A DNA stretch of 64,000 nt from Pseudidiomarina aestuarii (lineage in GTDB: Bacteria > Pseudomonadota > Gammaproteobacteria > Enterobacterales > Alteromonadaceae): positions 186,001 to 250,000 of the forward strand of contig NZ_PIPR01000001.1 in the NCBI RefSeq assembly GCF_003987355.1. Direction: 5' to 3'. Below, piece after piece: positions 1 to 64,000 of this stretch. The notes beneath the pieces were generated by a model, which was not told the DNA's origin, did no database searches, and saw only the letters and a list, made by a program, of their open reading frames with translations. The position numbers and the translations under genes were made by a program. The number at the start of each line of letters is the position of its first letter. Within the stretch, counting starts at the first letter, position 1.

Positions 1-4
1 CACG

Positions 5-34
5 AAAAAGGCCAGTCGTGTGACTGGCCTTTTC
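5..34 (-). terminator. Rho-independent terminator after fadE
   Basis: A perfect 12-bp stem (AAAAGGCCAGTC, positions 6-17, pairing with 22-33) with a GTGT loop. Read on the minus strand it is followed by a run of five T, just past the fadE stop. The A and T runs on both sides make it potentially bidirectional, so it may also serve a gene entering from the left. Confidence 0.85.
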
Positions 35-59
35 ATTCGCTTGAAGCGGTTGCTGCAAA

Positions 60-2534
60 CTACGCAGCGTTAGACTTTTTTGAGGATTTAGCCTGTGCTT
101 CAGCATTTTCCAGCGCCCATTCGTGCGCTGCTTTACCCGCCATTAATTCTTCAGTGGCGAAGTCATCAACGTTGATGACACGGAGACGGCCTTCCTCAGT
201 ACGTTTCAACAATGCGACATCGTCGTCATTCAGAATGCCCAACTCTTTACCGTCTTCGGCAATCTTATCGAGGAACATAAACGCGAGACGTTTGTTCTGT
301 GCTTTGCCAACTTTTGCAACCAGTGGCTCTGCAGCAATCACGTCACGCAAGGTCTGTTCTAAATAACCGAACTGACCATCAGCTGATAAGAATTGACCTT
401 CACCTAAGCGGTCACGGCTCGCATTCGGTTGTAGTAAGATTTTCGCAACTTTGCGATCCAGTGAGTCACTTGGACGTTTCACGAACCGACCGAACGGATA
501 CATGACGACGCGCATAGTGCTACCGACCGCACCGAAGTTATCCAATAATGCCAGCTGAGCTTCCTGCAGCTTGTACAAGCTATCCTGCATTGCCCAATGT
601 AACAACGGCAAGTCGTCACGTTGACGGCCTTGGTCTTCAAAGCGCTTCAGTGTTGCTGCGGCAATGTAGAGGTAGCTCAGCATGTCGCCTAAACGAGCAG
701 AGATCCGCTGTTTACGCTTCAGCTCGCCGCCTAATACACCCATGGCAACGTCCGACAACAACGCCAAGTTAGCACTGAAACGGTTCATTTGCTGGTAGTA
801 ACGCTTGGTGCTGTCGCTAAATGGCGCCTTGCTGAAGCGATAACCGCCTAAGCCCAACACCAGCGAGCGAACAAAGTTACTAGCACCAAAACCGATGTGA
901 CCGAATATAGCCTTGTCGAATCGTGCCAGAGCTTCTGGACCATGCTCAGCAGAGGCCAACATCTCTTCCAGAACGTACGGATGGCAGCGAATCGCGCCTT
1001 GACCGTAGATCATGAGGTTACGCGTTAAGATGTTTGCACCTTCAACGGTAATCGCAATTGGTACACCTTGGTAACCGCGGCCCAGATAGTTGTTTGGACC
1101 TAAGCAGATGCCTTTACCACCATGAACATCCATGGCGTCGTCCATACAAGCACGTAACTTCTCGGTCAGGTGATATTTTGCAATAGCTGAGATAACCGAT
1201 GGTTTCTCACCTAAATCAACGCCCTTGGTTGAGAAGGTAGTTACTGCATCCATTAGGTACGCGTTACCGGCTAAGCGAGCCAAGGCTTCTTGGACGCCTT
1301 CCATTTTACCAATCGGTAAGCGGAACTGACGACGGATGTATGAGTACGCACCCGTTGCCAAAGCAATAGATTTCACGCCACCGGCGCTGTTTGATGGCAG
1401 GGTAATAGCACGACCCACTGACAAACACTCAACCAGCATCCGCCAGCCTTTACCGGCCATCTTCTCGCCACCAATGATGTAGCTCAATGGTACGAATACG
1501 TCCTTACCTTTGATCGGACCATTCATGAATGGCACGTTTAATGGGAAGTGACGACGACCGATTTCGACACCTTTAGTGTCACGCGGAATCAGCGCAGCGG
1601 TAATGCCGAGCTCTTCTTTGCTACCAATCAGGTGCTCAGGGTCATACAGTTTGAACGCTAAGCCCAATACAGTGGCAACTGGAGCTAACGTGATGTAACG
1701 CTTGTTGAAGTTCAAACGGATACCGACAATTTCTTCACCATTCCATTCACCCTTACAAATCACACCGGTGTCTGGAATAGAACCCGCATCTGAACCTGCC
1801 TCAGGGCTGGTCAATGCGAAACAAGGAATTTCGTCACCGTTGGCAAGGCGCGGCAGATAATGGTCTTTCTGCTCTTGCGTACCATAATGCTGTAACAACT
1901 CGCCTGGACCTAATGAGTTAGGTACCCCAACGGTTGACGCCAGAATAGTGCTGACACCGGCCAGTTTCTGCAACACACGTGATTGCGCGTAAGCCGAGAA
2001 CTCCAAACCACCAAATTCTTTCTTGATGATCATGGCGAAGAATTTTTTGTCTTTCAGGTACTGCCAAACTTCAGGCGACATATCAGCCAGCTCATGCGTG
2101 GCTTGCCAGTCGTCCATCATTTTACAGACTTCTTCACACGGGCCATCTAGGAACGCTTGCTCTTCAGCAGTCAATTCAGCTTTCTGAATGCTGTGCAGCT
2201 TGTTCCAGTCTGGCGCACCGCGGAATAGTTCACCTTCAAACCAAGTGGTACCGGCATCAATGGCGTCTTTCTCAGTTTCTGAGATTTCTGGCATTACTTT
2301 GCGGTACATACCGAGTAATTTCTTCGCGATAACACCGCGGCGAATCGGGGTGAAGTTCAATGGCACCAGCACAATGGCTAGCAACACCCATAACACCACA
2401 CCGACGATATCGAAAAAGCTACCGACAGCAAAAATTCCCACGAGCGCTAAGCTGCTCACGAGTAATGATGCGCGATAGTATAAACAGCCTCCTAGCACGG
2501 CTAGGGTGGCAATGATCCATAAGGCGACGCTCAT
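60..2534 (-). CDS. fadE: Acyl-CoA dehydrogenase FadE
   Basis: First step of fatty-acid beta-oxidation: FAD-dependent oxidation of acyl-CoA to trans-2-enoyl-CoA. The 824 residues match the long enterobacterial FadE type (E. coli about 814) rather than the 380-600 aa acyl-CoA dehydrogenases. Residues 1-60 hold hydrophobic membrane segments. The catalytic core follows, with the family motifs [15 protein letters not shown] (around 240) and [11 protein letters not shown] (around 470), and a C-terminal extension of the FadE-specific kind ends in KSSKKSNAA. The gene stands alone. A FadR-like operator lies 23-39 bp upstream of the start, so repression relieved by long-chain acyl-CoA is likely. Identification is confident; the exact start is less certain, because no strong ribosome site is seen. 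Confidence 0.95.
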
Positions 2535-2556
2535 AGCTTGGACTCCGTTATTCTGT

Positions 2557-2573
2557 TAGAGGTCTGACCAGTA
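2557..2573 (-). promoter_or_regulatory. FadR-like operator upstream of fadE
   Basis: The minus strand reads TACTGGTCAGACCTCTA. The core CTGGTCNGACNT matches the FadR consensus known from Enterobacterales and Vibrionales. It lies 23-39 bp upstream of the fadE start, where it would overlap the promoter or early transcript, consistent with repression. The match is seen in the sequence; FadR being the ligand is inference. Confidence 0.65.
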
Positions 2574-2619
2574 TTAGTTACGTTGAGAGTAGTCGTTTTG
2601 ATCACTTTTTTCAAGTCAA

Positions 2620-2639
2620 ATTTGAACAGGTGTTTGAAT
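2620..2639. promoter_or_regulatory. Palindrome, PsrA/TetR-type operator candidate
   Basis: A 20-bp imperfect palindrome (ATTTGAACAGGTGTTTGAAT, 14 of 20 positions symmetric) about 85-105 bp upstream of fadE. Its GAAC-N4-GTTTG core resembles the GAAAC-N4-GTTTC type of site bound by PsrA, the second fatty-acid regulator in many gammaproteobacteria. Motif similarity only. Confidence 0.35.
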
Positions 2640-2716
2640 ATTTCGCGACTGGCTATTGGCGCTTAGTTACTCGCAAAAGAACTTTAAACTTAGCGCAGAA
2701 GTTGTGGTCACAATGT

Positions 2717-2741
2717 CAGTGAACAGTGAACAGTGAACAGT
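2717..2741. repeat. Heptamer tandem repeat (AGTGAAC x3)
   Basis: Three perfect tandem copies of AGTGAAC plus a partial fourth. A complementary segment, TTCACAGTTCAC, lies at 2769-2780 and can pair with 2719-2730 at 11 of 12 positions, so a hairpin just before the DUF3108 gene is possible. Confidence 0.6.
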
Positions 2742-2809
2742 TTAGCGCGAGGTCAGTGCTATTATCTATTCACAGTTCACATTTTACCAATGCTTAAGTG
2801 GAGAAAGCG

Positions 2810-3526
2810 ATGCGGTTTGGAATGGTAGCGATAGCTATGCTGATATCAACGGTTGCCAGTGAGGCAGTTGCGAAAGTGACGCCCTACAAGGCTGCATATG
2901 TGGTTGAGCGCGGCGGTTCGCAATATGGCGAAGCATCGCGTGAGCTTACTCGAACTGAAGGTGGGCTGTTTGAGCTAGCTACAGAGACTGAAATCAGCTG
3001 GCTATTCTTGTCCGATCGGCGTCGCTATTGGTCTACGTTTGTTGTAGAAGATGGCCGCATTCGTCCACAAACATTCGCGTACAAGCGCACTGGAACCGGT
3101 AAAAACCGCAGTTTTGAAGGATTCTTTGACCGCGAGAATAAAGCGGTGAGAGCGCTCGAAACTGGTGCGACACTTGCCATTGATTGGCGGGAAGATCTGC
3201 TTGATGAAGCCAGTCTCATTGAGCAAGTGTCTCACGACATGCTGCCGTTGGATGACGGTAAACAGCAGACTTACCAAACCGTTGATGAAAAAGGTCAGCA
3301 AGACATGCAAACCTTTCAGCGTGTTGGCATCGAAACTCTCCGTCTCCCGTATGGTGAAGTCGAAGCCGTAAAAGTATCCCGCATCCGCGAAAACTCAACC
3401 CGTGAAACCGACTTCTGGTTTGCGCCCGAACTCAATGGTGTGTTGGTCAAAATGCAGCAGCGCGAAGACGGCGACGAGGTAGCGACGTTGCTGCTCCGTA
3501 GCTTGAAAAGCGCAACTGGTTACTAG
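2810..3526 (+). CDS. DUF3108 domain periplasmic protein
   Basis: A 238-residue exported protein of the DUF3108 family, whose function is not established. A signal peptide covers about residues 1-21 (cleavage after SEAVA). The mature part starts YKAAYVVERGG and runs through the usual DUF3108 beta-rich pattern (SWLFLSDRRRYWSTF, then TFAYKRTGTGKN). The ATG at 2810 is preferred to the upstream in-frame GTG at 2798: GGAG at 2800-2803 sits six bases before the ATG and the signal peptide then starts cleanly with MRF. In related bacteria DUF3108 genes often lie beside purMN; here the gene converges on purN across the repeat region. Its last codons and stop lie inside the first repeat copy, so the C-terminal residues ATGY are encoded by repeat sequence. 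Confidence 0.85.
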   Translation: MRFGMVAIAMLISTVASEAVAKVTPYKAAYVVERGGSQYGEASRELTRTEGGLFELATETEISWLFLSDRRRYWSTFVVEDGRIRPQTFAYKRTGTGKNRSFEGFFDRENKAVRALETGATLAIDWREDLLDEASLIEQVSHDMLPLDDGKQQTYQTVDEKGQQDMQTFQRVGIETLRLPYGEVEAVKVSRIRENSTRETDFWFAPELNGVLVKMQQREDGDEVATLLLRSLKSATGY

Positions 3527-3653
3527 TTACCGGCTATTAGAAGAGCGTCGATCTGTATTTTCAAGTAACAAGTAGCCAATAGCCAATAACGTTTTTCATG
3601 AGAAGAGCGCCGATCTGTGTTTTCGAGTAACTAGTAACCAATAGCCAGTAGCG
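3513..3653. repeat. Composite intergenic repeat, copy A
   Basis: About 140 bp, built from an inverted head (ACTGGTTACTAGTTACCGGCTATTAG) and two direct sub-units. Each sub-unit begins AGAGCG(C/T)CGATCTGT, continues GTTTTC-AGTAAC, and ends in a run of CAATAGCCAGTAGC-like words. Head and sub-unit ends are reverse complements (GGTTACTAGTTAC against GTAACTAGTAACC), so the element can fold into hairpins. It begins inside the last codons of the DUF3108 gene. Copy B is at 3946-4096. Confidence 0.8.
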
Positions 3654-3720
3654 GTTTTTATTTGTGCCTCCAACTATTTACTGTTAACTTTTCACTAACA
3701 CAAATAAATGGAGTTTTTCA

Positions 3721-3930
3721 GTGGATCTCGTAGAAATGATTGCCATTCCAATTCTGGTTTTAGTGGGTTGGATTGCGCTATTTGGTGGAACCTGCGGATG
3801 GATTGGTGAAAAGCGCGATATGGCTTTTCGCGTATGGTTTGTAGTGGGCGTTTTAATCCCAGTGATTGGACATATTTGCGCGCTAACATGGCCGCGAGGC
3901 TCTATCACGCTAGGCAAAAGCTCGCAGTAG
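3721..3930 (+). CDS. Small two-helix membrane protein, unknown
   Basis: 69 residues, not recognised. Two strongly hydrophobic segments (about residues 7-29 and 39-60) are joined by a short charged loop, GEKRDMAFR, which predicts an inner-membrane hairpin. It starts at GTG 3721, with GGAG at 3710-3713 seven bases upstream. The ATG at 3708 is in another frame, and an ATG at 3736 is possible but lacks a comparable site. The gene sits alone between the two composite repeats, as if carried or bracketed by them. Good codon structure and ribosome site argue that it is real, but there is no functional clue. Confidence 0.6.
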   Translation: MDLVEMIAIPILVLVGWIALFGGTCGWIGEKRDMAFRVWFVVGVLIPVIGHICALTWPRGSITLGKSSQ

Positions 3931-3945
3931 TAGGAACATAAGCGT

Positions 3946-4096
3946 GACTGGTTACTAGTTACTGGCTATTAGCAGAGCGCCGATCACTGTTTTTTCTAGT
4001 AACCAATAGCCATTAGCCAGTAACGTTTTTCATAAGAAGAGCGCAGATCTGTGTTTTCGAGTAACTAGTAACTAGTAACTAGTAGCCAGTAGCTGA
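3946..4096. repeat. Composite intergenic repeat, copy B
   Basis: A second copy of the element at 3513-3653, about 150 bp, in the same orientation. It has the same order: inverted head (GACTGGTTACTAGTTACTGG), sub-unit 1 (AGAGCGCCGATCACTGT), GCCAGTAACGTTTTTCAT joint, sub-unit 2 (AAGAGCGCAGATCTGTGTTTTC). It ends one base before the purN stop codon. It carries an extra CTAGTAA expansion (GTAACTAGTAACTAGTAACT), showing short tandem slippage. Confidence 0.8.
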
Positions 4097-4097
4097 G

Positions 4098-4745
4098 TTA
4101 GTCGGCTGCATAGCCGTACGGACCCAGCACCTCATTATCCAATACCGCACCTTTATCAGTTAACATCAACCGTCCAGTGCAGAGCCATTGAATGACCAGC
4201 GGGTAGATACGATGTTCTTGTTCGTGGACACGTTCTTGTAGGTCGCTCACTTCATCGCCTTTAAAGACCGGTACCCGCGCTTGCAGAATAACCGGGCCGC
4301 CGTCGAGTTCAGCAGTCACGAAATGAACACTTACGCCGTGTTCACGATCGCCGGCAGCGAGCGCGCGTTCATGCGTTTTAATGCCTTTGTATTTCGGTAA
4401 CAGTGATGGGTGAATGTTCAACATTCGCCCAGCAAAATGTTCGGTAATTGCTGGCGTTAAAATCCGCATAAAGCCAGCGAGGATGACGTAGTCAGGCTGG
4501 AATGAGTCAATCACCATCTGCAGCTCTGCGTCATAAGCTTCACGTGTATCAAAATCAGTATGTGGCAATACAGCCGTTGGAATACCCGCCTTTTCGGCGC
4601 GCTCCAAGCCCTTTACACCAGGCTTGTTGCTGATCACGCCGACTACTTCTCCGGCAATATAGCCGTCTTCGCAGGCATCCATAATGGCTTGTAGGTTGGT
4701 CCCCGATCCACTGATAAGGACCACTAATTTACGGCGTAACTTCAA
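4098..4745 (-). CDS. purN: Phosphoribosylglycinamide formyltransferase PurN
   Basis: Third step of purine synthesis: transfer of a formyl group from 10-formyl-tetrahydrofolate to GAR. 215 residues, typical for PurN. The N-terminal phosphate loop reads [10 protein letters not shown]. The folate/catalytic region has the signature [12 protein letters not shown] (catalytic Asn-His), followed by HGVSVHFV and the aspartate-bearing LDGGPVI. Its start overlaps the purM stop by 4 bp (ATGA), giving a purM-purN operon with translational coupling. Nothing unusual. Confidence 0.96.
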
Positions 4746-5788
4746 TTGATTTCTACCTGTGCAGACGTTTCAGAATCGCGTGCAGCAACTTGGCCAATCA
4801 CCCAAGCATTCTCACCGTTATCACGTAAAATACTGACCGCTTGTTCAGCTTGCGCGGCAGGTAAGGCGATGATCAAGCCTACGCCACAGTTGAACGTGCG
4901 ATACATTTCTTTGGTGCTTACATTGCCTTGCTCTTGCAACCAACCAAAGATGGAAGGCCACTGCCAGCTACTGCCGTCAATCACTGCTTTGGCGTTGTCA
5001 GGTAATACGCGTGGGATGTTTTCCCAGAAGCCGCCGCCGGTAATATGTGAAATAGCATGCGCTTCTACACTTTCCAGCAACTGCAGTACCGACTTCACAT
5101 AAATTTTGGTTGGTGCTAGAAGATGCTCTGCTAATGGCTTGCCTTCCAGAGTTTCAGTCGCGACATCAGCGCCACTGACTTCAATAATTTTACGGATCAA
5201 CGAGTAACCATTGGAATGCGGTCCACTTGAATCCAGTGCGATCAGCGCATCACCCGCAGCAACTTTAGTGCCATCGATAATATTGGCTTTTTCCACCACA
5301 CCAACACAGAAACCAGCGATATCGTAATCGCCGTGCTCATACATGCCGGGCATTTCAGCGGTTTCGCCGCCAATCAGTGCACAGCCTGCTTGCACGCAGC
5401 CTTCACCGATACCGGTTACCACGTCAGCTGCGACATCGACGTCCAGCTTGCCAGTGGCGTAGTAGTCTAAGAAAAATAATGGCTCAGCGCCTTGTACAAT
5501 CAAGTCGTTGACGCACATAGCAACCAAGTCGATGCCAACCGTGTCGTGCTTTTTTAGGTCAATAGCGAGACGTAATTTGGTGCCTACGCCATCGGTACCG
5601 CTCACTAGCACCGGTTGTTTGTATTTGGTCGGTAATTCGCACAACGCGCCAAAACCACCAATGTTGCCCATCACTTCCGGCCGCTTGGTGCGTTTGGTGA
5701 CGCCTTTAATCCGTTCCACCAGGGCGTTGCCAGCGTCGATATCGACTCCAGCGTCTTTATAACTTAGGGAAGGTTTCTGGTCGCTCAC
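4742..5788 (-). CDS. purM: Phosphoribosylformylglycinamidine cyclo-ligase PurM
   Basis: Fifth step of purine synthesis: ATP-dependent closure of FGAM to AIR. 348 residues, the usual length. The N-terminal [18 protein letters not shown] and the nucleotide-loop [14 protein letters not shown] are diagnostic, followed by [23 protein letters not shown] and [13 protein letters not shown]. It is first gene of purM-purN, transcribed away from the GNAT/C39 gene. I looked for a PurR box in the upstream 200 bp and saw only a weak AAACGTT half-match near 5800, so regulation by PurR is not supported by sequence. Confidence 0.97.
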
Positions 5789-5893
5789 CGATAGATCCTC
5801 AACGTTTTTGTAAAATAAAAGTCGTGCGAAAAATGTGCGCGCAAGTTTATCACTTTTGCTACAGCGGTGCGATATGTACGAGCCATACCACGC

Positions 5894-5943
5894 TATAATT
5901 ATTTCTATTCGTGCATATGTTTTCTGATATTTCTGCGTATAAT
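5894..5943 (+). promoter_or_regulatory. Candidate promoter region, two TATAAT boxes
   Basis: Two perfect TATAAT hexamers at 5894-5899 and 5938-5943 upstream of the GNAT/C39 gene. Neither has a good -35 at 17 bp, so the assignment rests on the -10 boxes alone. Confidence 0.35.
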
Positions 5944-5985
5944 TTGCGCACTTTTAGTCCGAACTGACTTGGATGGTTCAATCAC

Positions 5986-7137
5986 ATGCCTGTAGCCAAT
6001 GCTTCACTCCGTTCCGAAATGGTGCGCCCGCAGCTCATGCGCGCCACGCGTGAGCATTTGGATGCGCTGGAACGCATCGAACTGACGAGCTTTGTGACAG
6101 ACCGAATCAGTCGCCGGAGCTTCCGTCGTTTTATCGATCAGTCGATAGGTGATTTTCAAGTACTGGTTGTCAACGGTGAAGTGGTGGGTTATTACATGGT
6201 GTTGTATCGCCAAGCGACACAGTTGGCGCGGTTATACTCATTGGCCGTCGCGCCAGCGCATCGCCGCAAGGGCTATGGAACCCTATTGCTTGAAGCTGCC
6301 GAGGATGACGCCGACGACCGCCATTGCCTCTTTATGCGGCTCGAGGTCAAGACCGACAACCTCGCCGCGCAAGCCATGTATCACAAGGCCGACTATTACG
6401 ATATGGAGATTCGTCCCGAATATTATGAGGACGATAGCGACGCTTTGGTGCTGCAAAAGCTTCTGCCACGCTACGAAATTCCTGAAGGTTCTAATGGTGA
6501 CCAGCGATTGGTGCCGTATCGTACGCAAACCACGGAGTTTACCTGCGGTCCAGCCAGCTTGCTGATGGCCATGGCGTACTTCGATATTCCATCAGCTGAT
6601 CCGCACCATGAAGAACTCGAAATTTGGCGTGAGTCGACCACGATATTTATGACGTCAGGTCATGGCGGTTGTGGGCCACATGGTTTAGCCCGCGCTGCGC
6701 TTCGTCGTGGTTTGTCGGTAGAGTTGCATGTCTCCGAAGAAGGCCCATTGTTACTGGACTCGGTGCGCAGTAACGACAAAAAAATGATTATGGCTCGGGT
6801 GCAAGAAACCGATATCGCCGCACTCCAAGCGCAGAATATTCCGATTCATGTTGGTGAATACACGCTACCGCAGTTGCTTGATGACCTGAATCAAGGCAAG
6901 CTCGTGGTGGCGTTAATTAGCACCTATGTGTTTGATGCCAGCAAAGCGCCGCACTGGGTGTTGTTGTGCGCCGCCGACGAAAACTACGTCTACATTAACG
7001 ACCCCGACCAAGAAGATTATCCTTGGCAATCTCCTACAGAACGCCAGTATTTGCCGATACCGCTTGCCGTGTTTCGGCGGGCCTTTGGCTTCGGTAAACG
7101 TAAGCAAAAAGCGGCGATTGTCCTCAGTAGGCCGTGA
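5986..7137 (+). CDS. GNAT acetyltransferase / C39-like cysteine peptidase fusion
   Basis: A two-domain protein of 383 residues. Residues 15-160 form a RimI-like N-acetyltransferase (SLAVAPAHRRKGYGTLLLEA is the acetyl-CoA loop, followed by LEVKTDNLAAQAMY). Residues 170-383 form a C39-family papain-like domain: Cys187 in TEFTCGPASLLMAM, His323 in KAPHWVLL and Asp339 in YINDPDQ make a complete Cys-His-Asp triad. C39 peptidases usually cut double-glycine leaders while fused to ABC exporters; here there is no exporter and no signal peptide, so a cytoplasmic role is implied. Related fusions in other gammaproteobacteria lie beside RimK-type ATP-grasp ligases, but none is seen here. It may process and acetylate a ribosomal protein or peptide; this is unproven. 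Confidence 0.85.
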   Translation: MPVANASLRSEMVRPQLMRATREHLDALERIELTSFVTDRISRRSFRRFIDQSIGDFQVLVVNGEVVGYYMVLYRQATQLARLYSLAVAPAHRRKGYGTLLLEAAEDDADDRHCLFMRLEVKTDNLAAQAMYHKADYYDMEIRPEYYEDDSDALVLQKLLPRYEIPEGSNGDQRLVPYRTQTTEFTCGPASLLMAMAYFDIPSADPHHEELEIWRESTTIFMTSGHGGCGPHGLARAALRRGLSVELHVSEEGPLLLDSVRSNDKKMIMARVQETDIAALQAQNIPIHVGEYTLPQLLDDLNQGKLVVALISTYVFDASKAPHWVLLCAADENYVYINDPDQEDYPWQSPTERQYLPIPLAVFRRAFGFGKRKQKAAIVLSRP

Positions 7138-7205
7138 TCACTTCCCTTGAAATCAGCGTATTCATCCGCACATAAGGTAAATATTCTGACTGAAGGTGAG
7201 GGTTT

Positions 7206-8279
7206 ATGTTTATAGATGTATCGAATCGCTTTACCGTTGCTCCAATGACACGCACAAGCGCCGATGAGCATGGTGTCCCCACTGCTTTAATGGGCGATTA
7301 TTACGAGCGCTTCGCCAAAGGCGGCTTCGGGCTCATCATCACTGAAGGCGTCTATACCGATGACCGCGCCTCGCAAGGTTACGTGAACCAACCGGGTATG
7401 ATTAATGCTGATCAAGCCGATGCTTGGCAGCAAATTGTCGAACGCATTCACAAGCACGGTAGCAAAGTCATTATGCAGTTAATGCATGCTGGCGTGCAGA
7501 TGCAGTACAACCGCTTTGTAGACGAACCCATTGGCCCCAGCGCTGTGCAACCTAAAGGCGAGCCATTAAACCTCTATGGTGATGTACCGGGCTGGTTAGA
7601 GCCGCGCGAAGCCACCGCTAGTGACCTCGAGCAAGCATTGAATGGCTTTGTCGCATCAGCACAACGGGCCAAAGAAGCCGGTTTCGATGGCGTTGAATTG
7701 CACGGTGCGAACGGTTATCTACTCAATGAGTTCCTGAGCACGCACTTTAACCAACGCGAAGACGACTTTGGCGGTTCACTAGACAAGCGTATTGCCTATG
7801 TGGCGCAGGTTGTGAAAGCCGTACGAGCGGCAGTTGGCTCAGATTTTGTAGTTGGTATTCGCATTAGCCAAATTACCGTCACCGACAATGAGTACCAATG
7901 GCCGGAAGGTGAAGAAGCGGCAGTGAAGTTGGTCAAAACACTGGAAGCTGCAGGCGTTGATTTTATTCATACTACCGACACCTCAGTTGGCCGTAAGCCT
8001 TTTGCATGCGGCAGTGAACGCACTCTCGCACAAGTGGTTGCTCAGGAGAGCGAAGTAGGGTTGATTATCAACGGTGGCATTGATGAAACCAACTACGCCG
8101 ACTATGCCGCAGAGTTCCCAAATGCCTTGTTGGCGCTGGGTAAGAAAGCACTGGCGAATCCGGATTTCCCAGAGCGTTTTCAAGATGACAAACCGCTGGC
8201 GGATCTCGATTTCCAAATGTTACTGCCCAAGGCCACGCTCGAGAACGAGTGGCAATGGCGTAAGGACAATGGCCAATAG
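7206..8279 (+). CDS. NADH:flavin oxidoreductase (old yellow enzyme family)
   Basis: 357 residues forming one FMN-binding TIM barrel of the OYE type. The N-terminus FTVAPMTRTSADEHG is the phosphate/flavin strand. Further family motifs are VIMQLMHAGVQ, the active-site segment GFDGVELHGANGYLLNEFLS (paired His-Asn), FGGSLDKRIAYV, and the C-terminal INGGI and ALGKKALANPDFP. It probably reduces activated alkenes or nitro compounds with NAD(P)H. There is no C-terminal FeS/FAD half, so it is not a FadH-type dienoyl-CoA reductase. GGTGAGGG at 7195-7202 supplies the ribosome site four bases before the ATG. Physiological substrate unknown. Confidence 0.9.
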   Translation: MFIDVSNRFTVAPMTRTSADEHGVPTALMGDYYERFAKGGFGLIITEGVYTDDRASQGYVNQPGMINADQADAWQQIVERIHKHGSKVIMQLMHAGVQMQYNRFVDEPIGPSAVQPKGEPLNLYGDVPGWLEPREATASDLEQALNGFVASAQRAKEAGFDGVELHGANGYLLNEFLSTHFNQREDDFGGSLDKRIAYVAQVVKAVRAAVGSDFVVGIRISQITVTDNEYQWPEGEEAAVKLVKTLEAAGVDFIHTTDTSVGRKPFACGSERTLAQVVAQESEVGLIINGGIDETNYADYAAEFPNALLALGKKALANPDFPERFQDDKPLADLDFQMLLPKATLENEWQWRKDNGQ

Positions 8280-8354
8280 TTTTGGCCAAGAGCCAAGATG
8301 GCTCTAGTAATGAACCCGCTTGATCGCGTATCATAGATGGGTACTTGAGTTTCG

Positions 8355-8380
8355 CACCCTTGACCACCATATCAAGGGTG
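8355..8380. promoter_or_regulatory. Perfect 9-bp inverted repeat at the ssrA promoter
   Basis: CACCCTTGA (8355-8363) and TCAAGGGTG (8372-8380) are exact reverse complements with an 8-base spacer. The left arm contains TTGACC (8360-8365), a good -35 hexamer for the tmRNA starting at 8396. No T-run follows, so a terminator is unlikely; an operator or a hairpin of the precursor RNA is possible. Confidence 0.55.
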
Positions 8381-8395
8381 TACTCGAAAGAATCT

Positions 8396-8755
8396 GGGGC
8401 TGATTTGGATTCGACGGGATACACGAAACCCAAGGTGCATGCCGAGGTGAGGCTGGCCTCGTAAAAAGCCTCAACTTAATAGTTGCAAACGACGACAACT
8501 ACGCTTTAGCGGCTTAATAACCCGCTGAGTCCGACCCCTAGCGCTTTGTCTGTGAGACTAGGATCAGTCGGTTCACCCCAAAGCAGACTCGCGTGGAGGC
8601 TTCGCCCGTAGCCAAAGCGTTAAAACCAATCGGGATCGTCACCTTAAGTAGCCTGTCTGTCGGCGACTTGGTGATTAACTAAATGACAGACTAAGCATGT
8701 AGGACCGAGGATGTAGGTATTACGGACGCGGGTTCAACTCCCGCCAGCTCCACCA
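8396..8755 (+). ncRNA. ssrA: tmRNA (transfer-messenger RNA)
   Basis: A one-piece tmRNA of about 360 nt. The 5' end GGGGCTGATTTGGATTCGACGGG and the 3' end GGGTTCAACTCCCGCCAGCTCCACCA form the tRNA-Ala-like half: acceptor stem 8396-8402 with 8745-8751 (one G-U pair), T-loop GTTCAACTC, and encoded CCA. The tag frame starts at GCA 8485 after TTAATAGTT and encodes ANDDNYALAA before TAATAA (8515-8520); with the first alanine supplied by the charged tmRNA the tag is AANDDNYALAA, of the Alteromonadales type. It rescues stalled ribosomes together with SmpB. Confidence 0.97.
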
Positions 8756-8763
8756 AATACCAA

Positions 8764-8794
8764 AAGGCCGCTTTCAGGAGCGGCCTTTTTTGTT
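8764..8794 (+). terminator. Rho-independent terminator of ssrA
   Basis: A 9-bp stem AAGGCCGCT / AGCGGCCTT (8764-8772 with 8779-8787) with a six-base loop, followed by a T-rich tail. It starts nine bases past the tmRNA CCA end. Confidence 0.9.
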
Positions 8795-9244
8795 TTAGGC
8801 GCACTTGTCGCCTAAGGATTTTGAAAACACGATTTTACGCTCCGTGGTATCAGTCCCACCTTCTACGCCAATGATTTCGTATCCATTCGATATCAACATC
8901 TTCAACATCTGGGGATAGCGATTCATGGATTTAACTTTGATTTGCTTGTAGCCTGCGTCAATTGCCCACTGTTCTTGGTGTTTAAGCAATAGCGTGGCTA
9001 TGCCAAGCTTTCGATGTGTGGGAATGACGCCGCCTATCCAGCTATAAAATGTCTCGTTAGTTAACTGATATCCGACCTTGTAGCCAACAATAGCGTCATC
9101 TATCTTGGCGACTAGGATCAGATGAACGGCTCCTTCCATCCTAGCTTTTAGTCGCTCAAGAGTGGTTTCTCGATCAAACTCGGGTATTTGCGCACAGATG
9201 GCTACAATGTCGGCTAATGTGCCAATGTCTATTTTTATGCTCAT
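8795..9244 (-). CDS. GNAT family N-acetyltransferase
   Basis: 149 residues, single GNAT domain. The acetyl-CoA-binding motif A reads VIPTHRKLGIATLLLKHQE (around residues 82-100). The following KVKSMNRYPQMLKMLISNGYEIIGVEG is the normal beta5-alpha4 region in which the side chain usually reads N-x-G-F/Y-Y. Substrate unknown. The gene converges on ssrA; its stop lies in a 7-bp inverted repeat (TTAGGCG...CGCCTAA, 8795-8815) right behind the ssrA terminator. It belongs to an AT-richer accessory stretch running to about 12.6 kb. Confidence 0.85.
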   Translation of the reverse strand: MSIKIDIGTLADIVAICAQIPEFDRETTLERLKARMEGAVHLILVAKIDDAIVGYKVGYQLTNETFYSWIGGVIPTHRKLGIATLLLKHQEQWAIDAGYKQIKVKSMNRYPQMLKMLISNGYEIIGVEGGTDTTERKIVFSKSLGDKCA

Positions 9245-9332
9245 ATCGAAACAACTAACGAGTTTTTACAGTTCTATTCGCTATTTTATAGCACTAGCTA
9301 TTGTGATTCTTTATCCAGAAAACAGGGCTATG

Positions 9333-9875
9333 CTACTTCGCTGTCAACTCAATCGAGTATAACCAGGCACCTTTCTTTACCTCTCCCTCTTTGTCGAAAG
9401 AGACACGTACGCGACCGTTCACTTTCACGTTGTCGATTTGTTGGTTTATGCGCTGTGGCTTGTCGGTATTAATGGCAATGTCATAGTCGTTTGAGGTTAG
9501 TTGGGGTTGTCCGACACATCCATTGATTTCTGCTGGATCTATGAATCGAATGAGCTTGTGAAGAGCATCAGTATTGTCGATTACGCCGTCCTTTTGGTCA
9601 TCTAGAAGGGTTAGCGCTTTATTTGGGCTTCTAGATTTCAGCAACACATTGGGTGAGCCCTGAATTGTCTGATAAAAGCATGCGCCTAAGTCTCTTTCAA
9701 GATAGAAAACGGGGAGGTCTGGGAAGAGGAAATTATGCACACGTCTATCTTCATGCGATTCGAGCGAGACTTCGACGGTTGGTTTAAATTTTTCTATGTT
9801 TACTGATTCAGAATAAGAGGTATCCAAAACGTAAAACATAGTGGTTGTTGCCAAAAATAAGCTCGTTAACATCAT
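9333..9875 (-). CDS. Hypothetical exported or membrane-anchored protein
   Basis: Unrecognised, about 180 residues. The frame is open back to a TTG at 9929, but AAGGA at 9882-9886, six bases before the ATG-ATG at 9875, decides the start as MMLTSLFLATTTMFYVLD. That gives an N-terminal hydrophobic segment (residues 2-18), either an uncleaved anchor or a signal peptide, followed by a polar domain with two cysteines (in LGACFYQT and INGCVGQP) that could form a disulfide. The C-terminus WLYSIELTAK looks like a terminal beta strand. It has lower GC than its surroundings and no homologue I can name. Confidence 0.6.
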   Translation of the reverse strand: MMLTSLFLATTTMFYVLDTSYSESVNIEKFKPTVEVSLESHEDRRVHNFLFPDLPVFYLERDLGACFYQTIQGSPNVLLKSRSPNKALTLLDDQKDGVIDNTDALHKLIRFIDPAEINGCVGQPQLTSNDYDIAINTDKPQRINQQIDNVKVNGRVRVSFDKEGEVKKGAWLYSIELTAK

Positions 9876-10043
9876 CGAGTATCCTTTCATTTCTGGCATT
9901 GATTTGGCACCAACCAAGCCAGCGAACAAATTTGTTAACGAAGTGTAACCGAGCGTGCATTTATTGCAACGAAATAGTTTCCACTTTTCAACAATTTTCG
10001 CTAGGGTAAGTCCAACGCAAATCGCTTTGATAAGGGACTACTT

Positions 10044-10628
10044 ATGCGTAAATTTCTTCTACCACTATTGATTTCACTCGTTACTTTCAGCACCCAAGCT
10101 GCAGATGAACCGGGAGCCTGTCTTACGCCCGGCACCGATTATTTAGCGATGGAGTTCAATGCTTTTGATCAAACAATGAAGCAAGGTTGGCGTGAAGTCG
10201 CTGACCGTGAAGGTTGTGAGCTGGCGGCAGCTGATTTGATTAGAACGTATTACACGGAACATTCTGATTTGAGTGAGGGCAGGCTCGGTTTGTTGCGTTG
10301 GCACGAAGGGCAAATGCGTGCGGAAGCAGCGCAGTATGAGCAAGCGGTGGCGCTATTTCATCAAACGTATAGAGACCCCGAGAACGACAGCTTTGGCTGG
10401 AACTACTACGTTACTGCAACCATTGCGTTTATCGAGAAGGACAAAGAAAGGTTACTTGAAGCACGCGAACAACTGGCGGCGGTTGAAAAGCCATCGAGCC
10501 TGAATATGACTGACGCTAATGGGAATCCAGTGGAAATGAGATGGCCACCAAATTTGCACATCGTGGATAACTTCGTTGCGTGCTTCGGTAAGACTTATCT
10601 CGAGGCGTACAGCACCCAATGCGAATAG
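10044..10628 (+). CDS. Hypothetical secreted protein
   Basis: 194 residues, not recognised. A clear signal peptide MRKFLLPLLISLVTFSTQA precedes ADEPGACLTPG. The mature part is mostly helical, with a segment (about 85-140) that reads like a single tetratricopeptide hairpin (GQMRAEAAQYEQAVALFHQTY). Four cysteines (GACLTP, REGCELA, VACFGK, STQCE) could make two disulfides in the periplasm. No pathway can be assigned. Its signal peptide closely resembles that of the next gene, MRKFLLSLVL. Confidence 0.7.
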   Translation: MRKFLLPLLISLVTFSTQAADEPGACLTPGTDYLAMEFNAFDQTMKQGWREVADREGCELAAADLIRTYYTEHSDLSEGRLGLLRWHEGQMRAEAAQYEQAVALFHQTYRDPENDSFGWNYYVTATIAFIEKDKERLLEAREQLAAVEKPSSLNMTDANGNPVEMRWPPNLHIVDNFVACFGKTYLEAYSTQCE

Positions 10629-10738
10629 CATTCGCGGCTTTTCAAAGATCTAGCAATCTTTACGTTTTAGTGCTCGCGTACCGCAAACTTTTAGGATAAT
10701 CTGCATAACAGGAATATAACAATAAATTAGGATGATTT

Positions 10739-11647
10739 GTGCGCAAATTTTTATTGAGTTTAGTGTTGATGGGTTCGGCTTTGTTGGGGTCGAATGCGGT
10801 GTTAGCTCAGGCAACCAGCTGGGTTCCGTTTGAGCATAAGAATGGACATGTACGAATCAAGGTTGAAGTTGCGGGTATTGAGTCTTGGGCCATTATTGAT
10901 TCGGGCTCCCAGTTAAACGGCATCAACTTGGACTTTTTGGAGGAGCATGGCCTTGAGTTTAAAAGCCATTCTACGATTAAAGTCAAAGGTGTGTATGAGA
11001 CCAAAGATCGCAATATTTTCAAAGATATCCCTACCAAAATTCTTGGGTTAGAGCTGAATATGGAGCTGGTCGGGATTGATTTCGGAAGCTCTGTGACCAG
11101 TTTGTTGATTGGTGCCCCTGTATTAAATCAATTTGTAGTCCAGTTTGACTATCCAAATAGTCGTTTACGTTTTGCAAATCCGGGCACCTTTAACCTTCGT
11201 GATATCAGTAATCTAGAGATGCGTGCTCAAGATGGCACGGGCAAGCCTCTGGTCAAGGTGAACTTGAATGGTGAAAGTGACCGTTGGTTCCTGCTCGATA
11301 CGGGTAGCAGTGGTGGTTTGATGATGCCGCGCAATGTCGTTACTAGTCACGATTGGCTGGAAAAATACCCAATTGAAACCGGAATGTCGATGGGCGTGAA
11401 TGGTATGGCGCCAGTAGAGACCTTCCTTATGCCCACCGTCGGCTTTGGTCCATTTGTGCTCGAGAATGTCAAAGTAACACTGCCAGCCGAAGGCAGTCCG
11501 ATTGAGTTTGGCGAAGGTTCTCGTGATTTAGGCACCCGCATGCGCGGCGTCCAAATCAGCGGCTTAGTGGGCTACGACCTGCTCAAGCACTTCGTGCTGA
11601 CTATCGATTATCGGAATGGTGAGGGACACATCTACGTCCCGAAATAA
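10739..11647 (+). CDS. Exported retropepsin-like aspartyl protease
   Basis: 302 residues starting at GTG 10739, with TAGGA at 10728-10732 six bases upstream. A signal peptide ends near VLAQA (residue 25). Two aspartyl-protease-like halves follow: the first active-site loop IIDSGSQL holds Asp54 and the second LLDTGSSGG holds Asp187, so a pepsin-like bilobal enzyme could form within one chain. FDYPNSRLRF and IDYRNGEGHIYV are the matching closing strands of the two lobes, which supports internal duplication. Such periplasmic proteins are usually annotated as 'aspartyl protease family' with unknown substrates. The first motif has S instead of T (DSG), which retropepsins tolerate. Confidence 0.8.
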   Translation: MRKFLLSLVLMGSALLGSNAVLAQATSWVPFEHKNGHVRIKVEVAGIESWAIIDSGSQLNGINLDFLEEHGLEFKSHSTIKVKGVYETKDRNIFKDIPTKILGLELNMELVGIDFGSSVTSLLIGAPVLNQFVVQFDYPNSRLRFANPGTFNLRDISNLEMRAQDGTGKPLVKVNLNGESDRWFLLDTGSSGGLMMPRNVVTSHDWLEKYPIETGMSMGVNGMAPVETFLMPTVGFGPFVLENVKVTLPAEGSPIEFGEGSRDLGTRMRGVQISGLVGYDLLKHFVLTIDYRNGEGHIYVPK

Positions 11648-11660
11648 TGGCTGGCTATTT

Positions 11661-12494
11661 ATGAATTGCTTAAAACTGTTGTCGCTTGCGGCCGTTGTAT
11701 TACTCTCGAATGTTGCCCTGAGTGAAGAAAAGTCGGTGCTTGAGTTAGCACCAGGATATTACGAGGGGATTTTTAAAGATTACCTCGATTACAAGACTTT
11801 AGTTATCGATGTGGAGGGTAATTACGCGCTGGTAACCAGCAAAATGGCCTCTGGTTTTCGTTTGGCTAAAGCCCTGCGCTTCAGTCGTGACGACGTGGTT
11901 TGTTCAGACAGTAGCTGCATCATTAGCATATCGAGAGGCGAGGATGATAAGCGGCCAGTTCAGATACTCATGAGGCCGTCTGTTCTTGGATGGGATGTTG
12001 TTGAATCGAGAACGATTGGTGCTGGCGAGACGGTACACTACAGCTATGAGCTGCAAAGCAACAACAAGACTCCAATCCCAGCCCAATTCTTCAATTCCTA
12101 CAAAAGTTTATCTGAGCCTACGTCGCCGAACAACGATCGATATGCTGTCTCTGGATCGGTTTACATCGGTTATAGCGAAGGTGACGGAAGCCCTAATCTT
12201 ATCGTGGTTGAATTCCAAGGCGACAATAAGGCGCTAGTGCAGTCATTTGTGAATGACATGGAAAGCACAAAACAAGCTGAGTACAACGTTGAGCGAATGA
12301 GTAGTCCGACGAATGGTAGGATCTTAACTCAAAATAACTCCTACTCGGGTAGTCATATTTATCTCTACGAACTGTTAGAGCATAAGTTGATAGAAGGCTT
12401 TGATTTATGGATTGCAAAAGATGGCAGTGCGTTGCAAACCCGACGGATAAAGCTCATTCGCGTCAATCCTCACCTTAAAGAATTAAGGCGATAA
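11661..12494 (+). CDS. Hypothetical exported protein
   Basis: 277 residues from the ATG at 11661; the longer frame from 11616 overlaps the preceding gene and would bury the signal peptide. MNCLKLLSLAAVVLLSNVALS is a typical signal sequence, possibly cleaved after ALS. The rest is a soluble, beta-rich domain with no motif I recognise; DDVVCSDSSCIIS holds two close cysteines. It lies 13 bases behind the aspartyl protease gene on the same strand and is probably co-transcribed with it. The last bases overlap a hydrolase remnant on the other strand. Confidence 0.65.
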   Translation: MNCLKLLSLAAVVLLSNVALSEEKSVLELAPGYYEGIFKDYLDYKTLVIDVEGNYALVTSKMASGFRLAKALRFSRDDVVCSDSSCIISISRGEDDKRPVQILMRPSVLGWDVVESRTIGAGETVHYSYELQSNNKTPIPAQFFNSYKSLSEPTSPNNDRYAVSGSVYIGYSEGDGSPNLIVVEFQGDNKALVQSFVNDMESTKQAEYNVERMSSPTNGRILTQNNSYSGSHIYLYELLEHKLIEGFDLWIAKDGSALQTRRIKLIRVNPHLKELRR

Positions 12495-12599
12495 GTATTC
12501 ATAAGTGCTGCGCAAAAAGGCCGCCACTTTATCAAGCATCTGTTCTTTGTGACGGCTGAGTGTATGGCCGTCACCTTTGAAAATAACGAGCTCACTTGA
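12483..12599 (-). pseudogene. C-terminal remnant of an alpha/beta hydrolase
   Basis: Read on the minus strand in a frame different from the overlapping acetyltransferase, the last 38 codons give SSELVIFKGDGHTLSR, then HKEQMLDKVAAFLRST and a stop. This is the C-terminal end typical of S9/prolyl-oligopeptidase-type hydrolases, where the GDGH histidine is the catalytic one and the final helix ends in AAFL. The rest of the enzyme is missing: upstream the sequence is the end of the GNAT gene. The likely event is replacement or deletion that left the tail. Similarity is by eye. Confidence 0.55.
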
Positions 12600-13092
12600 C
12601 CAAGTAGCGGCTGACGTTCTCGTCACCGAGGGTGATGGTGGAGTGCAGTTGGCCGCCGCAAGCTTCAATCATGCGGCGTGAGGGTTCGTTATTCGTGTGG
12701 CAGTGGATGTGCACGGTTTGCACGCCAAGCTCACGTGTCTTGTCGATACTGCGTTGCATGAGTTCAATGCCTAAACCTTGCCCGCGGTAACGCGGACGAA
12801 TACCTAAGCCAATGTGGCCACCGCAGTGTTCGATCTTGGCATTGAGGCGGTGGCGGATATTGGTGCAGCCGACAATATCATTGTCGGATACCAGCCAGAG
12901 TGTGGTGCTTTGCACAAAGCCTTCGGGGATGTCGATATCCAGCCGGAAGTTCTCAATGCGCTGCAACAGTGCAGGGAAGTCGTTATGATCGAAGTCCAGT
13001 GGAAACGGATAACGCTCTTCGTCACCTAACTCAGCAATGTAATCCAGATAACTCGCTTGCAAGTCAGCAGTGGGCAGAATCAATTGATACAC
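12592..13092 (-). CDS. GNAT family N-acetyltransferase
   Basis: 166 residues, GTG start at 13092 with AGGAG about ten bases upstream. The fold is a single GNAT domain: N-terminal ADLQASYLDYIAELGDEERY resembles the family of small-molecule acetyltransferases that begin with a helix then a variable loop; the acetyl-CoA loop is LGIRPRYRGQGLGIELMQR (around 112-130); the final region TNNEPSRRMIEACGGQL has the conserved N-x-x-S-x-x-x-x-E of the GNAT beta5-alpha4 segment. Target unknown. Its 3' end overlaps the hydrolase remnant, suggesting that this gene arrived by replacement. Confidence 0.85.
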   Translation of the reverse strand: MYQLILPTADLQASYLDYIAELGDEERYPFPLDFDHNDFPALLQRIENFRLDIDIPEGFVQSTTLWLVSDNDIVGCTNIRHRLNAKIEHCGGHIGLGIRPRYRGQGLGIELMQRSIDKTRELGVQTVHIHCHTNNEPSRRMIEACGGQLHSTITLGDENVSRYLVK

Positions 13093-13219
13093 GCAGTTAC
13101 TTCTCCTCTTTTTCGCGCGATTCGTCTAAAACAACAGTGGCAAACAGCTACAGTCCTTGTACCCTAGATTGGACATCGAATCCACGTGAACCTAAACAAA
13201 AAATTCAGGAGTGTCTGGC

Positions 13220-14617
13220 ATGCAGCGCATTCAACAGTTTTGCTTGACCGGTATGATGACCGCACTGGTTGCTCTCACCGCCAGCCAAGCGCAAGCGGAC
13301 GAGACCGAAACGACAGTTAACAGCTATGCGGCGGGCTATGTGGCTGGCTTTACCTGCAGTGCTGTGTTTAACGCGAACAAAACGGCGGAGCAAATTCGCG
13401 AGCATGAGCTGACGGGTATTTACTCGCTGATTGCGGATCGGGTAAATGTGTTAGAAGCCGAGGTTGACCCAGAACAACAGTGGGTTCGGGTAAAGTATGA
13501 TGATGGCGCTCGCGAACGCATCTCGGTGTGGCGACCACGCTTAGGCTGTGTGGATCTGCCCGTTGGCGCAACGGTCGATGATGCAGAGTTGGTTAGTCGC
13601 CCATTTACCGAACAACCCAAGGCAAAAGATAGTGGTGCGCCTTGGCAGCAACGCCACCCGATAAATACACCAACGGGCAATGCTAAACTTGACCAAGTCA
13701 TTGCGCAGGCTTTTAGCAAACACTATGGTTCTGGCGCACGAACTTCTGCGGTATTGATTGCAACGCCCGAGAGCATTCTTGCTGAGCATTACATCGAGGG
13801 TTTCACACCGGAAACCTCGCAGCGGACGTGGTCGGTAGCGAAGAGTATTGCCGCCAGTATTGTTGGAGCAGCGGTGTATCAACGTGAGCTGGATGTGAAG
13901 GCGCCGGCAACGATTGCGAATTGGCAATCGCCACTGGACCCACGCGCCGAAATCACCCTTGAACACTTATTGCATATGGCCTCAGGGCTCGATAGCAATG
14001 CCGCAGGGAATCGTACGGACCGAGTCTATATGGGTGGCGGCCGAGTCGCAGATACAGCCACCACAACCGCATTGGAAGTAGAGCCAGGTAGTCGTTGGAA
14101 ATACGCCAATAATGACACCATGCTGGTGATGCGAGCCGTGCGTGAAACCTTCGCTGATCCGCAAGATTATCTAAAGTTTCCGTATGAAGCGCTGCTCGAC
14201 AAAATCGGTATGCAACACACGTTCTTAGAATCGGACTGGAATGATGATTTTATCTTGTCATCGCAGGTGTGGACGACTGCGCGTGACCTAGCACGTTTGG
14301 GCATTCTGCATTTGAATAACGGTGAGTGGCAGGGCGAGCGATTGTTGCCGGCTAATTGGCTTGAGTACATCAGTACGCCAGCTCCAGCACAGCCCAATGA
14401 AGGCGCGCCGGGCTATGGTGCGCAGTGGTGGTTATACAACGAGCGATTCCCGGAGCTGCCGAATGACACTATTGCAGCACGCGGAAATCGCGGGCAGTTT
14501 CTAGTGGTGATCCCGAGCAAAAATTTAGTGGTTGTGCGCCGCGGCTATGACATTGCGGGCGAGCCTGGCTTCAGCGAGCATGATTTCGTGCGTGATATTC
14601 TCACGGCTATGGATTAA
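13220..14617 (+). CDS. Serine beta-lactamase-like hydrolase (class C fold)
   Basis: 465 residues from the ATG at 13220; AGGAG at 13207-13211 is eight bases upstream, whereas the in-frame GTG at 13211 lies inside that site. A signal peptide covers residues 1-26. An N-terminal domain of about 120 residues with three cysteines (TCSAV, LGCVD) is unusual for the family. The penicillin-binding-protein-like domain follows with SVAK (Ser205, Lys208) and the YAN triad (Tyr295), and ends with the strand QFLVVIPSKNLVVVRRG. Such enzymes hydrolyse esters or peptides as often as beta-lactams, so antibiotic resistance should not be assumed. It converges on the DUF2256 gene with a six-base gap. Confidence 0.88.
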   Translation: MQRIQQFCLTGMMTALVALTASQAQADETETTVNSYAAGYVAGFTCSAVFNANKTAEQIREHELTGIYSLIADRVNVLEAEVDPEQQWVRVKYDDGARERISVWRPRLGCVDLPVGATVDDAELVSRPFTEQPKAKDSGAPWQQRHPINTPTGNAKLDQVIAQAFSKHYGSGARTSAVLIATPESILAEHYIEGFTPETSQRTWSVAKSIAASIVGAAVYQRELDVKAPATIANWQSPLDPRAEITLEHLLHMASGLDSNAAGNRTDRVYMGGGRVADTATTTALEVEPGSRWKYANNDTMLVMRAVRETFADPQDYLKFPYEALLDKIGMQHTFLESDWNDDFILSSQVWTTARDLARLGILHLNNGEWQGERLLPANWLEYISTPAPAQPNEGAPGYGAQWWLYNERFPELPNDTIAARGNRGQFLVVIPSKNLVVVRRGYDIAGEPGFSEHDFVRDILTAMD

Positions 14618-14623
14618 CTCGAA

Positions 14624-14767
14624 CTAAGACGTTGCCGTCTGTTTATTGCGACGGCAACGCTCCGAACAATACACCACTTCATCCCAGCATTTTTCCCATT
14701 TCTTACGCCAATTAAATGGCCGCTGACACACGGGACAAACTTTACTGGGGAGGTGCTGCTTTTTCAT
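14624..14767 (-). CDS. DUF2256 small zinc-ribbon-like protein
   Basis: 47 residues: [18 protein letters not shown], then [20 protein letters not shown] and a basic tail. This is the DUF2256 signature. Cysteines at 11, 14, 34 and 38 (CxxC...CxxxC) probably bind zinc. It is short and easily missed by gene callers. It lies 21 bases downstream of the glutaredoxin-MauE gene on the same strand and may be its co-transcribed partner. Function unknown. Confidence 0.85.
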
Positions 14768-14788
14768 CGATCAACCCTTTGTTATAAA

Positions 14789-15529
14789 TTACATTCCGTG
14801 GGCAAAAAGCATCCACACAGCCATGGCAATCATCATCAGGTTCTCAGTCAGTGAAACGAAACCTAACGGCACATTGCTAGAACCACCTACACAGGCACAC
14901 TTCAGCTCACGTTTGTCTATATATACGGCTTTAAACACAGATACGGCCCCGATGGTACCGATAAATAAGGCAACCGGAATCGAGATCACATTTAGAATGC
15001 CACCAACCATGAGAATACCAGCTAATCCCTCGGCAAATGGGTACACGTAACCGTAACGCACCCAACGCTTCGCCAGCAGGTCATAGTTCAAAAACATGGT
15101 GGAAAAGCTTTCCACGTTCTGTAGCTTCAGCAGCGACAACACCACCATAGACAGAGCGATAAACCACTCTGCGGTTTGAATGGTCAATGCATTCCCGTAG
15201 AGAGAGAAACTCAACACCAACGAGGTCAACGCAGTCATAGAAAACAGCGCAATGACCGGCTGATAACTGGGTTTGTTAGGGTCGCGAACCGACTTACCTA
15301 AATGTTTACGAACCGCTTCATAACCACCAATACGTTCGCCACCAATAAAAGTTTGTGGCGTTGTTTTCACATCATGCTTTTCTTTGAAGGCATCAATTTC
15401 TTCACGTGAAGTCAGATGGTGATCTTCAACCTCAAACCCTTCGCGCTTTAATAGGTCTACAGTTTTCAGGCCATACGGACAGGTATGGTGCTCAGTCATC
15501 ATGCGGTAAATCACTGCTTTCTTACTCAT
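14789..15529 (-). CDS. Glutaredoxin-MauE/DoxX fusion membrane protein
   Basis: 246 residues. Residues 1-80 are a glutaredoxin/thioredoxin-fold domain: TCPYGLKTVDLL carries a single active-site cysteine (CPYG rather than CPYC), and TTPQTFIGGERIGGYEAV is the cis-proline and GSH-binding part. Residues 95-246 are a four-helix MauE/DoxX-like membrane domain ending with the conserved loop KCACVGGSSNVPLGFVS, whose two cysteines face the redox partner in MauE-type proteins. Function is probably electron transfer across the inner membrane or metal/redox homeostasis. A MerR-family gene is divergent from it, the usual arrangement for a regulator and target. AAGGAGATG precedes the ATG at the proper distance. 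Confidence 0.88.
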   Translation of the reverse strand: MSKKAVIYRMMTEHHTCPYGLKTVDLLKREGFEVEDHHLTSREEIDAFKEKHDVKTTPQTFIGGERIGGYEAVRKHLGKSVRDPNKPSYQPVIALFSMTALTSLVLSFSLYGNALTIQTAEWFIALSMVVLSLLKLQNVESFSTMFLNYDLLAKRWVRYGYVYPFAEGLAGILMVGGILNVISIPVALFIGTIGAVSVFKAVYIDKRELKCACVGGSSNVPLGFVSLTENLMMIAMAVWMLFAHGM

Positions 15530-15557
15530 AACACATCTCCTTCTCAGTAGAAGACTC

Positions 15558-15600
15558 TTGTTGGAGCCGAGTGACTAGCTTAAACTGCGTACCATGGTAC
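15558..15600 (+). promoter_or_regulatory. merR promoter and overlapping palindrome
   Basis: TTGTTG (15558-15563), a 17-bp spacer and TAAACT (15581-15586) form a sigma-70 promoter whose predicted start falls at or next to the ATG at 15594. A perfect 12-bp palindrome GTACCATGGTAC (15589-15600) covers that start codon, and ACTC/GAGT arms flank an 11-bp centre in the spacer region. No Shine-Dalgarno sequence precedes the ATG, so a leaderless, autoregulated transcript is plausible. Confidence 0.45.
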
Positions 15601-16022
15601 AGAGTCAAGACTTAAATTTCACCATTAGCAAACTGGCAGCACATTGTGGTGTCGGTGTAGAAACTGTGCGCTTTTACCAGCGTAATGAGTTGTTGGAGAT
15701 CCCGCAAGCACAGCAAGGAGCAACTCGCCGTTATGGGCAGGCACATGTTGAACGTCTTCAATTCATTAAAAAGGCGCAATTAGCTGGTTTTACATTGCGC
15801 GAAATCAAACAGCTGATCGCCCTCGACAGCACGGAGGAGCGCTCGCAAGTACTTGCCTTAGCGCAAGAACGGCTGCAGGACATTGAGCGCAAGATCATAG
15901 ATCTACATGACGCGAGAGACGCTCTCAGCCAACTCGTAAACGCCTGTCAAACCGGTCATGCCGGACCTTGCCCCATCATCGAATCCTTCGAAACATCCTC
16001 CTCAAAAAATAAAGTTGTATAA
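15594..16022 (+). CDS. MerR family transcriptional regulator
   Basis: 142 residues. The winged-helix DNA-binding domain (residues 8-75: FTISKLAAHCGVGVETVRFYQR, then ATRRYGQAHVERLQFI) is closely MerR-like. A long dimerisation helix (85-115) leads to the metal-binding loop VNACQTGHAGPCPIIESF. Its two cysteines match Cys117 and Cys126 of mercury MerR, but the third ligand (Cys82, at the start of the dimer helix) is absent: the segment reads DSTEERSQ. So it resembles MerR yet probably senses another metal or redox signal. It faces the glutaredoxin-MauE gene, its likely target. Translation seems to start without a ribosome site. Confidence 0.85.
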   Translation: MVQSQDLNFTISKLAAHCGVGVETVRFYQRNELLEIPQAQQGATRRYGQAHVERLQFIKKAQLAGFTLREIKQLIALDSTEERSQVLALAQERLQDIERKIIDLHDARDALSQLVNACQTGHAGPCPIIESFETSSSKNKVV

Positions 16023-16187
16023 AAAATAGTGAGTTACTATTAACAAAGTAAATTAACACGATCTTTACTTGTTGATCTGACAACAGGCTGCTACCTTCTG
16101 TGAATAATGGATGAAATTTAGCCTGCACAAAGGATTGTGGTCGGCGGGTGGAAAACAATAAGAACACATCAACAAGGTCAAATAATA

Positions 16188-18107
16188 ATGAATAAATCCA
16201 AAGTGCTGTTGACCACCTTGGTCGCAGGAAGCATTTCTGCCGCTCTCGCGCAGCAACCCGCTGATAACTCACAGTTATTAACTCCCGTCAAAGCTGACCA
16301 GATTGTAGAATCTCGTTACATAATCAAGTTTAAAGAGGCGCCCGGCCTTGCCGTTGCAGCGGCGAATGGCAAGCGTGAACTAAATGTTCAAGCCGCTGAA
16401 CGCGCAGTACAAGCGGTCGGTGGACAAATGAAGTTGGCTATGCGCGGCAATATGGCTGTCGCTGCCGTACTCGATAAAGCGCAACTCAAACGCTTGTCTA
16501 AAAATCCGAATGTGGAATATGTCGAAGTCGACCATCCCCGACGCTTGATGGCGCAAACGCAGCCCTATGGCATTAGCATGGTGCAAGCGGATCAAGTCAG
16601 CGATGCTGCCGCATCCGCGGGAGCAGGCGGTAAAAAGATTTGTGTGATCGATTCGGGTTTAGAAATGCCGCATGAAGACATGGGGTCGTTCGGCGGCACC
16701 ATTAATGGCACGAACAACTCAGGTACAGGAAATTGGTACGATCAAGGTGGACCCCATGGGACGCATGTAGCCGGTACTATTGCTGCGATTAATAATTCCA
16801 CCGGCGTACGTGGCGTGATCGGTAGCAATCCTAGTATGCATATCGTCAAGGTATTTAATGCCAGCGGCTGGGGCTACACGTCATCTTTGGTTTCTGCCAT
16901 TGAAGTGTGCGCAAATAACGGTTCCGATGTCGTAAACATGAGCTTAGGTGGCGGTGGCGCTTCACAGACCGAGGCGAATGCGATGCAGCAACTTGCAAGT
17001 AGCGGTGTTCTATTGATTGCCGCTGCAGGGAATGATGGCAGTCCAAACCGATCGACCGATGCGCTGTCCTATCCTGCTTCGTACAATGCGGTAATGTCTG
17101 TTGCCGCAGTGGATAGCAATAAGAACTTGGCGGGCTTCTCGCAAAAGAATTCACAAGTCGAGATCGCAGCGCCTGGCGTGAGTGTGTTGTCCACTTATCC
17201 GACCGGCACCGGCTCCGGCGGTGGTAACTACGGAACCATGAGTGGTACGTCGATGGCTTCGCCCCATGTGGCCGGTGTTGCTGCGTTGGTTTGGTCCAAT
17301 TATCCAAGCTGTTCAGCGACCCAAATTCGTAACGCCTTGAACGCATCTGCCCAAGACCTGGGTGCTGCTGGTCGCGATGTCGCATACGGCTTTGGCTTAG
17401 TGCAAGCGAAGGACGCGATGGATTATCTCGCAGCCAATGGTTGTGGCGGTGGCGGTGGTTCGCAACCACCGAGCAGTGCAGAGCTAAGCAACGGGGTAGC
17501 CAAGACAAATCTATCCGGTGGAACCGGAAGTGTCAGCTACTTTACGTTGCAAGTGCCAGCGGGAGCTTCAGACTTGAACTTCTCTATGGCAGGTGGCAGT
17601 GGTGATGCGGATTTATACGTACGCTATGGCTCACAGCCAACCACGTCAACGTTCGACTGTCGTCCCTATTTAGGTGGCAACAATGAGTCGTGTGACATCA
17701 GCTCGGTTCAGGCCGGCACCTACCATGTCATGATCCGTGGCTATTCCAGCTACTCTGGTGTGAGCCTCACGGGTTCCTACACCGAACCCACCAGCGGCGG
17801 CAGTGGCGGCTCTGCAACAGCCAATGACCTCTCGGGCGCAAGCGGTAGCTTCACGCATTACTATGTGGATATTCCAGCCGGTATGAGCTCGTTGAATGTA
17901 AACTTATCGGGCGGCACGGGTGATGCGGACTTGTATGTGCGTTATAACTCGCAGCCAACCACGAGCTCGTACAACTGTCGTCCATACTTAGAGGGCAATA
18001 ATGAGTCATGTAATATCTCAGATCCGCAGCAAGGTCGGTGGTATGTGAGTATTCGTGGCTACAGTGCTTATTCAGGCGCTGATCTCTTTGTCGAGTGGCA
18101 GCCGTAA
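16188..18107 (+). CDS. Secreted subtilisin-like protease with two PPC domains
   Basis: 639 residues from ATG 16188; the frame is open earlier but the signal peptide MNKSKVLLTTLVAGSISAALA begins here. An I9-type propeptide (residues 42-118, RYIIKFKEAPG...VEYVEVDHP) acts as chaperone-inhibitor. The S8 catalytic domain (130-415) has Asp155 (VIDSG), His190 (HGTHVAG), the oxyanion Asn281 and Ser355 (GTSMASPH). A Gly/Ser linker is followed by two PPC domains (about 435-532 and 545-637) that repeat each other closely (SGDADLYVRYGSQPTTS and TGDADLYVRYNSQPTTS, each with CRPYL...NNESC). PPC domains are normally removed after export by type II secretion. It is an extracellular nutrient protease common in marine Alteromonadales. 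Confidence 0.94.
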   Translation: MNKSKVLLTTLVAGSISAALAQQPADNSQLLTPVKADQIVESRYIIKFKEAPGLAVAAANGKRELNVQAAERAVQAVGGQMKLAMRGNMAVAAVLDKAQLKRLSKNPNVEYVEVDHPRRLMAQTQPYGISMVQADQVSDAAASAGAGGKKICVIDSGLEMPHEDMGSFGGTINGTNNSGTGNWYDQGGPHGTHVAGTIAAINNSTGVRGVIGSNPSMHIVKVFNASGWGYTSSLVSAIEVCANNGSDVVNMSLGGGGASQTEANAMQQLASSGVLLIAAAGNDGSPNRSTDALSYPASYNAVMSVAAVDSNKNLAGFSQKNSQVEIAAPGVSVLSTYPTGTGSGGGNYGTMSGTSMASPHVAGVAALVWSNYPSCSATQIRNALNASAQDLGAAGRDVAYGFGLVQAKDAMDYLAANGCGGGGGSQPPSSAELSNGVAKTNLSGGTGSVSYFTLQVPAGASDLNFSMAGGSGDADLYVRYGSQPTTSTFDCRPYLGGNNESCDISSVQAGTYHVMIRGYSSYSGVSLTGSYTEPTSGGSGGSATANDLSGASGSFTHYYVDIPAGMSSLNVNLSGGTGDADLYVRYNSQPTTSSYNCRPYLEGNNESCNISDPQQGRWYVSIRGYSAYSGADLFVEWQP

Positions 18108-18133
18108 TAGATTAGTATCTTTACTCCCTGTTC

Positions 18134-18159
18134 AAAGCGGCCTTCGGGCCGCTTTTTTT
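18134..18159 (+). terminator. Rho-independent terminator after the subtilase gene
   Basis: Stem AAAGCGGCC / GGCCGCTTT (18134-18142 with 18147-18155) closed by a TTCG tetraloop and followed by a T-run. Confidence 0.93.
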
Positions 18160-18242
18160 ATTCCTTTCAGTGAGAGAATGCACATCGATGTTTAGGAATT
18201 CGAGTATAATTCCTGACTTCTTAACCGCACTCGATACAACAC

Positions 18243-19373
18243 ATGCAAACCGCAACGGCTTTTATACTTCGACAGTATGTCGAGACATTGTCTGCTATGC
18301 AGGAACTGTGGCGTTTGCCTGCATTTGCGCAGCGACAGTGGCCATGGGGAGACGACGAGTCGGCGTTTCGGCAACAAAGTCAGCAATTACTCGCAACGCT
18401 CCCAGATATTGTGACAAGCCAACCAGAACTGGCGATGCCGCCAGCACCTTTTTGGTTAACGGCAGGTATCGGTGGTCGCAAGTTGGAGCAAATTCAAGCA
18501 TTCGTCGGTCAGATTCAACCGAGTCAAACACCTCTATTGGAATGGTGCTCAGGTAAAGGACATTTGGGCAGGCTGCTCAGTTTTCAGCAACAGCGTCCCG
18601 TTACCAGCATTGAATGGAATGCACAGCTCTGTGTTGCTGGTCAGCAGGCTGCTCAGCAACATCAGCTGCAGCAGACGTTTATTCATGCGGATGCGCTTTC
18701 TAATGCCGGTACTGCTGCAATTCAAGCCCATCCTCAAGTCATGGCATTGCACGCCTGTGGGCAGCTGCACATGCGTTTACTTGAATCGGCAGCGTTCGCC
18801 AAAGCAGAAGCTATTTATGTGGTGCCTTGTTGCTATCCATTGATCGCAGATGAACATTATCAGCCGCTATCAGAAATACTCCGCGGCTCTGATTTCCCGC
18901 TTACTCGTCGCGAATTGAAGTTTGTCGTTCAAGAACAGGTAACGGGTGGTCAGCGAATCGAGAACCTTCGCTATACGGAAGTACTGTGGCGCTTGGCCTA
19001 TCAAATTTGGCGGGAACGACACACAGGTTGCAGCGATTACCAGCCACTGCGTTCAGTTGCGAAGCAATATTTAACCGGAACCTTTAGCGCATTCGCCAAT
19101 TGGGCAGCTGTTCAACACGGGTTAAATTACGACGTGAGTCAAGCTGAACAACCGCTGCTCGAGGCGGCATTAGAGCGCAAACAATTGATAGATGCTATCG
19201 AACGTGTGCAATCACCGTTCAAGCGTTTTTTGGAGCGTTTATTGATTCTGGATCGCGCATGTTTTCTCGAAGAGCAGGGCTACCGCGTCGACATCATTGA
19301 GTTCTGTGACTATTCAATAACACCGAGAAACTATCTCTTACGCGCGCATCAGAGACATGCTGAATCGTTATAG
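18243..19373 (+). CDS. SAM-dependent methyltransferase (Methyltransf_32 type)
   Basis: 376 residues. The Rossmann SAM site is LLEWCSGKGHLGRLLS (residues 98-113), of the E/D-x-C-x-GKGHL form found in the Methyltransf_32 family (METTL25/GSTCD group). Later motifs fit the same family: SIEWN (acidic SAM ribose ligand), VMALHACGQL and PCCYPL. The final 120 residues are helical. The substrate is not known for the bacterial members; RNA or protein are candidates. Its stop overlaps the stop of the convergent GGDEF-EAL gene by six bases, and no terminator separates them. Confidence 0.8.
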   Translation: MQTATAFILRQYVETLSAMQELWRLPAFAQRQWPWGDDESAFRQQSQQLLATLPDIVTSQPELAMPPAPFWLTAGIGGRKLEQIQAFVGQIQPSQTPLLEWCSGKGHLGRLLSFQQQRPVTSIEWNAQLCVAGQQAAQQHQLQQTFIHADALSNAGTAAIQAHPQVMALHACGQLHMRLLESAAFAKAEAIYVVPCCYPLIADEHYQPLSEILRGSDFPLTRRELKFVVQEQVTGGQRIENLRYTEVLWRLAYQIWRERHTGCSDYQPLRSVAKQYLTGTFSAFANWAAVQHGLNYDVSQAEQPLLEAALERKQLIDAIERVQSPFKRFLERLLILDRACFLEEQGYRVDIIEFCDYSITPRNYLLRAHQRHAESL

Positions 19374-22301
19374 GGACGTAGGTCTGCCGCAATGGAAGCC
19401 TTGCAGCAAAGTACAACCCAGCTCGGCCAGGTGTTCGGCTTGCGCTTGAGATTCCACACCCTCCGCAACGACCTGCAAATTCATTGTATTGGCAATGGAG
19501 ACAATCGCTTTGACCATCTCAATATTACTTTGAACTGTCAGCGATTCTGCACTGGTAAATGATTTATCAATTTTAATCATGCTCGCGGGTAAGTTAGCGA
19601 GATAGCTCAGGCTCGAATAACCCGTGCCGAAATCATCAATAGCAGCTTCGGCACCAAGGTCCTGTAAACGTTGCAGTGTCGCCAAAGACTCGGTCGGATT
19701 AACCATTAAGGCGGTTTCAGTCAGTTCAAAAATGAATTGATCAGGTTTCACATCGTAATCGTCGAGTATTTTTAGAAGATTATCGACAAAGTCGGTTTCG
19801 TTGAGCTGGATTGCGCTGACATTGAACGTGAGTCGTACGTTTCCATCAGCAAAAACTTTTGGTAACGAATGAATAGTCGCGCAAGCTAGTTCGAGCAATT
19901 GGTAACCCAGAGGGATGATAAGACGACTATCCTCTGCAATTTGAATGATTTCGGTCGTCGTCAAATCAAGTGCCGCTTCGGGTTGCCAGCGGCATAGTGC
20001 CTCGTAGGCAACCACAGCTTGGTCAGAGGCTTGCACTATAGGTTGATAGTGTAACGTAAATAATTGATTTTGAATGGCGTAGCGAATTTTTTGTTCAGCA
20101 TCGAATTTCGAGCGAATTTCCGCGGCAATAGCTTCGGAGAAATAATGAAAGCCATTACGAACCTGCTTTTTCGCCACGTACATGGCGGACTCTGCCTGCC
20201 GCAATAAGGTCTCTGCATCTTCGCTATCTTCGGGGCATAGTGTAATACCGATACTGACCGATGCCTCGAGCACATGATTATGAAGTTGAATCGGACGATT
20301 CACTTCACGAATGATTTTCCGACAAACATTATCTATCACCCTGCGCTCGCTGGTGGCCCCCAGCAAAATTACAAACTCGTCGCCTCCCAACCGAGCAACA
20401 GTGTCACCGGTACGGATGTTGCTTCGTAAGCGAGCCGCGATGACGTTGAGTAACTCATCTCCAACTGAATGTCCCAGTGAATCATTAATCGCCTTAAAGT
20501 TATCTAAGTCCATATATAACAGGGCACAGTGATAACGACCTTGCGCTGCACGTTTGCAAGCATCGGCAAGTTGGTCCAGCAGTTTGAGCCGGTTTGGAAG
20601 TCGAGTCAGCGTGTCGGTCTGCGCTAAGTACTGCATGTGCTGCACGTTGGCACGGAATTCTGTGACATCCTGGAATATCATCACAGCCCCATGCAATAGG
20701 CCTTTTTGATTGATAATAGGGGCAATCGTCGTTTGAATAGAGCGGACTCGGTGCTGGCGGTCACGGATTGCTGCAAATTCGCTAAGTTCGCGTTTTCGCC
20801 GTTGCCGTAAGCTACTGTTAATCAAATCATGGTAGGGCTCTGAGGTCACTTCATTAAAGATTTCGACCACATCGTCAAAATTCTTTCCTGCTGCGGCTTG
20901 ATGCTTGATTCCTAACAAGTGTTCAGCAACTGGATTCATATAGGTAATTTTGCCGCGAATATCCGTCGTAATGACACCATCTGCAATGGAATCGAGAGTG
21001 ACTTGAATGAGGTCGCGATCCCGTGCCAGTTGATCACTCAATAGGGTCTCATTAGTGACATCGCGTATCGCAGCAAGTGTACGGAAGGGTCTATTTTGTT
21101 GGTCATATTCCCAAATAGACGAAACCTCTACATGAATAATTGTGCCGTCTTTCCGGATCATTCGATAGGGCACATTTTTGACAATGCCATGCTTTTTAAA
21201 TTCTGGAAATACTTGGTTAACCGCATATTCAGCGGACTCTGCAGTAAAGAAATCGAGTGAGCGTTTGCCGACCACATCTTTACGGTCGTACCCGAGTAAA
21301 TCCAGCCAGCCATCACTGACCACAATTAAGTTGTTATCAATATCCATGGAATGCAGTGGTACTGGCGTTCTCTCATAGAGAGACCGAAATCGTGAGCTAT
21401 TGACTTCGAGTTGGCGAATGGCGCTGTTGTGCGCGCGTAGCACTGATGAAAGCAGCAATGCCATGGCGACGATAATAGCCATCGGCAAATAGAACAGGCT
21501 TTCAGCGAGATCGAAATCAGCGTAGGCAGGTTCGTGGTAGCCAAATGCCACCAACGCAACGAGGCCGATACTAAATGGCACCACGATAATTGATAATTCT
21601 GCTTTGTGGGTCAATAAAGCAACAGCGAGCAGGCACGATGCGGCATAGACAAATGGATAAGGCATAAAGCTAAATGCCAATAATGCCAGCACCAAGAATA
21701 CTGTCGCGATGGCCAGATGAGTACTGTCAGTTAATCGTACTTTATCCTCACGCAAATGCTTACGTAGAATTTCGAGTCCAAGAGGGATGATGGTGATATT
21801 GCCGAACAGTGAGCTGACCGCCCAACTAAACCAAGCTGAGCCATAGGGCGTTTGAAACTGAGCGGTTGCTGCTACGGCGCCAAGACTGGCGCCAATCAAA
21901 GCCGGAGCAATAAATAGTACAGCAAGGCGTTCCAACGTGGTTTGGATAGGCACCTGACTCGGGTCATTGCGAAACCAACGATGGATTAAATAGCCAATTA
22001 AGAGGGCTTCAACTAAGTTACCTGGGATAAAGCTTGCGGATACGGCTATAGGTGTCGAAAATAGGCTATCAACAGCAAAATTACTGATAATCAGCGCGGT
22101 GATCATAGCAGGCCAAAAGCGTTTCGCCGCGATCGCAAAAGCGACCCCAGAGGCAGCGTTGGCATACCAAATTAGAGAGATACTATTGGCTTGCTGCGAG
22201 AGGTGTAGTGATAAGGCCGCGAGACTACCAAATAACAAGGCAGTAACGAGAAACCAGAAAGCGTGTTTGGTTATTATTGTCTTTGTTTCACGCACATCCA
22301 T
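19368..22301 (-). CDS. MASE1-PAS-PAS-GGDEF-EAL cyclic di-GMP enzyme
   Basis: 977 residues. An N-terminal MASE1 membrane sensor (about 10-290, multiple helices) is followed by two PAS domains (about 305-420 and 430-550), then GGDEF (570-730) and EAL (745-977). The cyclase signature RLGGDEF (639-643) is intact, and a product-inhibition site RTGD sits five residues before it. The phosphodiesterase signature is complete too: YEALCRW, NVSAIQL, ELTETA, DDFGTGYSS, KIDKSF, VAEGVES and LQGF. Both activities are therefore possible; PAS and MASE1 inputs would decide. The gene follows the patatin lipoprotein on the same strand with a 112-base gap. Confidence 0.94.
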   Translation of the reverse strand: MDVRETKTIITKHAFWFLVTALLFGSLAALSLHLSQQANSISLIWYANAASGVAFAIAAKRFWPAMITALIISNFAVDSLFSTPIAVSASFIPGNLVEALLIGYLIHRWFRNDPSQVPIQTTLERLAVLFIAPALIGASLGAVAATAQFQTPYGSAWFSWAVSSLFGNITIIPLGLEILRKHLREDKVRLTDSTHLAIATVFLVLALLAFSFMPYPFVYAASCLLAVALLTHKAELSIIVVPFSIGLVALVAFGYHEPAYADFDLAESLFYLPMAIIVAMALLLSSVLRAHNSAIRQLEVNSSRFRSLYERTPVPLHSMDIDNNLIVVSDGWLDLLGYDRKDVVGKRSLDFFTAESAEYAVNQVFPEFKKHGIVKNVPYRMIRKDGTIIHVEVSSIWEYDQQNRPFRTLAAIRDVTNETLLSDQLARDRDLIQVTLDSIADGVITTDIRGKITYMNPVAEHLLGIKHQAAAGKNFDDVVEIFNEVTSEPYHDLINSSLRQRRKRELSEFAAIRDRQHRVRSIQTTIAPIINQKGLLHGAVMIFQDVTEFRANVQHMQYLAQTDTLTRLPNRLKLLDQLADACKRAAQGRYHCALLYMDLDNFKAINDSLGHSVGDELLNVIAARLRSNIRTGDTVARLGGDEFVILLGATSERRVIDNVCRKIIREVNRPIQLHNHVLEASVSIGITLCPEDSEDAETLLRQAESAMYVAKKQVRNGFHYFSEAIAAEIRSKFDAEQKIRYAIQNQLFTLHYQPIVQASDQAVVAYEALCRWQPEAALDLTTTEIIQIAEDSRLIIPLGYQLLELACATIHSLPKVFADGNVRLTFNVSAIQLNETDFVDNLLKILDDYDVKPDQFIFELTETALMVNPTESLATLQRLQDLGAEAAIDDFGTGYSSLSYLANLPASMIKIDKSFTSAESLTVQSNIEMVKAIVSIANTMNLQVVAEGVESQAQAEHLAELGCTLLQGFHCGRPTSL

Positions 22302-22413
22302 TGACCTAGCTGGTATAGCTCAGACTTTCAAATAAACAACGTACACTATAAGAGCACCTAGATTAGCGTACAAGTGATATCTAGATGAATCTGTTAGTCA
22401 ATGGTCGAATCGG

Positions 22414-23760
22414 TTAGAAATCCGCCATTAAACGTTGAAATTCAGGATGGTCTTTGACCAATTGCTCGCCAGCTTGAATCAGCGCGTCTGCTTGATCCTG
22501 AGAGAGGGACAAACTGGTGGGTATTTGATTGAGAAACATGCGTTGTCGCTCCTGCTGGATACCCTCAAAACTGACTTCTATCAGAAAGGGGTCGACTGGC
22601 TTCCACCAACTACCGAGTTCGTCCGACCAGCGCTCCATACTATCTCGAATAAGGCTAAGGGTTGCTGCGTTATAACGGTGCAACTGCGTATCGGTTACAG
22701 CATTGATGGTATCTTCGATTTCAGGAATTTCATTAGTCGATTCGATGTTGTAACGAGGTTTAGCCGAAGCATTCACAGAAATGATCACCAAGCGTTCGGA
22801 CGGACGGGTGCCAATACGCTCCATAAACCCTTGAATACCACCGGCAAGCTCAACCATTTCATAAAATGCCATCAAGCCGAGATTGTCGGTAATACCTCCA
22901 TCCACTAAATGAATGTACTCACGTTCATCTTTATTTTGATAGCTGCGCAGTGATTGCAATGTATCGAGCAGGTGCGGCGATAATGACTCCAACCTTTTAT
23001 CGTCGAGATTACGGAGATAGTTCTGTGCAGGATTGATGCAACCTTTGTGATTCTTCAATACCACGGGATTCAGCATAATGGGTACCGCCGAACTGGCAGT
23101 CACCGCGCGAGCTATTGGATAGCTCGAAATATCTGAACATAGTAAATCGAAGTACTCTTGAATAAAGGAGAACCTGATGCCACCGCCCAGGTCGGTCGCA
23201 TTGAGGAGAATCAACGGAGCGTCCCGGCGTTGTAGGTCGGCAAAAGTCGCTCCGCGAAATAATTGATTCTCGTACAATTGCGTCGCAATATCGGTTCTAC
23301 CTTGTGACGAAAACCAAAGAAGTGGGCTGGCTAGGCCGTAGATCCACTCGGTCACATAGTCTTTGCGCAGAAAATCATCTTCGAATCGTTCAAATAACTG
23401 ATCGCCATACAAACCATAATAAGCTGCGGTAAAACTGCCCCCGGAGACTGAGGTGATCAGATCAACCTGGTCCAATAATCGTTCCGATTTGCCATCGATC
23501 TCTACGTTCGTGTCACGAAGCGCTTTCATGACGCCATAGGACAATGCTGCAGCGCGACTGCCGCCACCAGAAAAAGCAACGACCAGCGTAATCCGATCAG
23601 AACGCGTGTCATTGGCTTGGTAGTGTTCTAGCGAGTAGCCTTGCTGATTCTCGGATACCACACTGGACTCGTTTTCAATCGAGCCATAGGTCGTGCAGCC
23701 AGTCAGAAGACTAGCAACAAGAGTACAGAGGGTGAGTTGTAGGATTGATTTTGTGCTCAT
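22414..23760 (-). CDS. Patatin-like phospholipase lipoprotein
   Basis: 448 residues. A lipoprotein signal peptide ends LLTGC (lipobox; Cys22). The patatin domain starts LVVAFSGGGSRAAALSYGVM (oxyanion G-G-G loop, residues about 58-77). The nucleophile Ser is in SVSGGSFTAA, a variant of the usual GxSxG, and the catalytic Asp is in VDGGITDNLG (around 290), the D-G-G motif. These Ser-Asp dyad enzymes hydrolyse acyl esters of lipids. Attached to the outer or inner membrane face, it may act on the organism's own phospholipids or on ingested lipid. Confidence 0.88.
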   Translation of the reverse strand: MSTKSILQLTLCTLVASLLTGCTTYGSIENESSVVSENQQGYSLEHYQANDTRSDRITLVVAFSGGGSRAAALSYGVMKALRDTNVEIDGKSERLLDQVDLITSVSGGSFTAAYYGLYGDQLFERFEDDFLRKDYVTEWIYGLASPLLWFSSQGRTDIATQLYENQLFRGATFADLQRRDAPLILLNATDLGGGIRFSFIQEYFDLLCSDISSYPIARAVTASSAVPIMLNPVVLKNHKGCINPAQNYLRNLDDKRLESLSPHLLDTLQSLRSYQNKDEREYIHLVDGGITDNLGLMAFYEMVELAGGIQGFMERIGTRPSERLVIISVNASAKPRYNIESTNEIPEIEDTINAVTDTQLHRYNAATLSLIRDSMERWSDELGSWWKPVDPFLIEVSFEGIQQERQRMFLNQIPTSLSLSQDQADALIQAGEQLVKDHPEFQRLMADF

Positions 23761-23780
23761 GCTTGCAGCATGGCATAACT

Positions 23781-24182
23781 TTAATCAATTCGGCAACGAT
23801 CACAACGCTCATTACCGGTCAAAACACGGGAAATTGTGTTGCGGTGACGAGCAAACCAAAGGTAAATGCGGTCGGTTACGAGTCTGATAATTGGCCAGCG
23901 CAGCGGGGCCGTTAACCAACCACGACCGACTAGGGTCCACGCTTTATGAGTGACATCTAAACCATAAATCACAGTTCCATCAGGCAACTGGCCATGCAGT
24001 ATTCGGTCAGCTTGCAACGGATCGATTTGCGGAAACCGAGTCGGGAAATCATCAGCAAGGATATCTTCAATTTGAATACGATGGCTTGGGTCACGCTTGC
24101 GTAACTGTCGCATTTCGTGCAGACAAAGTGGGCAGCCACCGTCATAGAATATAATCAAGTCAGGGTGTTGCAGAGTCATCAC
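23781..24182 (-). CDS. DCC family thiol-disulfide oxidoreductase
   Basis: 133 residues, DUF393/DCC family. The diagnostic start is LIIFYDGGCPLCLHEM: a D-x-x-C-P-x-C active site on a thioredoxin-like strand. The rest has the usual IQIEDI and MHG-like region (HGQLPDGTVIYGLDVTHKAW). The enzyme probably exchanges thiol and disulfide in the cytoplasm; physiological partner unknown. It is 20 bases upstream of the patatin gene on the same strand and may share a transcript with it. A cysteine-rich C-terminus (ERCDRCRID) is an oddity. Confidence 0.88.
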   Translation of the reverse strand: MMTLQHPDLIIFYDGGCPLCLHEMRQLRKRDPSHRIQIEDILADDFPTRFPQIDPLQADRILHGQLPDGTVIYGLDVTHKAWTLVGRGWLTAPLRWPIIRLVTDRIYLWFARHRNTISRVLTGNERCDRCRID

Positions 24183-24322
24183 CTTTCAGAAATTTGAAAC
24201 TTAAACCTTATACGTAGCTGTGTCACTTCTGGTTTTTATTTATAAGTCTTTCTGAAAGATGGATACTAACGGTAGTCTAAAGACGAACGATGAGCATCTT
24301 CCTCATCACGGAGAGAACAGCT

Positions 24323-24832
24323 ATGAAGCGATTCTTTATGCTAATGTTTGCTGTATTTATGGTGGGGTTAATAAGTTCTCAAGCCCGCGGAACAGTGGAG
24401 TCAGATGCCATGCAAATTCAGGTTATCTATGTTTTTCGTCATGCAGAAAAGGCCGATACTGCCGATAATCCATCGTTAAACGAGCAAGGCCAATTGCGCG
24501 CCCAACAACTTGCCCGGGCACTGCAGCATGCAGACATCCAATCCATTTTCAGCACCCGCTATGCACGCACACAACAAACGGCTGCGCCACTCGCTACAGC
24601 GCTGGGTCTTGCTGTTGAAACTTATCAAGCGGGTGATGCCGATGCGATTATTGCCACGGTTAAAAAATTAAGACATCCGACACTGATCATTGGGCATAGT
24701 AATACTGTGCCCAACATTGTGCGTGCAGCAGGTGGCGAAGCTCCTGATTTGACGGAAAAGGACTACGGGGATTTGTTCCAAGTGATCATGACTGAGCAGG
24801 GCGTGATAACGAATCGGTTCGTCATTGACTGA
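24323..24832 (+). CDS. Histidine phosphatase family protein (exported)
   Basis: 169 residues from ATG 24323, with GGAGAG at 24310-24315 eight bases before it. A signal peptide (MKRFFMLMFAVFMVGLISSQARG) predicts export. The catalytic motif is VFRHAEKADTAD, where the usual RHG is RHA, typical of SixA-like or broad-acid phosphatases. TRYARTQQTA is the second phosphate-binding arginine region and LIIGHSNTVP carries the second histidine. Chemistry is phosphomonoester hydrolysis through a phosphohistidine; substrate unknown. The stop abuts the stop of the convergent alkB with no spacer. Confidence 0.88.
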   Translation: MKRFFMLMFAVFMVGLISSQARGTVESDAMQIQVIYVFRHAEKADTADNPSLNEQGQLRAQQLARALQHADIQSIFSTRYARTQQTAAPLATALGLAVETYQAGDADAIIATVKKLRHPTLIIGHSNTVPNIVRAAGGEAPDLTEKDYGDLFQVIMTEQGVITNRFVID

Positions 24833-25501
24833 TTATCGAGCTCGTCGCAGGGTGATGTTGATGCGTTGCTGACCACACAGTGGATGAGTACCTTTGGCTA
24901 GCTTTTTGACGCCATGAAATCGAAGTCGGTCTGCGCCACCCCATACCAACACATCACCATGTTCCAGTAGATGTTGTTCCGGCTTATCGCGGCGTTGCAA
25001 ACCACCCCATAAAAAGATGACGGGTAAACCCAACGAGATCGAGACAATAGGCTGAGTGAAATCAGCTTCGTCCCGATCTTGATGTAATCCCATTGCCGTG
25101 CCGGGTTGATATTGGTTGATCAACGCGACATCCGGTCGAAAATCTGGATAGCCAGCTGCAGCTGCAGCTTGCTCTGCAAGTACATGAAAGACGTTTGGAA
25201 GTGTGGGCCATGGACGACCGCTGAGTGGGTCCTTTGTTTCATAACGATAGCCTTTCCGATCAGAAACCCAGCCATAGTCGCCGGAATTGGTCATTGCGGC
25301 GGACATGGTCTTGCCGCCCGGTGTTTGCAACTGGCGCGGCGGTGCATCCGCGAATACCGTCTCTACTGCGTGCATCAGTTCTTTTTCGTAGCGCCGCGCG
25401 AGGCCTTTCCAATGCAATGTATCTGCACTCCACCGTTGCATCATTTCATGTGCCGGCGTATGTTTTGAAAGCTGATTTTGAAACAACTCAGATTGTGACA
25501 C
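24833..25501 (-). CDS. alkB: AlkB-type 2-oxoglutarate/Fe(II) DNA dealkylase
   Basis: 222 residues. AlkB repairs N1-methyladenine and N3-methylcytosine in nucleic acid by oxidative demethylation. The iron ligands are all visible: His140 and Asp142 in GLHQDRDE, and His196 in RFHGVKK. The 2-oxoglutarate arginine lies in RINITLRRAR at the C-terminus. Upstream, TPGGKTMSAAMTNSGDYGW and the RYET-P-P loop are the AlkB nucleotide-recognition lid. Length equals E. coli AlkB (216). No Ada regulator is nearby. Confidence 0.93.
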   Translation of the reverse strand: MSQSELFQNQLSKHTPAHEMMQRWSADTLHWKGLARRYEKELMHAVETVFADAPPRQLQTPGGKTMSAAMTNSGDYGWVSDRKGYRYETKDPLSGRPWPTLPNVFHVLAEQAAAAAGYPDFRPDVALINQYQPGTAMGLHQDRDEADFTQPIVSISLGLPVIFLWGGLQRRDKPEQHLLEHGDVLVWGGADRLRFHGVKKLAKGTHPLCGQQRINITLRRAR

Positions 25502-25540
25502 TTGTTACCTACTTTTTGACCAAATAGAACGGAACAAACC

Positions 25541-25957
25541 ATGAAACCATCGATAAGTTATATAACGCTCGGAGTCGATGATTTGGATCGAGCTGTGGCA
25601 TTCTATCGCGATGTACTCGGATTTCCGACCGACGGCATTGTGGGTAGCGAGTATGAATCTGGGGCGGTTGCGTTTTTTCCAATGCAATCCGGACTCACGT
25701 TGGCGTTGTGGCCACGGACAAGCCTTGCACACGATTGTGATATCGAAGTAAAACCACGCGATGAGAGCGCTCTCATGTTGGCGCACAACGTGTCTAGCCG
25801 TGAGCAAGTCGACCATTTAATTGCCGAACTTCGCTACGCGGGTGCTGCCATCAAAAAGCCACCCCGCGAGCTGTTTTGGGGCGGCTATGGAGCGATCTTT
25901 CAAGACCCTGACGGACACTTGTGGGAGATTGTCTACAACCCACACACAGCGAACTAA
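25541..25957 (+). CDS. VOC family protein (glyoxalase/bleomycin-resistance fold)
   Basis: 138 residues with one vicinal-oxygen-chelate domain made of two beta-alpha-beta-beta-beta halves. ITLGVDDLDRAVAFYRDVLGF begins the first, and FQDPDGHLWEIVYNP ends the second with the usual metal-ligand-bearing D-P-D-G-x-x-W-E. Substrate unknown; fosfomycin or bleomycin resistance is only one possibility for the family. It is read divergently from alkB, and its stop overlaps that of the propeller-GGDEF gene by four bases. Confidence 0.88.
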   Translation: MKPSISYITLGVDDLDRAVAFYRDVLGFPTDGIVGSEYESGAVAFFPMQSGLTLALWPRTSLAHDCDIEVKPRDESALMLAHNVSSREQVDHLIAELRYAGAAIKKPPRELFWGGYGAIFQDPDGHLWEIVYNPHTAN

Positions 25958-28884
25958 AAATTAGCTGCCTTTTCAACCCGGTTACGCCCATTTGCTTTGG
26001 CATTGTAAAGCGCTTGGTCAGCACGACGTACAAAGTTTGCCTGTGACTCGTCACGTGTATGGATAGCGAAGCCAATACTAATAGTGACTTGTAATTGTGG
26101 CGCCAGATCACTGAAATCGGCCTTTTCAACTGCGTGTCGAATACGCTCACTAATCAATGCGGCGGCATCAGCGTTTGGTCCGCTCAATAATACCGCGAAC
26201 TCTTCGCCACCCCAGCGAGCGATTAAGTCGCTGTCGCGAGAGGTTGATCGTAATACTTCGGCAATCCGCTGTAATACCTTATCACCAGTCGTGTGAAGGT
26301 ATTGATCGTTGATGCGTTTAAAGTGATCGACATCAAGAATCAATAATGCCATTGGCTGATGTTGAATATATTGCTGTTCTACAGCGTTTTCTAACGTCAA
26401 ATCAAATGCTCGTCGGTTCGCCAAGTGGGTCAGGGTGTCTTGATTCACTAAGCGTTCTAGAGAGCGTGTTTGTGCTTTAACTAATTGGCTCAGACGGGCG
26501 CGTGATCGCGCCAGTGCGCGCAACCGCAGATTTACCAGCAGCGCAATCAGCGTCATGCCAATAATGCCGATAATGGCCCAAATAAACGGACGTTGCCAAA
26601 TACTGGGTATTTGGGTGAATGAAAATGAAGCAGCTTCGCTCCATTCACCATCTGGATAGGCTGCGCGCACCTCAAACAGATAGTCTCCTGGAGCTAACTC
26701 CGTATACTCGGTGTAGCGCCCATTATCATGAGTAATCCAATCAGGGTCGAAATGACGCAGACGGGTCTGATAGCGGATCCCCTCATTGTGCTGAAAACCA
26801 AGTGCAGCGTATTCAAATCGTAAACGTAGGGTATCCGCGGTCAAATAACTACCGTCTGGCAAAATTCGGTCATCGGCCTGTACTTTCGTGATAACCACCG
26901 GCGGTGGGGGCGGGTAGAGCGAAGTCCGCTGTTTAGGATTAAAATGCCCGACCCCGCGTGCAGTTGCGACCCAAATCGAGCCGTTGTTTGCTTGCAACAT
27001 ACTCGGGCCACCAGTGTTCACTTGCGCGCTTCTTAAACCGTGAGACTCATGATAAAGACGTGCGTTGACTTGTGAACTCTTGTCTGCGAATACCGCTTCA
27101 ACTTCGTCGCGAGGCACAAATGCAACGCCTCTGCCAGTACCTAACCAAAGGTCACCGCGACCATCAATGATCAGGTCAAAGACCTTATCGAAGGGCAATC
27201 CATGTTGCCGACTGAGCTGATGCCACGACTCTGCTGATTTGGACCAGGCCACCAAGCCTCGGTCAGTAGCGAACCATACGTAGTTGGAATCTTCGCGTAT
27301 TTGGAATACGAATTCACTGTTGCTGGTGGCACTGATATCGATAAATTGAACCAACGATTGGTGACTCTCATCACGACGTTGAAATTCAGAGATACCGCGC
27401 ATACTGCCGACCCAGATGGTTCCGGATTGGTCTTCATGTACCGCATACACCACTTGATCAGGGAGACCGTGTTGCGCCCCAAAATATTGTGGATCGCTTA
27501 AAGTACCATCGTCATTTCGAACCGCAACCAGCAAGCCAATGGCTGTGGTTGCAAATAAATGGCCATCTTGAGTGAGTAGGATATCTCTCACATCATTGCC
27601 GCGGAAACCGTTACTCTCGTTGTAATGCGCAATAACTTGTTCATTCTCGATGACAAAAATGCCATTCGTGAACGTACCTATATAGACCCGTTGTTGGTCA
27701 TCAACAGCCAAGCTTAAGATAGATTCAGTGCTGACTGGGGTAGTGGCAGCGAAGGGAGTGATACGCTCATTTTGAATCAGTGCAATACCGCCCAGTCCAG
27801 CAACTAAAACCCGCTGTGAATCGTAGGCTGCGAGAGCGCGAGTGAATTGGAAGCCTAATCCATCTTGTTGCGTATGAGAATGTGCAAGTGCACTGCGAAA
27901 TTGCACTAAACCGCCGTGAGTACCCAGCCATAGACTGTTTTCGCGGTCAGTAAAAATATCGATAATGTGGTTGTTGGGAAGCCCCGTATCGGTATTGGTG
28001 AATTGCAGGGGCTCTCCATCAATATTGGCTTGACGCAATTCCGTTATACCATGTTCATGCGTGCCGACCCACAACCGTCCCTGCGTGTCAAAATGAAGCT
28101 CAGTTATCGTACTTGGAAAGCTGACCGGTAGCACTTCAAACTGGCTGTCATTGAGATCGCGGCGATAGATTTTCCGGTCGATAGCCGCCCACAGGTTACC
28201 CAAGCTGTCCTCTTCAATGGAAAAGCTAATCCCGGTGGGTAGATTGGCGGGCGTCTCAAAACGTTGTTCATAAGGGTTAAACACCGCAATTCCACGATTC
28301 GTACCCACCCAAAGGTTGTCGCGAGAATCTATGCTCAAATGCAGCACCATAGTGCTGGGCAGTCCCTGCTCAATAGAAAAGTGGTCGCGCGTACCATCAG
28401 GTCGCTCGAGCACTACCCCCTCATCCACAGTGCCATACCAAGTCTGCCCATTAGAGTCGTATAGCACCACGTCGACTCGATTGGATATCCGCGGTTTGAC
28501 TTGCCACTGTCGTCCATCGAAGTGACTGACACCGCCTCGACCGCCGGTCGCCACAACCTTATTCGTAACTGGGTGGCTAGTAACGAAGAGTGTACTGACA
28601 TCAGGAATACCGCTTTCAGCACCGTAGACTTCAAAACTACGACCGTCGAAGCGTACTGGACCTTCCCATGTGGCTAGCCAGAGAAATCCCTGTGCATCTT
28701 GGTGGATATGATTAATGGTATTGTGGGGTAGGCCATCGTGAGTATTCCAGATGCGTGATGCATCCGTGCTCAACGGCCGTATCAAATGAGTATCGGCGTG
28801 AACTGTGAGCGACAGCAAACCGATTGATATGATCGACACTACTGCGGAGACGGTGCGCATTGAGAACGAAAGCCTCTTCATCAT
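25954..28884 (-). CDS. Reg_prop beta-propeller sensor diguanylate cyclase
   Basis: 976 residues. Signal peptide/anchor at 1-30. Residues 40-680 form repeated two-component-regulator propeller blades (IWNTHDGLPHNTINHIHQD...GFLWLATWEGPVRFDG, then many W-x-G-T and D-x-x-G-x-L-W-x-G units), two seven-blade propellers as in hybrid polysaccharide sensors. A Y_Y_Y domain (690-760), one membrane helix (about 768-790) and a coiled segment lead to the GGDEF domain, where RWGGEEF is intact and RDSD, the I-site, lies five residues before it. So a periplasmic propeller senses a ligand and controls c-di-GMP synthesis. It overlaps the upstream EAL gene by 4 bp. Confidence 0.93.
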   Translation of the reverse strand: MMKRLSFSMRTVSAVVSIISIGLLSLTVHADTHLIRPLSTDASRIWNTHDGLPHNTINHIHQDAQGFLWLATWEGPVRFDGRSFEVYGAESGIPDVSTLFVTSHPVTNKVVATGGRGGVSHFDGRQWQVKPRISNRVDVVLYDSNGQTWYGTVDEGVVLERPDGTRDHFSIEQGLPSTMVLHLSIDSRDNLWVGTNRGIAVFNPYEQRFETPANLPTGISFSIEEDSLGNLWAAIDRKIYRRDLNDSQFEVLPVSFPSTITELHFDTQGRLWVGTHEHGITELRQANIDGEPLQFTNTDTGLPNNHIIDIFTDRENSLWLGTHGGLVQFRSALAHSHTQQDGLGFQFTRALAAYDSQRVLVAGLGGIALIQNERITPFAATTPVSTESILSLAVDDQQRVYIGTFTNGIFVIENEQVIAHYNESNGFRGNDVRDILLTQDGHLFATTAIGLLVAVRNDDGTLSDPQYFGAQHGLPDQVVYAVHEDQSGTIWVGSMRGISEFQRRDESHQSLVQFIDISATSNSEFVFQIREDSNYVWFATDRGLVAWSKSAESWHQLSRQHGLPFDKVFDLIIDGRGDLWLGTGRGVAFVPRDEVEAVFADKSSQVNARLYHESHGLRSAQVNTGGPSMLQANNGSIWVATARGVGHFNPKQRTSLYPPPPPVVITKVQADDRILPDGSYLTADTLRLRFEYAALGFQHNEGIRYQTRLRHFDPDWITHDNGRYTEYTELAPGDYLFEVRAAYPDGEWSEAASFSFTQIPSIWQRPFIWAIIGIIGMTLIALLVNLRLRALARSRARLSQLVKAQTRSLERLVNQDTLTHLANRRAFDLTLENAVEQQYIQHQPMALLILDVDHFKRINDQYLHTTGDKVLQRIAEVLRSTSRDSDLIARWGGEEFAVLLSGPNADAAALISERIRHAVEKADFSDLAPQLQVTISIGFAIHTRDESQANFVRRADQALYNAKANGRNRVEKAANF

Positions 28885-30398
28885 GTTTGTAACTTACTAG
28901 AACGAAGATTTCTCAGAAAAGTAGCAAGTTGCATGATTCCCATAGGTTTAGCGTACAAATAGCCCTGAAGTTCATGACACCCCTCATGAATCAAGAAACT
29001 GGCTTGTGCCGAGGTTTCAACGCCTTCAGCAACGACGCGCATATGCAGTGCTTTAGCCATCGCGAGTATTGTGCGGACGAGTTTAGCGTCGTTCATATTA
29101 GTGGCGATGTCGCGGACAAAGGACTGGTCAATTTTAAGCTCTTGTATGGGCAACTGGCGGAGGGTGCTCAAGGATGAATATCCAGTACCGAAATCATCCA
29201 GAGATACTTGCACGCCGCGCTCCCGCAGGCTTTGCAATACGCGGCGAACGCTATCGAGATTGAGCAATGCTGCCGTTTCTGTGAGCTCTAATTGAACGAT
29301 AGACCAATCTCCAGGTAGTTGACTTAAATTTCGAGCAAAGCGTTCGCGACTACGCTCACCGATAAAATCTGCAGCCGAGACATTAAATGAAACTCGCGTC
29401 ACGTCGTGATAGAGCAAACCATGGTCATTGAGCTCGCCTATGGCTTGCCGCATGACGAAATCGGTAATTTCCGTGATAAGACCATTTTGCTCGGCTATTT
29501 GGATGAATTGATCGGGTGAAATGAACCCTTGCTGCGGATGCTGCCAGCGGACAAGCACTTCAACACCGGTTACTGTATGTTTGCTGGCGTCAAATTGTGG
29601 TTGATAGACAACGGATAACTGATCGTTTGCCAGAGCCGCTTTTAGGTCTAAGAGTAAACGTGAACGTTGGTTAGCAAATTCGCCGTATGTGGATTTATAG
29701 GTACGCTGTTGGTTCGGACCGGCGGATTTTGCTTCATCAAGCGCCAGTGTTGCGGCGTCGATCAAAGGTTGTATGGTCTTGCCATCACGCGGGAATAAGG
29801 AAATTCCGACACAGGTGGTCAGACTCAGATTTGGTCGTTCTTTGACTTCTATCGCTCGAATGCGTTGTTGCAGTTGCTCCACTGCAGGGATGACAGTGTC
29901 AGGCCACAGTGCCGAGGGGAGGGCTACACCAAATTCGTCGCCATCAAATCGTCCTATAATACAATGCTGAGTAAAGGTTTCGCGAAGTACATTGGCGACG
30001 TCTTGAAGATATTCATCGCCGGCTTTTAGTCCAACGTTATTATTGATTTGCTTAAAACCATCGAGGTTTAGCAAGATCAAAGCAAGCGGTTGATCATGTT
30101 CTTCGGCAAATTGAAGCTCAGCTTCGAGTTCGCGGCGGAACATATGTCGGTTCAGAAGTTGGGTAAGACTATCACGCTCACTGAGGCTGCGTTCTCTTAT
30201 CAGAGCCAAATGGACTAAAAAAAACAGCAGTATGCCGGTTACGCCAACGTAGGCCCACCCTTTAAAAGTCTGTAACTCAGTCAATAACGCGGAATCTGCT
30301 GCAATGGCATAGAGCGCTTGGTCAGAAAAGCGGATCCAGACGACCCCCATTACGACATAAATACACGCCACCAACGCTGCAGCCTTACGTGGCGACAT
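28881..30398 (-). CDS. GGDEF-EAL c-di-GMP phosphodiesterase (degenerate GGDEF)
   Basis: 505 residues. Two N-terminal membrane helices (about 8-24, 48-66), then a GGDEF-like domain whose signature reads RFDGDEFG instead of GGDEF, predicting a weak or regulatory domain. The EAL domain keeps its catalytic set: GVEVLVRW (ExLxR with V for A), NVSAADF, LELTETA, SLDDFGTGYSSL, LKIDQSF, VAEGVET and LQGYLYAKP. It is probably a phosphodiesterase. Translation is coupled (ATGA overlap) to the propeller-GGDEF cyclase behind it, so opposing enzymes are made together. A long inverted repeat sits just upstream at 30406-30449. Confidence 0.92.
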   Translation of the reverse strand: MSPRKAAALVACIYVVMGVVWIRFSDQALYAIAADSALLTELQTFKGWAYVGVTGILLFFLVHLALIRERSLSERDSLTQLLNRHMFRRELEAELQFAEEHDQPLALILLNLDGFKQINNNVGLKAGDEYLQDVANVLRETFTQHCIIGRFDGDEFGVALPSALWPDTVIPAVEQLQQRIRAIEVKERPNLSLTTCVGISLFPRDGKTIQPLIDAATLALDEAKSAGPNQQRTYKSTYGEFANQRSRLLLDLKAALANDQLSVVYQPQFDASKHTVTGVEVLVRWQHPQQGFISPDQFIQIAEQNGLITEITDFVMRQAIGELNDHGLLYHDVTRVSFNVSAADFIGERSRERFARNLSQLPGDWSIVQLELTETAALLNLDSVRRVLQSLRERGVQVSLDDFGTGYSSLSTLRQLPIQELKIDQSFVRDIATNMNDAKLVRTILAMAKALHMRVVAEGVETSAQASFLIHEGCHELQGYLYAKPMGIMQLATFLRNLRSSKLQT

Positions 30399-30405
30399 AC
30401 TGTTT

Positions 30406-30449
30406 CCCCACTGCTACGTTTTAAATACACTTTAAACCTAGCAGAGGGG
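30406..30449. promoter_or_regulatory. Long inverted repeat between fghA and the EAL gene
   Basis: Arms CCCCACTGCTA (30406-30416) and TAGCAGAGGGG (30439-30449) pair at 10 of 11 positions. The 22-base centre holds two TTTAAA blocks that extend the folding. It ends eight bases before the start codon of the EAL gene. No T-run follows the stem on the minus strand, so an operator or attenuator is as likely as a terminator for fghA. Confidence 0.5.
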
Positions 30450-30476
30450 AGGCGTTTTAACCAATTTTATTGACGG

Positions 30477-32451
<1,975 letters not shown>

Positions 32452-32526
32452 TCAAGTAATGCTCAAGAGTAACAAATCACAGTACGCATGCCATACGACA
32501 TAAGTTTAGTGTACTTGTGAATGGGA

Positions 32527-32554
32527 TAAAAAAAGCCGCTCAAATGAGCGGCTC
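32527..32554 (-). terminator. Rho-independent terminator of the M16 peptidase gene
   Basis: Stem GAGCCGCTC / GAGCGGCT (minus strand) with loop ATTT, pairing 32546-32553 with 32534-32541, followed on the minus strand by seven T. It lies 30 bases past the peptidase stop. Confidence 0.9.
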
Positions 32555-32582
32555 AAAAATCCCATGCAGAATATGGGAGAGA

Positions 32583-35372
32583 TTAAAGGACGTTACCGTC
32601 TGCGTCGAGCTTCGTAACTTCCCCGAGGTTCAGTTCACGAACTTTCTCCTCGATTTGGCTCAGGTCACCAACAATGACCCAAGTCAGCGCATTCGGAGTC
32701 AGCACGTCTTGAGCGGTGGCTTGAATAGTATCCAATTCCATCGCGTTGACGCGTTGTCCAAATGACTCTAACCATGCCATGTCTTTCTCTTTCTCGAGCA
32801 TATCAACGACAGCACCTAACAAAGCGCCTTTGGTTTCATAAGCACCCGGTAAGCGCGCTGTTTTGTTGGATTTAACCTTTTCCAACTCCTCAGCTGTTGC
32901 TGGTTCATCACCAATGTAACCGTTGAATTCTTTCAAGATTTCTTGGATGGATTCAGCAGTTTTGTCGGTTTGAACCGGTGCCAACGCCAACAATAGGCCT
33001 TGCGCTTCAGCATCAAACCACACTGAACGTGCACCGTATGACCAACCTTTGTCTTCACGCAGGTTCATGTTCAGACGGCTGGTGAAACTACCGCCGATGA
33101 TGGTATTCATCACATCCACAACCTCAGCATTGTCGGCCTTACCTGAAGGGGCAAACTGACCTGCAATGATGGTTGATTGTGGGGTTCCCGGTTGATCAAT
33201 CAAGAAGACCCGTGGTTGCGTTGGTGCGGTAACACCAGCAAACACTTTCTCTGGCGCAGCGCTTGCCGGAGCTTCCCATGACGCCAAGTATTTTTCTAAC
33301 AATGGCTTCAGTTCAGCTTCGGTAGTATCGCCTACAACCACTAAACGAGCGATATCTGGACGCAACCATGTATCACGGTAGTTCACCAGATCAGCACGCT
33401 CGAGCGAGTTGATTGAAGCTTCGGTACCTGAACCAGTAAATGGTGCATTGTACGGGTGATCTTCAGGGAACATGATACTCGGCAGAATGCGAAATGCTTG
33501 CGATTGCGGTGATGCTTTTTCTTTCTTAATGGTTTCTAACCAGATACCACGCTTACGTTCGATCTCTTCTTGATCAAATGCGGCGTTCTGAATCAGGTCG
33601 GCCATGATATCCAAGCTCTGGTCTAGGTTCGTGGTTAACGAGTCCATACGGATGTTAGACGTATCTAGACTTGCTGAAGTAAACAAGTTGGTGCCAATGG
33701 TTTCGAGTTCGCGGCTCAACTCGAGTGCAGGACGTGATGGTGTGCCTTCACGCAGCATACTCATAGCAAAGCTCGCGGTACCAATTTTGGCATCGACGTC
33801 TGAGGCATAACCACTGTCAAATACTAGGTTCATTTGAACTGTGGGTACGTCGCTGCGTGTTGCTAAATGTACTTCGAGCCCGTTGGATAGCGTGAAGCTT
33901 GAGAGCTCAGGTAAATCAAGTGTCGGCAAATCACCCACTGGAGGCACGCCAGAACGGTCGGCTTGCGCTTCAATAGTGGTGTAACGCGGTTGTGGATTTA
34001 CATCCAACACAAATGCGCCATCAGATAACCAACGCTCTGCCGCTTGACGAATTTTCTCAGGGGTTGCACCTTTCAATATCGCCATCGTTTTTTCATAGTA
34101 ACCTGGGTCATTGTGATAGACCTGACCTGCGGCTAACACGTCTGATTTACCGCCAAAGCCACCGATACGCTCGACTCCACGAACGAAGCCAGCAACGCTG
34201 GAGAAACGCACGCGGTTCAGTTCTTCTTGGGTTGGACCTTCAGCAATTAAACGCGCCATCTCTTCGTCAATAATGGCTTCGATGTCACGTAAATCGACAC
34301 CCGGCTTGGCATCTGCAATGACAAAGAATTGGCCGGCGAGTTGACGGGCATATTGGAAACCTGACACTGAGCTAGCAATCTGCTCGTCATACACTAAACG
34401 CTGATACAAACGTGAGTTTTTGCCACCAGCAAGAATATCGGTTAAAAGGCTTAAGTATTCGCCATCCTCAGTACCCATCTCAGCGGTATTCCACAGTTTA
34501 TAGATACGTGGAACAGGGACATTGTCTTCCATTGAAGCGCGTTTTTCGCCATCGCGCTTAGCAATCCAGCTCTTCATTTTCTGTAATGGCTTACCAGCAT
34601 CGATATGACCGAAGAAGTGGTTCATTTTTTCTTTAGCAGTTTCGACATCGATATCACCGGCTAATACTACAACCGCATTGGCGGTGCCGTAGTAGTCGTT
34701 AAACCACTGATGCACGTCATCAAGCGATGCCGCATTCAAATCTTCCATCGAGCCGATAACCGACCACGAATAGGGGTGTCCTTCAGGGAATGTTTGCTCT
34801 GCTAGGAAACCGAAGACGCGACCATAAGGCTGTGATTCGCCCTGGCGCTTCTCGTTTTGTACGACGCCACGTTGCTCATCAAGCTTTTCTTGGGTGACGG
34901 CGCCAAGCAGGTGACCCATACGGTCTGATTCCATCCACAGTGCCATATCTAGCGCTGGGGTTGGAACGTTTTGGAAGTAGTTGGTCCGGTCGCTATTGGT
35001 GGTACCGTTTTGATCGGTTGCTCCAGCGCGTTCAAACGGGCCAAAGTACTCGTCATCGTAGTTTTCAGTACCATTAAACATTAAGTGTTCGAATAAGTGG
35101 GCGAATCCGGTTTGACCTTCGCTTTCATCTTTTGAGCCAACGCCATACCAAACGTTGACAGCCACGATAGGCGCTTTACGGTCAGTATGTACAACTACCG
35201 TCAAGCCGTTATCGAGTTTGAATGTTTCGTATGGAATGGATACGTCTGGAAGGTTTTGCTGTACGGTTTGTTGTTGTGCCGCTGCTGCTTTGGAGGTGTT
35301 AGCAGTGGCCTGGCATCCACCGAGTAGAACAGTGGCAACGGCTACGGCCGTTAACGTTTTAGCAAATCGCAT
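32583..35372 (-). CDS. M16 family zinc metallopeptidase, lipoprotein
   Basis: 929 residues from the ATG at 35372; AGGAA seven bases upstream and the signal sequence MRFAKTLTAVAVATVLLGGC (lipobox Cys20) settle the start. Two insulinase-type halves are fused. The first half holds the inverted zinc motif HLFEH in FAHLFEHLMFNGTENYDD with the distal glutamate region EQRGVVQNEKRQ; the second half (LDLPELSSFTLSNGLEVHLA, then the R/Y-bearing region) is the inactive substrate-binding domain. Such pitrilysin-like lipoproteins sit in the periplasm and degrade peptides. Monocistronic. Confidence 0.93.
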   Translation of the reverse strand: MRFAKTLTAVAVATVLLGGCQATANTSKAAAAQQQTVQQNLPDVSIPYETFKLDNGLTVVVHTDRKAPIVAVNVWYGVGSKDESEGQTGFAHLFEHLMFNGTENYDDEYFGPFERAGATDQNGTTNSDRTNYFQNVPTPALDMALWMESDRMGHLLGAVTQEKLDEQRGVVQNEKRQGESQPYGRVFGFLAEQTFPEGHPYSWSVIGSMEDLNAASLDDVHQWFNDYYGTANAVVVLAGDIDVETAKEKMNHFFGHIDAGKPLQKMKSWIAKRDGEKRASMEDNVPVPRIYKLWNTAEMGTEDGEYLSLLTDILAGGKNSRLYQRLVYDEQIASSVSGFQYARQLAGQFFVIADAKPGVDLRDIEAIIDEEMARLIAEGPTQEELNRVRFSSVAGFVRGVERIGGFGGKSDVLAAGQVYHNDPGYYEKTMAILKGATPEKIRQAAERWLSDGAFVLDVNPQPRYTTIEAQADRSGVPPVGDLPTLDLPELSSFTLSNGLEVHLATRSDVPTVQMNLVFDSGYASDVDAKIGTASFAMSMLREGTPSRPALELSRELETIGTNLFTSASLDTSNIRMDSLTTNLDQSLDIMADLIQNAAFDQEEIERKRGIWLETIKKEKASPQSQAFRILPSIMFPEDHPYNAPFTGSGTEASINSLERADLVNYRDTWLRPDIARLVVVGDTTEAELKPLLEKYLASWEAPASAAPEKVFAGVTAPTQPRVFLIDQPGTPQSTIIAGQFAPSGKADNAEVVDVMNTIIGGSFTSRLNMNLREDKGWSYGARSVWFDAEAQGLLLALAPVQTDKTAESIQEILKEFNGYIGDEPATAEELEKVKSNKTARLPGAYETKGALLGAVVDMLEKEKDMAWLESFGQRVNAMELDTIQATAQDVLTPNALTWVIVGDLSQIEEKVRELNLGEVTKLDADGNVL

Positions 35373-35540
35373 TATGTGTTTCCTATTGCTCTGAATAAAA
35401 CTTGGGAGATTAACTCGTCGATAATAGACAACTTGACTTCGTTTTGTAATGTGTCGAGCCAATCGAATATGTAACAAGATTGGTCAAACCGTTACAACGC
35501 TTCCAATTCCAAAGCGGATCAAGGATAATTCTTCGCTGTT

Positions 35541-36197
35541 GTGGGGCAATCGAAGATCGGACGCGTGGGAAAGACAACCATTATCGCCATTGCTGGCGCT
35601 TCAGCATCAGGGAAAAGTCTCTTTGCATCAACTGTCTACCAAGAGTTGGTAGCTGAGCTCGGAGGCCGTGGAATCGCCATTTTGGCGGAAGATGCCTACT
35701 ACCGAGATCAAAGTCATTTGAGCTTCGAGCAGCGCCAACTGACCAATTACGACCATCCTTCTGCCTTTGAACATGAGTTGTTAGTCGAGCACCTTATTCA
35801 ACTTCGCGACGGCCACTCGGTCGACATGCCACAATACAGCTATAAAACCCATACCCGCTTACCAGAGACGATTTCGGTCAGTCCCGGTAAAGTGATTATG
35901 GTGGAAGGGATTCTTCTCCTAACCGATCCAAAACTACGCGAAATATTTGATATTTCGGTGTTTATGGATACCCCCTTAGATGTTTGTCTGCTGCGACGCA
36001 TGCGGCGTGATGTCGAAGAGCGGGGCAGAACCATTCAATCGGTCGCTGACCAATATGAAGAGACGGTTCGGCCAGCTTTTTTCGAGTTCATCTTGCCGTC
36101 GAAGCAATTTGCTGATTTAGTAGTCACCCGCGGCGGTCAAAATGAAATCGCAATCGACCTTATTAAATCAAAAATACGTCAACTGCTTGCTGAATAA
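35541..36197 (+). CDS. udk: Uridine kinase
   Basis: 218 residues. Phosphorylates uridine and cytidine with NTP in pyrimidine salvage. The Walker A loop is [44 protein letters not shown] and [13 protein letters not shown] are the characteristic substrate segments of Udk, and the LID arginines lie in [12 protein letters not shown]. The first start codon is GTG 35541, but AAGGA is 15 bases away; the in-frame GTG at 35565 is an alternative that would drop eight residues. It is followed by nupC 35 bases on, forming a nucleoside-uptake and salvage pair. Confidence 0.93.
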
Positions 36198-36232
36198 GCA
36201 GTGATGATAAAAACAACACATGGTCTGAATAT

Positions 36233-37477
36233 ATGAATAGTTTTCTTGGTATCGCGATCATCTTGCTGATTGCCTATTTGTTTTCTGCAAATCGTAAAGC
36301 AATCCGCTGGCGCACTGTCGGTGGCGCTTTTGCAATTCAAGTATTGTTGGGCGCTTTTGTTTTGTACGTGCCGTTTGGACAAGACGTACTGTATGCAGTA
36401 GCAGCGGGAGTCGCGAAGATCATCTCGTTTACCAATGCGGGCATTCAATTTATGTTCGGCGGTTTGGCTTCTGCCGATTTTGGTTTTGTATTCGCCATTC
36501 AAGTACTCAGCGTTATCGTCTTTTTCTCATCACTGATTTCCGTGCTCTATTACCTCGGAATCATGAAGTGGATCATCAAAATATTGGGCGGCACGTTGCA
36601 GAAGATTATTGGTAGTAGTCGGCCTGAGTCCATGTCAGCTGCGGCAAATATCTTTGTTGGACAAACGGAAGCACCCATGATGGTCCGTCCCTTCATAGCC
36701 AGCATGACGCGCTCAGAACTATTCGCGGTAATGGTCGGTGGTATGGCATCTGTATCGGGTTCGGTATTGGCCGGTTATGCGGGTGTAGGCGTTGAGCTGA
36801 AGTATCTGATTGCGGCGAGTTTTATGGCCGCTCCAGCTGGATTGCTGATGGCCAAGATGATCATGCCAGAAACGCAAAAACCGCGCGAGGATCTCGATAA
36901 CATCATCGAAGGCACAGACACGCAGAAGGCAGGTGACGTTCAAGTTGAAGATCGTTCGGTGAATGTGATTGATGCCGCGGCAGCCGGCGCGTCAAGTGGC
37001 GTTCAGTTGGCTATCAACGTCGGCGCTATGTTGATTGCTTTTGTTGCCCTCATTGCATTGATCAACGGCATCTTTGGCTGGGTTGGCGGCTGGTTTGGTT
37101 ACCCTGAATTATCGTTGCAAGAGCTCTTTGGCTATATCTTCCAGCCCGTTGCTTACATGTTAGGTGTGAGCTGGGATGAGGCACAATTAGCGGGTAGCTT
37201 TATTGGCCAGAAACTAGTGATTAATGAATTCGTTGCCTATCTCGATTTCGTCAATTACAAAGACCAACTCAGTGAGCATAGCCAAGTGATTATCACCTTT
37301 GTTTTGTGTGGCTTTGCGAACTTCTCGTCCATCGCAATCTTACTGGGCGGACTGGGTGGTATGGCGCCGAGCCGTCGGCATGATATCGCTCGTCTTGGTA
37401 TCAAGGCATTATTGGCTGCAACGCTCGCGAATATGATGAGTGCAGCTATCGCAGGTTTCTTTTTTAGTATTTCGTAA
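36233..37477 (+). CDS. nupC: Concentrative nucleoside transporter NupC
   Basis: 414 residues (E. coli NupC 400). A CNT-family Na+ or H+-coupled nucleoside importer of the inner membrane. Diagnostic motifs are [15 protein letters not shown] (binding-site Q-T-E), [28 protein letters not shown] and the final [19 protein letters not shown]. The domain order is the N-terminal, gate and core parts of CNT proteins. Directly behind udk, so the pair imports and phosphorylates nucleosides. Confidence 0.96.
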
Positions 37478-37483
37478 TGAATG

Positions 37484-37516
37484 ACGCTACGGGCTTCTCA
37501 GTCCGTAGCGTTTTCT
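37484..37516 (+). terminator. Rho-independent terminator after nupC
   Basis: ACGCTACGG (37484-37492) and CCGTAGCGT (37503-37511) form a 9-bp perfect stem with a ten-base loop, followed by TTTCTC. It lies between the convergent nupC and tesB and points to nupC. Confidence 0.8.
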
Positions 37517-37517
37517 C

Positions 37518-38375
37518 TCAGCGTTTCCGCATCACACCTTCTTGAATGGTCGAGGCAACCAACTTGCCTTGGCGGGTAAAGAACTGTCCGCGCACTAGAC
37601 CACGTGCTCCAGACGCGACTGGACTGTCGATGGCATATAACAACCAATCATCCATTCTAAACTCATGGTGAAACCACATGGCATGGTCAATGGTTGCCAT
37701 TTGAATGGTTGGCTCGGCAAAACTATGCCCATGAGGTTGCATTGCCGTGGGTAAAAAGTTGAAGTCGGATGCATAGGCTAACAGATATTTGTGAGCGCGT
37801 TGGTCGTCTGGCATTGGGCCATTCGCTCGCAACCAAACGTAGCGCTTCGGGTCTGCTTTATGCGGTTTAAACGGGTTAAAGCTGGTGACAAAACGCATTT
37901 CAATCGGCTTTTCAGAGATGAACTTGTTCCGAATTTGTTCAGGAATTAAATCGGCATGCTCACGATAGATATCGATGTCCGATACTAATCCCTCTGGCCC
38001 GGGCACTTCTGGCATCGGATCTTGGTGTTCAAATCCTGGCTCACTGATTTGGAACGAAGCAGTCATGTAAAAAATCGGTTTGCCATGCTGAATTGCTTGG
38101 ACCCGCCGCGTTGAAAAACTCTTGCCATCACGAATGCTTTCTACATCGTACACAATGGGGCGCGTTGGATCGCCGGGGCGAAGAAAGTAGGTGTGCAGTG
38201 AATGTACTTTACGGTCTTCGGGCAAAGTCTCTTTCGCTGCGGATAAGGCTTGGCCGATCACTTGGCCGCCGAATACAGCACCAAATCCTAAATCTTGACT
38301 TTGACCCCGATAGATTCCTTGTTCAATGGTCTCTAAACGAAGTAAGTTTAATAGGTCGTTTAGTACTTTGCTCAT
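37518..38375 (-). CDS. tesB: Acyl-CoA thioesterase II
   Basis: 285 residues, double hot-dog fold, equal to E. coli TesB (286). Hydrolyses medium to long acyl-CoAs to free fatty acid. Motifs: [15 protein letters not shown], the N-terminal [10 protein letters not shown], the catalytic aspartate region [12 protein letters not shown], the [14 protein letters not shown] motif with RGQ and a C-terminal ending [12 protein letters not shown]. It starts nine bases after the stop of a diguanylate cyclase gene on the same strand, with which it is probably co-transcribed. Why a thioesterase follows a cyclase is unclear. Confidence 0.95.
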
Positions 38376-38384
38376 GAATTAGTC

Positions 38385-39470
38385 CTAAGCTTTGTGAATA
38401 GGTGGGCTCGAGCTCGCCATTATAAACGACTCTGTTTCATGATGTTTAGCTTCGTACATCGCGGTATCGGCAACTTGCAGAAGATCATCCAGATCAGCAC
38501 CGTGTCGCGGCCAGATAGCAATGCCAATACTTGGTCTCACTTGATCGAGCAATTCATCGCCAGATTGATTCTCAAAAGCGGTAATAATTTTCTGAGCAAC
38601 GGCAGTCGCATCGTTGGGATGTTCAAGATACTCGAGCAACACGACAAATTCGTCACCGCCGATTCGAGCGACGGTATCTGTAGAACGAACTGCTTGACGA
38701 ATAATGCGAGCCGCTTGTAACAATACTCGATCACCTGACTTGTGACCGTGTAGGTCGTTTACGGTCTTGAAGTTGTCTAGATCCAGGTACAGTAGCGCTA
38801 ATGCTTGACGCTTCTGATGTGCATGTTCAACAGCTTGTTGGAAGGTGGTGTAGAATGCTGCGCGATTTGGAAGTTGGGTTAAAACATCGGTGTGCGCTAA
38901 ATTTTGTAATCGATTTAAGAGAGCTTGGCGCTCTTGCAACGTGTCAATATGACGAGCAATAAAGCTTTCTAAATCAGTATCCATGCTTTGGTCGGGATAG
39001 TTCGCCATTAGCTTTTGCACTGACTGGTTTAAAGCGGTCACATTTCTCGCTTCATGCGCTGCTTGTGAGATCTCAAGCAACAGTTGTTGACGTTGTTCAG
39101 CTTGATATTGCTTGGTGATGTCTCGGGCGACGGCAACTCGCCTTTGATCAGCCTCTGACCAGCGCGCTGACCACAGCACGTAAACTACATGTCCCTGTTT
39201 GTGAATATAACGGTTTTGAAAATTCACTTTATGCTGACCGGACATGATATCGCGCGCGGCATTGAGAGTGCGCTCGCGGTCATCGGGATGGACAAAATTA
39301 ATCATTTGCCGACCGATCATTTCATCAGGGCGGTATCCAAACACAACTTCACTACCTTTACTCACGTATGCGAATTCGCCGTTCGACGAGACGACGCAAA
39401 CGACATCGAGGAGTAAATCGATGTAGCGACCTAGTGACTCTAGTGCCGGTTTATCCATGCCAGTGGTCAA
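38385..39470 (-). CDS. PAS-GGDEF diguanylate cyclase
   Basis: 361 residues, no membrane segment. A PAS domain (12-130: VVCVVSSNGEFAYVSKGSEVVFGY) is followed by a coiled-coil linker (130-195) and a GGDEF domain (200-350). The signature RIGGDEFVVLLE is intact and RSTD forms an inhibitory I-site five residues before it. DLDNFKTVNDLHGHKSGDRVL is the metal and GTP segment. So it is an active, feedback-controlled c-di-GMP cyclase with a cytosolic PAS input. A start at the second Met (39458) is equally possible. tesB follows at once. Confidence 0.93.
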   Translation of the reverse strand: MTTGMDKPALESLGRYIDLLLDVVCVVSSNGEFAYVSKGSEVVFGYRPDEMIGRQMINFVHPDDRERTLNAARDIMSGQHKVNFQNRYIHKQGHVVYVLWSARWSEADQRRVAVARDITKQYQAEQRQQLLLEISQAAHEARNVTALNQSVQKLMANYPDQSMDTDLESFIARHIDTLQERQALLNRLQNLAHTDVLTQLPNRAAFYTTFQQAVEHAHQKRQALALLYLDLDNFKTVNDLHGHKSGDRVLLQAARIIRQAVRSTDTVARIGGDEFVVLLEYLEHPNDATAVAQKIITAFENQSGDELLDQVRPSIGIAIWPRHGADLDDLLQVADTAMYEAKHHETESFIMASSSPPIHKA

Positions 39471-39557
39471 GTTCCCAATAAATGTAGCGTGATAGCATTT
39501 ATAGTAAATCGCAATTCTTAGCTAAGTGGAAGGAAAACCTACAGGTTTCAAGCAAAT

Positions 39558-39589
39558 ATCCTGCTATTTGAATCTGCCTGTGGCAGGAT
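39558..39589. other. Inverted repeat in the acnA leader region
   Basis: ATCCTGC (39558-39564) and GCAGGAT (39583-39589) are reverse complements 18 bases apart; the right arm can also pair with CCTG at 39577-39580. The 236-bp gap between the diguanylate cyclase and acnA holds nothing else clear, apart from a TATAAG at 39627-39632 without a good -35. Confidence 0.3.
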
Positions 39590-39706
39590 GAAGGTTGATC
39601 TTGTACGACAGCACTACCATAGTGATTATAAGTTAGAAATATAGCCTAGCTGGCACTAAGCAGCTAAGCTTATGGAATGATATTGTGCGTGGAAAAGGAG
39701 AGAGCT

Positions 39707-42388
39707 ATGTCGAGCCACGACAGCCTGAAGACCTTAAGTACCCTAGAAGTAAACGGTAAAACGTACCATTATTTTAGTCTGCCCAAAGCAACTGAGGCAT
39801 TGCGAAATATTGGAGATGCCGCAACGCTTCCAGTCTCGATGAAGGTATTGTTGGAGAACTTGTTACGTAATGAAGACGATGACACGGTCACCAAAACGGA
39901 CATCGAGGCCGTTGCACATTGGTTGGCGGACAAACGTTCCGATCGAGAAATTCAATACCGTCCTGCTCGTGTACTCATGCAGGACTTTACCGGCGTTCCA
40001 GCGGTCGTTGATCTAGCGGCAATGCGTGATGCTGTTGCTAAAGCAGGACAGGATCCAAATCAGATTAATCCGTTATCTGCCGTTGATTTGGTTATTGACC
40101 ATTCCGTTATGGTGGATAAATTTGCGACACCCGAGGCGTTTAAACAAAACGTCAAAATTGAAATGGAGCGTAATTTCGAGCGCTATCAGTTCCTGCGCTG
40201 GGGCCAAAGTGCCTTTGAAAACTTCCGCGTCGTACCGCCAGGTACCGGTATCTGTCACCAAGTGAACTTGGAATATTTGGCGAAAGTAGCTTGGACGAAA
40301 GAACAAGACGGCAAGACTTATGTGCTTCCAGATACGTTGGTCGGCACCGACTCGCATACGACCATGATCAATGGCTTAGGCGTATTGGGCTGGGGTGTTG
40401 GTGGTATCGAGGCCGAAGCAGCTATGTTGGGTCAACCAATCTCAATGTTGATTCCAGAAGTCGTCGGCTTCCGCATGACCGGTAAATTACCAGAGGGCGT
40501 GACGGCAACCGATTTGGTGCTGACGGTAACGCAGATGTTACGTAAGCATGGCGTAGTCGGTAAGTTCGTTGAGTTCTATGGTCCAGGTTTGGACAATCTG
40601 CCTCTGGCCGACCGTGCGACTATCGCCAATATGGCGCCTGAGTATGGTGCAACGTGTGGCTTCTTCCCAGTTGATGGCGAAACACTGCGTTATTTAGAGC
40701 TTTCCGGCCGCGATCAAGAAACGATTGATTTGGTTGAGGCCTACAGCAAGGCCCAAGGAATGTGGCGGGAAACGGGCGTAGAGCCAGTATTTACTGATTC
40801 TATGGAACTGGATTTGAGTTCGGTTGGCGCGTCACTGGCGGGACCAAAACGTCCGCAAGATCGCGTCGCCATGCCGCAGTTAGGTGCAAATTTTGACTTG
40901 TTACTCGAGAGTTCGGGCCAAGCCGACGAGAAAGATAAAGAAATTCCTGTGGAAGGGACTGACTACGCGCTGTCGCACGGTGATGTCGTCATTGCTGCCA
41001 TTACTTCCTGCACCAACACCTCAAATCCGAGTGTGTTGATGGCTGCGGGCTTAGTAGCCAAAAAAGCAATCGAGAAAGGCCTAGATCGGAAGCCGTGGGT
41101 GAAAACATCGTTAGCACCAGGCTCAAAAGTGGTGACGGATTACCTCGCCAAAGCTGGTTTCACTAAATATCTGGATGAGTTGGGTTTTAACTTGGTCGGG
41201 TATGGTTGTACGACTTGTATCGGTAACTCAGGACCGTTGCCACCGGAAATCGGCAAGGCAATTAATCAAGGTAATTTGACGGTGTCATCGGTACTGTCAG
41301 GCAACCGAAACTTTGAAGGTCGAGTGCACTCTGACGTCAAAGCCAATTGGCTGGCTTCACCGCCACTTGTTGTTGCCTATGCTCTGGCCGGAACCACTCG
41401 TATCGACTTGAGTAATGATCCGCTCGGTACCGATAAAGATGGCAACCCAGTCTACTTGAAGGATATTTGGCCAAGCAGCTCTGAAATTGCCGAAGCTGTC
41501 GCGTTTGTTGATGGCGATATGTTCCGTCGTGAATACGCGGAAGTATTTAAAGGTGATGATGAATGGCGCGCTATCCCAATTGGTGAGGGGAATACCTACA
41601 ACTGGAGTGACGATTCGACCTATGTGAAAAATCCGCCATATTTCCATGGCATTGATAAGCCGTTAGAGCCGATTAGCAACATCGATCAGGCGCGCGTCTT
41701 GGCTGTGTTTGCAGATTCGATTACGACTGACCACATATCGCCTGCAGGTTCTATCAAGGATTCTTCGCCAGCAGGTAAATATCTGCAAGAAAACGGCGTC
41801 GATGTCGCTGATTTCAACTCGTACGGTTCGCGCCGCGGTAATCACGAAGTCATGATGCGCGGTACATTCGCTAACATTCGTATCAAAAACCAAATGTTGG
41901 ATGATGTTGAGGGTGGTTATACCGTGCATGTGCCATCCGGCGAGCAGATGTCGATTTATGATGCTGCCATGAAGTATCAGCAAGAAGGCACGCCACTGGT
42001 GGTATTAGCTGGTAAGGAATATGGTACTGGCTCGAGCCGCGACTGGGCTGCCAAGGGGACAACCTTGCTTGGTGTGAAAGCGGTCATTGCTGAGAGTTTT
42101 GAACGTATTCACCGCTCCAACTTGGTGGGCATGGGCGTGTTGCCGTTGCAATTTGTTGACGGGCAGGGCGTTCAAGCGCATGGACTCACCGGTAAGGAAG
42201 AGATTTCTATTGCCGGTATCAATGAGGATTTGAAGCCGGGGCAGATGCTTACAGTAACGGCGAAAAAAGAAGATGGCTCGACGGTTGAGTTCGAAGTGAA
42301 GTGTCGAATTGATACCGGTAACGAACTCGCTTATTACAAAAACGGCGGTATTCTTCATTACGTATTGCGGCAGATGCTGGCGGCGTAA
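39707..42388 (+). CDS. acnA: Aconitate hydratase AcnA
   Basis: 893 residues from ATG 39707; AAGGAGAG at 39695-39702 makes this start clearly better than the GTG at 39677. Interconverts citrate and isocitrate in the TCA cycle through a [4Fe-4S] cluster. Cluster cysteines lie in [11 protein letters not shown] and [14 protein letters not shown]. Other signatures: [37 protein letters not shown] and the C-terminal swivel [20 protein letters not shown] with the active-site serine/arginine. IRP/AcnA subfamily, not AcnB. Confidence 0.97.
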
Positions 42389-42411
42389 AAAGTCCGTTGT
42401 CGGTCATAAGA

Positions 42412-42441
42412 AAAACCCCGTGGTTGTTGCCACGGGGTTTT
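42412..42441. terminator. Bidirectional terminator between acnA and the tricorn-like gene
   Basis: A 12-bp perfect stem AAAACCCCGTGG / CCACGGGGTTTT (42412-42423 with 42430-42441), loop TTGTTG, T-run on the plus side and A-run before the stem, so it can end transcripts of both convergent genes. Confidence 0.95.
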
Positions 42442-42460
42442 TTATTTTGAGCATGAAACG

Positions 42461-45400
42461 CTAGAGGCCGAGTTTAGTTGGCATCGCTGGCGCTTCGCTA
42501 TGATCAGCAGGCGGGTTCGCTCGTAACTCTTTGAGAGTTTCAGCTACAGCGCGTTCTAACTGCGGGTCACGACCTTGATTCACCAATGTTGGGTCGAGGA
42601 TGACCTCGATATCTGGCGCAACCCCCTCGTTCTCAACCCGCCACTCGCCATCAGGCGTGTAGAAGCGGAAGAAAGGAACCACATGACCGCCACCATCAAT
42701 CAAGGATGGATTGGTAGAAATTCCAATCAAACCACCCCACGTGCGTGTACCAATGAGTTTACCTAAGCCTAACCGTTTGAAGGACCATGGCAGGAAGTCA
42801 CCACCAGAGCCAGCGTCTTGGTCAATCAGCATGGTTTTCGGTCCATAGATGCCGCCACCAGGCGTGCTGAACGTCAAACCATCGCGGTCTTTCCAGCCGG
42901 ATAAAAAGGGACGCGCTAATATTTCGGTAATGTAGTTCGCTGCTTGTCCGCCACCATTTCTACGTTCATCGATAATCAGAGCCGGTTTATCGACTTGCGC
43001 AAAGAACATCCGATTGAAGAAGTAGAACCCGCCATCGGCAGTATTGGGTAGGTAGATGTATGCGACTTGCCCGTTCGATTCTTCATCGACGTACTGCCGA
43101 TTTTGCTCAACCCAATGCCACAGTCGTAGTGTCGATTCTGATCGCGTTGGCTTTACTAAGACTTCACGCGAGTTTGAGCCAGAAGCATCGCTCGCTACGG
43201 TAAGGGTGACTTGCTGTCCGGCAGTTTGCTCCAGATGCTGGAAGATATTAGTCTGACTGCCGATAGCTTGACCATTGATGGCAAGAATGAACTCACCAGC
43301 TTCCACGGTGGCGCCAGGTTGCGCGAGTGGCGCATCCAAATACGGGCTCCAGCGGTCGCCTTGATAGACACGAGTCACTTGATAGTGACCGTCCGTGATA
43401 GCAAAATCGGCGCCCAGTAAGCCAGTATTGGTCGATTCACCGCGATAGACATCGCCGCCACCGACGCGGTTGTGACCGACCTGCAGTTCCGCGATGAGCT
43501 GAACGAGAACGTCGTTCAGATCTTCACGTCGCTGTACATGCGCTAACATGGGTTGGTATTTGTCGTACATCGCATCCCAGTCTATACCGTGCATGTTCGG
43601 GTCGTAGAAGTATTCCTTCTGCATCCGCCAAGTGTCATCGAAAATTTGCTGCCACTCAGCCGCTGGATCAATGAAACTGCGGACATCACTGAGTTTGACC
43701 GGCTTAGCATCCGGTTTAGCTGCAGCGTCACCGAGCTTGAGTTGATTTGGGCGAGTGATCAGCAAAAGCTTGCTGCGATCTGGACTCAACTCGAAGGTGG
43801 ACAGGCCGGATTCAACGGTTTCCAGTTTTTGCTCTTCAAAGTTGAAACGATGCAAGGTTGCGTCGCCTGGACCGCCAGAGCCCGGAGGCTCATTGCTAGC
43901 ACCTGCTTGAGGTGACTCCAGAATAAAGAGTCCACCGTCTTTACCAACGCCAAGCTTGCCGTAATTCTTTTCTGCAATTGGCAAACCTACAATTCGATTC
44001 TGAATGGAATCAAAATCAATGGTTACTGATTTATCCGCATCCTCTTCAGTTGCCGATTTCTCGTCAGCCGAAACCGCAGGTTCATCGCCAGTTTTCGGGA
44101 ATAATGGTGATTGACCGTCATGACGGAGTACTGCCGCATAAATACCGAGTCTTACCGGACGTTCCTGCGTTGACAGATCTAAGCCGACTTGACTTGGACC
44201 TGTATTAACAGATGCTGCGAAATACAAATAATCATCTGTAAAAACTGGATTTTGCGCGTGGCTAATGCCGTCTGTGAGACGGTATTGTTCACCCGTACTG
44301 AAATCATGAATGGTAATCTGGCTGAAGTAGTTCGCTTCAGACGTAGTGAATGCCAAGTAGCGTCCATCGCTGGTAAAGCTGACTTGGAAATCGGCTCGAC
44401 GAGGCGTCGTCGCAATGCGTTGCATCGATTCAGAAGCTACATCAAAGCTATACAGATTCAGATGGTTATCTTGATAGACGATGCGATCACCCGTTGGAGA
44501 CCACGCTAACAGATTAAAATAACCCGTTTCACCCAATAAATACTTCTCAGGTTCGCCGGTGCCATCTTGAGCAGCAATCACCAAGCTGTGTCGATTGCCT
44601 TGGTCAGAAATGTAAGCCACTTGGGTGCCATCTGCACTCCACAGCGCGTCAAACTCACGAATGCCGGAGGTTGCGGTTAGATTACGAGTACTGCCATCTT
44701 TGGCTGGAACGGTAAAAATATCACCACGTGCCGTAACCAAAATTCGCTGACCGGTCGTTGAAAGCTGAGCAGACGTCAGTTGACGTGATGCATCTTTCCA
44801 TTGTGGACGACGTTGTTCTGATGGAGCATTTAGCTTTACTGTTAAGACATCACGCGCCCCTGAATCAATATTCATGAGGTACAAGTAGCCACCAGCTTCG
44901 TAAATGACATGGTCGTCGTGGCCGCTGGCGCTTTGAATATCCCAGTCGCTATGTTCAGTGAGCTGCACCACGTCACCATCGTCATAGCGGAAAAGATTCA
45001 TTGCGACGTTGTCGCGATCGGATAGGAAATAAACCGAGTCGCCAAGCCAAAATGGATTGTGCTCGTTGGCATTCGGATGTGGCACTCGTTCGAGTTTATT
45101 ATCCGCGACATCCATAATCCAAATGGGTGGTGTGCTTCCACCTCGATGCAAGCGCCAACCGCTCGCACCCGAATAAGCCATATTGTTGGGTCGATACGCG
45201 AGTCGCTCGCCATCATCAGACCATTGCCCTTCATAGGCCACTGCAGTCATTAGTTTCGTCGGATAACCGCCGTCGACAGCAATTTCAAACAGCTGATTGG
45301 AGCGCGAATTAAGTATTTCACGATTGGATGCGAATAAAACTTTATCGCCAGCTGGGTTCCAACCATTCACCACGTCACCGCTTGGATGGTAAGTCAGTCG

Positions 45401-45706
45401 GGTTGGTTGCCCGCCAGTAATCGGCATTACATACACATCTGCGTTGCTATCGTAATTACCGGTGAAGGCAATCCAATTGCCGTCGGGCGAGAATTTCGGA
45501 TTCGATTCTGGCGCTGGCGAAGTGGTCAATGGGCGTGGGTTAGAGCCATCTCGATCAGCTAACCAAATATCACCACCGTAAACGAAGGTGATATGGCTAT
45601 CAGATAGATCTGGCTGACGAAGTAATCGCGCTGATTCATCAGCTAAAACAGGGGCGGTGACGAGCCCGAGGAGAATCCCCGTTAGCGTCAAGGCTTGAAC
45701 TTTCAT
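42461..45706 (-). CDS. Tricorn-like S41 family protease, exported
   Basis: 1081 residues. Signal peptide 1-22 (cleavage after VLA). Residues 30-340 form a first beta-propeller of TolB/WD40-like blades (ITFVYGGDIWLADRDGSNPRPLT, NPKFSPDGNWIAFTG), 340-670 a second. A C1/PDZ region (790-870, GEFILAINGQAIGSQTNIF) and an S41 catalytic domain (880-1050) with ALIIDERRNGGGQAANYI and the nucleophile serine in DQDAGSGGDFLPW follow. This is the tricorn architecture of archaeal and bacterial cytosolic or periplasmic proteases. It probably degrades peptides in the periplasm. Confidence 0.93.
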   Translation of the reverse strand: MKVQALTLTGILLGLVTAPVLADESARLLRQPDLSDSHITFVYGGDIWLADRDGSNPRPLTTSPAPESNPKFSPDGNWIAFTGNYDSNADVYVMPITGGQPTRLTYHPSGDVVNGWNPAGDKVLFASNREILNSRSNQLFEIAVDGGYPTKLMTAVAYEGQWSDDGERLAYRPNNMAYSGASGWRLHRGGSTPPIWIMDVADNKLERVPHPNANEHNPFWLGDSVYFLSDRDNVAMNLFRYDDGDVVQLTEHSDWDIQSASGHDDHVIYEAGGYLYLMNIDSGARDVLTVKLNAPSEQRRPQWKDASRQLTSAQLSTTGQRILVTARGDIFTVPAKDGSTRNLTATSGIREFDALWSADGTQVAYISDQGNRHSLVIAAQDGTGEPEKYLLGETGYFNLLAWSPTGDRIVYQDNHLNLYSFDVASESMQRIATTPRRADFQVSFTSDGRYLAFTTSEANYFSQITIHDFSTGEQYRLTDGISHAQNPVFTDDYLYFAASVNTGPSQVGLDLSTQERPVRLGIYAAVLRHDGQSPLFPKTGDEPAVSADEKSATEEDADKSVTIDFDSIQNRIVGLPIAEKNYGKLGVGKDGGLFILESPQAGASNEPPGSGGPGDATLHRFNFEEQKLETVESGLSTFELSPDRSKLLLITRPNQLKLGDAAAKPDAKPVKLSDVRSFIDPAAEWQQIFDDTWRMQKEYFYDPNMHGIDWDAMYDKYQPMLAHVQRREDLNDVLVQLIAELQVGHNRVGGGDVYRGESTNTGLLGADFAITDGHYQVTRVYQGDRWSPYLDAPLAQPGATVEAGEFILAINGQAIGSQTNIFQHLEQTAGQQVTLTVASDASGSNSREVLVKPTRSESTLRLWHWVEQNRQYVDEESNGQVAYIYLPNTADGGFYFFNRMFFAQVDKPALIIDERRNGGGQAANYITEILARPFLSGWKDRDGLTFSTPGGGIYGPKTMLIDQDAGSGGDFLPWSFKRLGLGKLIGTRTWGGLIGISTNPSLIDGGGHVVPFFRFYTPDGEWRVENEGVAPDIEVILDPTLVNQGRDPQLERAVAETLKELRANPPADHSEAPAMPTKLGL

Positions 45707-45774
45707 GGCGAATTCCTTGCAGTGATAAAACGAATTTAACGCTTAAGTTTTAGCACATTAAGTCAGGAATGCCT

Positions 45775-46485
45775 TTAAATATTTAGCGCTCTACCACCAT
45801 CAACTTTAATGGATTCCCCAGTAATAAAAGGGTTGTCGCGCAGAAATCTGACCGTATCTATCATCGGTTGTAAGCCACCCTCGACCTTCAACGGAGTTTG
45901 TGCGAGGACCGTTTGACGATGCTCAGAATCATGCTCGGGTAAGAATAGAATCGGGCCAGGTTGAATAGCGTTAACGCGAATTTCCGGTGCTAATGCTTTG
46001 GCAAACCCTTGGGTGAGATTCGCGAGACCAGCTTTTGCCGCACAATAAGCCAAATAGTCGGTGGACGGACTGTCTACGTATATATCAGTAATGTTTAAAA
46101 CTAATGCTTGGCCAGACTCTTTGAGTTCTTGTTGCAAGCCAGAAATGAGTAAATAGGGTGCGATAGTGTGCACGCGAAATACCGCATCCAGATTAGCTAA
46201 ACTCGCATCGACCGCCTCATTATTGAAGAAGCAGGATGCATTGTTCACCAACAGGTCAATTTTCAGCGTGTGCTGCTGCACAGTTTTTATTAACGCTTGG
46301 ACTTGGTTCAAATCAGCGAGATCGGCTTGCACGCCAATCGCACCTTTAGATTCGAGTTCTTCGACTCCTGCTTTGGACGTATTGTAATGAGCAAAAACAA
46401 GGTAATCCTCGGCGAGTAGCGCTTGCGCCAACTCGAAGCCAAAACGGCGGCCAGCGCCAGTGATGAGTGCGACACGCTGGGTCAT
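45775..46485 (-). CDS. folM: FolM-type dihydromonapterin/dihydrofolate reductase (SDR)
   Basis: 236 residues, classical short-chain dehydrogenase fold: N-terminal LITGAGRRFGFELAQALL (a TGxxR-x-G variant specific to pteridine reductases), LLVNNASCFF, catalytic tyrosine/lysine in YLAYCAAKAGLANL and the C-terminal GESIKVDGGRALNI. FolM reduces dihydromonapterin to tetrahydromonapterin. Its start overlaps the stop of the HPPK-like gene by 4 bp, linking two pterin enzymes. Assignment to FolM rests on the motif and this neighbour. Confidence 0.82.
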   Translation of the reverse strand: MTQRVALITGAGRRFGFELAQALLAEDYLVFAHYNTSKAGVEELESKGAIGVQADLADLNQVQALIKTVQQHTLKIDLLVNNASCFFNNEAVDASLANLDAVFRVHTIAPYLLISGLQQELKESGQALVLNITDIYVDSPSTDYLAYCAAKAGLANLTQGFAKALAPEIRVNAIQPGPILFLPEHDSEHRQTVLAQTPLKVEGGLQPMIDTVRFLRDNPFITGESIKVDGGRALNI

Positions 46486-46892
46486 AAAGTGACTTGCTCC
46501 TGCTCAGTTAATCGTTGTGCAATAGGTTGTAGTGAGGGGATGGCGCTGGCTAGATAAGCTGGAACGGATTCCCAGACATCTTCATCAATAGCACCCAGAA
46601 TATCGATATCCATAGGTCGATCTTTTTTACTGCATTCAGGATCGTCTCTATCACGACCCAGCTCAGTCTCAATTTTGTTAAAGGCCATTTTTAAAACTTC
46701 GGCATCGAGCTGTGTCGCGATTACAAATAGCGAATTCAAAAAATCATGTTCGGTGTCGATATCAACTGGTTTCGTATAGACCGCACGCGAGTAATGGATC
46801 TCGCCCAATGGGGTCAGTTTCGACCGTGCTTTGGCGAAATTCTCTTCAGGAGCCAAGTTGGCTCCCATACTGCATAGATACACGTATATCAT
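46482..46892 (-). CDS. folK: HPPK-like pyrophosphokinase (short FolK)
   Basis: 136 residues against about 160 for E. coli FolK. The family pattern is present: VYLCSMGANLAPEENFAKA at the start, YTKPVDIDTEHDFLNSLFVI, and the metal-binding RPMDIDILGA equivalent to the DLDIML of FolK. The loop before it reads GRDRDDPECSKKDRP, rather than the RWGPRTLD type, and the C-terminus is shorter, so the protein may be a paralogue with altered pterin specificity. It is coupled by ATGA to folM and could supply or salvage monapterin. Main folK presumably lies elsewhere. Confidence 0.75.
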   Translation of the reverse strand: MIYVYLCSMGANLAPEENFAKARSKLTPLGEIHYSRAVYTKPVDIDTEHDFLNSLFVIATQLDAEVLKMAFNKIETELGRDRDDPECSKKDRPMDIDILGAIDEDVWESVPAYLASAIPSLQPIAQRLTEQEQVTL

Positions 46893-47010
46893 CTCGCTAC
46901 TACCGCTTTATGAGTCTGAAAAAAGGATACCTCAACCTATTACGAACTACCACGCCAGAACGATCTTTCGCAGATGGCATGACTGCGCAGTTTTGTTAAA
47001 ACAGTTCGAG

Positions 47011-47039
47011 TTGAAAAGAGTTGCTGGGGTTGGTAGGCT
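47011..47039 (+). promoter_or_regulatory. Candidate promoter of the symporter/amidotransferase operon
   Basis: TTGAAA (47011-47016), a 17-bp spacer and TAGGCT (47034-47039). The -10 is weak. The inferred start would be near 47046, which supports the GTG at 47069 as translation start of the first gene. Confidence 0.35.
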
Positions 47040-47068
47040 TTAAAGTCACGTTCAATTTGGAAGGATTC

Positions 47069-47566
47069 GTGCCGAAGGTCACTCGGTTAGTGCGTCGATA
47101 TTGCAGTTTTTTGGCTGCATTAGTAGCAGTAATGTTCACTGCAACTCAGGTTTCTGCTCAAGACTATCAACTGAGTGGACCTGACGGATCTGTGCGCGCC
47201 GGATACTTCGTAGTCGAAGCGTCTCTGGTGGAATCAGCAGAAAATCCGATACCACTATCCGAGCTTCAACTTCAACAAGCCACCTCCACAGATTTCACTA
47301 ATCCCAAATATTATCGCTACTTTGGCGATTTCTCTGAGCTCACCGCTACGGGTGTGCCATCGGGTCAGTATTTTTTGCGTCTGGTGGATGAGCAGGGGCA
47401 TTCGCATAGCAATGTGATTGAAGTGACCGTTGACCATTACTCATTGTGGCAGGCTTTATCGTTATTCGGTATTGGCTTGCTGTTGTTTGTGATTCTTGTA
47501 GCGACACAACTGTATTTTTTCAAACGTGCTTCACAGCAAGCAAGCCAAGGAGTGAACCATGAGTGA
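47069..47566 (+). CDS. Exported fibronectin-III-like membrane protein, unknown
   Basis: 165 residues from GTG 47069 (GGAAGGA just upstream; the longer frame from a TTG at 47021 overlaps the candidate promoter). A signal peptide ends near VSAQD. Residues 32-125 read as one beta-sandwich of fibronectin type III kind: ATSTDFTNPKYYRYF, GVPSGQYFLRLVDEQGHSHS and NVIEVTVDHY give the strand order, including the G-strand. One membrane helix follows (about 130-152) with a short basic cytoplasmic tail. It overlaps the symporter gene by eight bases, so it is probably a periplasmic partner or ligand-capture accessory of the transporter. No homologue I can name. Confidence 0.7.
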   Translation: MPKVTRLVRRYCSFLAALVAVMFTATQVSAQDYQLSGPDGSVRAGYFVVEASLVESAENPIPLSELQLQQATSTDFTNPKYYRYFGDFSELTATGVPSGQYFLRLVDEQGHSHSNVIEVTVDHYSLWQALSLFGIGLLLFVILVATQLYFFKRASQQASQGVNHE

Positions 47567-48992
47567 TTCTGGCTTTGCGCTGAGCACCGAGCTAGGTCTT
47601 TGGCTTGTCGTTCTGTTTGGCTGCGCGTGGATAGCTTTTGGCTGGTATTTGGGGCGCGCGAATAAAAGCCACGAGGACTTTGCCTTAGCCGGACGCAACG
47701 TTGGTATGGCTCTGGCTGCTGCAACCGCTATGGCGACCTGGGTCACTAGCAACACCACGTTAGTCGCGCCGCAACTGACTTATCAGTTCGGAATCTGGGG
47801 CATGGTGGGATATTCATTCGCTGCGCTCGGCCTCATTTTATTTGCGCCGCTTGCTGCGCGCATCAAACAACTCATGCCGAACGGCTACACGTCGGGCGAT
47901 TTCATCCGACTCAGGTATGGCCGCGCTGCATGGTGGGCCTTTATTGTCATCTCTGTAGTTTATGCATTTGGTTGGTTGGTATCGTTGGGTATGGCTGGAG
48001 GCATACTCTTGCAAGCCTTGAGCGGCTTAGATTATCACATCGGTATGTCAGCTATTTTGTTGATTTGTGTAGGCTACACCCTTTTTGGTGGCTTACGAGC
48101 GGTCATCGCGACGGATTTTATTCAAGCGGTGATAATCATTCTTGGTGTGGTGCTGATCGCGTGGTTTTTAATTGATACTGTCAGCTTAGACTCGATTCAT
48201 CGTGAGCTCAGTGGCGAACATCCACAATTACTCGATTTACTATTCCCAGCTGCCATCATGTTTTTGTTCAACAATATCTTTTTTGGTTTGGGAGAGATCT
48301 TCCATTCCAATGTGTGGTGGTCACGCGCACTCGCTTTTCGTGGCAAAGTCGCCATGAAGGCGTTTTTATTAGGGGGTTTGTTGTGGCTACCGATCCCGAT
48401 TGTCACGGGGTTTATTGCGCTCGCCGCGCCACAATTAGGTATCTTCCCACCGAGTGCTGATATGGTTGGACCTATGGTTGCCGCCGAAGTACTGGGTAAA
48501 GTTGGGGCAGTGGTTGTGTTTGTGGTGGTGTTCTCTGCATTGGCATCAAGTTTAGATTCGCTGCTTGCTGCAACTGCCGACCTAGTTACCCGCGACTTCT
48601 ACCACAAAAAATTCAATCCGCAGGCAGGCGACCGCCAACTGATGCGCGTCAATCGTTACAGTATTATCGGCTTGGGTGTGCTGACCTGGCTGTTTTGTCT
48701 GCCGCAAATAGCCACACTGGGCGCCTTGCTGAATTTTGCCGGAGCCTTTGTTGCTAGCACTATTTTCCCCGTTGTCCTCGGTTTGTATAGCCGCCGAATA
48801 ACCGGAGCCTATGCCGCAACTGCTATGACATTGGGTACACTGCTTGGATTAATCAGCTACTTTATGATTGGGTTCTATGTCGCCGCTCTGATTTCCTGTG
48901 CAGTTTCCGCCAGTATTTGTGCACTTGGGTTGTGGCGCAGCAATTCAGCGTTTAAGTGGGACCAATTAGCGGAGCGCGAGGAGTCACTATGA
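47559..48992 (+). CDS. Sodium:solute symporter (SSS family)
   Basis: 477 residues, about 13 hydrophobic helices. SSS/SLC5 features: the N-terminal LAGRNVGMALAAATAMATWVT (helix 1 unwinding and Na+ site), GGLRAVIATDFIQAVIIILG (sodium-site helix), and VFSALASSLDSLLAATADLVTRDFY, the helix 8 Ser/Ser Na+ ligands. It looks nearest to the urea/amide-transporting branch of the family, but this is an impression. AAGGAG precedes the ATG inside the preceding gene. Its stop overlaps the next start as ATGA. Substrate likely relates to the two enzymes downstream. Confidence 0.9.
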   Translation: MSDSGFALSTELGLWLVVLFGCAWIAFGWYLGRANKSHEDFALAGRNVGMALAAATAMATWVTSNTTLVAPQLTYQFGIWGMVGYSFAALGLILFAPLAARIKQLMPNGYTSGDFIRLRYGRAAWWAFIVISVVYAFGWLVSLGMAGGILLQALSGLDYHIGMSAILLICVGYTLFGGLRAVIATDFIQAVIIILGVVLIAWFLIDTVSLDSIHRELSGEHPQLLDLLFPAAIMFLFNNIFFGLGEIFHSNVWWSRALAFRGKVAMKAFLLGGLLWLPIPIVTGFIALAAPQLGIFPPSADMVGPMVAAEVLGKVGAVVVFVVVFSALASSLDSLLAATADLVTRDFYHKKFNPQAGDRQLMRVNRYSIIGLGVLTWLFCLPQIATLGALLNFAGAFVASTIFPVVLGLYSRRITGAYAATAMTLGTLLGLISYFMIGFYVAALISCAVSASICALGLWRSNSAFKWDQLAEREESL

Positions 48993-49108
48993 TGAGTCTG
49001 ACGGGTTTTAGTGTATTGGTTTACGTGTGTCTCGCATTGACTGCTTGTGCACCGATTATTTTACTGGGGCTATGGCTCAAGGATTTCATTTCTAAACAAT
49101 TATGGTAA
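48989..49108 (+). CDS. 39-residue membrane miniprotein
   Basis: Begins MMSLTGFSVLVYVCLALTAC and continues APIILLGLWLKDFISKQLW: one transmembrane helix (about 7-30) with a basic C-terminus (KDFISKQ). GAGGAG upstream, ATGA overlap with the symporter stop and six bases to the carbamoyltransferase start make it a genuine operon member. It is probably a small subunit of the symporter, comparable in idea to other very small transporter partners. The cysteines at 14 and 20 precede APII; the second looks like a lipobox Cys, but the N-terminus has no basic residue, so lipidation is doubtful. Confidence 0.75.
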   Translation: MMSLTGFSVLVYVCLALTACAPIILLGLWLKDFISKQLW

Positions 49109-49114
49109 TCAATT

Positions 49115-50179
49115 ATGAACGTAAATGACGTTTCGTTTGAGCGAGAGCGTCCGGATGTCTATGGTGATGCGCATCCGAAAGCCCTGCTACGAGCTATCCA
49201 AGAGGATGGTGATTACTTGGTGCAATTAGCCAATCAGCACATTGTTTCTGGTGATCAGTTTAATCAAGAAACCATGAAACAACTCTTTCGTTTGGCTGCG
49301 AAAATAGAGAGTAACCCAAAGCGGTTTAGCTCCCCGTTGCAGAATAAAATTTTGATTAGTGCATTCTACGAGCCGAGCACCCGCACGCGACTCTCCTTTG
49401 AGAGTGCATGGCATCGTCTTGGTGGCGATATTATGTCTATTACCGATAGGTCTACCACTGGAATTGCGAAAGGCGAATGCTTAGCCGATGTCGCGGAAAT
49501 GTTTAACAACTACGGTGACTGTGTCGTGTTGCGGGATACCCAAGAAAGCTCGCTGTTTGAGATGATGGACGCATTGCGGATCCCAATTATTAATGCCGGT
49601 AACGGTGTGGACGAACATCCAACACAAGCGCTATCGGATATGTACGCCATTTTTAAATGGTGCCCGGAATTGATTGATCCTGCTAATAACACCTCGATCA
49701 AGCTGGGTATTATTGGTGTTCCAAACAAAATGCGCACGGTTCGCAGTTTCCTGAAGTGCTTGTCGGTATTTCCGCATGCAGTGAGCGAAGTGGTGGTGAT
49801 TCACGATAGCGCGAGTGAGACCGAACTATTCGGGCCAGGGCAGCGTGAAGAACTAGAAAGTCGCGGATTAAAAATCACGACATCAACCGACTTGGATGCG
49901 TGTTTACCGACCTTGGATGTGGTTTACATTAATGCGATTTCTTGGGAAGGCGATACCTTCAATACTTATGGCAGCAAGTTTCATTTGAACGCGCAGTCAC
50001 CTCTGAAAGAAAACGCAATTATTCTCCACCCGTTGGCGCGTGGCGAAGAATTAGCAACCGATTTAGATCATACCGCCCACAATTGGTATTTCAGCCAAGC
50101 GCGCGGTGCCGTATTCCTCAGAATGGCGTTACTCACTTGTATGGTCGAGCGCGCAGAGCGTGTTATTGACGTCGTTTAA
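49115..50179 (+). CDS. Aspartate carbamoyltransferase-like transferase with altered acceptor site
   Basis: 354 residues, about 40 longer than PyrB at the N-terminus. Carbamoyl-phosphate residues are conserved: STRT at 88-91 in FYEPSTRTRLSFESA, Lys119 in AKGECLAD, Arg140, HPTQ at 168-171 and Arg207 in MRTVRSF. The aspartate site is not: where PyrB has R229-x-Q231 the sequence reads YINAISWEG (Ala274, Ser276), and HPLPR becomes HPLARGEEL (305-312). So it should carbamoylate an amine other than aspartate. It lies six bases behind the miniprotein and 19 before the amidotransferase. It is not the housekeeping pyrB, and no pyrI accompanies it. Confidence 0.85.
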   Translation: MNVNDVSFERERPDVYGDAHPKALLRAIQEDGDYLVQLANQHIVSGDQFNQETMKQLFRLAAKIESNPKRFSSPLQNKILISAFYEPSTRTRLSFESAWHRLGGDIMSITDRSTTGIAKGECLADVAEMFNNYGDCVVLRDTQESSLFEMMDALRIPIINAGNGVDEHPTQALSDMYAIFKWCPELIDPANNTSIKLGIIGVPNKMRTVRSFLKCLSVFPHAVSEVVVIHDSASETELFGPGQREELESRGLKITTSTDLDACLPTLDVVYINAISWEGDTFNTYGSKFHLNAQSPLKENAIILHPLARGEELATDLDHTAHNWYFSQARGAVFLRMALLTCMVERAERVIDVV

Positions 50180-50198
50180 GCAGTAAGGAGACGAATTT

Positions 50199-52214
50199 AT
50201 GTGTGGAATTGCAGGTGTTTTTCAGCAGCAACCGAATGCTGCTATTGAGGCGCAAACGCTCGTCAATATGGCCGCTATTATGCATCACCGTGGACCCGAC
50301 GGTTTCGGTTATGACCGTATGGAGGACTGTGGTGTTGGGTTTAGTCATGCACGCTTGTCGATTATTGATTTAGATGAAGATCGTGCACGGCAGCCATTTC
50401 GTTCGGCCAACGATCGATTACTGTTGGCTCACAACGGCGAATTTTATGATTTTAAGCGGATCCGCGCGGACCTGACGGCTCAGGGTGCTCGGTTTCGTAC
50501 CAAAAGCGACTCTGAAATTGTTTTGCACTTATTCGAGCGCGTGGGATTGGAAGCAACACTGAAAGAATTACGCGGCGAGTTTGCTTTTGCGTTATTTGAT
50601 CGTGATGAAGATGCGTTGTATCTGGTGCGGGACCGTTTCGGTATCAAACCGTTGTATTACACCGAAACCGACAACGGATTGGTATTTGGGTCGGAATTGA
50701 AGGTGTTGTTCGCACATCCTGATGTCAAACGTGAGTTTTCAACCGAAGGTCTTCTGCATCAGCTTATTCAAGTTATGGTGCCGGGCTCAACTGCGTTTGA
50801 GGGCATTCATCAGGTGGCACCAGGGCATGTGGTGAAAGTGACCCGAAAGCAGGGCAAATTGGCGATCGAAACCAGTAAGTATTGGGATGTGAAATTTCCT
50901 TTAGCGCATGAGTACCCGGGCGATGAAGTTGATGAAACACCCTACATTGAAGGGGTACGTAAACATCTATTAGAAGCCGTTCAGCATCGCTTAACAGCCG
51001 ATGTTCCGGTCGGTTGCTACCTCTCTGGCGGGATTGATTCGTGTGCGATTCTAGGGCTATCTGCAGCGTCTACACAGACCTCCGTGAAAGCCTTTACCAT
51101 TGGCTTTGATTCCAGTGACTATGATGAGACACCCATTGCCCAAGAAATGGCGGAGGCCACCGGTGCGGATCATCACATCATGCGACTCAAAGCCGATGAT
51201 CTGTATGATCATTTTGTCAAAACGATTTGGCATACGGAACGCACCATATACAACACTCTGGGCGTGGCAAAATATTTGATGAGTCAGCAAGTTCATGATG
51301 TGAACTATAAAGTGGTGTTGACGGGCGAAGGCTCGGACGAATTATTTGCAGGCTATCCAGCATTCCGTAAAGACATGTTTTTACATGGCTTAGACCACCT
51401 TCCTGACAGTGAGCGCAAAGCGTGGCAAGAGCTGCTGGAGAAGAACAATAAGCTCTTTAAGGGCGCTATGTTGGCGCGTGAAGAGTTTGTCAGTCCAGCT
51501 TTTAACGCCAAGATGGGTTTCACCCCAAGTTGTGTCCAGCCATGGTTATCCTGTGCTGATGTCGCACTGCCTTTGATAGCGGCTGAGCGGCGCGCTGATG
51601 TGGAAGATTACGACCCAGGCTCGGCTATTGCAGCAACCCTCGATGAAGAAATGCTTAAGGGTAGGCACCCGCTCGATCGAGCGCAGTATGTGTGGATCAA
51701 AACAATGTTGGAAGGGCAAATTCTGACTTGGGGTGGCGACCGAGTAGATATGGCAAACTCAATGGAAGCGAGGCCGGCGTTTTTGGATCATCATTTGGCT
51801 GAGTATGCGTTCACCGTTCCGCCACATTTACGGATCAAAGGTAATAAAGAGAAATATGTGCTGCGTGAGGCGATGAAGGGGTTGCTCCCGGAAACGTTGT
51901 ATAAGCGCGAGAAGTTTGCATTTATGGCCCCGCCGGCGCATACGGATCCGAAGAAATGGCAAGCTGTTCTAAAATTAGCGGAGCAGTTTTTGTCTGAAGA
52001 GCCGGTCACTCAAGCCGGTTTGTTGGACTACGAGATGGTCCAAGCCACTTTTGCCAAACATGAAGATGAAACGGTTCCGATTGATGAAAAAGTTCAATTG
52101 GATGCGGTGATTAATCACATGTTAGGGGTACAAATTTTGCACCATCATTTCGTGCAAACTGACGTGCCTGAGTTAGCTGCAAAGCGAGCGAGAGAGCTAG
52201 GCTGGCACGCATAG
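50199..52214 (+). CDS. Asparagine synthetase-like glutamine amidotransferase
   Basis: 671 residues, longer than E. coli AsnB (554) and nearer the Bacillus type. The N-terminal class II glutaminase is complete: Cys2 after Met removal (CGIAGVF), HHRGPDGFG, ARLSIIDL, HNGEFYDF (Asn79) and TKSDSE (Asp104). The synthetase half has the ATP-pyrophosphatase loop YLSGGIDSCAI (276-281) and GEGSDELFAGY (377-387). It should activate a carboxylate with ATP and convert it to an amide. Given its partners, the acceptor may be a carbamoylated amino acid rather than aspartate, in the manner of the AsnO enzyme of N-acetylglutaminylglutamine amide synthesis; this is inference. AAGGAG is nine bases before the ATG. 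Confidence 0.9.
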   Translation: MCGIAGVFQQQPNAAIEAQTLVNMAAIMHHRGPDGFGYDRMEDCGVGFSHARLSIIDLDEDRARQPFRSANDRLLLAHNGEFYDFKRIRADLTAQGARFRTKSDSEIVLHLFERVGLEATLKELRGEFAFALFDRDEDALYLVRDRFGIKPLYYTETDNGLVFGSELKVLFAHPDVKREFSTEGLLHQLIQVMVPGSTAFEGIHQVAPGHVVKVTRKQGKLAIETSKYWDVKFPLAHEYPGDEVDETPYIEGVRKHLLEAVQHRLTADVPVGCYLSGGIDSCAILGLSAASTQTSVKAFTIGFDSSDYDETPIAQEMAEATGADHHIMRLKADDLYDHFVKTIWHTERTIYNTLGVAKYLMSQQVHDVNYKVVLTGEGSDELFAGYPAFRKDMFLHGLDHLPDSERKAWQELLEKNNKLFKGAMLAREEFVSPAFNAKMGFTPSCVQPWLSCADVALPLIAAERRADVEDYDPGSAIAATLDEEMLKGRHPLDRAQYVWIKTMLEGQILTWGGDRVDMANSMEARPAFLDHHLAEYAFTVPPHLRIKGNKEKYVLREAMKGLLPETLYKREKFAFMAPPAHTDPKKWQAVLKLAEQFLSEEPVTQAGLLDYEMVQATFAKHEDETVPIDEKVQLDAVINHMLGVQILHHHFVQTDVPELAAKRARELGWHA

Positions 52215-52222
52215 TGCCAGCC
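52200..52222 (+). terminator. Hairpin at the end of the amidotransferase operon
   Basis: A perfect 9-bp stem GGCTGGCAC / GTGCCAGCC (52200-52208 with 52214-52222), loop GCATA, containing the stop codon of the amidotransferase. Only CTT follows, so it is a weak or Rho-assisted terminator. The convergent phosphatase gene ends ten bases on. Confidence 0.6.
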
Positions 52223-52231
52223 CTTCATGGG

Positions 52232-53584
52232 TTACTTCACGATATTGAGTAACACTTTGGCAATATCTGTGTGGTCTTGATAACCGCGCAGTTGCTCAGC
52301 GTACGGGCCTACTGCGAGAACCGGCACATCAACAGCGGTGTGACCGGTTGTCGTCCAACCCGTTCGTGTATGCTTGCTAATCAGCGGTACTAATACAGCA
52401 CCTAAAGCATATTGCTGATCACGAGCACGCTCAGAATCAGGCAACTCAGCTTCAATCAATTGCTGCCAATCTTCATCGCTAAAGTCGAGATTCAATCGCG
52501 GTTGTAAGTACTCTCGCCATTGAGCACGAGGCATTTCGAGTAGTCGTTCTGTGAGAAACGCGAGGGAGTTTTGTATACCCATTACACGCTCCGAGTACCA
52601 CGCGTACTCACCACCCTGTCCCAATGTTAAACCGCCAGTCGAATGATCGGCTGTAATCACCAATAAAGTGTTGGGATGCTCTGCTTGATAGGCTTTGACA
52701 ACCTCGATGGCAGCAGCAAAATCAGCCATTTCATGCACCGCGCACGCAATATCATTCGCATGACCACACCAATCAATTTGACTCCCCTCGATCATCAAGG
52801 CGAAAGGCTGTCCCTCCGTCTGCTGTTCTGTCAGCAGTCGGAGTGCGTGTTCGGTCATGCTTGCCAGCCGTGGTTCATCGTCAATCGCGTGTGGTAAGCC
52901 AATGGGTGCGAATAGGCCCATGGCCGGTAATTGCTGAACTTCAGGCAGTTCCTCAAACTCAGTCACTATGGTCATGCCTTGCGCTTCGAGTTCCGGTAAC
53001 CAGTTTTTGTCGTCACGGTTAAAGTGTGCATAACCACCACCCAGCATGACATCAAAGCTCCATTGTCCGTCCGCAATCGGTGTTGCCATGGAATCGGCAA
53101 TTTGATGATACATATTGCGTGACGGATGGTGGGTGAAGAACGAAGCTGGGGTCGCGTGTGTCACTTGTGACGTAGATACAGCGCCAGTAAGCCAACCATT
53201 TTGGCGAGCCAATTCCATGAGTGTTTGCTGCGGATGTTTATTGGCATCCATGCCGATGGCGCCGTTGTAGCTCTTAATGCCGGTTGCTAACGCTGTAGCA
53301 CTAGACGCTGAGTCGGTTACCCAAGTGTCATCATCCGGATAGGTGGTTGCTGCACCGACCAACAAATCATCGAACGGTGTTGAAGCAAGTTTGTCAGCAC
53401 CGAGTTCGCTCATGGCATAGCGGTAAGCCGAAATATATTCAAACCCCATGCCATCACCAATCATGAAAATGATGTTTGGTGGTGTCGTGTCGGCAGCCGC
53501 TTCTGAGGGTGCTTCGGTGGTGGCGCAACTGGCAGTGCTGATGGCAGCTGCTATTGCTAAGGCCACGAGAGTTCTGGATTTCAT
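52232..53584 (-). CDS. phoA: Alkaline phosphatase (PhoA family), lipoprotein
   Basis: 450 residues. The signal sequence ends STASC, a lipobox (Cys20), so it is anchored in the envelope. Metal and catalytic sites: MIGDGMGFEY, nucleophile Ser in VTDSASSATALATG, SQIDWCGHANDI, ITADHSTGG and TGHTAVDVPVLAVGP. It hydrolyses phosphate monoesters in the periplasm or outside. No Pho box was looked for with success in the 100 bases upstream. Convergent with the amidotransferase operon. Confidence 0.93.
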   Translation of the reverse strand: MKSRTLVALAIAAAISTASCATTEAPSEAAADTTPPNIIFMIGDGMGFEYISAYRYAMSELGADKLASTPFDDLLVGAATTYPDDDTWVTDSASSATALATGIKSYNGAIGMDANKHPQQTLMELARQNGWLTGAVSTSQVTHATPASFFTHHPSRNMYHQIADSMATPIADGQWSFDVMLGGGYAHFNRDDKNWLPELEAQGMTIVTEFEELPEVQQLPAMGLFAPIGLPHAIDDEPRLASMTEHALRLLTEQQTEGQPFALMIEGSQIDWCGHANDIACAVHEMADFAAAIEVVKAYQAEHPNTLLVITADHSTGGLTLGQGGEYAWYSERVMGIQNSLAFLTERLLEMPRAQWREYLQPRLNLDFSDEDWQQLIEAELPDSERARDQQYALGAVLVPLISKHTRTGWTTTGHTAVDVPVLAVGPYAEQLRGYQDHTDIAKVLLNIVK

Positions 53585-53702
53585 GACTAATTCCTCGTCA
53601 AAATGTCCACGTCAAAATAAGTGCGATTATCCTAGCACAGCTGCGTGACAATGCAGTGACAATATGGGCTCTGAAGCAGTATTGAAATTTCGAGTCGGCA
53701 CA

Positions 53703-53731
53703 CTTGAAATGTGAATCAAGCAGCCACAAAT
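53703..53731 (+). promoter_or_regulatory. Sigma-32 heat-shock promoter of hsp20
   Basis: CTTGAAA (53703-53709), a perfect sigma-32 -35, then a 14-base spacer and CCACAAAT (53724-53731), close to CCCCATNT. The predicted start near 53737 rules out the ATG at 53733 as the translation start. Confidence 0.75.
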
Positions 53732-53739
53732 AATGAGTA

Positions 53740-53798
53740 CCAAGATGTCTCCAAGAGAGTCTTGGCTACTTAAATTATTGCTTCTTAGGAGAATGATG
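53740..53798 (+). promoter_or_regulatory. Likely ROSE-like RNA thermometer in the hsp20 leader
   Basis: The 60-base leader contains a perfect CCAAGA-GAG-TCTTGG hairpin (53751-53765) and, before the ATG, UUGCU followed by UCUUAGGAG, where the UUGCU-type motif can pair with the AGGAG ribosome site as in ROSE thermometers of ibpA-type genes. Pairing seen by eye, not folded by computation. Confidence 0.55.
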
Positions 53799-54254
53799 AT
53801 GGCAACAATTGATTTATCCCCTTTATACCGTAGTTCGATTGGTTTTGACCGTATGGCTCGTTTACTCGATGCAGCAATGCGCGCAGATGGTAATGGTGCC
53901 GGAGGTTATCCTCCTTACAACATCGAAGTGATTGATGAGAATCGCTACGCTATTACTCTCGCGGTTGCTGGTTTTGAAGAAGATGAACTGAGCATCGAAG
54001 TTGAGAACGGTGTCCTCAAAGTGCAGGGCAAGAAAGCTGACGAGCAAGAAGAGCGTCACTATTTACACAAAGGAGTGGCGTTTCGCAGCTTTGAGCGGAA
54101 ATTCAATCTAGCTGATCATGTCGAAGTGATTGGCGCCGAAATGAAAAATGGCTTATTGACCATTGGGCTCGAGAAAATCGTTCCCGAGGCCATGAAGCCA
54201 AAACAAATCAAAATCGGTAAGTCACTCAATCTTCTTGAGAAAAAGTCGAGTTAA
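53799..54254 (+). CDS. ibpA: Small heat-shock protein Hsp20/IbpA type
   Basis: 151 residues from ATG 53799 (three ATG in a row; AGGAG at 53787-53791 is seven bases from this one). The N-terminus DLSPLYRSSIGFDRM is the IbpA/IbpB signature. The alpha-crystallin domain runs from about 36 to 128 (YNIEVIDENRYAITLAVAGF, ENGVLKVQG, VAFRSFERKFNLAD, MKNGLLTIGL). ATP-independent holdase that binds unfolding proteins at heat stress. A sigma-32 promoter and an RNA thermometer lie upstream, the standard double heat control of this family. Confidence 0.95.
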   Translation: MATIDLSPLYRSSIGFDRMARLLDAAMRADGNGAGGYPPYNIEVIDENRYAITLAVAGFEEDELSIEVENGVLKVQGKKADEQEERHYLHKGVAFRSFERKFNLADHVEVIGAEMKNGLLTIGLEKIVPEAMKPKQIKIGKSLNLLEKKSS

Positions 54255-54268
54255 CTCGTACTGAAATG

Positions 54269-54301
54269 AAAACAGCCAGCTTGAAGCTGGCTGTTTTTTT
54301 A
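54269..54301. terminator. Terminator between hsp20 and the PDZ gene
   Basis: Stem AACAGCCAGC / GCTGGCTGTT (54271-54280 with 54286-54295), five-base loop, long T-run to 54301 on the plus strand. It ends hsp20; its T-run reaches into the stop codon of the convergent PDZ gene. Confidence 0.92.
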
Positions 54302-55162
54302 ATCGTTCGGGTCACAACTGTGTTCAGTGACTTTCCAAACAATCGGTTCCCAATACCCTGCATTCACTCGGTCATAGCGTTTGTCGGCAATAAAATGTGC
54401 CGCTAAGTGATACTTCTTGTTGGGTTCAACAACTAAGCGGAGCAACTTTTCGGTCCGTAAGCTGGGTGAACGGGTTGCCCGTGGGTCACCGATCTTTTCA
54501 TGAAGACCAATAATGTGCTCACCAACTCCCAACTTAATCACTGGATTCTTGATGCGCGTATCTTCGCCATTGATTGTGTTGATAAACGCCGGGTAATAAT
54601 CTCGCGTCACTGGCGGCTGCAGAAATATACTCACGCGTCCACACGCAGTCGCGTTTTGAATAGCATGAGCCGTTTCTTCGAAAGTTGAGTCAACCTCAAG
54701 GCGCCAACCAGGCACCACCGTCGCACGGACGATACTCTCGAGCGTCAAACTTTTGTCATCACGCTCAATTGTAATGTTGAAGGTGCGACCATGCTCCAGG
54801 TCATCAAACATTTGCAGAATGGTCTGTAATGATTCTCGCTCGACCGAAGTGCCGTTGATATGCGTGAGGTGGTCGCCTGCTTCGACTCCCATATCCGCCG
54901 CAACGGTTCCTGGACGAACGCTAAGGATTTCTCCATCGGGGCGTACGATAGCACCCCATTCAAAATAACTACGGGCTGGCTCTTCGAGCACGACAGTGTC
55001 ATTTTTACCGCCAGACTTAGCAGCTTCCACGGCAGCTGAACGTGCCATTTCACGAGCTCGGTCCTCTTGCGGCTCTACCGCTTGAGCAGCAGTAACTACC
55101 AGCGCATTGCTAAAGGTCAGGGCGGTTAATATGCCGAGAGTGATACGAGAGAATGGCTTCAT
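54299..55162 (-). CDS. Exported PDZ-domain protein of the ECF operon
   Basis: 287 residues from the ATG at 55162; AAGGAG nine bases before it and a signal peptide (ending AAQAVE, about residue 28) fix this start. A PDZ-like domain occupies about 70-150: GEILSVRPGTVAADMGVEAGDHLTHINGT and LEHGRTFNITIER. No protease catalytic residues are seen. The C-terminal part (160-287) has two cysteines and is unrecognised. It overlaps the anti-sigma-like gene by 4 bp. A periplasmic sensing or scaffold role in the sigma pathway is likely but inferred from position. Confidence 0.78.
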   Translation of the reverse strand: MKPFSRITLGILTALTFSNALVVTAAQAVEPQEDRAREMARSAAVEAAKSGGKNDTVVLEEPARSYFEWGAIVRPDGEILSVRPGTVAADMGVEAGDHLTHINGTSVERESLQTILQMFDDLEHGRTFNITIERDDKSLTLESIVRATVVPGWRLEVDSTFEETAHAIQNATACGRVSIFLQPPVTRDYYPAFINTINGEDTRIKNPVIKLGVGEHIIGLHEKIGDPRATRSPSLRTEKLLRLVVEPNKKYHLAAHFIADKRYDRVNAGYWEPIVWKVTEHSCDPND

Positions 55163-55542
55163 AAAATTTGCTCCTTCGCTTGCAAATATTCGCGTTCTTG
55201 CCAAAGTTGATCAATTTGCTGAGGCTCTGCACCATTTAAATAAGCTTGCTGAATACGCTGATCGAGCGCATCTAACGCATAATTATCGGCTAATAACATC
55301 GGTGGCACGGGTTCCAAAGCAGGCGCTGTGGGCGTCATAGGTGCCAACACAAACCAAGCGACCGCAGCAGCTGTTGCGACAGGCGCGAACCATAACCAGC
55401 GACGTTGTTTCGCCAAAGCTGACTGTGGCTGAACATCTTGCCAACGCAAAGTTAGCTCCGATTGCTCTTGGTCCACCCAAGCTTCAAGACGTGCTTTCAA
55501 CGCTTGTTCCGCTGGACTCTTTGGCGTTGATGGTAAGGTCAT
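55159..55542 (-). CDS. Putative single-span anti-sigma factor
   Basis: 127 residues: a cytosolic N-terminal part (1-45, acidic/helical), one membrane helix (about 49-67, WLWFAPVATAAAVAWFVLA) and a helical periplasmic part. It overlaps the ECF sigma gene in front and the PDZ gene behind, both by 4 bp, the layout typical for anti-sigma factors. Sequence resemblance to known RskA/RseA types is slight, so the call rests on topology and context. Confidence 0.6.
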   Translation of the reverse strand: MTLPSTPKSPAEQALKARLEAWVDQEQSELTLRWQDVQPQSALAKQRRWLWFAPVATAAAVAWFVLAPMTPTAPALEPVPPMLLADNYALDALDQRIQQAYLNGAEPQQIDQLWQEREYLQAKEQIL

Positions 55543-56081
55543 GATTGACTCCTATCTTTCAATTTCTGTAGCGCCCGATGATATCGTTGTCGAACCGCTG
55601 TTGCTGAAATAGCAAACTGTTCTGCTAATTCTTGATGCGAGTAATCTTCAACCACAAACAACCAGACGATGAGACGTTCTTCATCACTTAACACGCTGAA
55701 TAATGCTTCAATATCATCGACTCGACTGAGCCAATCCGCTTGGCTATGCCAGTCAACCGACTCACTCTCAGCTTCGTCCTCAAGACTATGGTTCTGATTT
55801 GTGGGTCGCCGAAAATAGGCAAACGCGGTGTTGAGCGTCAATTGCTTTAGCCAACCGCCAAAAGCGGAGGTTTCTCGCAATTGATTTAGCTTTGCAAATG
55901 CTTGGACAAAGACATCTTGTGCCAGGTCGCGAGCCAATTCAGGCTCTTTGCAAAGACCGCGTAATAAGGTTAAGACGGGACGTTGAAACACTTCGAAGAT
56001 GACACGCTGGGCATCACGTCGACCCTCTTGTGCCGCGCGAATTGTGTCTGGGCTGATTTCACTACCAAATCCTGTGCTCAA
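55539..56081 (-). CDS. ECF-type RNA polymerase sigma factor
   Basis: Region 2: DLAQDVFVQAFAKLNQLRE, then SAFGGWLKQLTLNTAFAYFRR. Region 4: LSDEERLIVWLFVVEDYSHQELAEQFAIS and TAVRQRYHRALQKLKD, the -35 recognition helix. Between them an acidic linker. The frame opens at a TTG at 56114; the TTG at 56081 with AGGA eight bases upstream gives a more usual N-terminus (180 residues), and both remain possible. It heads the operon sigma - anti-sigma - PDZ. Confidence 0.85.
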   Translation of the reverse strand: MSTGFGSEISPDTIRAAQEGRRDAQRVIFEVFQRPVLTLLRGLCKEPELARDLAQDVFVQAFAKLNQLRETSAFGGWLKQLTLNTAFAYFRRPTNQNHSLEDEAESESVDWHSQADWLSRVDDIEALFSVLSDEERLIVWLFVVEDYSHQELAEQFAISATAVRQRYHRALQKLKDRSQS

Positions 56082-56150
56082 CGCCTTCGTCCTCTTCCTT
56101 GTTCTTAGCAACAAGATGCCTGAAACGAAGACGTTGTGACAAGACTTTTA

Positions 56151-57971
56151 CTAAAACTGAATGTCGGCGTACACCGGGTCATGATCAGACGAGCGAAACG
56201 GCGAGTTACTCACCCATTCTGGATTATCGATCGCTTGATTATATTGCAGTGCTGTCGGTTCGTCGGCATTGATTGACCAATGGTGCTGACGCACGACGCG
56301 ATTGTGCAAGGTCGTTGACACTAAAAGGTGATCAAGACTGCCTGCTTGCCCAGCGAATACGTAAGAATAACCATTCGGTTCAAATACATCGACACGATTG
56401 TGATAACCACGTTGCAGGAGCAATTGAATAGGCTCTTCCTGGGCATAGGCATTGAAATCGCCCAGCAGCACACGTGCTTCTATTCGTGCTGTACGTGGAT
56501 CATTCTCCAAAAAATCAGCCAGTAGTTGCGCCGATTGCACGCGAACACCATTCCAACAGGCTTGTCCGTCAGAATTATTTTGATTCAAAGGGTCAGCGGT
56601 GCGTGGGCAGCCTCCCTTAGATTTGAAATGATTTACCGCAACCAAGAAAGACTCTTGATTATGCGTGGGTGTGAACTGTTGAATCAGCGGATACCGACTG
56701 CGAGCGCCGAATGGATACTCGGTTACAGTCAATACAGAGCCTTCTGGAGTCACTTTATCAGCTCGATAAAGCAGACCATTGGTGATTTGAACGGAACCAA
56801 ACGGACCGGATTCCGTGGCGCGAACAAACTCCCAAGGATGACCGGTTTGCGCTTTCAAAGCCGCGGTGAGTTGCACAATTGCGCTTGCCGTATCGTAACC
56901 ATCATTCTCGATTTCCATGAGTCCGACGATATGCGCATTCATGGCTGCGATGGCTTGCACGATTTTCGCCTCTTGCAAAGTAAATGCAGCCGGATTTTTC
57001 GCACCGCGCTCGGTTGGAAACGATTTTTCCTCACCTTCGCCATTGAAGTAATTCAACACGTTAAATGCGCTAATACGGATGGTTTGTGTTGCAGGTGCCG
57101 GTGGAGCGGCAGGCCGTTGCGCTAATTCAGAAACCACGACGGGTTGTGTTGGTTGAATTCGATAATCAGAATTGAACTCGCTAAATATGCCGGTTACGGG
57201 CTTGATAGTCGTTCCAGCTCGCAAGCTGTTAGCTGAAGTGAGAGCGGGTGCTGGATAGGGAACCAATTCTGGGTTTGGGGCTTGATTGTCGTCTATCGTA
57301 ATTAGACTGCGACTATTGTAATCGGAAACTTGTTGCGCTTCTGTACCCGGCTGAACTCGCTGTGTGGGTGTAAATAAACGTTCTGGCGCAGCCTGAAACT
57401 GACCATGCCGTGCCAAGTTATAATTACCATTCACTACCAATGAAGAACTCGTCGTAACTAACATGCCTTCATACTGCTCAAACTGAGCCAGAATCTCGAC
57501 GGGGAGTGACAGTTCTGCAGCTTGGGGTTGTTCAGTAGCACCGCAAACAGTCACTTGAGTGACTTGTTGCAACTGAGTCAGTTGTTCATCTTCGGACACG
57601 GTGCCGGTTACACTGACTATTTCACCGGGTTTTACAAGTGTATTTGAAGCGATGGCGGCATAAGTAACAAATAATCCTTCAGCAGTTGTAGGATCGTTAT
57701 CTGCATCCTCGGATAGGCTCTGCATAAAAAAGCCACCAAGCTCTGTTTCACCTTGAAAGTTCGCGGTGACCACGCCCCGAACCGTGAGCACTTGGTCGAG
57801 ATACGGTGACTGAGCTTGATTGCCTTGAATCGCATGAATCGGTGTGGTCGATTCGGCACAAATAGGTGGTGCTGCCGAAAAACTGCAGGCACTCAGAAGG
57901 GTAATGGCTGCGGAACTGGCTAACAGCCAGTGTAATTTCGATTGAGTACTAGTCTGATTGTGTTTCAACAT
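56151..57971 (-). CDS. ExeM/NucH-type extracellular endonuclease lipoprotein
   Basis: 606 residues with a lipobox signal (TLLSAC, Cys29). An N-terminal OB-fold-like part (30-150, YLDQVLTVRGVVTANFQGETELGGFFMQ) is followed by an EEP-family nuclease domain (295-600): SAFNVLNYFN, IVGLMEIENDGYD (metal Glu), VAVNHFKSKGG, LLGDFNAYAQEEP (Asp/Asn) and the final SDHDPVYADI. The family degrades extracellular DNA for nutrient and biofilm use. The C-terminal membrane anchor found in ExeM is not present. It overlaps the marR gene by 23 bases. Confidence 0.9.
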   Translation of the reverse strand: MLKHNQTSTQSKLHWLLASSAAITLLSACSFSAAPPICAESTTPIHAIQGNQAQSPYLDQVLTVRGVVTANFQGETELGGFFMQSLSEDADNDPTTAEGLFVTYAAIASNTLVKPGEIVSVTGTVSEDEQLTQLQQVTQVTVCGATEQPQAAELSLPVEILAQFEQYEGMLVTTSSSLVVNGNYNLARHGQFQAAPERLFTPTQRVQPGTEAQQVSDYNSRSLITIDDNQAPNPELVPYPAPALTSANSLRAGTTIKPVTGIFSEFNSDYRIQPTQPVVVSELAQRPAAPPAPATQTIRISAFNVLNYFNGEGEEKSFPTERGAKNPAAFTLQEAKIVQAIAAMNAHIVGLMEIENDGYDTASAIVQLTAALKAQTGHPWEFVRATESGPFGSVQITNGLLYRADKVTPEGSVLTVTEYPFGARSRYPLIQQFTPTHNQESFLVAVNHFKSKGGCPRTADPLNQNNSDGQACWNGVRVQSAQLLADFLENDPRTARIEARVLLGDFNAYAQEEPIQLLLQRGYHNRVDVFEPNGYSYVFAGQAGSLDHLLVSTTLHNRVVRQHHWSINADEPTALQYNQAIDNPEWVSNSPFRSSDHDPVYADIQF

Positions 57972-58434
57972 AACTTCCTACATCAAGAACTTCAGCTGCA
58001 TCCAGCCGTTCGGCGTTCATCATGGCAGCAATGCGTTGCATCGCCGCTAATAATTGTGATTGTTCCCAATCTTCTAAATCTTGGAAACGCTCAATAAAGT
58101 CTTCTTGTAAAGGGCGTGGTGCGGCATGCATGCGCTCAGCGCCTGCTGCAGTTAACCAAAGTACGACGCGTCGTCGGTCTTGCGTACTTCGCTCGCGGCG
58201 AATTAACTGTTTATGTTCAAGGCGATCGATGACGTTGCTGACGGTTGCCGGGCTGAGCGTAATATTTTGTGCGACGGCACTGGCGGTAATACCCTCGGAT
58301 GCAGCAGCGACTTCACGCAAGATAAGCAACTGCGGAGCCGTGAGCCCCGCGAGCTTATTCAGTTGCTTCGAATAGAGGTCAGTGGCGCGGATAACTTTCC
58401 GCAGTGCCAGCAATAATTCTTCGTGCTTCTCCAT
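57949..58434 (-). CDS. MarR family transcriptional regulator
   Basis: 161 residues from the ATG at 58434 (the longer frame begins at a TTG without ribosome site). The winged helix runs 30-110: TAPQLLILREVAAASEGITASAVAQNITLSPATVSNVIDRLEHKQLI (recognition helix PATVSNVIDRL) and the wing RRERSTQDRRRVVLWLT. Helices at either end form the dimer interface. Ligand unknown. It sits between csiV and nucH with 17-base and overlapping junctions, and may control the nuclease. Confidence 0.88.
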   Translation of the reverse strand: MEKHEELLLALRKVIRATDLYSKQLNKLAGLTAPQLLILREVAAASEGITASAVAQNITLSPATVSNVIDRLEHKQLIRRERSTQDRRRVVLWLTAAGAERMHAAPRPLQEDFIERFQDLEDWEQSQLLAAMQRIAAMMNAERLDAAEVLDVGSYVETQSD

Positions 58435-58451
58435 CTTTCTGCCTGTTTGAA

Positions 58452-59618
58452 TCAACGTCGCGCTGACAAATCAGTGCGGCGAATCTGCACTACGATACCG
58501 AACTTCGGGTGGTCAAAATAATGCGTCTCATGACTAATCACTCGGCGCAATTGTTGCAAATCATAGCGCCGCAAGAAAGGTTGCGTCTGCTCTTGCCCAT
58601 CAATAGCGAGTTGCGCTTGGTCGGCTAGGGTGCCAGCACTAAACCGCACGGTTTCGGGTTGTCGCAGTTGTAAGTCACTTTCAATGTGCAGGTAGTTTGC
58701 CACCAAATAGATGTGAAGCAAGCCTTCAAGTTCCCACAAGGGTTGCTTCTCAATGACATCAGGCCGGTTGGCCGGCGGTGGCGGCGGCGTCTTTTGCTCA
58801 CGCAAGGTCAGTTCTAAGTCACCCTGATCGGCCATTTGGAGTAGTTCTTCGAGTTGTGTGAATAACTCTTCTTGCGGGGCTAAAGAGGGGCGCTCGGGTT
58901 GCTCAAGAGCAGACCATTCCGCAAATTGTGACTCGGAGTCAGGTTGGGGCAATAGATAGCCGTCCTCAGCAAAACGATTGCCGAAGTTTGCGCCACCGAA
59001 TACGCGGAATGTATACCTATCGGAACGGTTGAAGACGGGTTGCCGAACGACTTGATGCAGAAGTGGTTTACCCACATTTCGACGCACTAAGTTATCACGT
59101 AGCTCAATCAGTTCCATGTCCGTTGCAGGCAGTAAAAATGGCCGTGGAGAATTCTCCATCTCACCACCAAACCCATCAACCACATTAACCGGCGCAGCAT
59201 CAAATCGATTGAGACGAGCAAGCGGCATTGTCAATGTTTTGTTGTAGCTTAAATCAAGTTCATTGGGTTGGTGACATAACCATATTGCTTCGCCTTTCAT
59301 TAGCGCCTTGTCATAGTCGCAAGGATCGGTTTCGTACAGGAAGCTACCAAAGTCTGGTGCATAGTAGGAGGTCAATAGATCATTGCGCGCATTTTGAACC
59401 GGACGTGGTGGTAGCCACGGGAATTGCTCGGTTACATCACTATTCGAATGTTTAAATATCAGCACCTCGACATCAAACCACCGCCATTGCGATGGGTCGA
59501 CGGGTTGTGTGGTGCCATTGGTCTGAGCTAGCGCGGGACCTGCCGTAGCAAGAAACGACAAACTCGCAAGGCTAGTGACAGTCAATCGCCAAAACTGTCG
59601 CACATATGATTGACGCAT
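58452..59618 (-). CDS. csiV: CsiV family peptidoglycan-binding protein
   Basis: 388 residues. Signal peptide 1-31 (cleavage after ALA). The family start WRWFDVEVLIFKHSN is followed by FPWLPPRPVQN and the conserved YETDPCDYDKALMKG. It acts with the lytic or synthase machinery to keep cell shape; CsiV is known from Vibrio. In gammaproteobacteria it commonly lies next to mfd, as here (two-base gap). An acidic Pro-rich stretch (270-285, KTPPPPPANRP) precedes the C-terminal strand-rich part. Confidence 0.88.
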   Translation of the reverse strand: MRQSYVRQFWRLTVTSLASLSFLATAGPALAQTNGTTQPVDPSQWRWFDVEVLIFKHSNSDVTEQFPWLPPRPVQNARNDLLTSYYAPDFGSFLYETDPCDYDKALMKGEAIWLCHQPNELDLSYNKTLTMPLARLNRFDAAPVNVVDGFGGEMENSPRPFLLPATDMELIELRDNLVRRNVGKPLLHQVVRQPVFNRSDRYTFRVFGGANFGNRFAEDGYLLPQPDSESQFAEWSALEQPERPSLAPQEELFTQLEELLQMADQGDLELTLREQKTPPPPPANRPDVIEKQPLWELEGLLHIYLVANYLHIESDLQLRQPETVRFSAGTLADQAQLAIDGQEQTQPFLRRYDLQQLRRVISHETHYFDHPKFGIVVQIRRTDLSARR

Positions 59619-59620
59619 GC

Positions 59621-62600
59621 TTATGAGTTTCCAGAAAAAGCTTCTAATAATGACTCTACCAGTTTCAACCGTGCTTGAGTATCTTCGATTTTTTCAAGAA
59701 TACGTAAACGGTTTGCACCTTCGAGTCGATAATACTGCGGATGTTCCTGAATCAACTGGATTAATAGTTCAACGGAAACTTTGGTGTCTGCATCAAACTC
59801 AAACGTAATGCCCTGTGGACCACCATCAATTTTGCGGATCCCTAAGTGGCCAGCACGATTACGTAATTCAGTGACACGCACCAGATTTTTTACGGCGTCT
59901 GGGAGCAAGCCAAAGCGATCGATCATTTCGACTTGTAGTTCGCGCAATGCTTGCGAGTTATCGGCGCTGGCAATGCGTTTGTAGAGACTCAGACGCGTAT
60001 TCACATCAGCAATATAGGTGTCTGGCAGCAATGCAGGCACGCGCAAATCGACGTCGCTCTGTTGTCGCAACAGACTATCTAATGCAGGTTCTTTGCCATC
60101 GCGTAGGGCTTGCACCGCTTGCTCCAGCATTTCCATGTACAAGGTGAAACCAATGCTCTCAATTTGACCACTTTGATCATCGCCGAGCAGTTCACCGGCA
60201 CCACGAATTTCTAGGTCATGGGTAGCTAGCATAAATCCAGCGCCCAGATCTTCGAGTTGCGAAATAGCCTCAAGGCGCTTCAGTGCATCCTTGGTCATCC
60301 GCTTGGGATGCGGCGTTAATAAGTAGGCATAGGCTTGATGATGCGACCGACCGACGCGCCCACGCAGTTGATGCATTTGAGCTAAACCGAGGTGATCGGC
60401 TCGGTCCATAATGATTGTGTTGGCGGTTGGTACATCAATACCCGTTTCAATAATGGTCGTACACACTAATACGTTGAAGCGTTGATGATAAAAATCGGAC
60501 ATGATGCGCTCGAGGTCACGTTCGCGCATTTGCCCGTGAGCGATCGTCACACGAGCCTCTGGAATAAGAGCTTCTAAATCGCGCGCGGTTTTTTCAATGG
60601 TTTCGACATTGTTGTGGAGAAAATAGACTTGGCCGCCACGTAAAATCTCCCGTAATACTGCTTCTCGTATGGTTGGTTCATCATATTCACGGACGAAAGT
60701 TTTCACTGCCAGTCGTTTGGCGGGTGGGGTCGCAATAATGGATAAATCGCGAACACCATTCATCGCCATATTTAAGGTTCGAGGGATTGGTGTGGCCGTG
60801 AGAGTTAGAATATCGACATCAGCACGAAGCCGTTTGATAGCCTCCTTTTGGCGAACACCAAAGCGATGTTCCTCATCCACAATCAGCAAACCAAGGTCGT
60901 GAAAATGAATATCGTTTTGTAATAACTTGTGGGTACCGATCACGATATCCACTTTGCCATCCTTTAGGTCTGCAAGCACTTGGGTCGTTTGCTTACCGCT
61001 GCGGAATCGCGATAACACCTCCACTCGGAATGGCCAATCGGCAAAACGGTCTTTGAAATTCTCGTAATGTTGCTGTGCCAGTAGGGTAGTTGGGACCAAT
61101 ACGGCGATTTGCTTACCGTCATTAGCGGCAACAAAAGCGGCGCGCATCGCTACTTCCGTTTTACCGAAACCAACATCACCACAGACGAGACGATCCATAG
61201 CGCGATCGGATTCCATGTCGGCTAATACTTGCGCAATCGCATCCAATTGATCGTCGGTCTCGATAAACGGAAAACTACCCGCGAAACGTTTGTATTCCTC
61301 TTCGTTCAATTGGAATGCATACCCGGGTTTGGCTTCGCGACGCGCATAAACATCGAGTAGTTCGGCTGCGACATCGCGGATTTTTTCTGCTGCTCTACGT
61401 TTGGCGCGTTCCCATTGGTCGTTGCCCAACTTGTGCAAGGGTGCGCTACTCTCTTCGCCACCGCTATAACGACTGAGCAGATGGAGCGCAGCGACGGGCA
61501 CGTAGAGCTTACTGTTACCCGCATATTCAATGGTGACAAATTCGGTAGTAACACCGCCAGTTTCGAGAGTTTGCAGTCCTTGATACCGCCCGACACCATG
61601 GTCAATATGAACAACCGGTTGGCCGATCCGCAATTCCGCCAAATTGCGCACCATGTGTTCAGTACTGACGGTAGCTTTCTGATCGCGGCGGCGACGCTGA
61701 ACGATACGGTTACCAAGTAACTCCGTTTCGGTAATGACGATCAGGCGTTCTGCGGGTGATGCAAAAGAGTGTACGACGGGGCCAATTGACATAGCCGCGA
61801 AGGCTTCGGCTTGGATAAATTCGGCAAAGGAATCAACTTCCTCGAGTCCAAGTTGTAATGGGGCAAGCAGTTCACGCAAGGATTCACGGCGACCTGCTGA
61901 CTCTACAACAAAAAGCACGCGATAGCGGTCTTGGCGCCATTGTTTCAGTTTGTCGCTAAGTTTTTGCAGTGGTTGCTTGTGCTGTGGCTCCACAGCAATT
62001 TCACTGACCGCTTCTAAACCGAATTTACGCGGTCCCGGCTGAGGCTTATCCGCTGGCACTTGAGCGCGAATACGTGGGCGCCGTTTCCATTCGCTATGCA
62101 ACTGGTCGACGGTGAGAAATACATCATGCGGCGGCAGGAGCGGGCGTAACGGGTCATAGCGGCGCGATTCATAGCGACTGGAAATATCGTGCCACAAATG
62201 CTCGAGGCTACCTTGCAAGTCACCGAATGTGACAATCATGGTTTGGTCGGGGAGGAAGTCGAATAAACTGGCTGTCTGGTCAAAAAACAGTGGTAGGTAA
62301 TACTCAATCCCGCCGGGAAACTGCCCTTGAGAAACTTGATAGTAGACCGAATCGCGTTCGTTAGAAGCACCAAATCGTTCTCGATAACGTGCTCTGAACC
62401 CTTCAATAGCTGATGTCGTGGTCGGGAATTCATGCGCTGGCAGCAAGTTAATCGTGTCGACTTGTTCAGTCGATAATTGCGTGTCTGGATCAAATCCACG
62501 GATGGTGTCGATCTCGTCATCGAAAAAATCAATCCGAAATGGCTGAGAGCTTCCCATCGGGAATAAATCGAGAATGGAACCACGCACACTGAATTCACCG

Positions 62601-63091
62601 TGTTCCATAACCTGCGCGACATAACGATAGCCGGCGCGCTCGAGGCTGAGTCGCATGCCGTGCACATCAACCTGTTGACCGACTTTCATCTGTAGGGCTT
62701 GACCCGCAACGTAATCGGTAGGTGAAATTCGATGCAGTAGCGTGTTCAGCGAGACAATGAGTGCACCGCGTTGCATACCAGGCAGGTTCGCGAGCACGCT
62801 CAAGCGTTCGGAAATGATGTCTTGATGGGGCGAGAAACTGTCGTAGGGGAGGGTTTCCCAATCAGGAAACAACCATACTTGGTCGGCCCACTGCGGCGCA
62901 AAGTAACGAATTTCTTGTTCCAGCCGATGCGCTTGTGGAGCATCGGGCGTCACGATCAGAATAGGTGCCGAATGCGTTTCAATGAGTTGAGCTAATGCCA
63001 AAGCAGCACTGCTCCCCGCGAGCTCCTGCCAAGTCATGTCTTTACTGGCATCGGTCGGCATCGGTGGCATCAAAATGGAAGTACGAGTCAT
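59621..63091 (-). CDS. mfd: Transcription-repair coupling factor Mfd
   Basis: 1156 residues (E. coli 1148). Removes RNA polymerase stalled at DNA damage and recruits UvrA. Order of domains: UvrB-like N-terminal part (1-350), the CarD-like RNA-polymerase-interaction domain (about 470-560, GQPVVHIDHGVGRYQGL), the superfamily 2 helicase with Walker A VCGDVGFGKTEVAMRAAF and DEEH in LIVDEEHRFGVRQ, TATPIPRTLNMAM, QLRGRVGRS, and a TRG motif after it, then the C-terminal TRCF domain. First gene of the mfd-csiV-marR-nucH run. Confidence 0.97.
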   Translation of the reverse strand: MTRTSILMPPMPTDASKDMTWQELAGSSAALALAQLIETHSAPILIVTPDAPQAHRLEQEIRYFAPQWADQVWLFPDWETLPYDSFSPHQDIISERLSVLANLPGMQRGALIVSLNTLLHRISPTDYVAGQALQMKVGQQVDVHGMRLSLERAGYRYVAQVMEHGEFSVRGSILDLFPMGSSQPFRIDFFDDEIDTIRGFDPDTQLSTEQVDTINLLPAHEFPTTTSAIEGFRARYRERFGASNERDSVYYQVSQGQFPGGIEYYLPLFFDQTASLFDFLPDQTMIVTFGDLQGSLEHLWHDISSRYESRRYDPLRPLLPPHDVFLTVDQLHSEWKRRPRIRAQVPADKPQPGPRKFGLEAVSEIAVEPQHKQPLQKLSDKLKQWRQDRYRVLFVVESAGRRESLRELLAPLQLGLEEVDSFAEFIQAEAFAAMSIGPVVHSFASPAERLIVITETELLGNRIVQRRRRDQKATVSTEHMVRNLAELRIGQPVVHIDHGVGRYQGLQTLETGGVTTEFVTIEYAGNSKLYVPVAALHLLSRYSGGEESSAPLHKLGNDQWERAKRRAAEKIRDVAAELLDVYARREAKPGYAFQLNEEEYKRFAGSFPFIETDDQLDAIAQVLADMESDRAMDRLVCGDVGFGKTEVAMRAAFVAANDGKQIAVLVPTTLLAQQHYENFKDRFADWPFRVEVLSRFRSGKQTTQVLADLKDGKVDIVIGTHKLLQNDIHFHDLGLLIVDEEHRFGVRQKEAIKRLRADVDILTLTATPIPRTLNMAMNGVRDLSIIATPPAKRLAVKTFVREYDEPTIREAVLREILRGGQVYFLHNNVETIEKTARDLEALIPEARVTIAHGQMRERDLERIMSDFYHQRFNVLVCTTIIETGIDVPTANTIIMDRADHLGLAQMHQLRGRVGRSHHQAYAYLLTPHPKRMTKDALKRLEAISQLEDLGAGFMLATHDLEIRGAGELLGDDQSGQIESIGFTLYMEMLEQAVQALRDGKEPALDSLLRQQSDVDLRVPALLPDTYIADVNTRLSLYKRIASADNSQALRELQVEMIDRFGLLPDAVKNLVRVTELRNRAGHLGIRKIDGGPQGITFEFDADTKVSVELLIQLIQEHPQYYRLEGANRLRILEKIEDTQARLKLVESLLEAFSGNS

Positions 63092-63216
63092 GGCCCCGGT
63101 TACATCTCTAGTCGGTCATTGGTTGGAAAGAGCTAAGTATACCTGAACTTGGCGCTTGGATCAGTGCGTGCTTTTCTTTATGCTTGCAGCGCAAGATATT
63201 GTTCATTTGAGGTTTT

Positions 63217-64000
63217 ATGCCACTGTTTGCTCCCACACTTCTGGCGTGGCGTTTTAGTCGTGCTCGGCATGGCCAACGTTTTACACGCTTCATTAATAGG
63301 TTTGCATTAGCTGGCATTGTCGTCGGCACAGCAGCCCTAATTGTCGTGGGTTCAGTAATGAACGGCTTTGAATCTGAGTTAAAGCAAAGAATTTTAGGCG
63401 TTGTTCCTCAGCTAACCGTCAGTTCAATCGACCGTGAACCATTATCTCATTGGCAGAAATTGCGCAGTGAGCTGCCTGCAATTCCCGGTCAACAAGCCTT
63501 AGTGCCGCAAGTATCGACAGCGGGCGTGATTCAAGCGCAAGGGCGCTTAAGGCCAGTACTACTGCAAGGTATTTTCCCCACAGACCCCGAGAGTCGACAG
63601 GCGTTGTCAGCTGTACGTGAACATTTGGTGGTTGGCCGCTTTGAACCAACGGCGGGTGACTACGAAATTGTATTGGGGCAAGCCTTGGCGCAAGAGCTCG
63701 ACGTCTGGCCAGGTGATCGTGTTCGTCTGATTGCCGCAGGCGGTGGTGTATTTACTCCGCTAGGTTTAGTCCCTGCGCAACGTCAATTTACAGTGATTGG
63801 AATTGTGGCCATGCAGTCTGAGGCCGATAGTCAATTGCTGCTATTACATGGTGCCGATGTCGCGCGTTTATTGAGGATGGCAACAAGTCAGGTGACTGAG
63901 TTACGCTATTACTTTGATGACCCCTTTAAGGCACTGTCCGCTCAGCAACAATTAGGCCGATGGTTTGCGGAGAATCAACCGGGACTCACCTCTCTCAGCT
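63217..64000 (+). CDS. lolC: LolC/E family lipoprotein-releasing permease (partial)
   Basis: 261 codons are visible; the gene runs off the end of the window. The start MPLFAPTLLAWRFSRARHGQ and RFINRFALAGIVVGTAALIVVGSVMNGFE match the N-terminus and first helix of LolC/LolE, the inner-membrane part of the LolCDE complex that releases lipoproteins to LolA. The periplasmic domain has begun. GAGG at 63209-63212 is four bases before the ATG. Divergent from mfd. Position next to mfd, as in other gammaproteobacteria, points to lolC rather than lolE. Confidence 0.92.
   Translation, partial: MPLFAPTLLAWRFSRARHGQRFTRFINRFALAGIVVGTAALIVVGSVMNGFESELKQRILGVVPQLTVSSIDREPLSHWQKLRSELPAIPGQQALVPQVSTAGVIQAQGRLRPVLLQGIFPTDPESRQALSAVREHLVVGRFEPTAGDYEIVLGQALAQELDVWPGDRVRLIAAGGGVFTPLGLVPAQRQFTVIGIVAMQSEADSQLLLLHGADVARLLRMATSQVTELRYYFDDPFKALSAQQQLGRWFAENQPGLTSLS

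What the first reader, a model, noticed from the sequence alone, without database searches (positions are those of the whole stretch)
47069..52214. Five-gene unit: symporter plus carbamoyltransferase plus amidotransferase
FN3-like membrane protein, SSS symporter, 39-aa miniprotein, ATCase-like enzyme and AsnB-like enzyme are joined by overlaps or gaps of 6-19 bp, so they act together. Seen: carbamoyl-phosphate site retained, aspartate site lost, full glutaminase and synthetase motifs. Known: AsnB homologues amidate the terminal carboxylate of the osmolyte N-acetylglutaminylglutamine amide, and N-alpha-carbamoyl-L-glutamine 1-amide has been reported as a compatible solute in the halophile Ectothiorhodospira marismortui. 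Inference: this operon may carbamoylate an amino acid such as glutamine and amidate its carboxylate to make a carbamoyl-amide osmolyte, with Na+-coupled uptake. I know of no described gene set for this.
Basis: partly seen in the sequence, partly recalled or inferred. Interest (0 to 1): 0.85.

Follow-up and report, generated by a model that had tools for sequence, protein, structure and literature searches.

The report
Genes for a carbamoyl-amide salt protectant
A conserved set of marine bacterial genes looks like the missing recipe for a rare salt-protecting molecule, N-carbamoyl-glutamine amide, and the same enzyme pair sits in the genus of purple bacteria in which that molecule was found.

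Summary
The five genes are real and abut as described. The carbamoyltransferase is neither PyrB nor ArgF (both exist elsewhere in the genome): carbamoyl-phosphate ligands are invariant in 132 of 132 aligned relatives, while the aspartate side-chain ligands R229 and Q231 are lost and R167 is kept. The AsnB-like enzyme is not needed for asparagine (AsnA and AsnRS present, GatB absent). The pair is adjacent in 80 of 80 named loci, with the symporter in 79.

(1) Related operons also carry an N-carbamoyl-L-amino-acid hydrolase and an isochorismatase-fold amidohydrolase, as if to dismantle a carbamoylated, amidated amino acid. (2) All 10 Ectothiorhodospira genomes examined carry hydrolase-amidohydrolase-carbamoyltransferase-AsnB; one fits E. 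marismortui, the reported producer of N-carbamoyl-L-glutamine 1-amide, in size, G+C and contig number. (3) A MarR gene of a family often found beside ectoine genes and, in some, an MscS-like channel lie near the genes.

I conclude that this is very probably the biosynthetic system for N-carbamoyl-glutamine amide or a close analogue used as an osmolyte. I found no gene set for it in the papers searched. Glutamine as acceptor, salt induction and the metabolite in Pseudidiomarina are untested.

The parts
47069..47566 (+). FN3-like membrane protein: N-terminal signal-like stretch (by eye), one beta-sandwich, C-terminal transmembrane helix; probable symporter accessory subunit (inferred)
   Evidence: family alignment; AF2 and Foldseek; upstream in 78 of 80 named loci
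47559..48992 (+). SSS sodium:solute symporter; nearest solved relatives are DUR3 urea symporters (E 2.9e-32; next, sodium/glucose transporter, 6.7e-10)
   Evidence: in 79 of 80 named loci
48989..49108 (+). 39-aa hydrophobic miniprotein, probable symporter partner (inferred)
   Evidence: detectable in 68 of 80 named loci
49115..50179 (+). Carbamoyltransferase of an ATCase-like family: carbamoyl-phosphate site and R167 kept, R229 and Q231 lost, W at K232; proposed N-carbamoylation of an amino acid, most likely glutamine
50199..52214 (+). AsnB-like glutamine-dependent amidotransferase; proposed amidation of the alpha-carboxylate of the N-carbamoyl amino acid
   Evidence: the only full-length AsnB homologue found in the genome
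57949..58455 (-). MarR regulator of a family that lies beside ectC in other genomes (EctR/CosR-like setting); possible osmotic regulator, about 6 kb downstream

Best explanation
[quoted passage not shown] Step 1 (inferred): the carbamoyltransferase moves the carbamoyl group of carbamoyl phosphate to the alpha-amine of an amino acid, most likely glutamine; R167 would hold the alpha-carboxylate and the rebuilt side-chain pocket takes a neutral side chain. Step 2 (inferred): the AsnB-like enzyme adenylates the remaining alpha-carboxylate and amidates it with ammonia from glutamine. The symporter with FN3 protein and miniprotein (inferred) recaptures the solute. When salt falls, the solute leaves by mechanosensitive channels or is dismantled by an amidase and the carbamoylase (inferred); a carbamoylase-family gene is beside the genes in most relatives outside Idiomarinaceae and elsewhere on the chromosome in this genome. 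A MarR regulator (inferred) ties expression to salinity. Shown here: gene order, conservation, site residues, linked hydrolase genes, and presence in Ectothiorhodospira.
For: Not PyrB/ArgF: true PyrB (637.8 bits, cut-off 512) and ArgF are elsewhere, and this protein fails TIGR00670 (196.7 vs 236.95). Site: 132 of 132 aligned rows (two genomes appear twice) keep S52-T55, K84, R105, H134, Q137, R167; R229 is A/S/T and Q231 is A/S/V/T; N at T228 and W at K232 are invariant. AsnA and AsnRS present, GatB absent. AsnB adjacency in 80 of 80 named loci, 19 of 19 class loci, 14 of 15 further family loci. N-carbamoyl-L-amino-acid hydrolase family gene in 38 of 44 non-Idiomarinaceae named loci, 19 of 19 and 14 of 15; isochorismatase-fold amidohydrolase in 19 of 19 and 14 of 15. 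Own carbamoylase of the same NCBIfam subfamily at G000:C1:1907861. Ectothiorhodospira: enzyme named in E. magna and E. lacustris; 10 of 10 genomes of the genus carry it and 10 of 10 have hydrolase-amidohydrolase-CTase-AsnB. G322 (2.6 Mb, 40 contigs, 68.5% GC locus) fits E. marismortui DSM 4180 (2,624,954 bp, 35 contigs, 68.2%; PMC8877833 table passage), the species reported to accumulate CGA (PMC1224877 passage). MarR family: 20 of 53 places within 10 kb of ectC, 6 within 10 kb of the CTase. MscS-like gene beside the operon in 5 of the 10 Ectothiorhodospira loci.
Against: No biochemical, metabolite or expression data. Glutamine as acceptor rests on site logic and on the solute of one species. 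G322 is unnamed; its identity is by size, G+C and contig number (strain DG9 of the same species is nearly as good a fit). The AsnB-like protein passes the broad asparagine synthase model TIGR01536 (451.8 vs 267.1), and the five Ectothiorhodospira genomes searched hold several AsnB homologues, so AsnB there is not unique. The carbamoylase's best NCBIfam label is 'allantoate amidohydrolase'. The amidohydrolase is missing from 79 of 80 named loci, so how this clade would remove the amide is unknown; the one isochorismatase of this genome shows no significant similarity to it. No enrichment with ectoine synthase: 3 of 23 carriers vs 50 of 346 non-carriers. MarR is near the CTase in only 6 of 23 carriers, three of them weak matches, and 27 of the 53 MarR places are near neither gene. 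Thiorhodospira sibirica (L171) has a lone CTase.
Confidence: 0.72

Rival explanations
1. Same chemistry and role, but a different amino acid: the product is the N-carbamoyl amide of asparagine, citrulline or another neutral amino acid, at least in the Idiomarina clade.
For: The clade with this window is separated from the Ectothiorhodospira clade (100/100, midpoint-rooted tree). The side-chain pocket is read from sequence only.
Against: The residues at PyrB positions 227 (I), 228 (N), 230 (I), 232 (W) and 268 (A) are invariant in both clades (132 of 132 rows), which argues for one acceptor; CGA is the solute reported for E. marismortui (PMC1224877 passage).
Confidence: 0.15
2. Catabolic unit: a DUR3-like symporter imports ureido compounds, which the carbamoylase and amidohydrolase break down; the carbamoyltransferase runs backwards to give carbamoyl phosphate.
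For: Symporter nearest to urea transporter DUR3 among solved structures; the hydrolase's best NCBIfam label is 'allantoate amidohydrolase'.
Against: The AsnB-like ATP-dependent amidotransferase is attached in 80 of 80 named loci. The 10 Ectothiorhodospira loci have no symporter in the stretch fetched. The operon is in the ammonia oxidiser Nitrosomonas halophila, and the CTase in Nitrosococcus oceani, both autotrophs (recalled).
Confidence: 0.06
3. A nitrogen-rich storage or export compound rather than an osmolyte.
For: CGA carries four nitrogens (from its structure); no association with ectoine synthase.
Against: Linkage in part of the loci to a MarR family that sits beside ectC, and to MscS-like genes; CGA is reported as an osmolyte.
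Confidence: 0.04
4. Ordinary housekeeping: a second aspartate carbamoyltransferase and an asparagine synthetase that happen to be neighbours.
For: TIGR01536 above cut-off; databases name the first protein aspartate carbamoyltransferase or aspartate/ornithine carbamoyltransferase family protein.
Against: R229/Q231 lost in 132 of 132 rows, PyrB and AsnA present elsewhere, adjacency conserved over many genera.
Confidence: 0.03

Closest known systems
[quoted passage not shown]
   Same: Needs one alpha-N-carbamoylation and one alpha-carboxylate amidation of glutamine; the gene pair is in Ectothiorhodospira genomes, one fitting E. marismortui.
   Different: The compound is known but no gene set was found in the papers searched; product unproven in Pseudidiomarina.
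N-acetylglutaminylglutamine amide (NAGGN) osmolyte system
   Same: AsnB-type enzyme amidates a terminal carboxylate of an N-blocked glutamine derivative (recalled).
Aspartate carbamoyltransferase PyrB
   Same: Family domains, carbamoyl-phosphate site, R167.
   Different: R229 and Q231 lost, S80->G, about 35-residue N-terminal extension, below the cut-off of every NCBIfam carbamoyltransferase model listed.
EctR1/CosR MarR regulators of compatible-solute genes
   Same: The linked MarR family lies beside ectC in 20 of 53 places; EctR1/CosR repress ectoine and betaine genes (PMC7876524 passages).
   Different: Not compared with EctR1/CosR sequences directly; the Ectothiorhodospira MarR matches are only 30-37% identical to the query; binding to this operon untested.

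Membership tests
Aspartate carbamoyltransferase (PyrB) | Carbamoyl-phosphate ligands S52-T55, R105, H134, Q137 | tested here: met
   132 of 132 rows, two genomes twice
Aspartate carbamoyltransferase (PyrB) | Aspartate side-chain ligands R229 and Q231 (roles recalled) | tested here: not met
   R229 A/S/T, Q231 A/S/V/T in 132 of 132 rows
Aspartate carbamoyltransferase (PyrB) | NCBIfam TIGR00670 cut-off | tested here: not met
   196.7 vs 236.95 bits
Asparagine synthetase AsnB | Glutaminase Cys2 and synthetase PP-loop motifs; TIGR01536 cut-off | tested here: met
   All motifs sought are in P0004. In 109 of 114 loci an ORF was picked by MCGI.G and RGPD (so these two are by construction); of the 109, SGG.DS 109, SD[ST]E 107, GEGSDE 105, [HYNS]NGE 82; 5 loci dropped. 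TIGR01536 451.8 vs 267.1
Asparagine synthetase AsnB | Free aspartate as substrate | not testable with these tools
   Context argues against it: AsnA present
NAGGN amidotransferase | TIGR03104 cut-off | tested here: not met
   303.6 vs 570.1 bits
CGA biosynthesis system (proposed) | Gene pair present in the producing genus | tested here: met
   10 of 10 genomes of the genus holding E. magna
CGA biosynthesis system (proposed) | Present in E. marismortui itself | tested here: inconclusive
   G322 fits by size, G+C and contig number only
CGA biosynthesis system (proposed) | CGA made by the two enzymes | not testable with these tools
   Needs assay
Osmolyte gene set | Salt-dependent expression | not testable with these tools
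   Only indirect: MarR linkage
DUR3 urea symporters | Sequence affinity among SSS proteins | tested here: inconclusive
   Best PDB hits by over 20 orders of magnitude in E-value; no tree, substrate residues not checked
N-carbamoyl-L-amino-acid hydrolases (linked gene) | TIGR01879 cut-off | tested here: met
   L130 382.9, L116 370.2, L072 348.0 and own 348.5 vs 204 bits; substrate untested

The most novel reading that the evidence does not exclude
This is the unknown biosynthetic pathway of CGA, and CGA, reported in the passages I saw only from purple sulfur bacteria, is a widespread osmolyte of marine and halophilic proteobacteria (Idiomarinaceae, Alteromonas, Pseudoalteromonas, Kangiella, Thioalkalivibrio, Nitrosococcus), with its own uptake system of symporter, FN3 protein and miniprotein, its own breakdown enzymes and an ectoine-type regulator.
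Probability: 0.65. Interest if true: 0.88.

Novelty: new variant of a known kind. Interest (0 to 1): 0.84.

Why it matters
CGA has been known since about 1991 (recalled) and no genes for it turned up in the papers searched. The gene set makes its biosynthesis testable with two purified enzymes and predicts the osmolyte in many genomes (219 related stretches in the named collection) in which the first enzyme is now labelled aspartate, or aspartate/ornithine, carbamoyltransferase. It would add a carbamoyltransferase family with a new acceptor, a possible ureido-solute symporter with two small partner proteins, and a new component of marine dissolved organic nitrogen.

Tried and rejected
Asparagine or pyrimidine housekeeping was rejected. 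Plasmid spread: no match at E 1e-60. Ectoine co-occurrence as a salt marker gave no association (counts). Sole-AsnB argument: holds for this genome but not for the five Ectothiorhodospira genomes searched. Paper searches for salt induction of these genes gave nothing usable, and a search on NAGGN genes nothing that I used. Papers seen as passages: PMC7824335, PMC1224877, PMC8877833, PMC5818414, PMC7876524; all others as search listings only. Spelling variants of the compound gave three papers and none. The second structure job, VIA-align and a symporter tree were not run.
Full report
WHAT IS THERE. The window lies in a 2.64-Mb Pseudidiomarina-like genome (nearest named relatives Pseudidiomarina). 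Family scans agree. The FN3 claim, invisible to Pfam, is borne out by an AlphaFold2 model (mean pLDDT 92.6, seven strands then a 39-residue helix; the modelled row starts at 47126, inside the signal-like stretch) whose best Foldseek match is an FN3 domain (E 2.6e-4).

NOT HOUSEKEEPING. The genome has three OTCace_N proteins: a true PyrB (PRK08192 637.8 bits, cut-off 512), a true ArgF (335.9 vs 280.85 in TIGR00658), and this one, which is below the cut-off of all 17 NCBIfam models that it matches. AsnA and AsnRS are present and GatB is absent, so asparagine does not depend on the AsnB-like protein, which is the only full-length AsnB homologue found.

ACTIVE SITE. I aligned 132 relatives with E. 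coli PyrB: 51 rows of the Ectothiorhodospira-side clade (49 genomes; G106 and G322 appear twice) and 81 of the Idiomarina-side clade. S52, T53, R54, T55, K84, R105, H134, Q137 and R167 are kept in 132 of 132. R229 is A (113), S (18) or T (1); Q231 is A (94), S (36), V (1) or T (1); T228 is N, K232 is W, P268 is A and S80 is G in all. From ATCase work (recalled) R229 and Q231 hold the aspartate side-chain carboxylate and R167 the other end. The site thus suits an alpha-amino acid with an uncharged side chain; that this is glutamine is inference.

CO-OCCURRENCE. The search for related loci gave 219 related stretches in named genomes; the best 80 were kept. AsnB lies within 1 kb downstream in 80 of 80 (cut by the contig end in L053), the symporter upstream in 79, FN3 in 78, a miniprotein detectable in 68 (order first seen). 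Hosts are mostly marine or saline genera (recalled), including Idiomarina, Alteromonas, Pseudoalteromonas, Kangiella and Nitrosomonas halophila. In an even draw of 369 genomes of the class, 23 (own included) have the CTase at E <= 1e-70. No plasmid record matched at E 1e-60.

THE SISTER OPERON. A maximum-likelihood tree (102 rows, midpoint root) splits the CTases into 21 and 81 rows (100/100). In 15 of the 19 longer class stretches of the smaller clade two more genes lie between FN3 and symporter; in the other 4 (L115, L116, L118, L123) they precede the CTase without FN3 or symporter. They are an M20 enzyme of the hydantoinase/carbamoylase family (TIGR01879 382.9 vs cut-off 204; best NCBIfam label 'allantoate amidohydrolase'; best solved relative N-carbamoyl-L-amino acid hydrolase 3n5f, E 9e-78) and an isochorismatase-fold amidohydrolase distantly related to biuret hydrolase and N-carbamoylsarcosine amidase. 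Both are in 19 of 19 class stretches and 14 of 15 further family stretches. In the window's own clade the carbamoylase gene is in the locus in 38 of 44 non-Idiomarinaceae and 0 of 36 Idiomarinaceae loci (L043, an unnamed MAG, counted with the latter by the tree). This genome keeps a carbamoylase of the same NCBIfam subfamily elsewhere (G000:C1:1907861-1909054), 56-65% identical to the 25 best of 48 operon-linked matches. Enzymes of families that cleave a carbamoyl group from an amino acid, and an amide, beside enzymes that would add them, point to a carbamoylated amino acid amide. The amidohydrolase itself is in only 1 of 80 named loci (L078), and the single isochorismatase of this genome is not similar to it: that part is unexplained.

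ECTOTHIORHODOSPIRA. [quoted passage not shown] marismortui, there equated with E. mobilis (PMC1224877, one passage). PMC7824335 (passages) lists it among solutes of purple sulfur bacteria that occur in marine and halophilic species only in addition to betaine, and says that Ectothiorhodospira lacks ectoine synthesis. The CTase is named in E. magna and E. lacustris. In the family of these genomes it is in 41 of 47 genomes, 38 of 38 good-quality ones. The genus g110 is Ectothiorhodospira: its G371 gives a 100% match on a contig of 117,115 bp, the contig length listed for the E. magna protein, and the contig of G376 has the length of Ectothiorhodospira sp. BSL-9 (3,550,080; PMC8877833 table passage). 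All 10 genomes of this genus have carbamoylase - amidohydrolase - CTase - AsnB (the CTase of G376 in two frames), a MarR match upstream in 9, an MscS-like match downstream in 5 (short in two of them), and no symporter in the stretch. G322 (2.6 Mb, 40 contigs, locus G+C 68.5%) fits E. marismortui DSM 4180 (2,624,954 bp, 35 contigs, 68.2%; strain DG9 with 2,682,160 bp, 40 contigs, 68.4% is close too), and G373 (2.8 Mb, 110 contigs) fits E. mobilis DSM 237 (2,796,053 bp, 119 contigs). Thiorhodospira sibirica (L171) has the CTase alone.

OSMOTIC LINKS. A MarR gene recurs near the operon (26 of 99 loci; 14 of 15 family stretches); in the window it is at 57949-58455. In the 369-genome draw this MarR family has 53 places at E <= 1e-18: 20 lie 1.4-3.9 kb from ectoine synthase, 6 within 10 kb of the CTase, 27 near neither (of the 42 stronger places 20 and 3; crude binomial odds 5e-30 and 8e-9, relatedness not corrected). 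That is the setting of EctR1 and CosR, MarR repressors of ectoine and betaine genes (PMC7876524 passages); their sequences were not compared. MscS-like genes beside part of the operons (183 bits, below the NCBIfam cut-off of 500) also fit. Against this, carriers are not enriched for ectoine synthase (3 of 23 vs 50 of 346), though this genome has both.

TRANSPORT. The symporter's nearest solved relatives are DUR3 urea symporters (E 2.9e-32; next 6.7e-10). A ureido group in the product would make sense of this, but no substrate residues were checked.

LITERATURE. Searches for the compound and for the gene combination found the compound in three papers and no gene set. Only open-licence PubMed Central papers were searched.

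VERDICT. Carbamoyl-amino-acid-amide osmolyte system: about 0.87 in all. Specifically CGA: 0.72. The mechanism is inferred; gene content, order, site residues and taxonomic placement are shown.

Noticed in passing
L171 (G412, contig length 2,936,659, as listed for the Thiorhodospira sibirica protein P0249): CTase without AsnB, carbamoylase or amidohydrolase in 18 kb.
   Followed up: no
L169, about 8675-9717 (Ectothiorhodospira sp. BSL-9-like G376): The CTase matches in two frames, as if broken by a frameshift or a sequencing error; described only.
   Followed up: no
L117, about 883-2877: AsnB-like gene also matches in two frames.
   Followed up: no
L078 (MAG labelled Hyphomicrobiaceae): CTase of the Idiomarina-side clade together with carbamoylase and amidohydrolase closer to the other clade's type; a mixed operon or a binning artefact.
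   Followed up: partly
G000:C1:1692374-1692751: The genome also has ectoine synthase, not next to the MarR gene of the window.
   Followed up: partly
L111 and L112 (G033, G312): CTase hits near contig ends or on short contigs; neighbourhood not extended.
   Followed up: no
P0207 (protein list): A Leptospiraceae MAG is listed with a close CTase relative; in the lists I saw, the only hint of the family outside Pseudomonadota.
   Followed up: no
window 45775-46892 -: Pteridine reductase-like SDR and a FolK-like gene lie divergently upstream of the operon.
   Followed up: no
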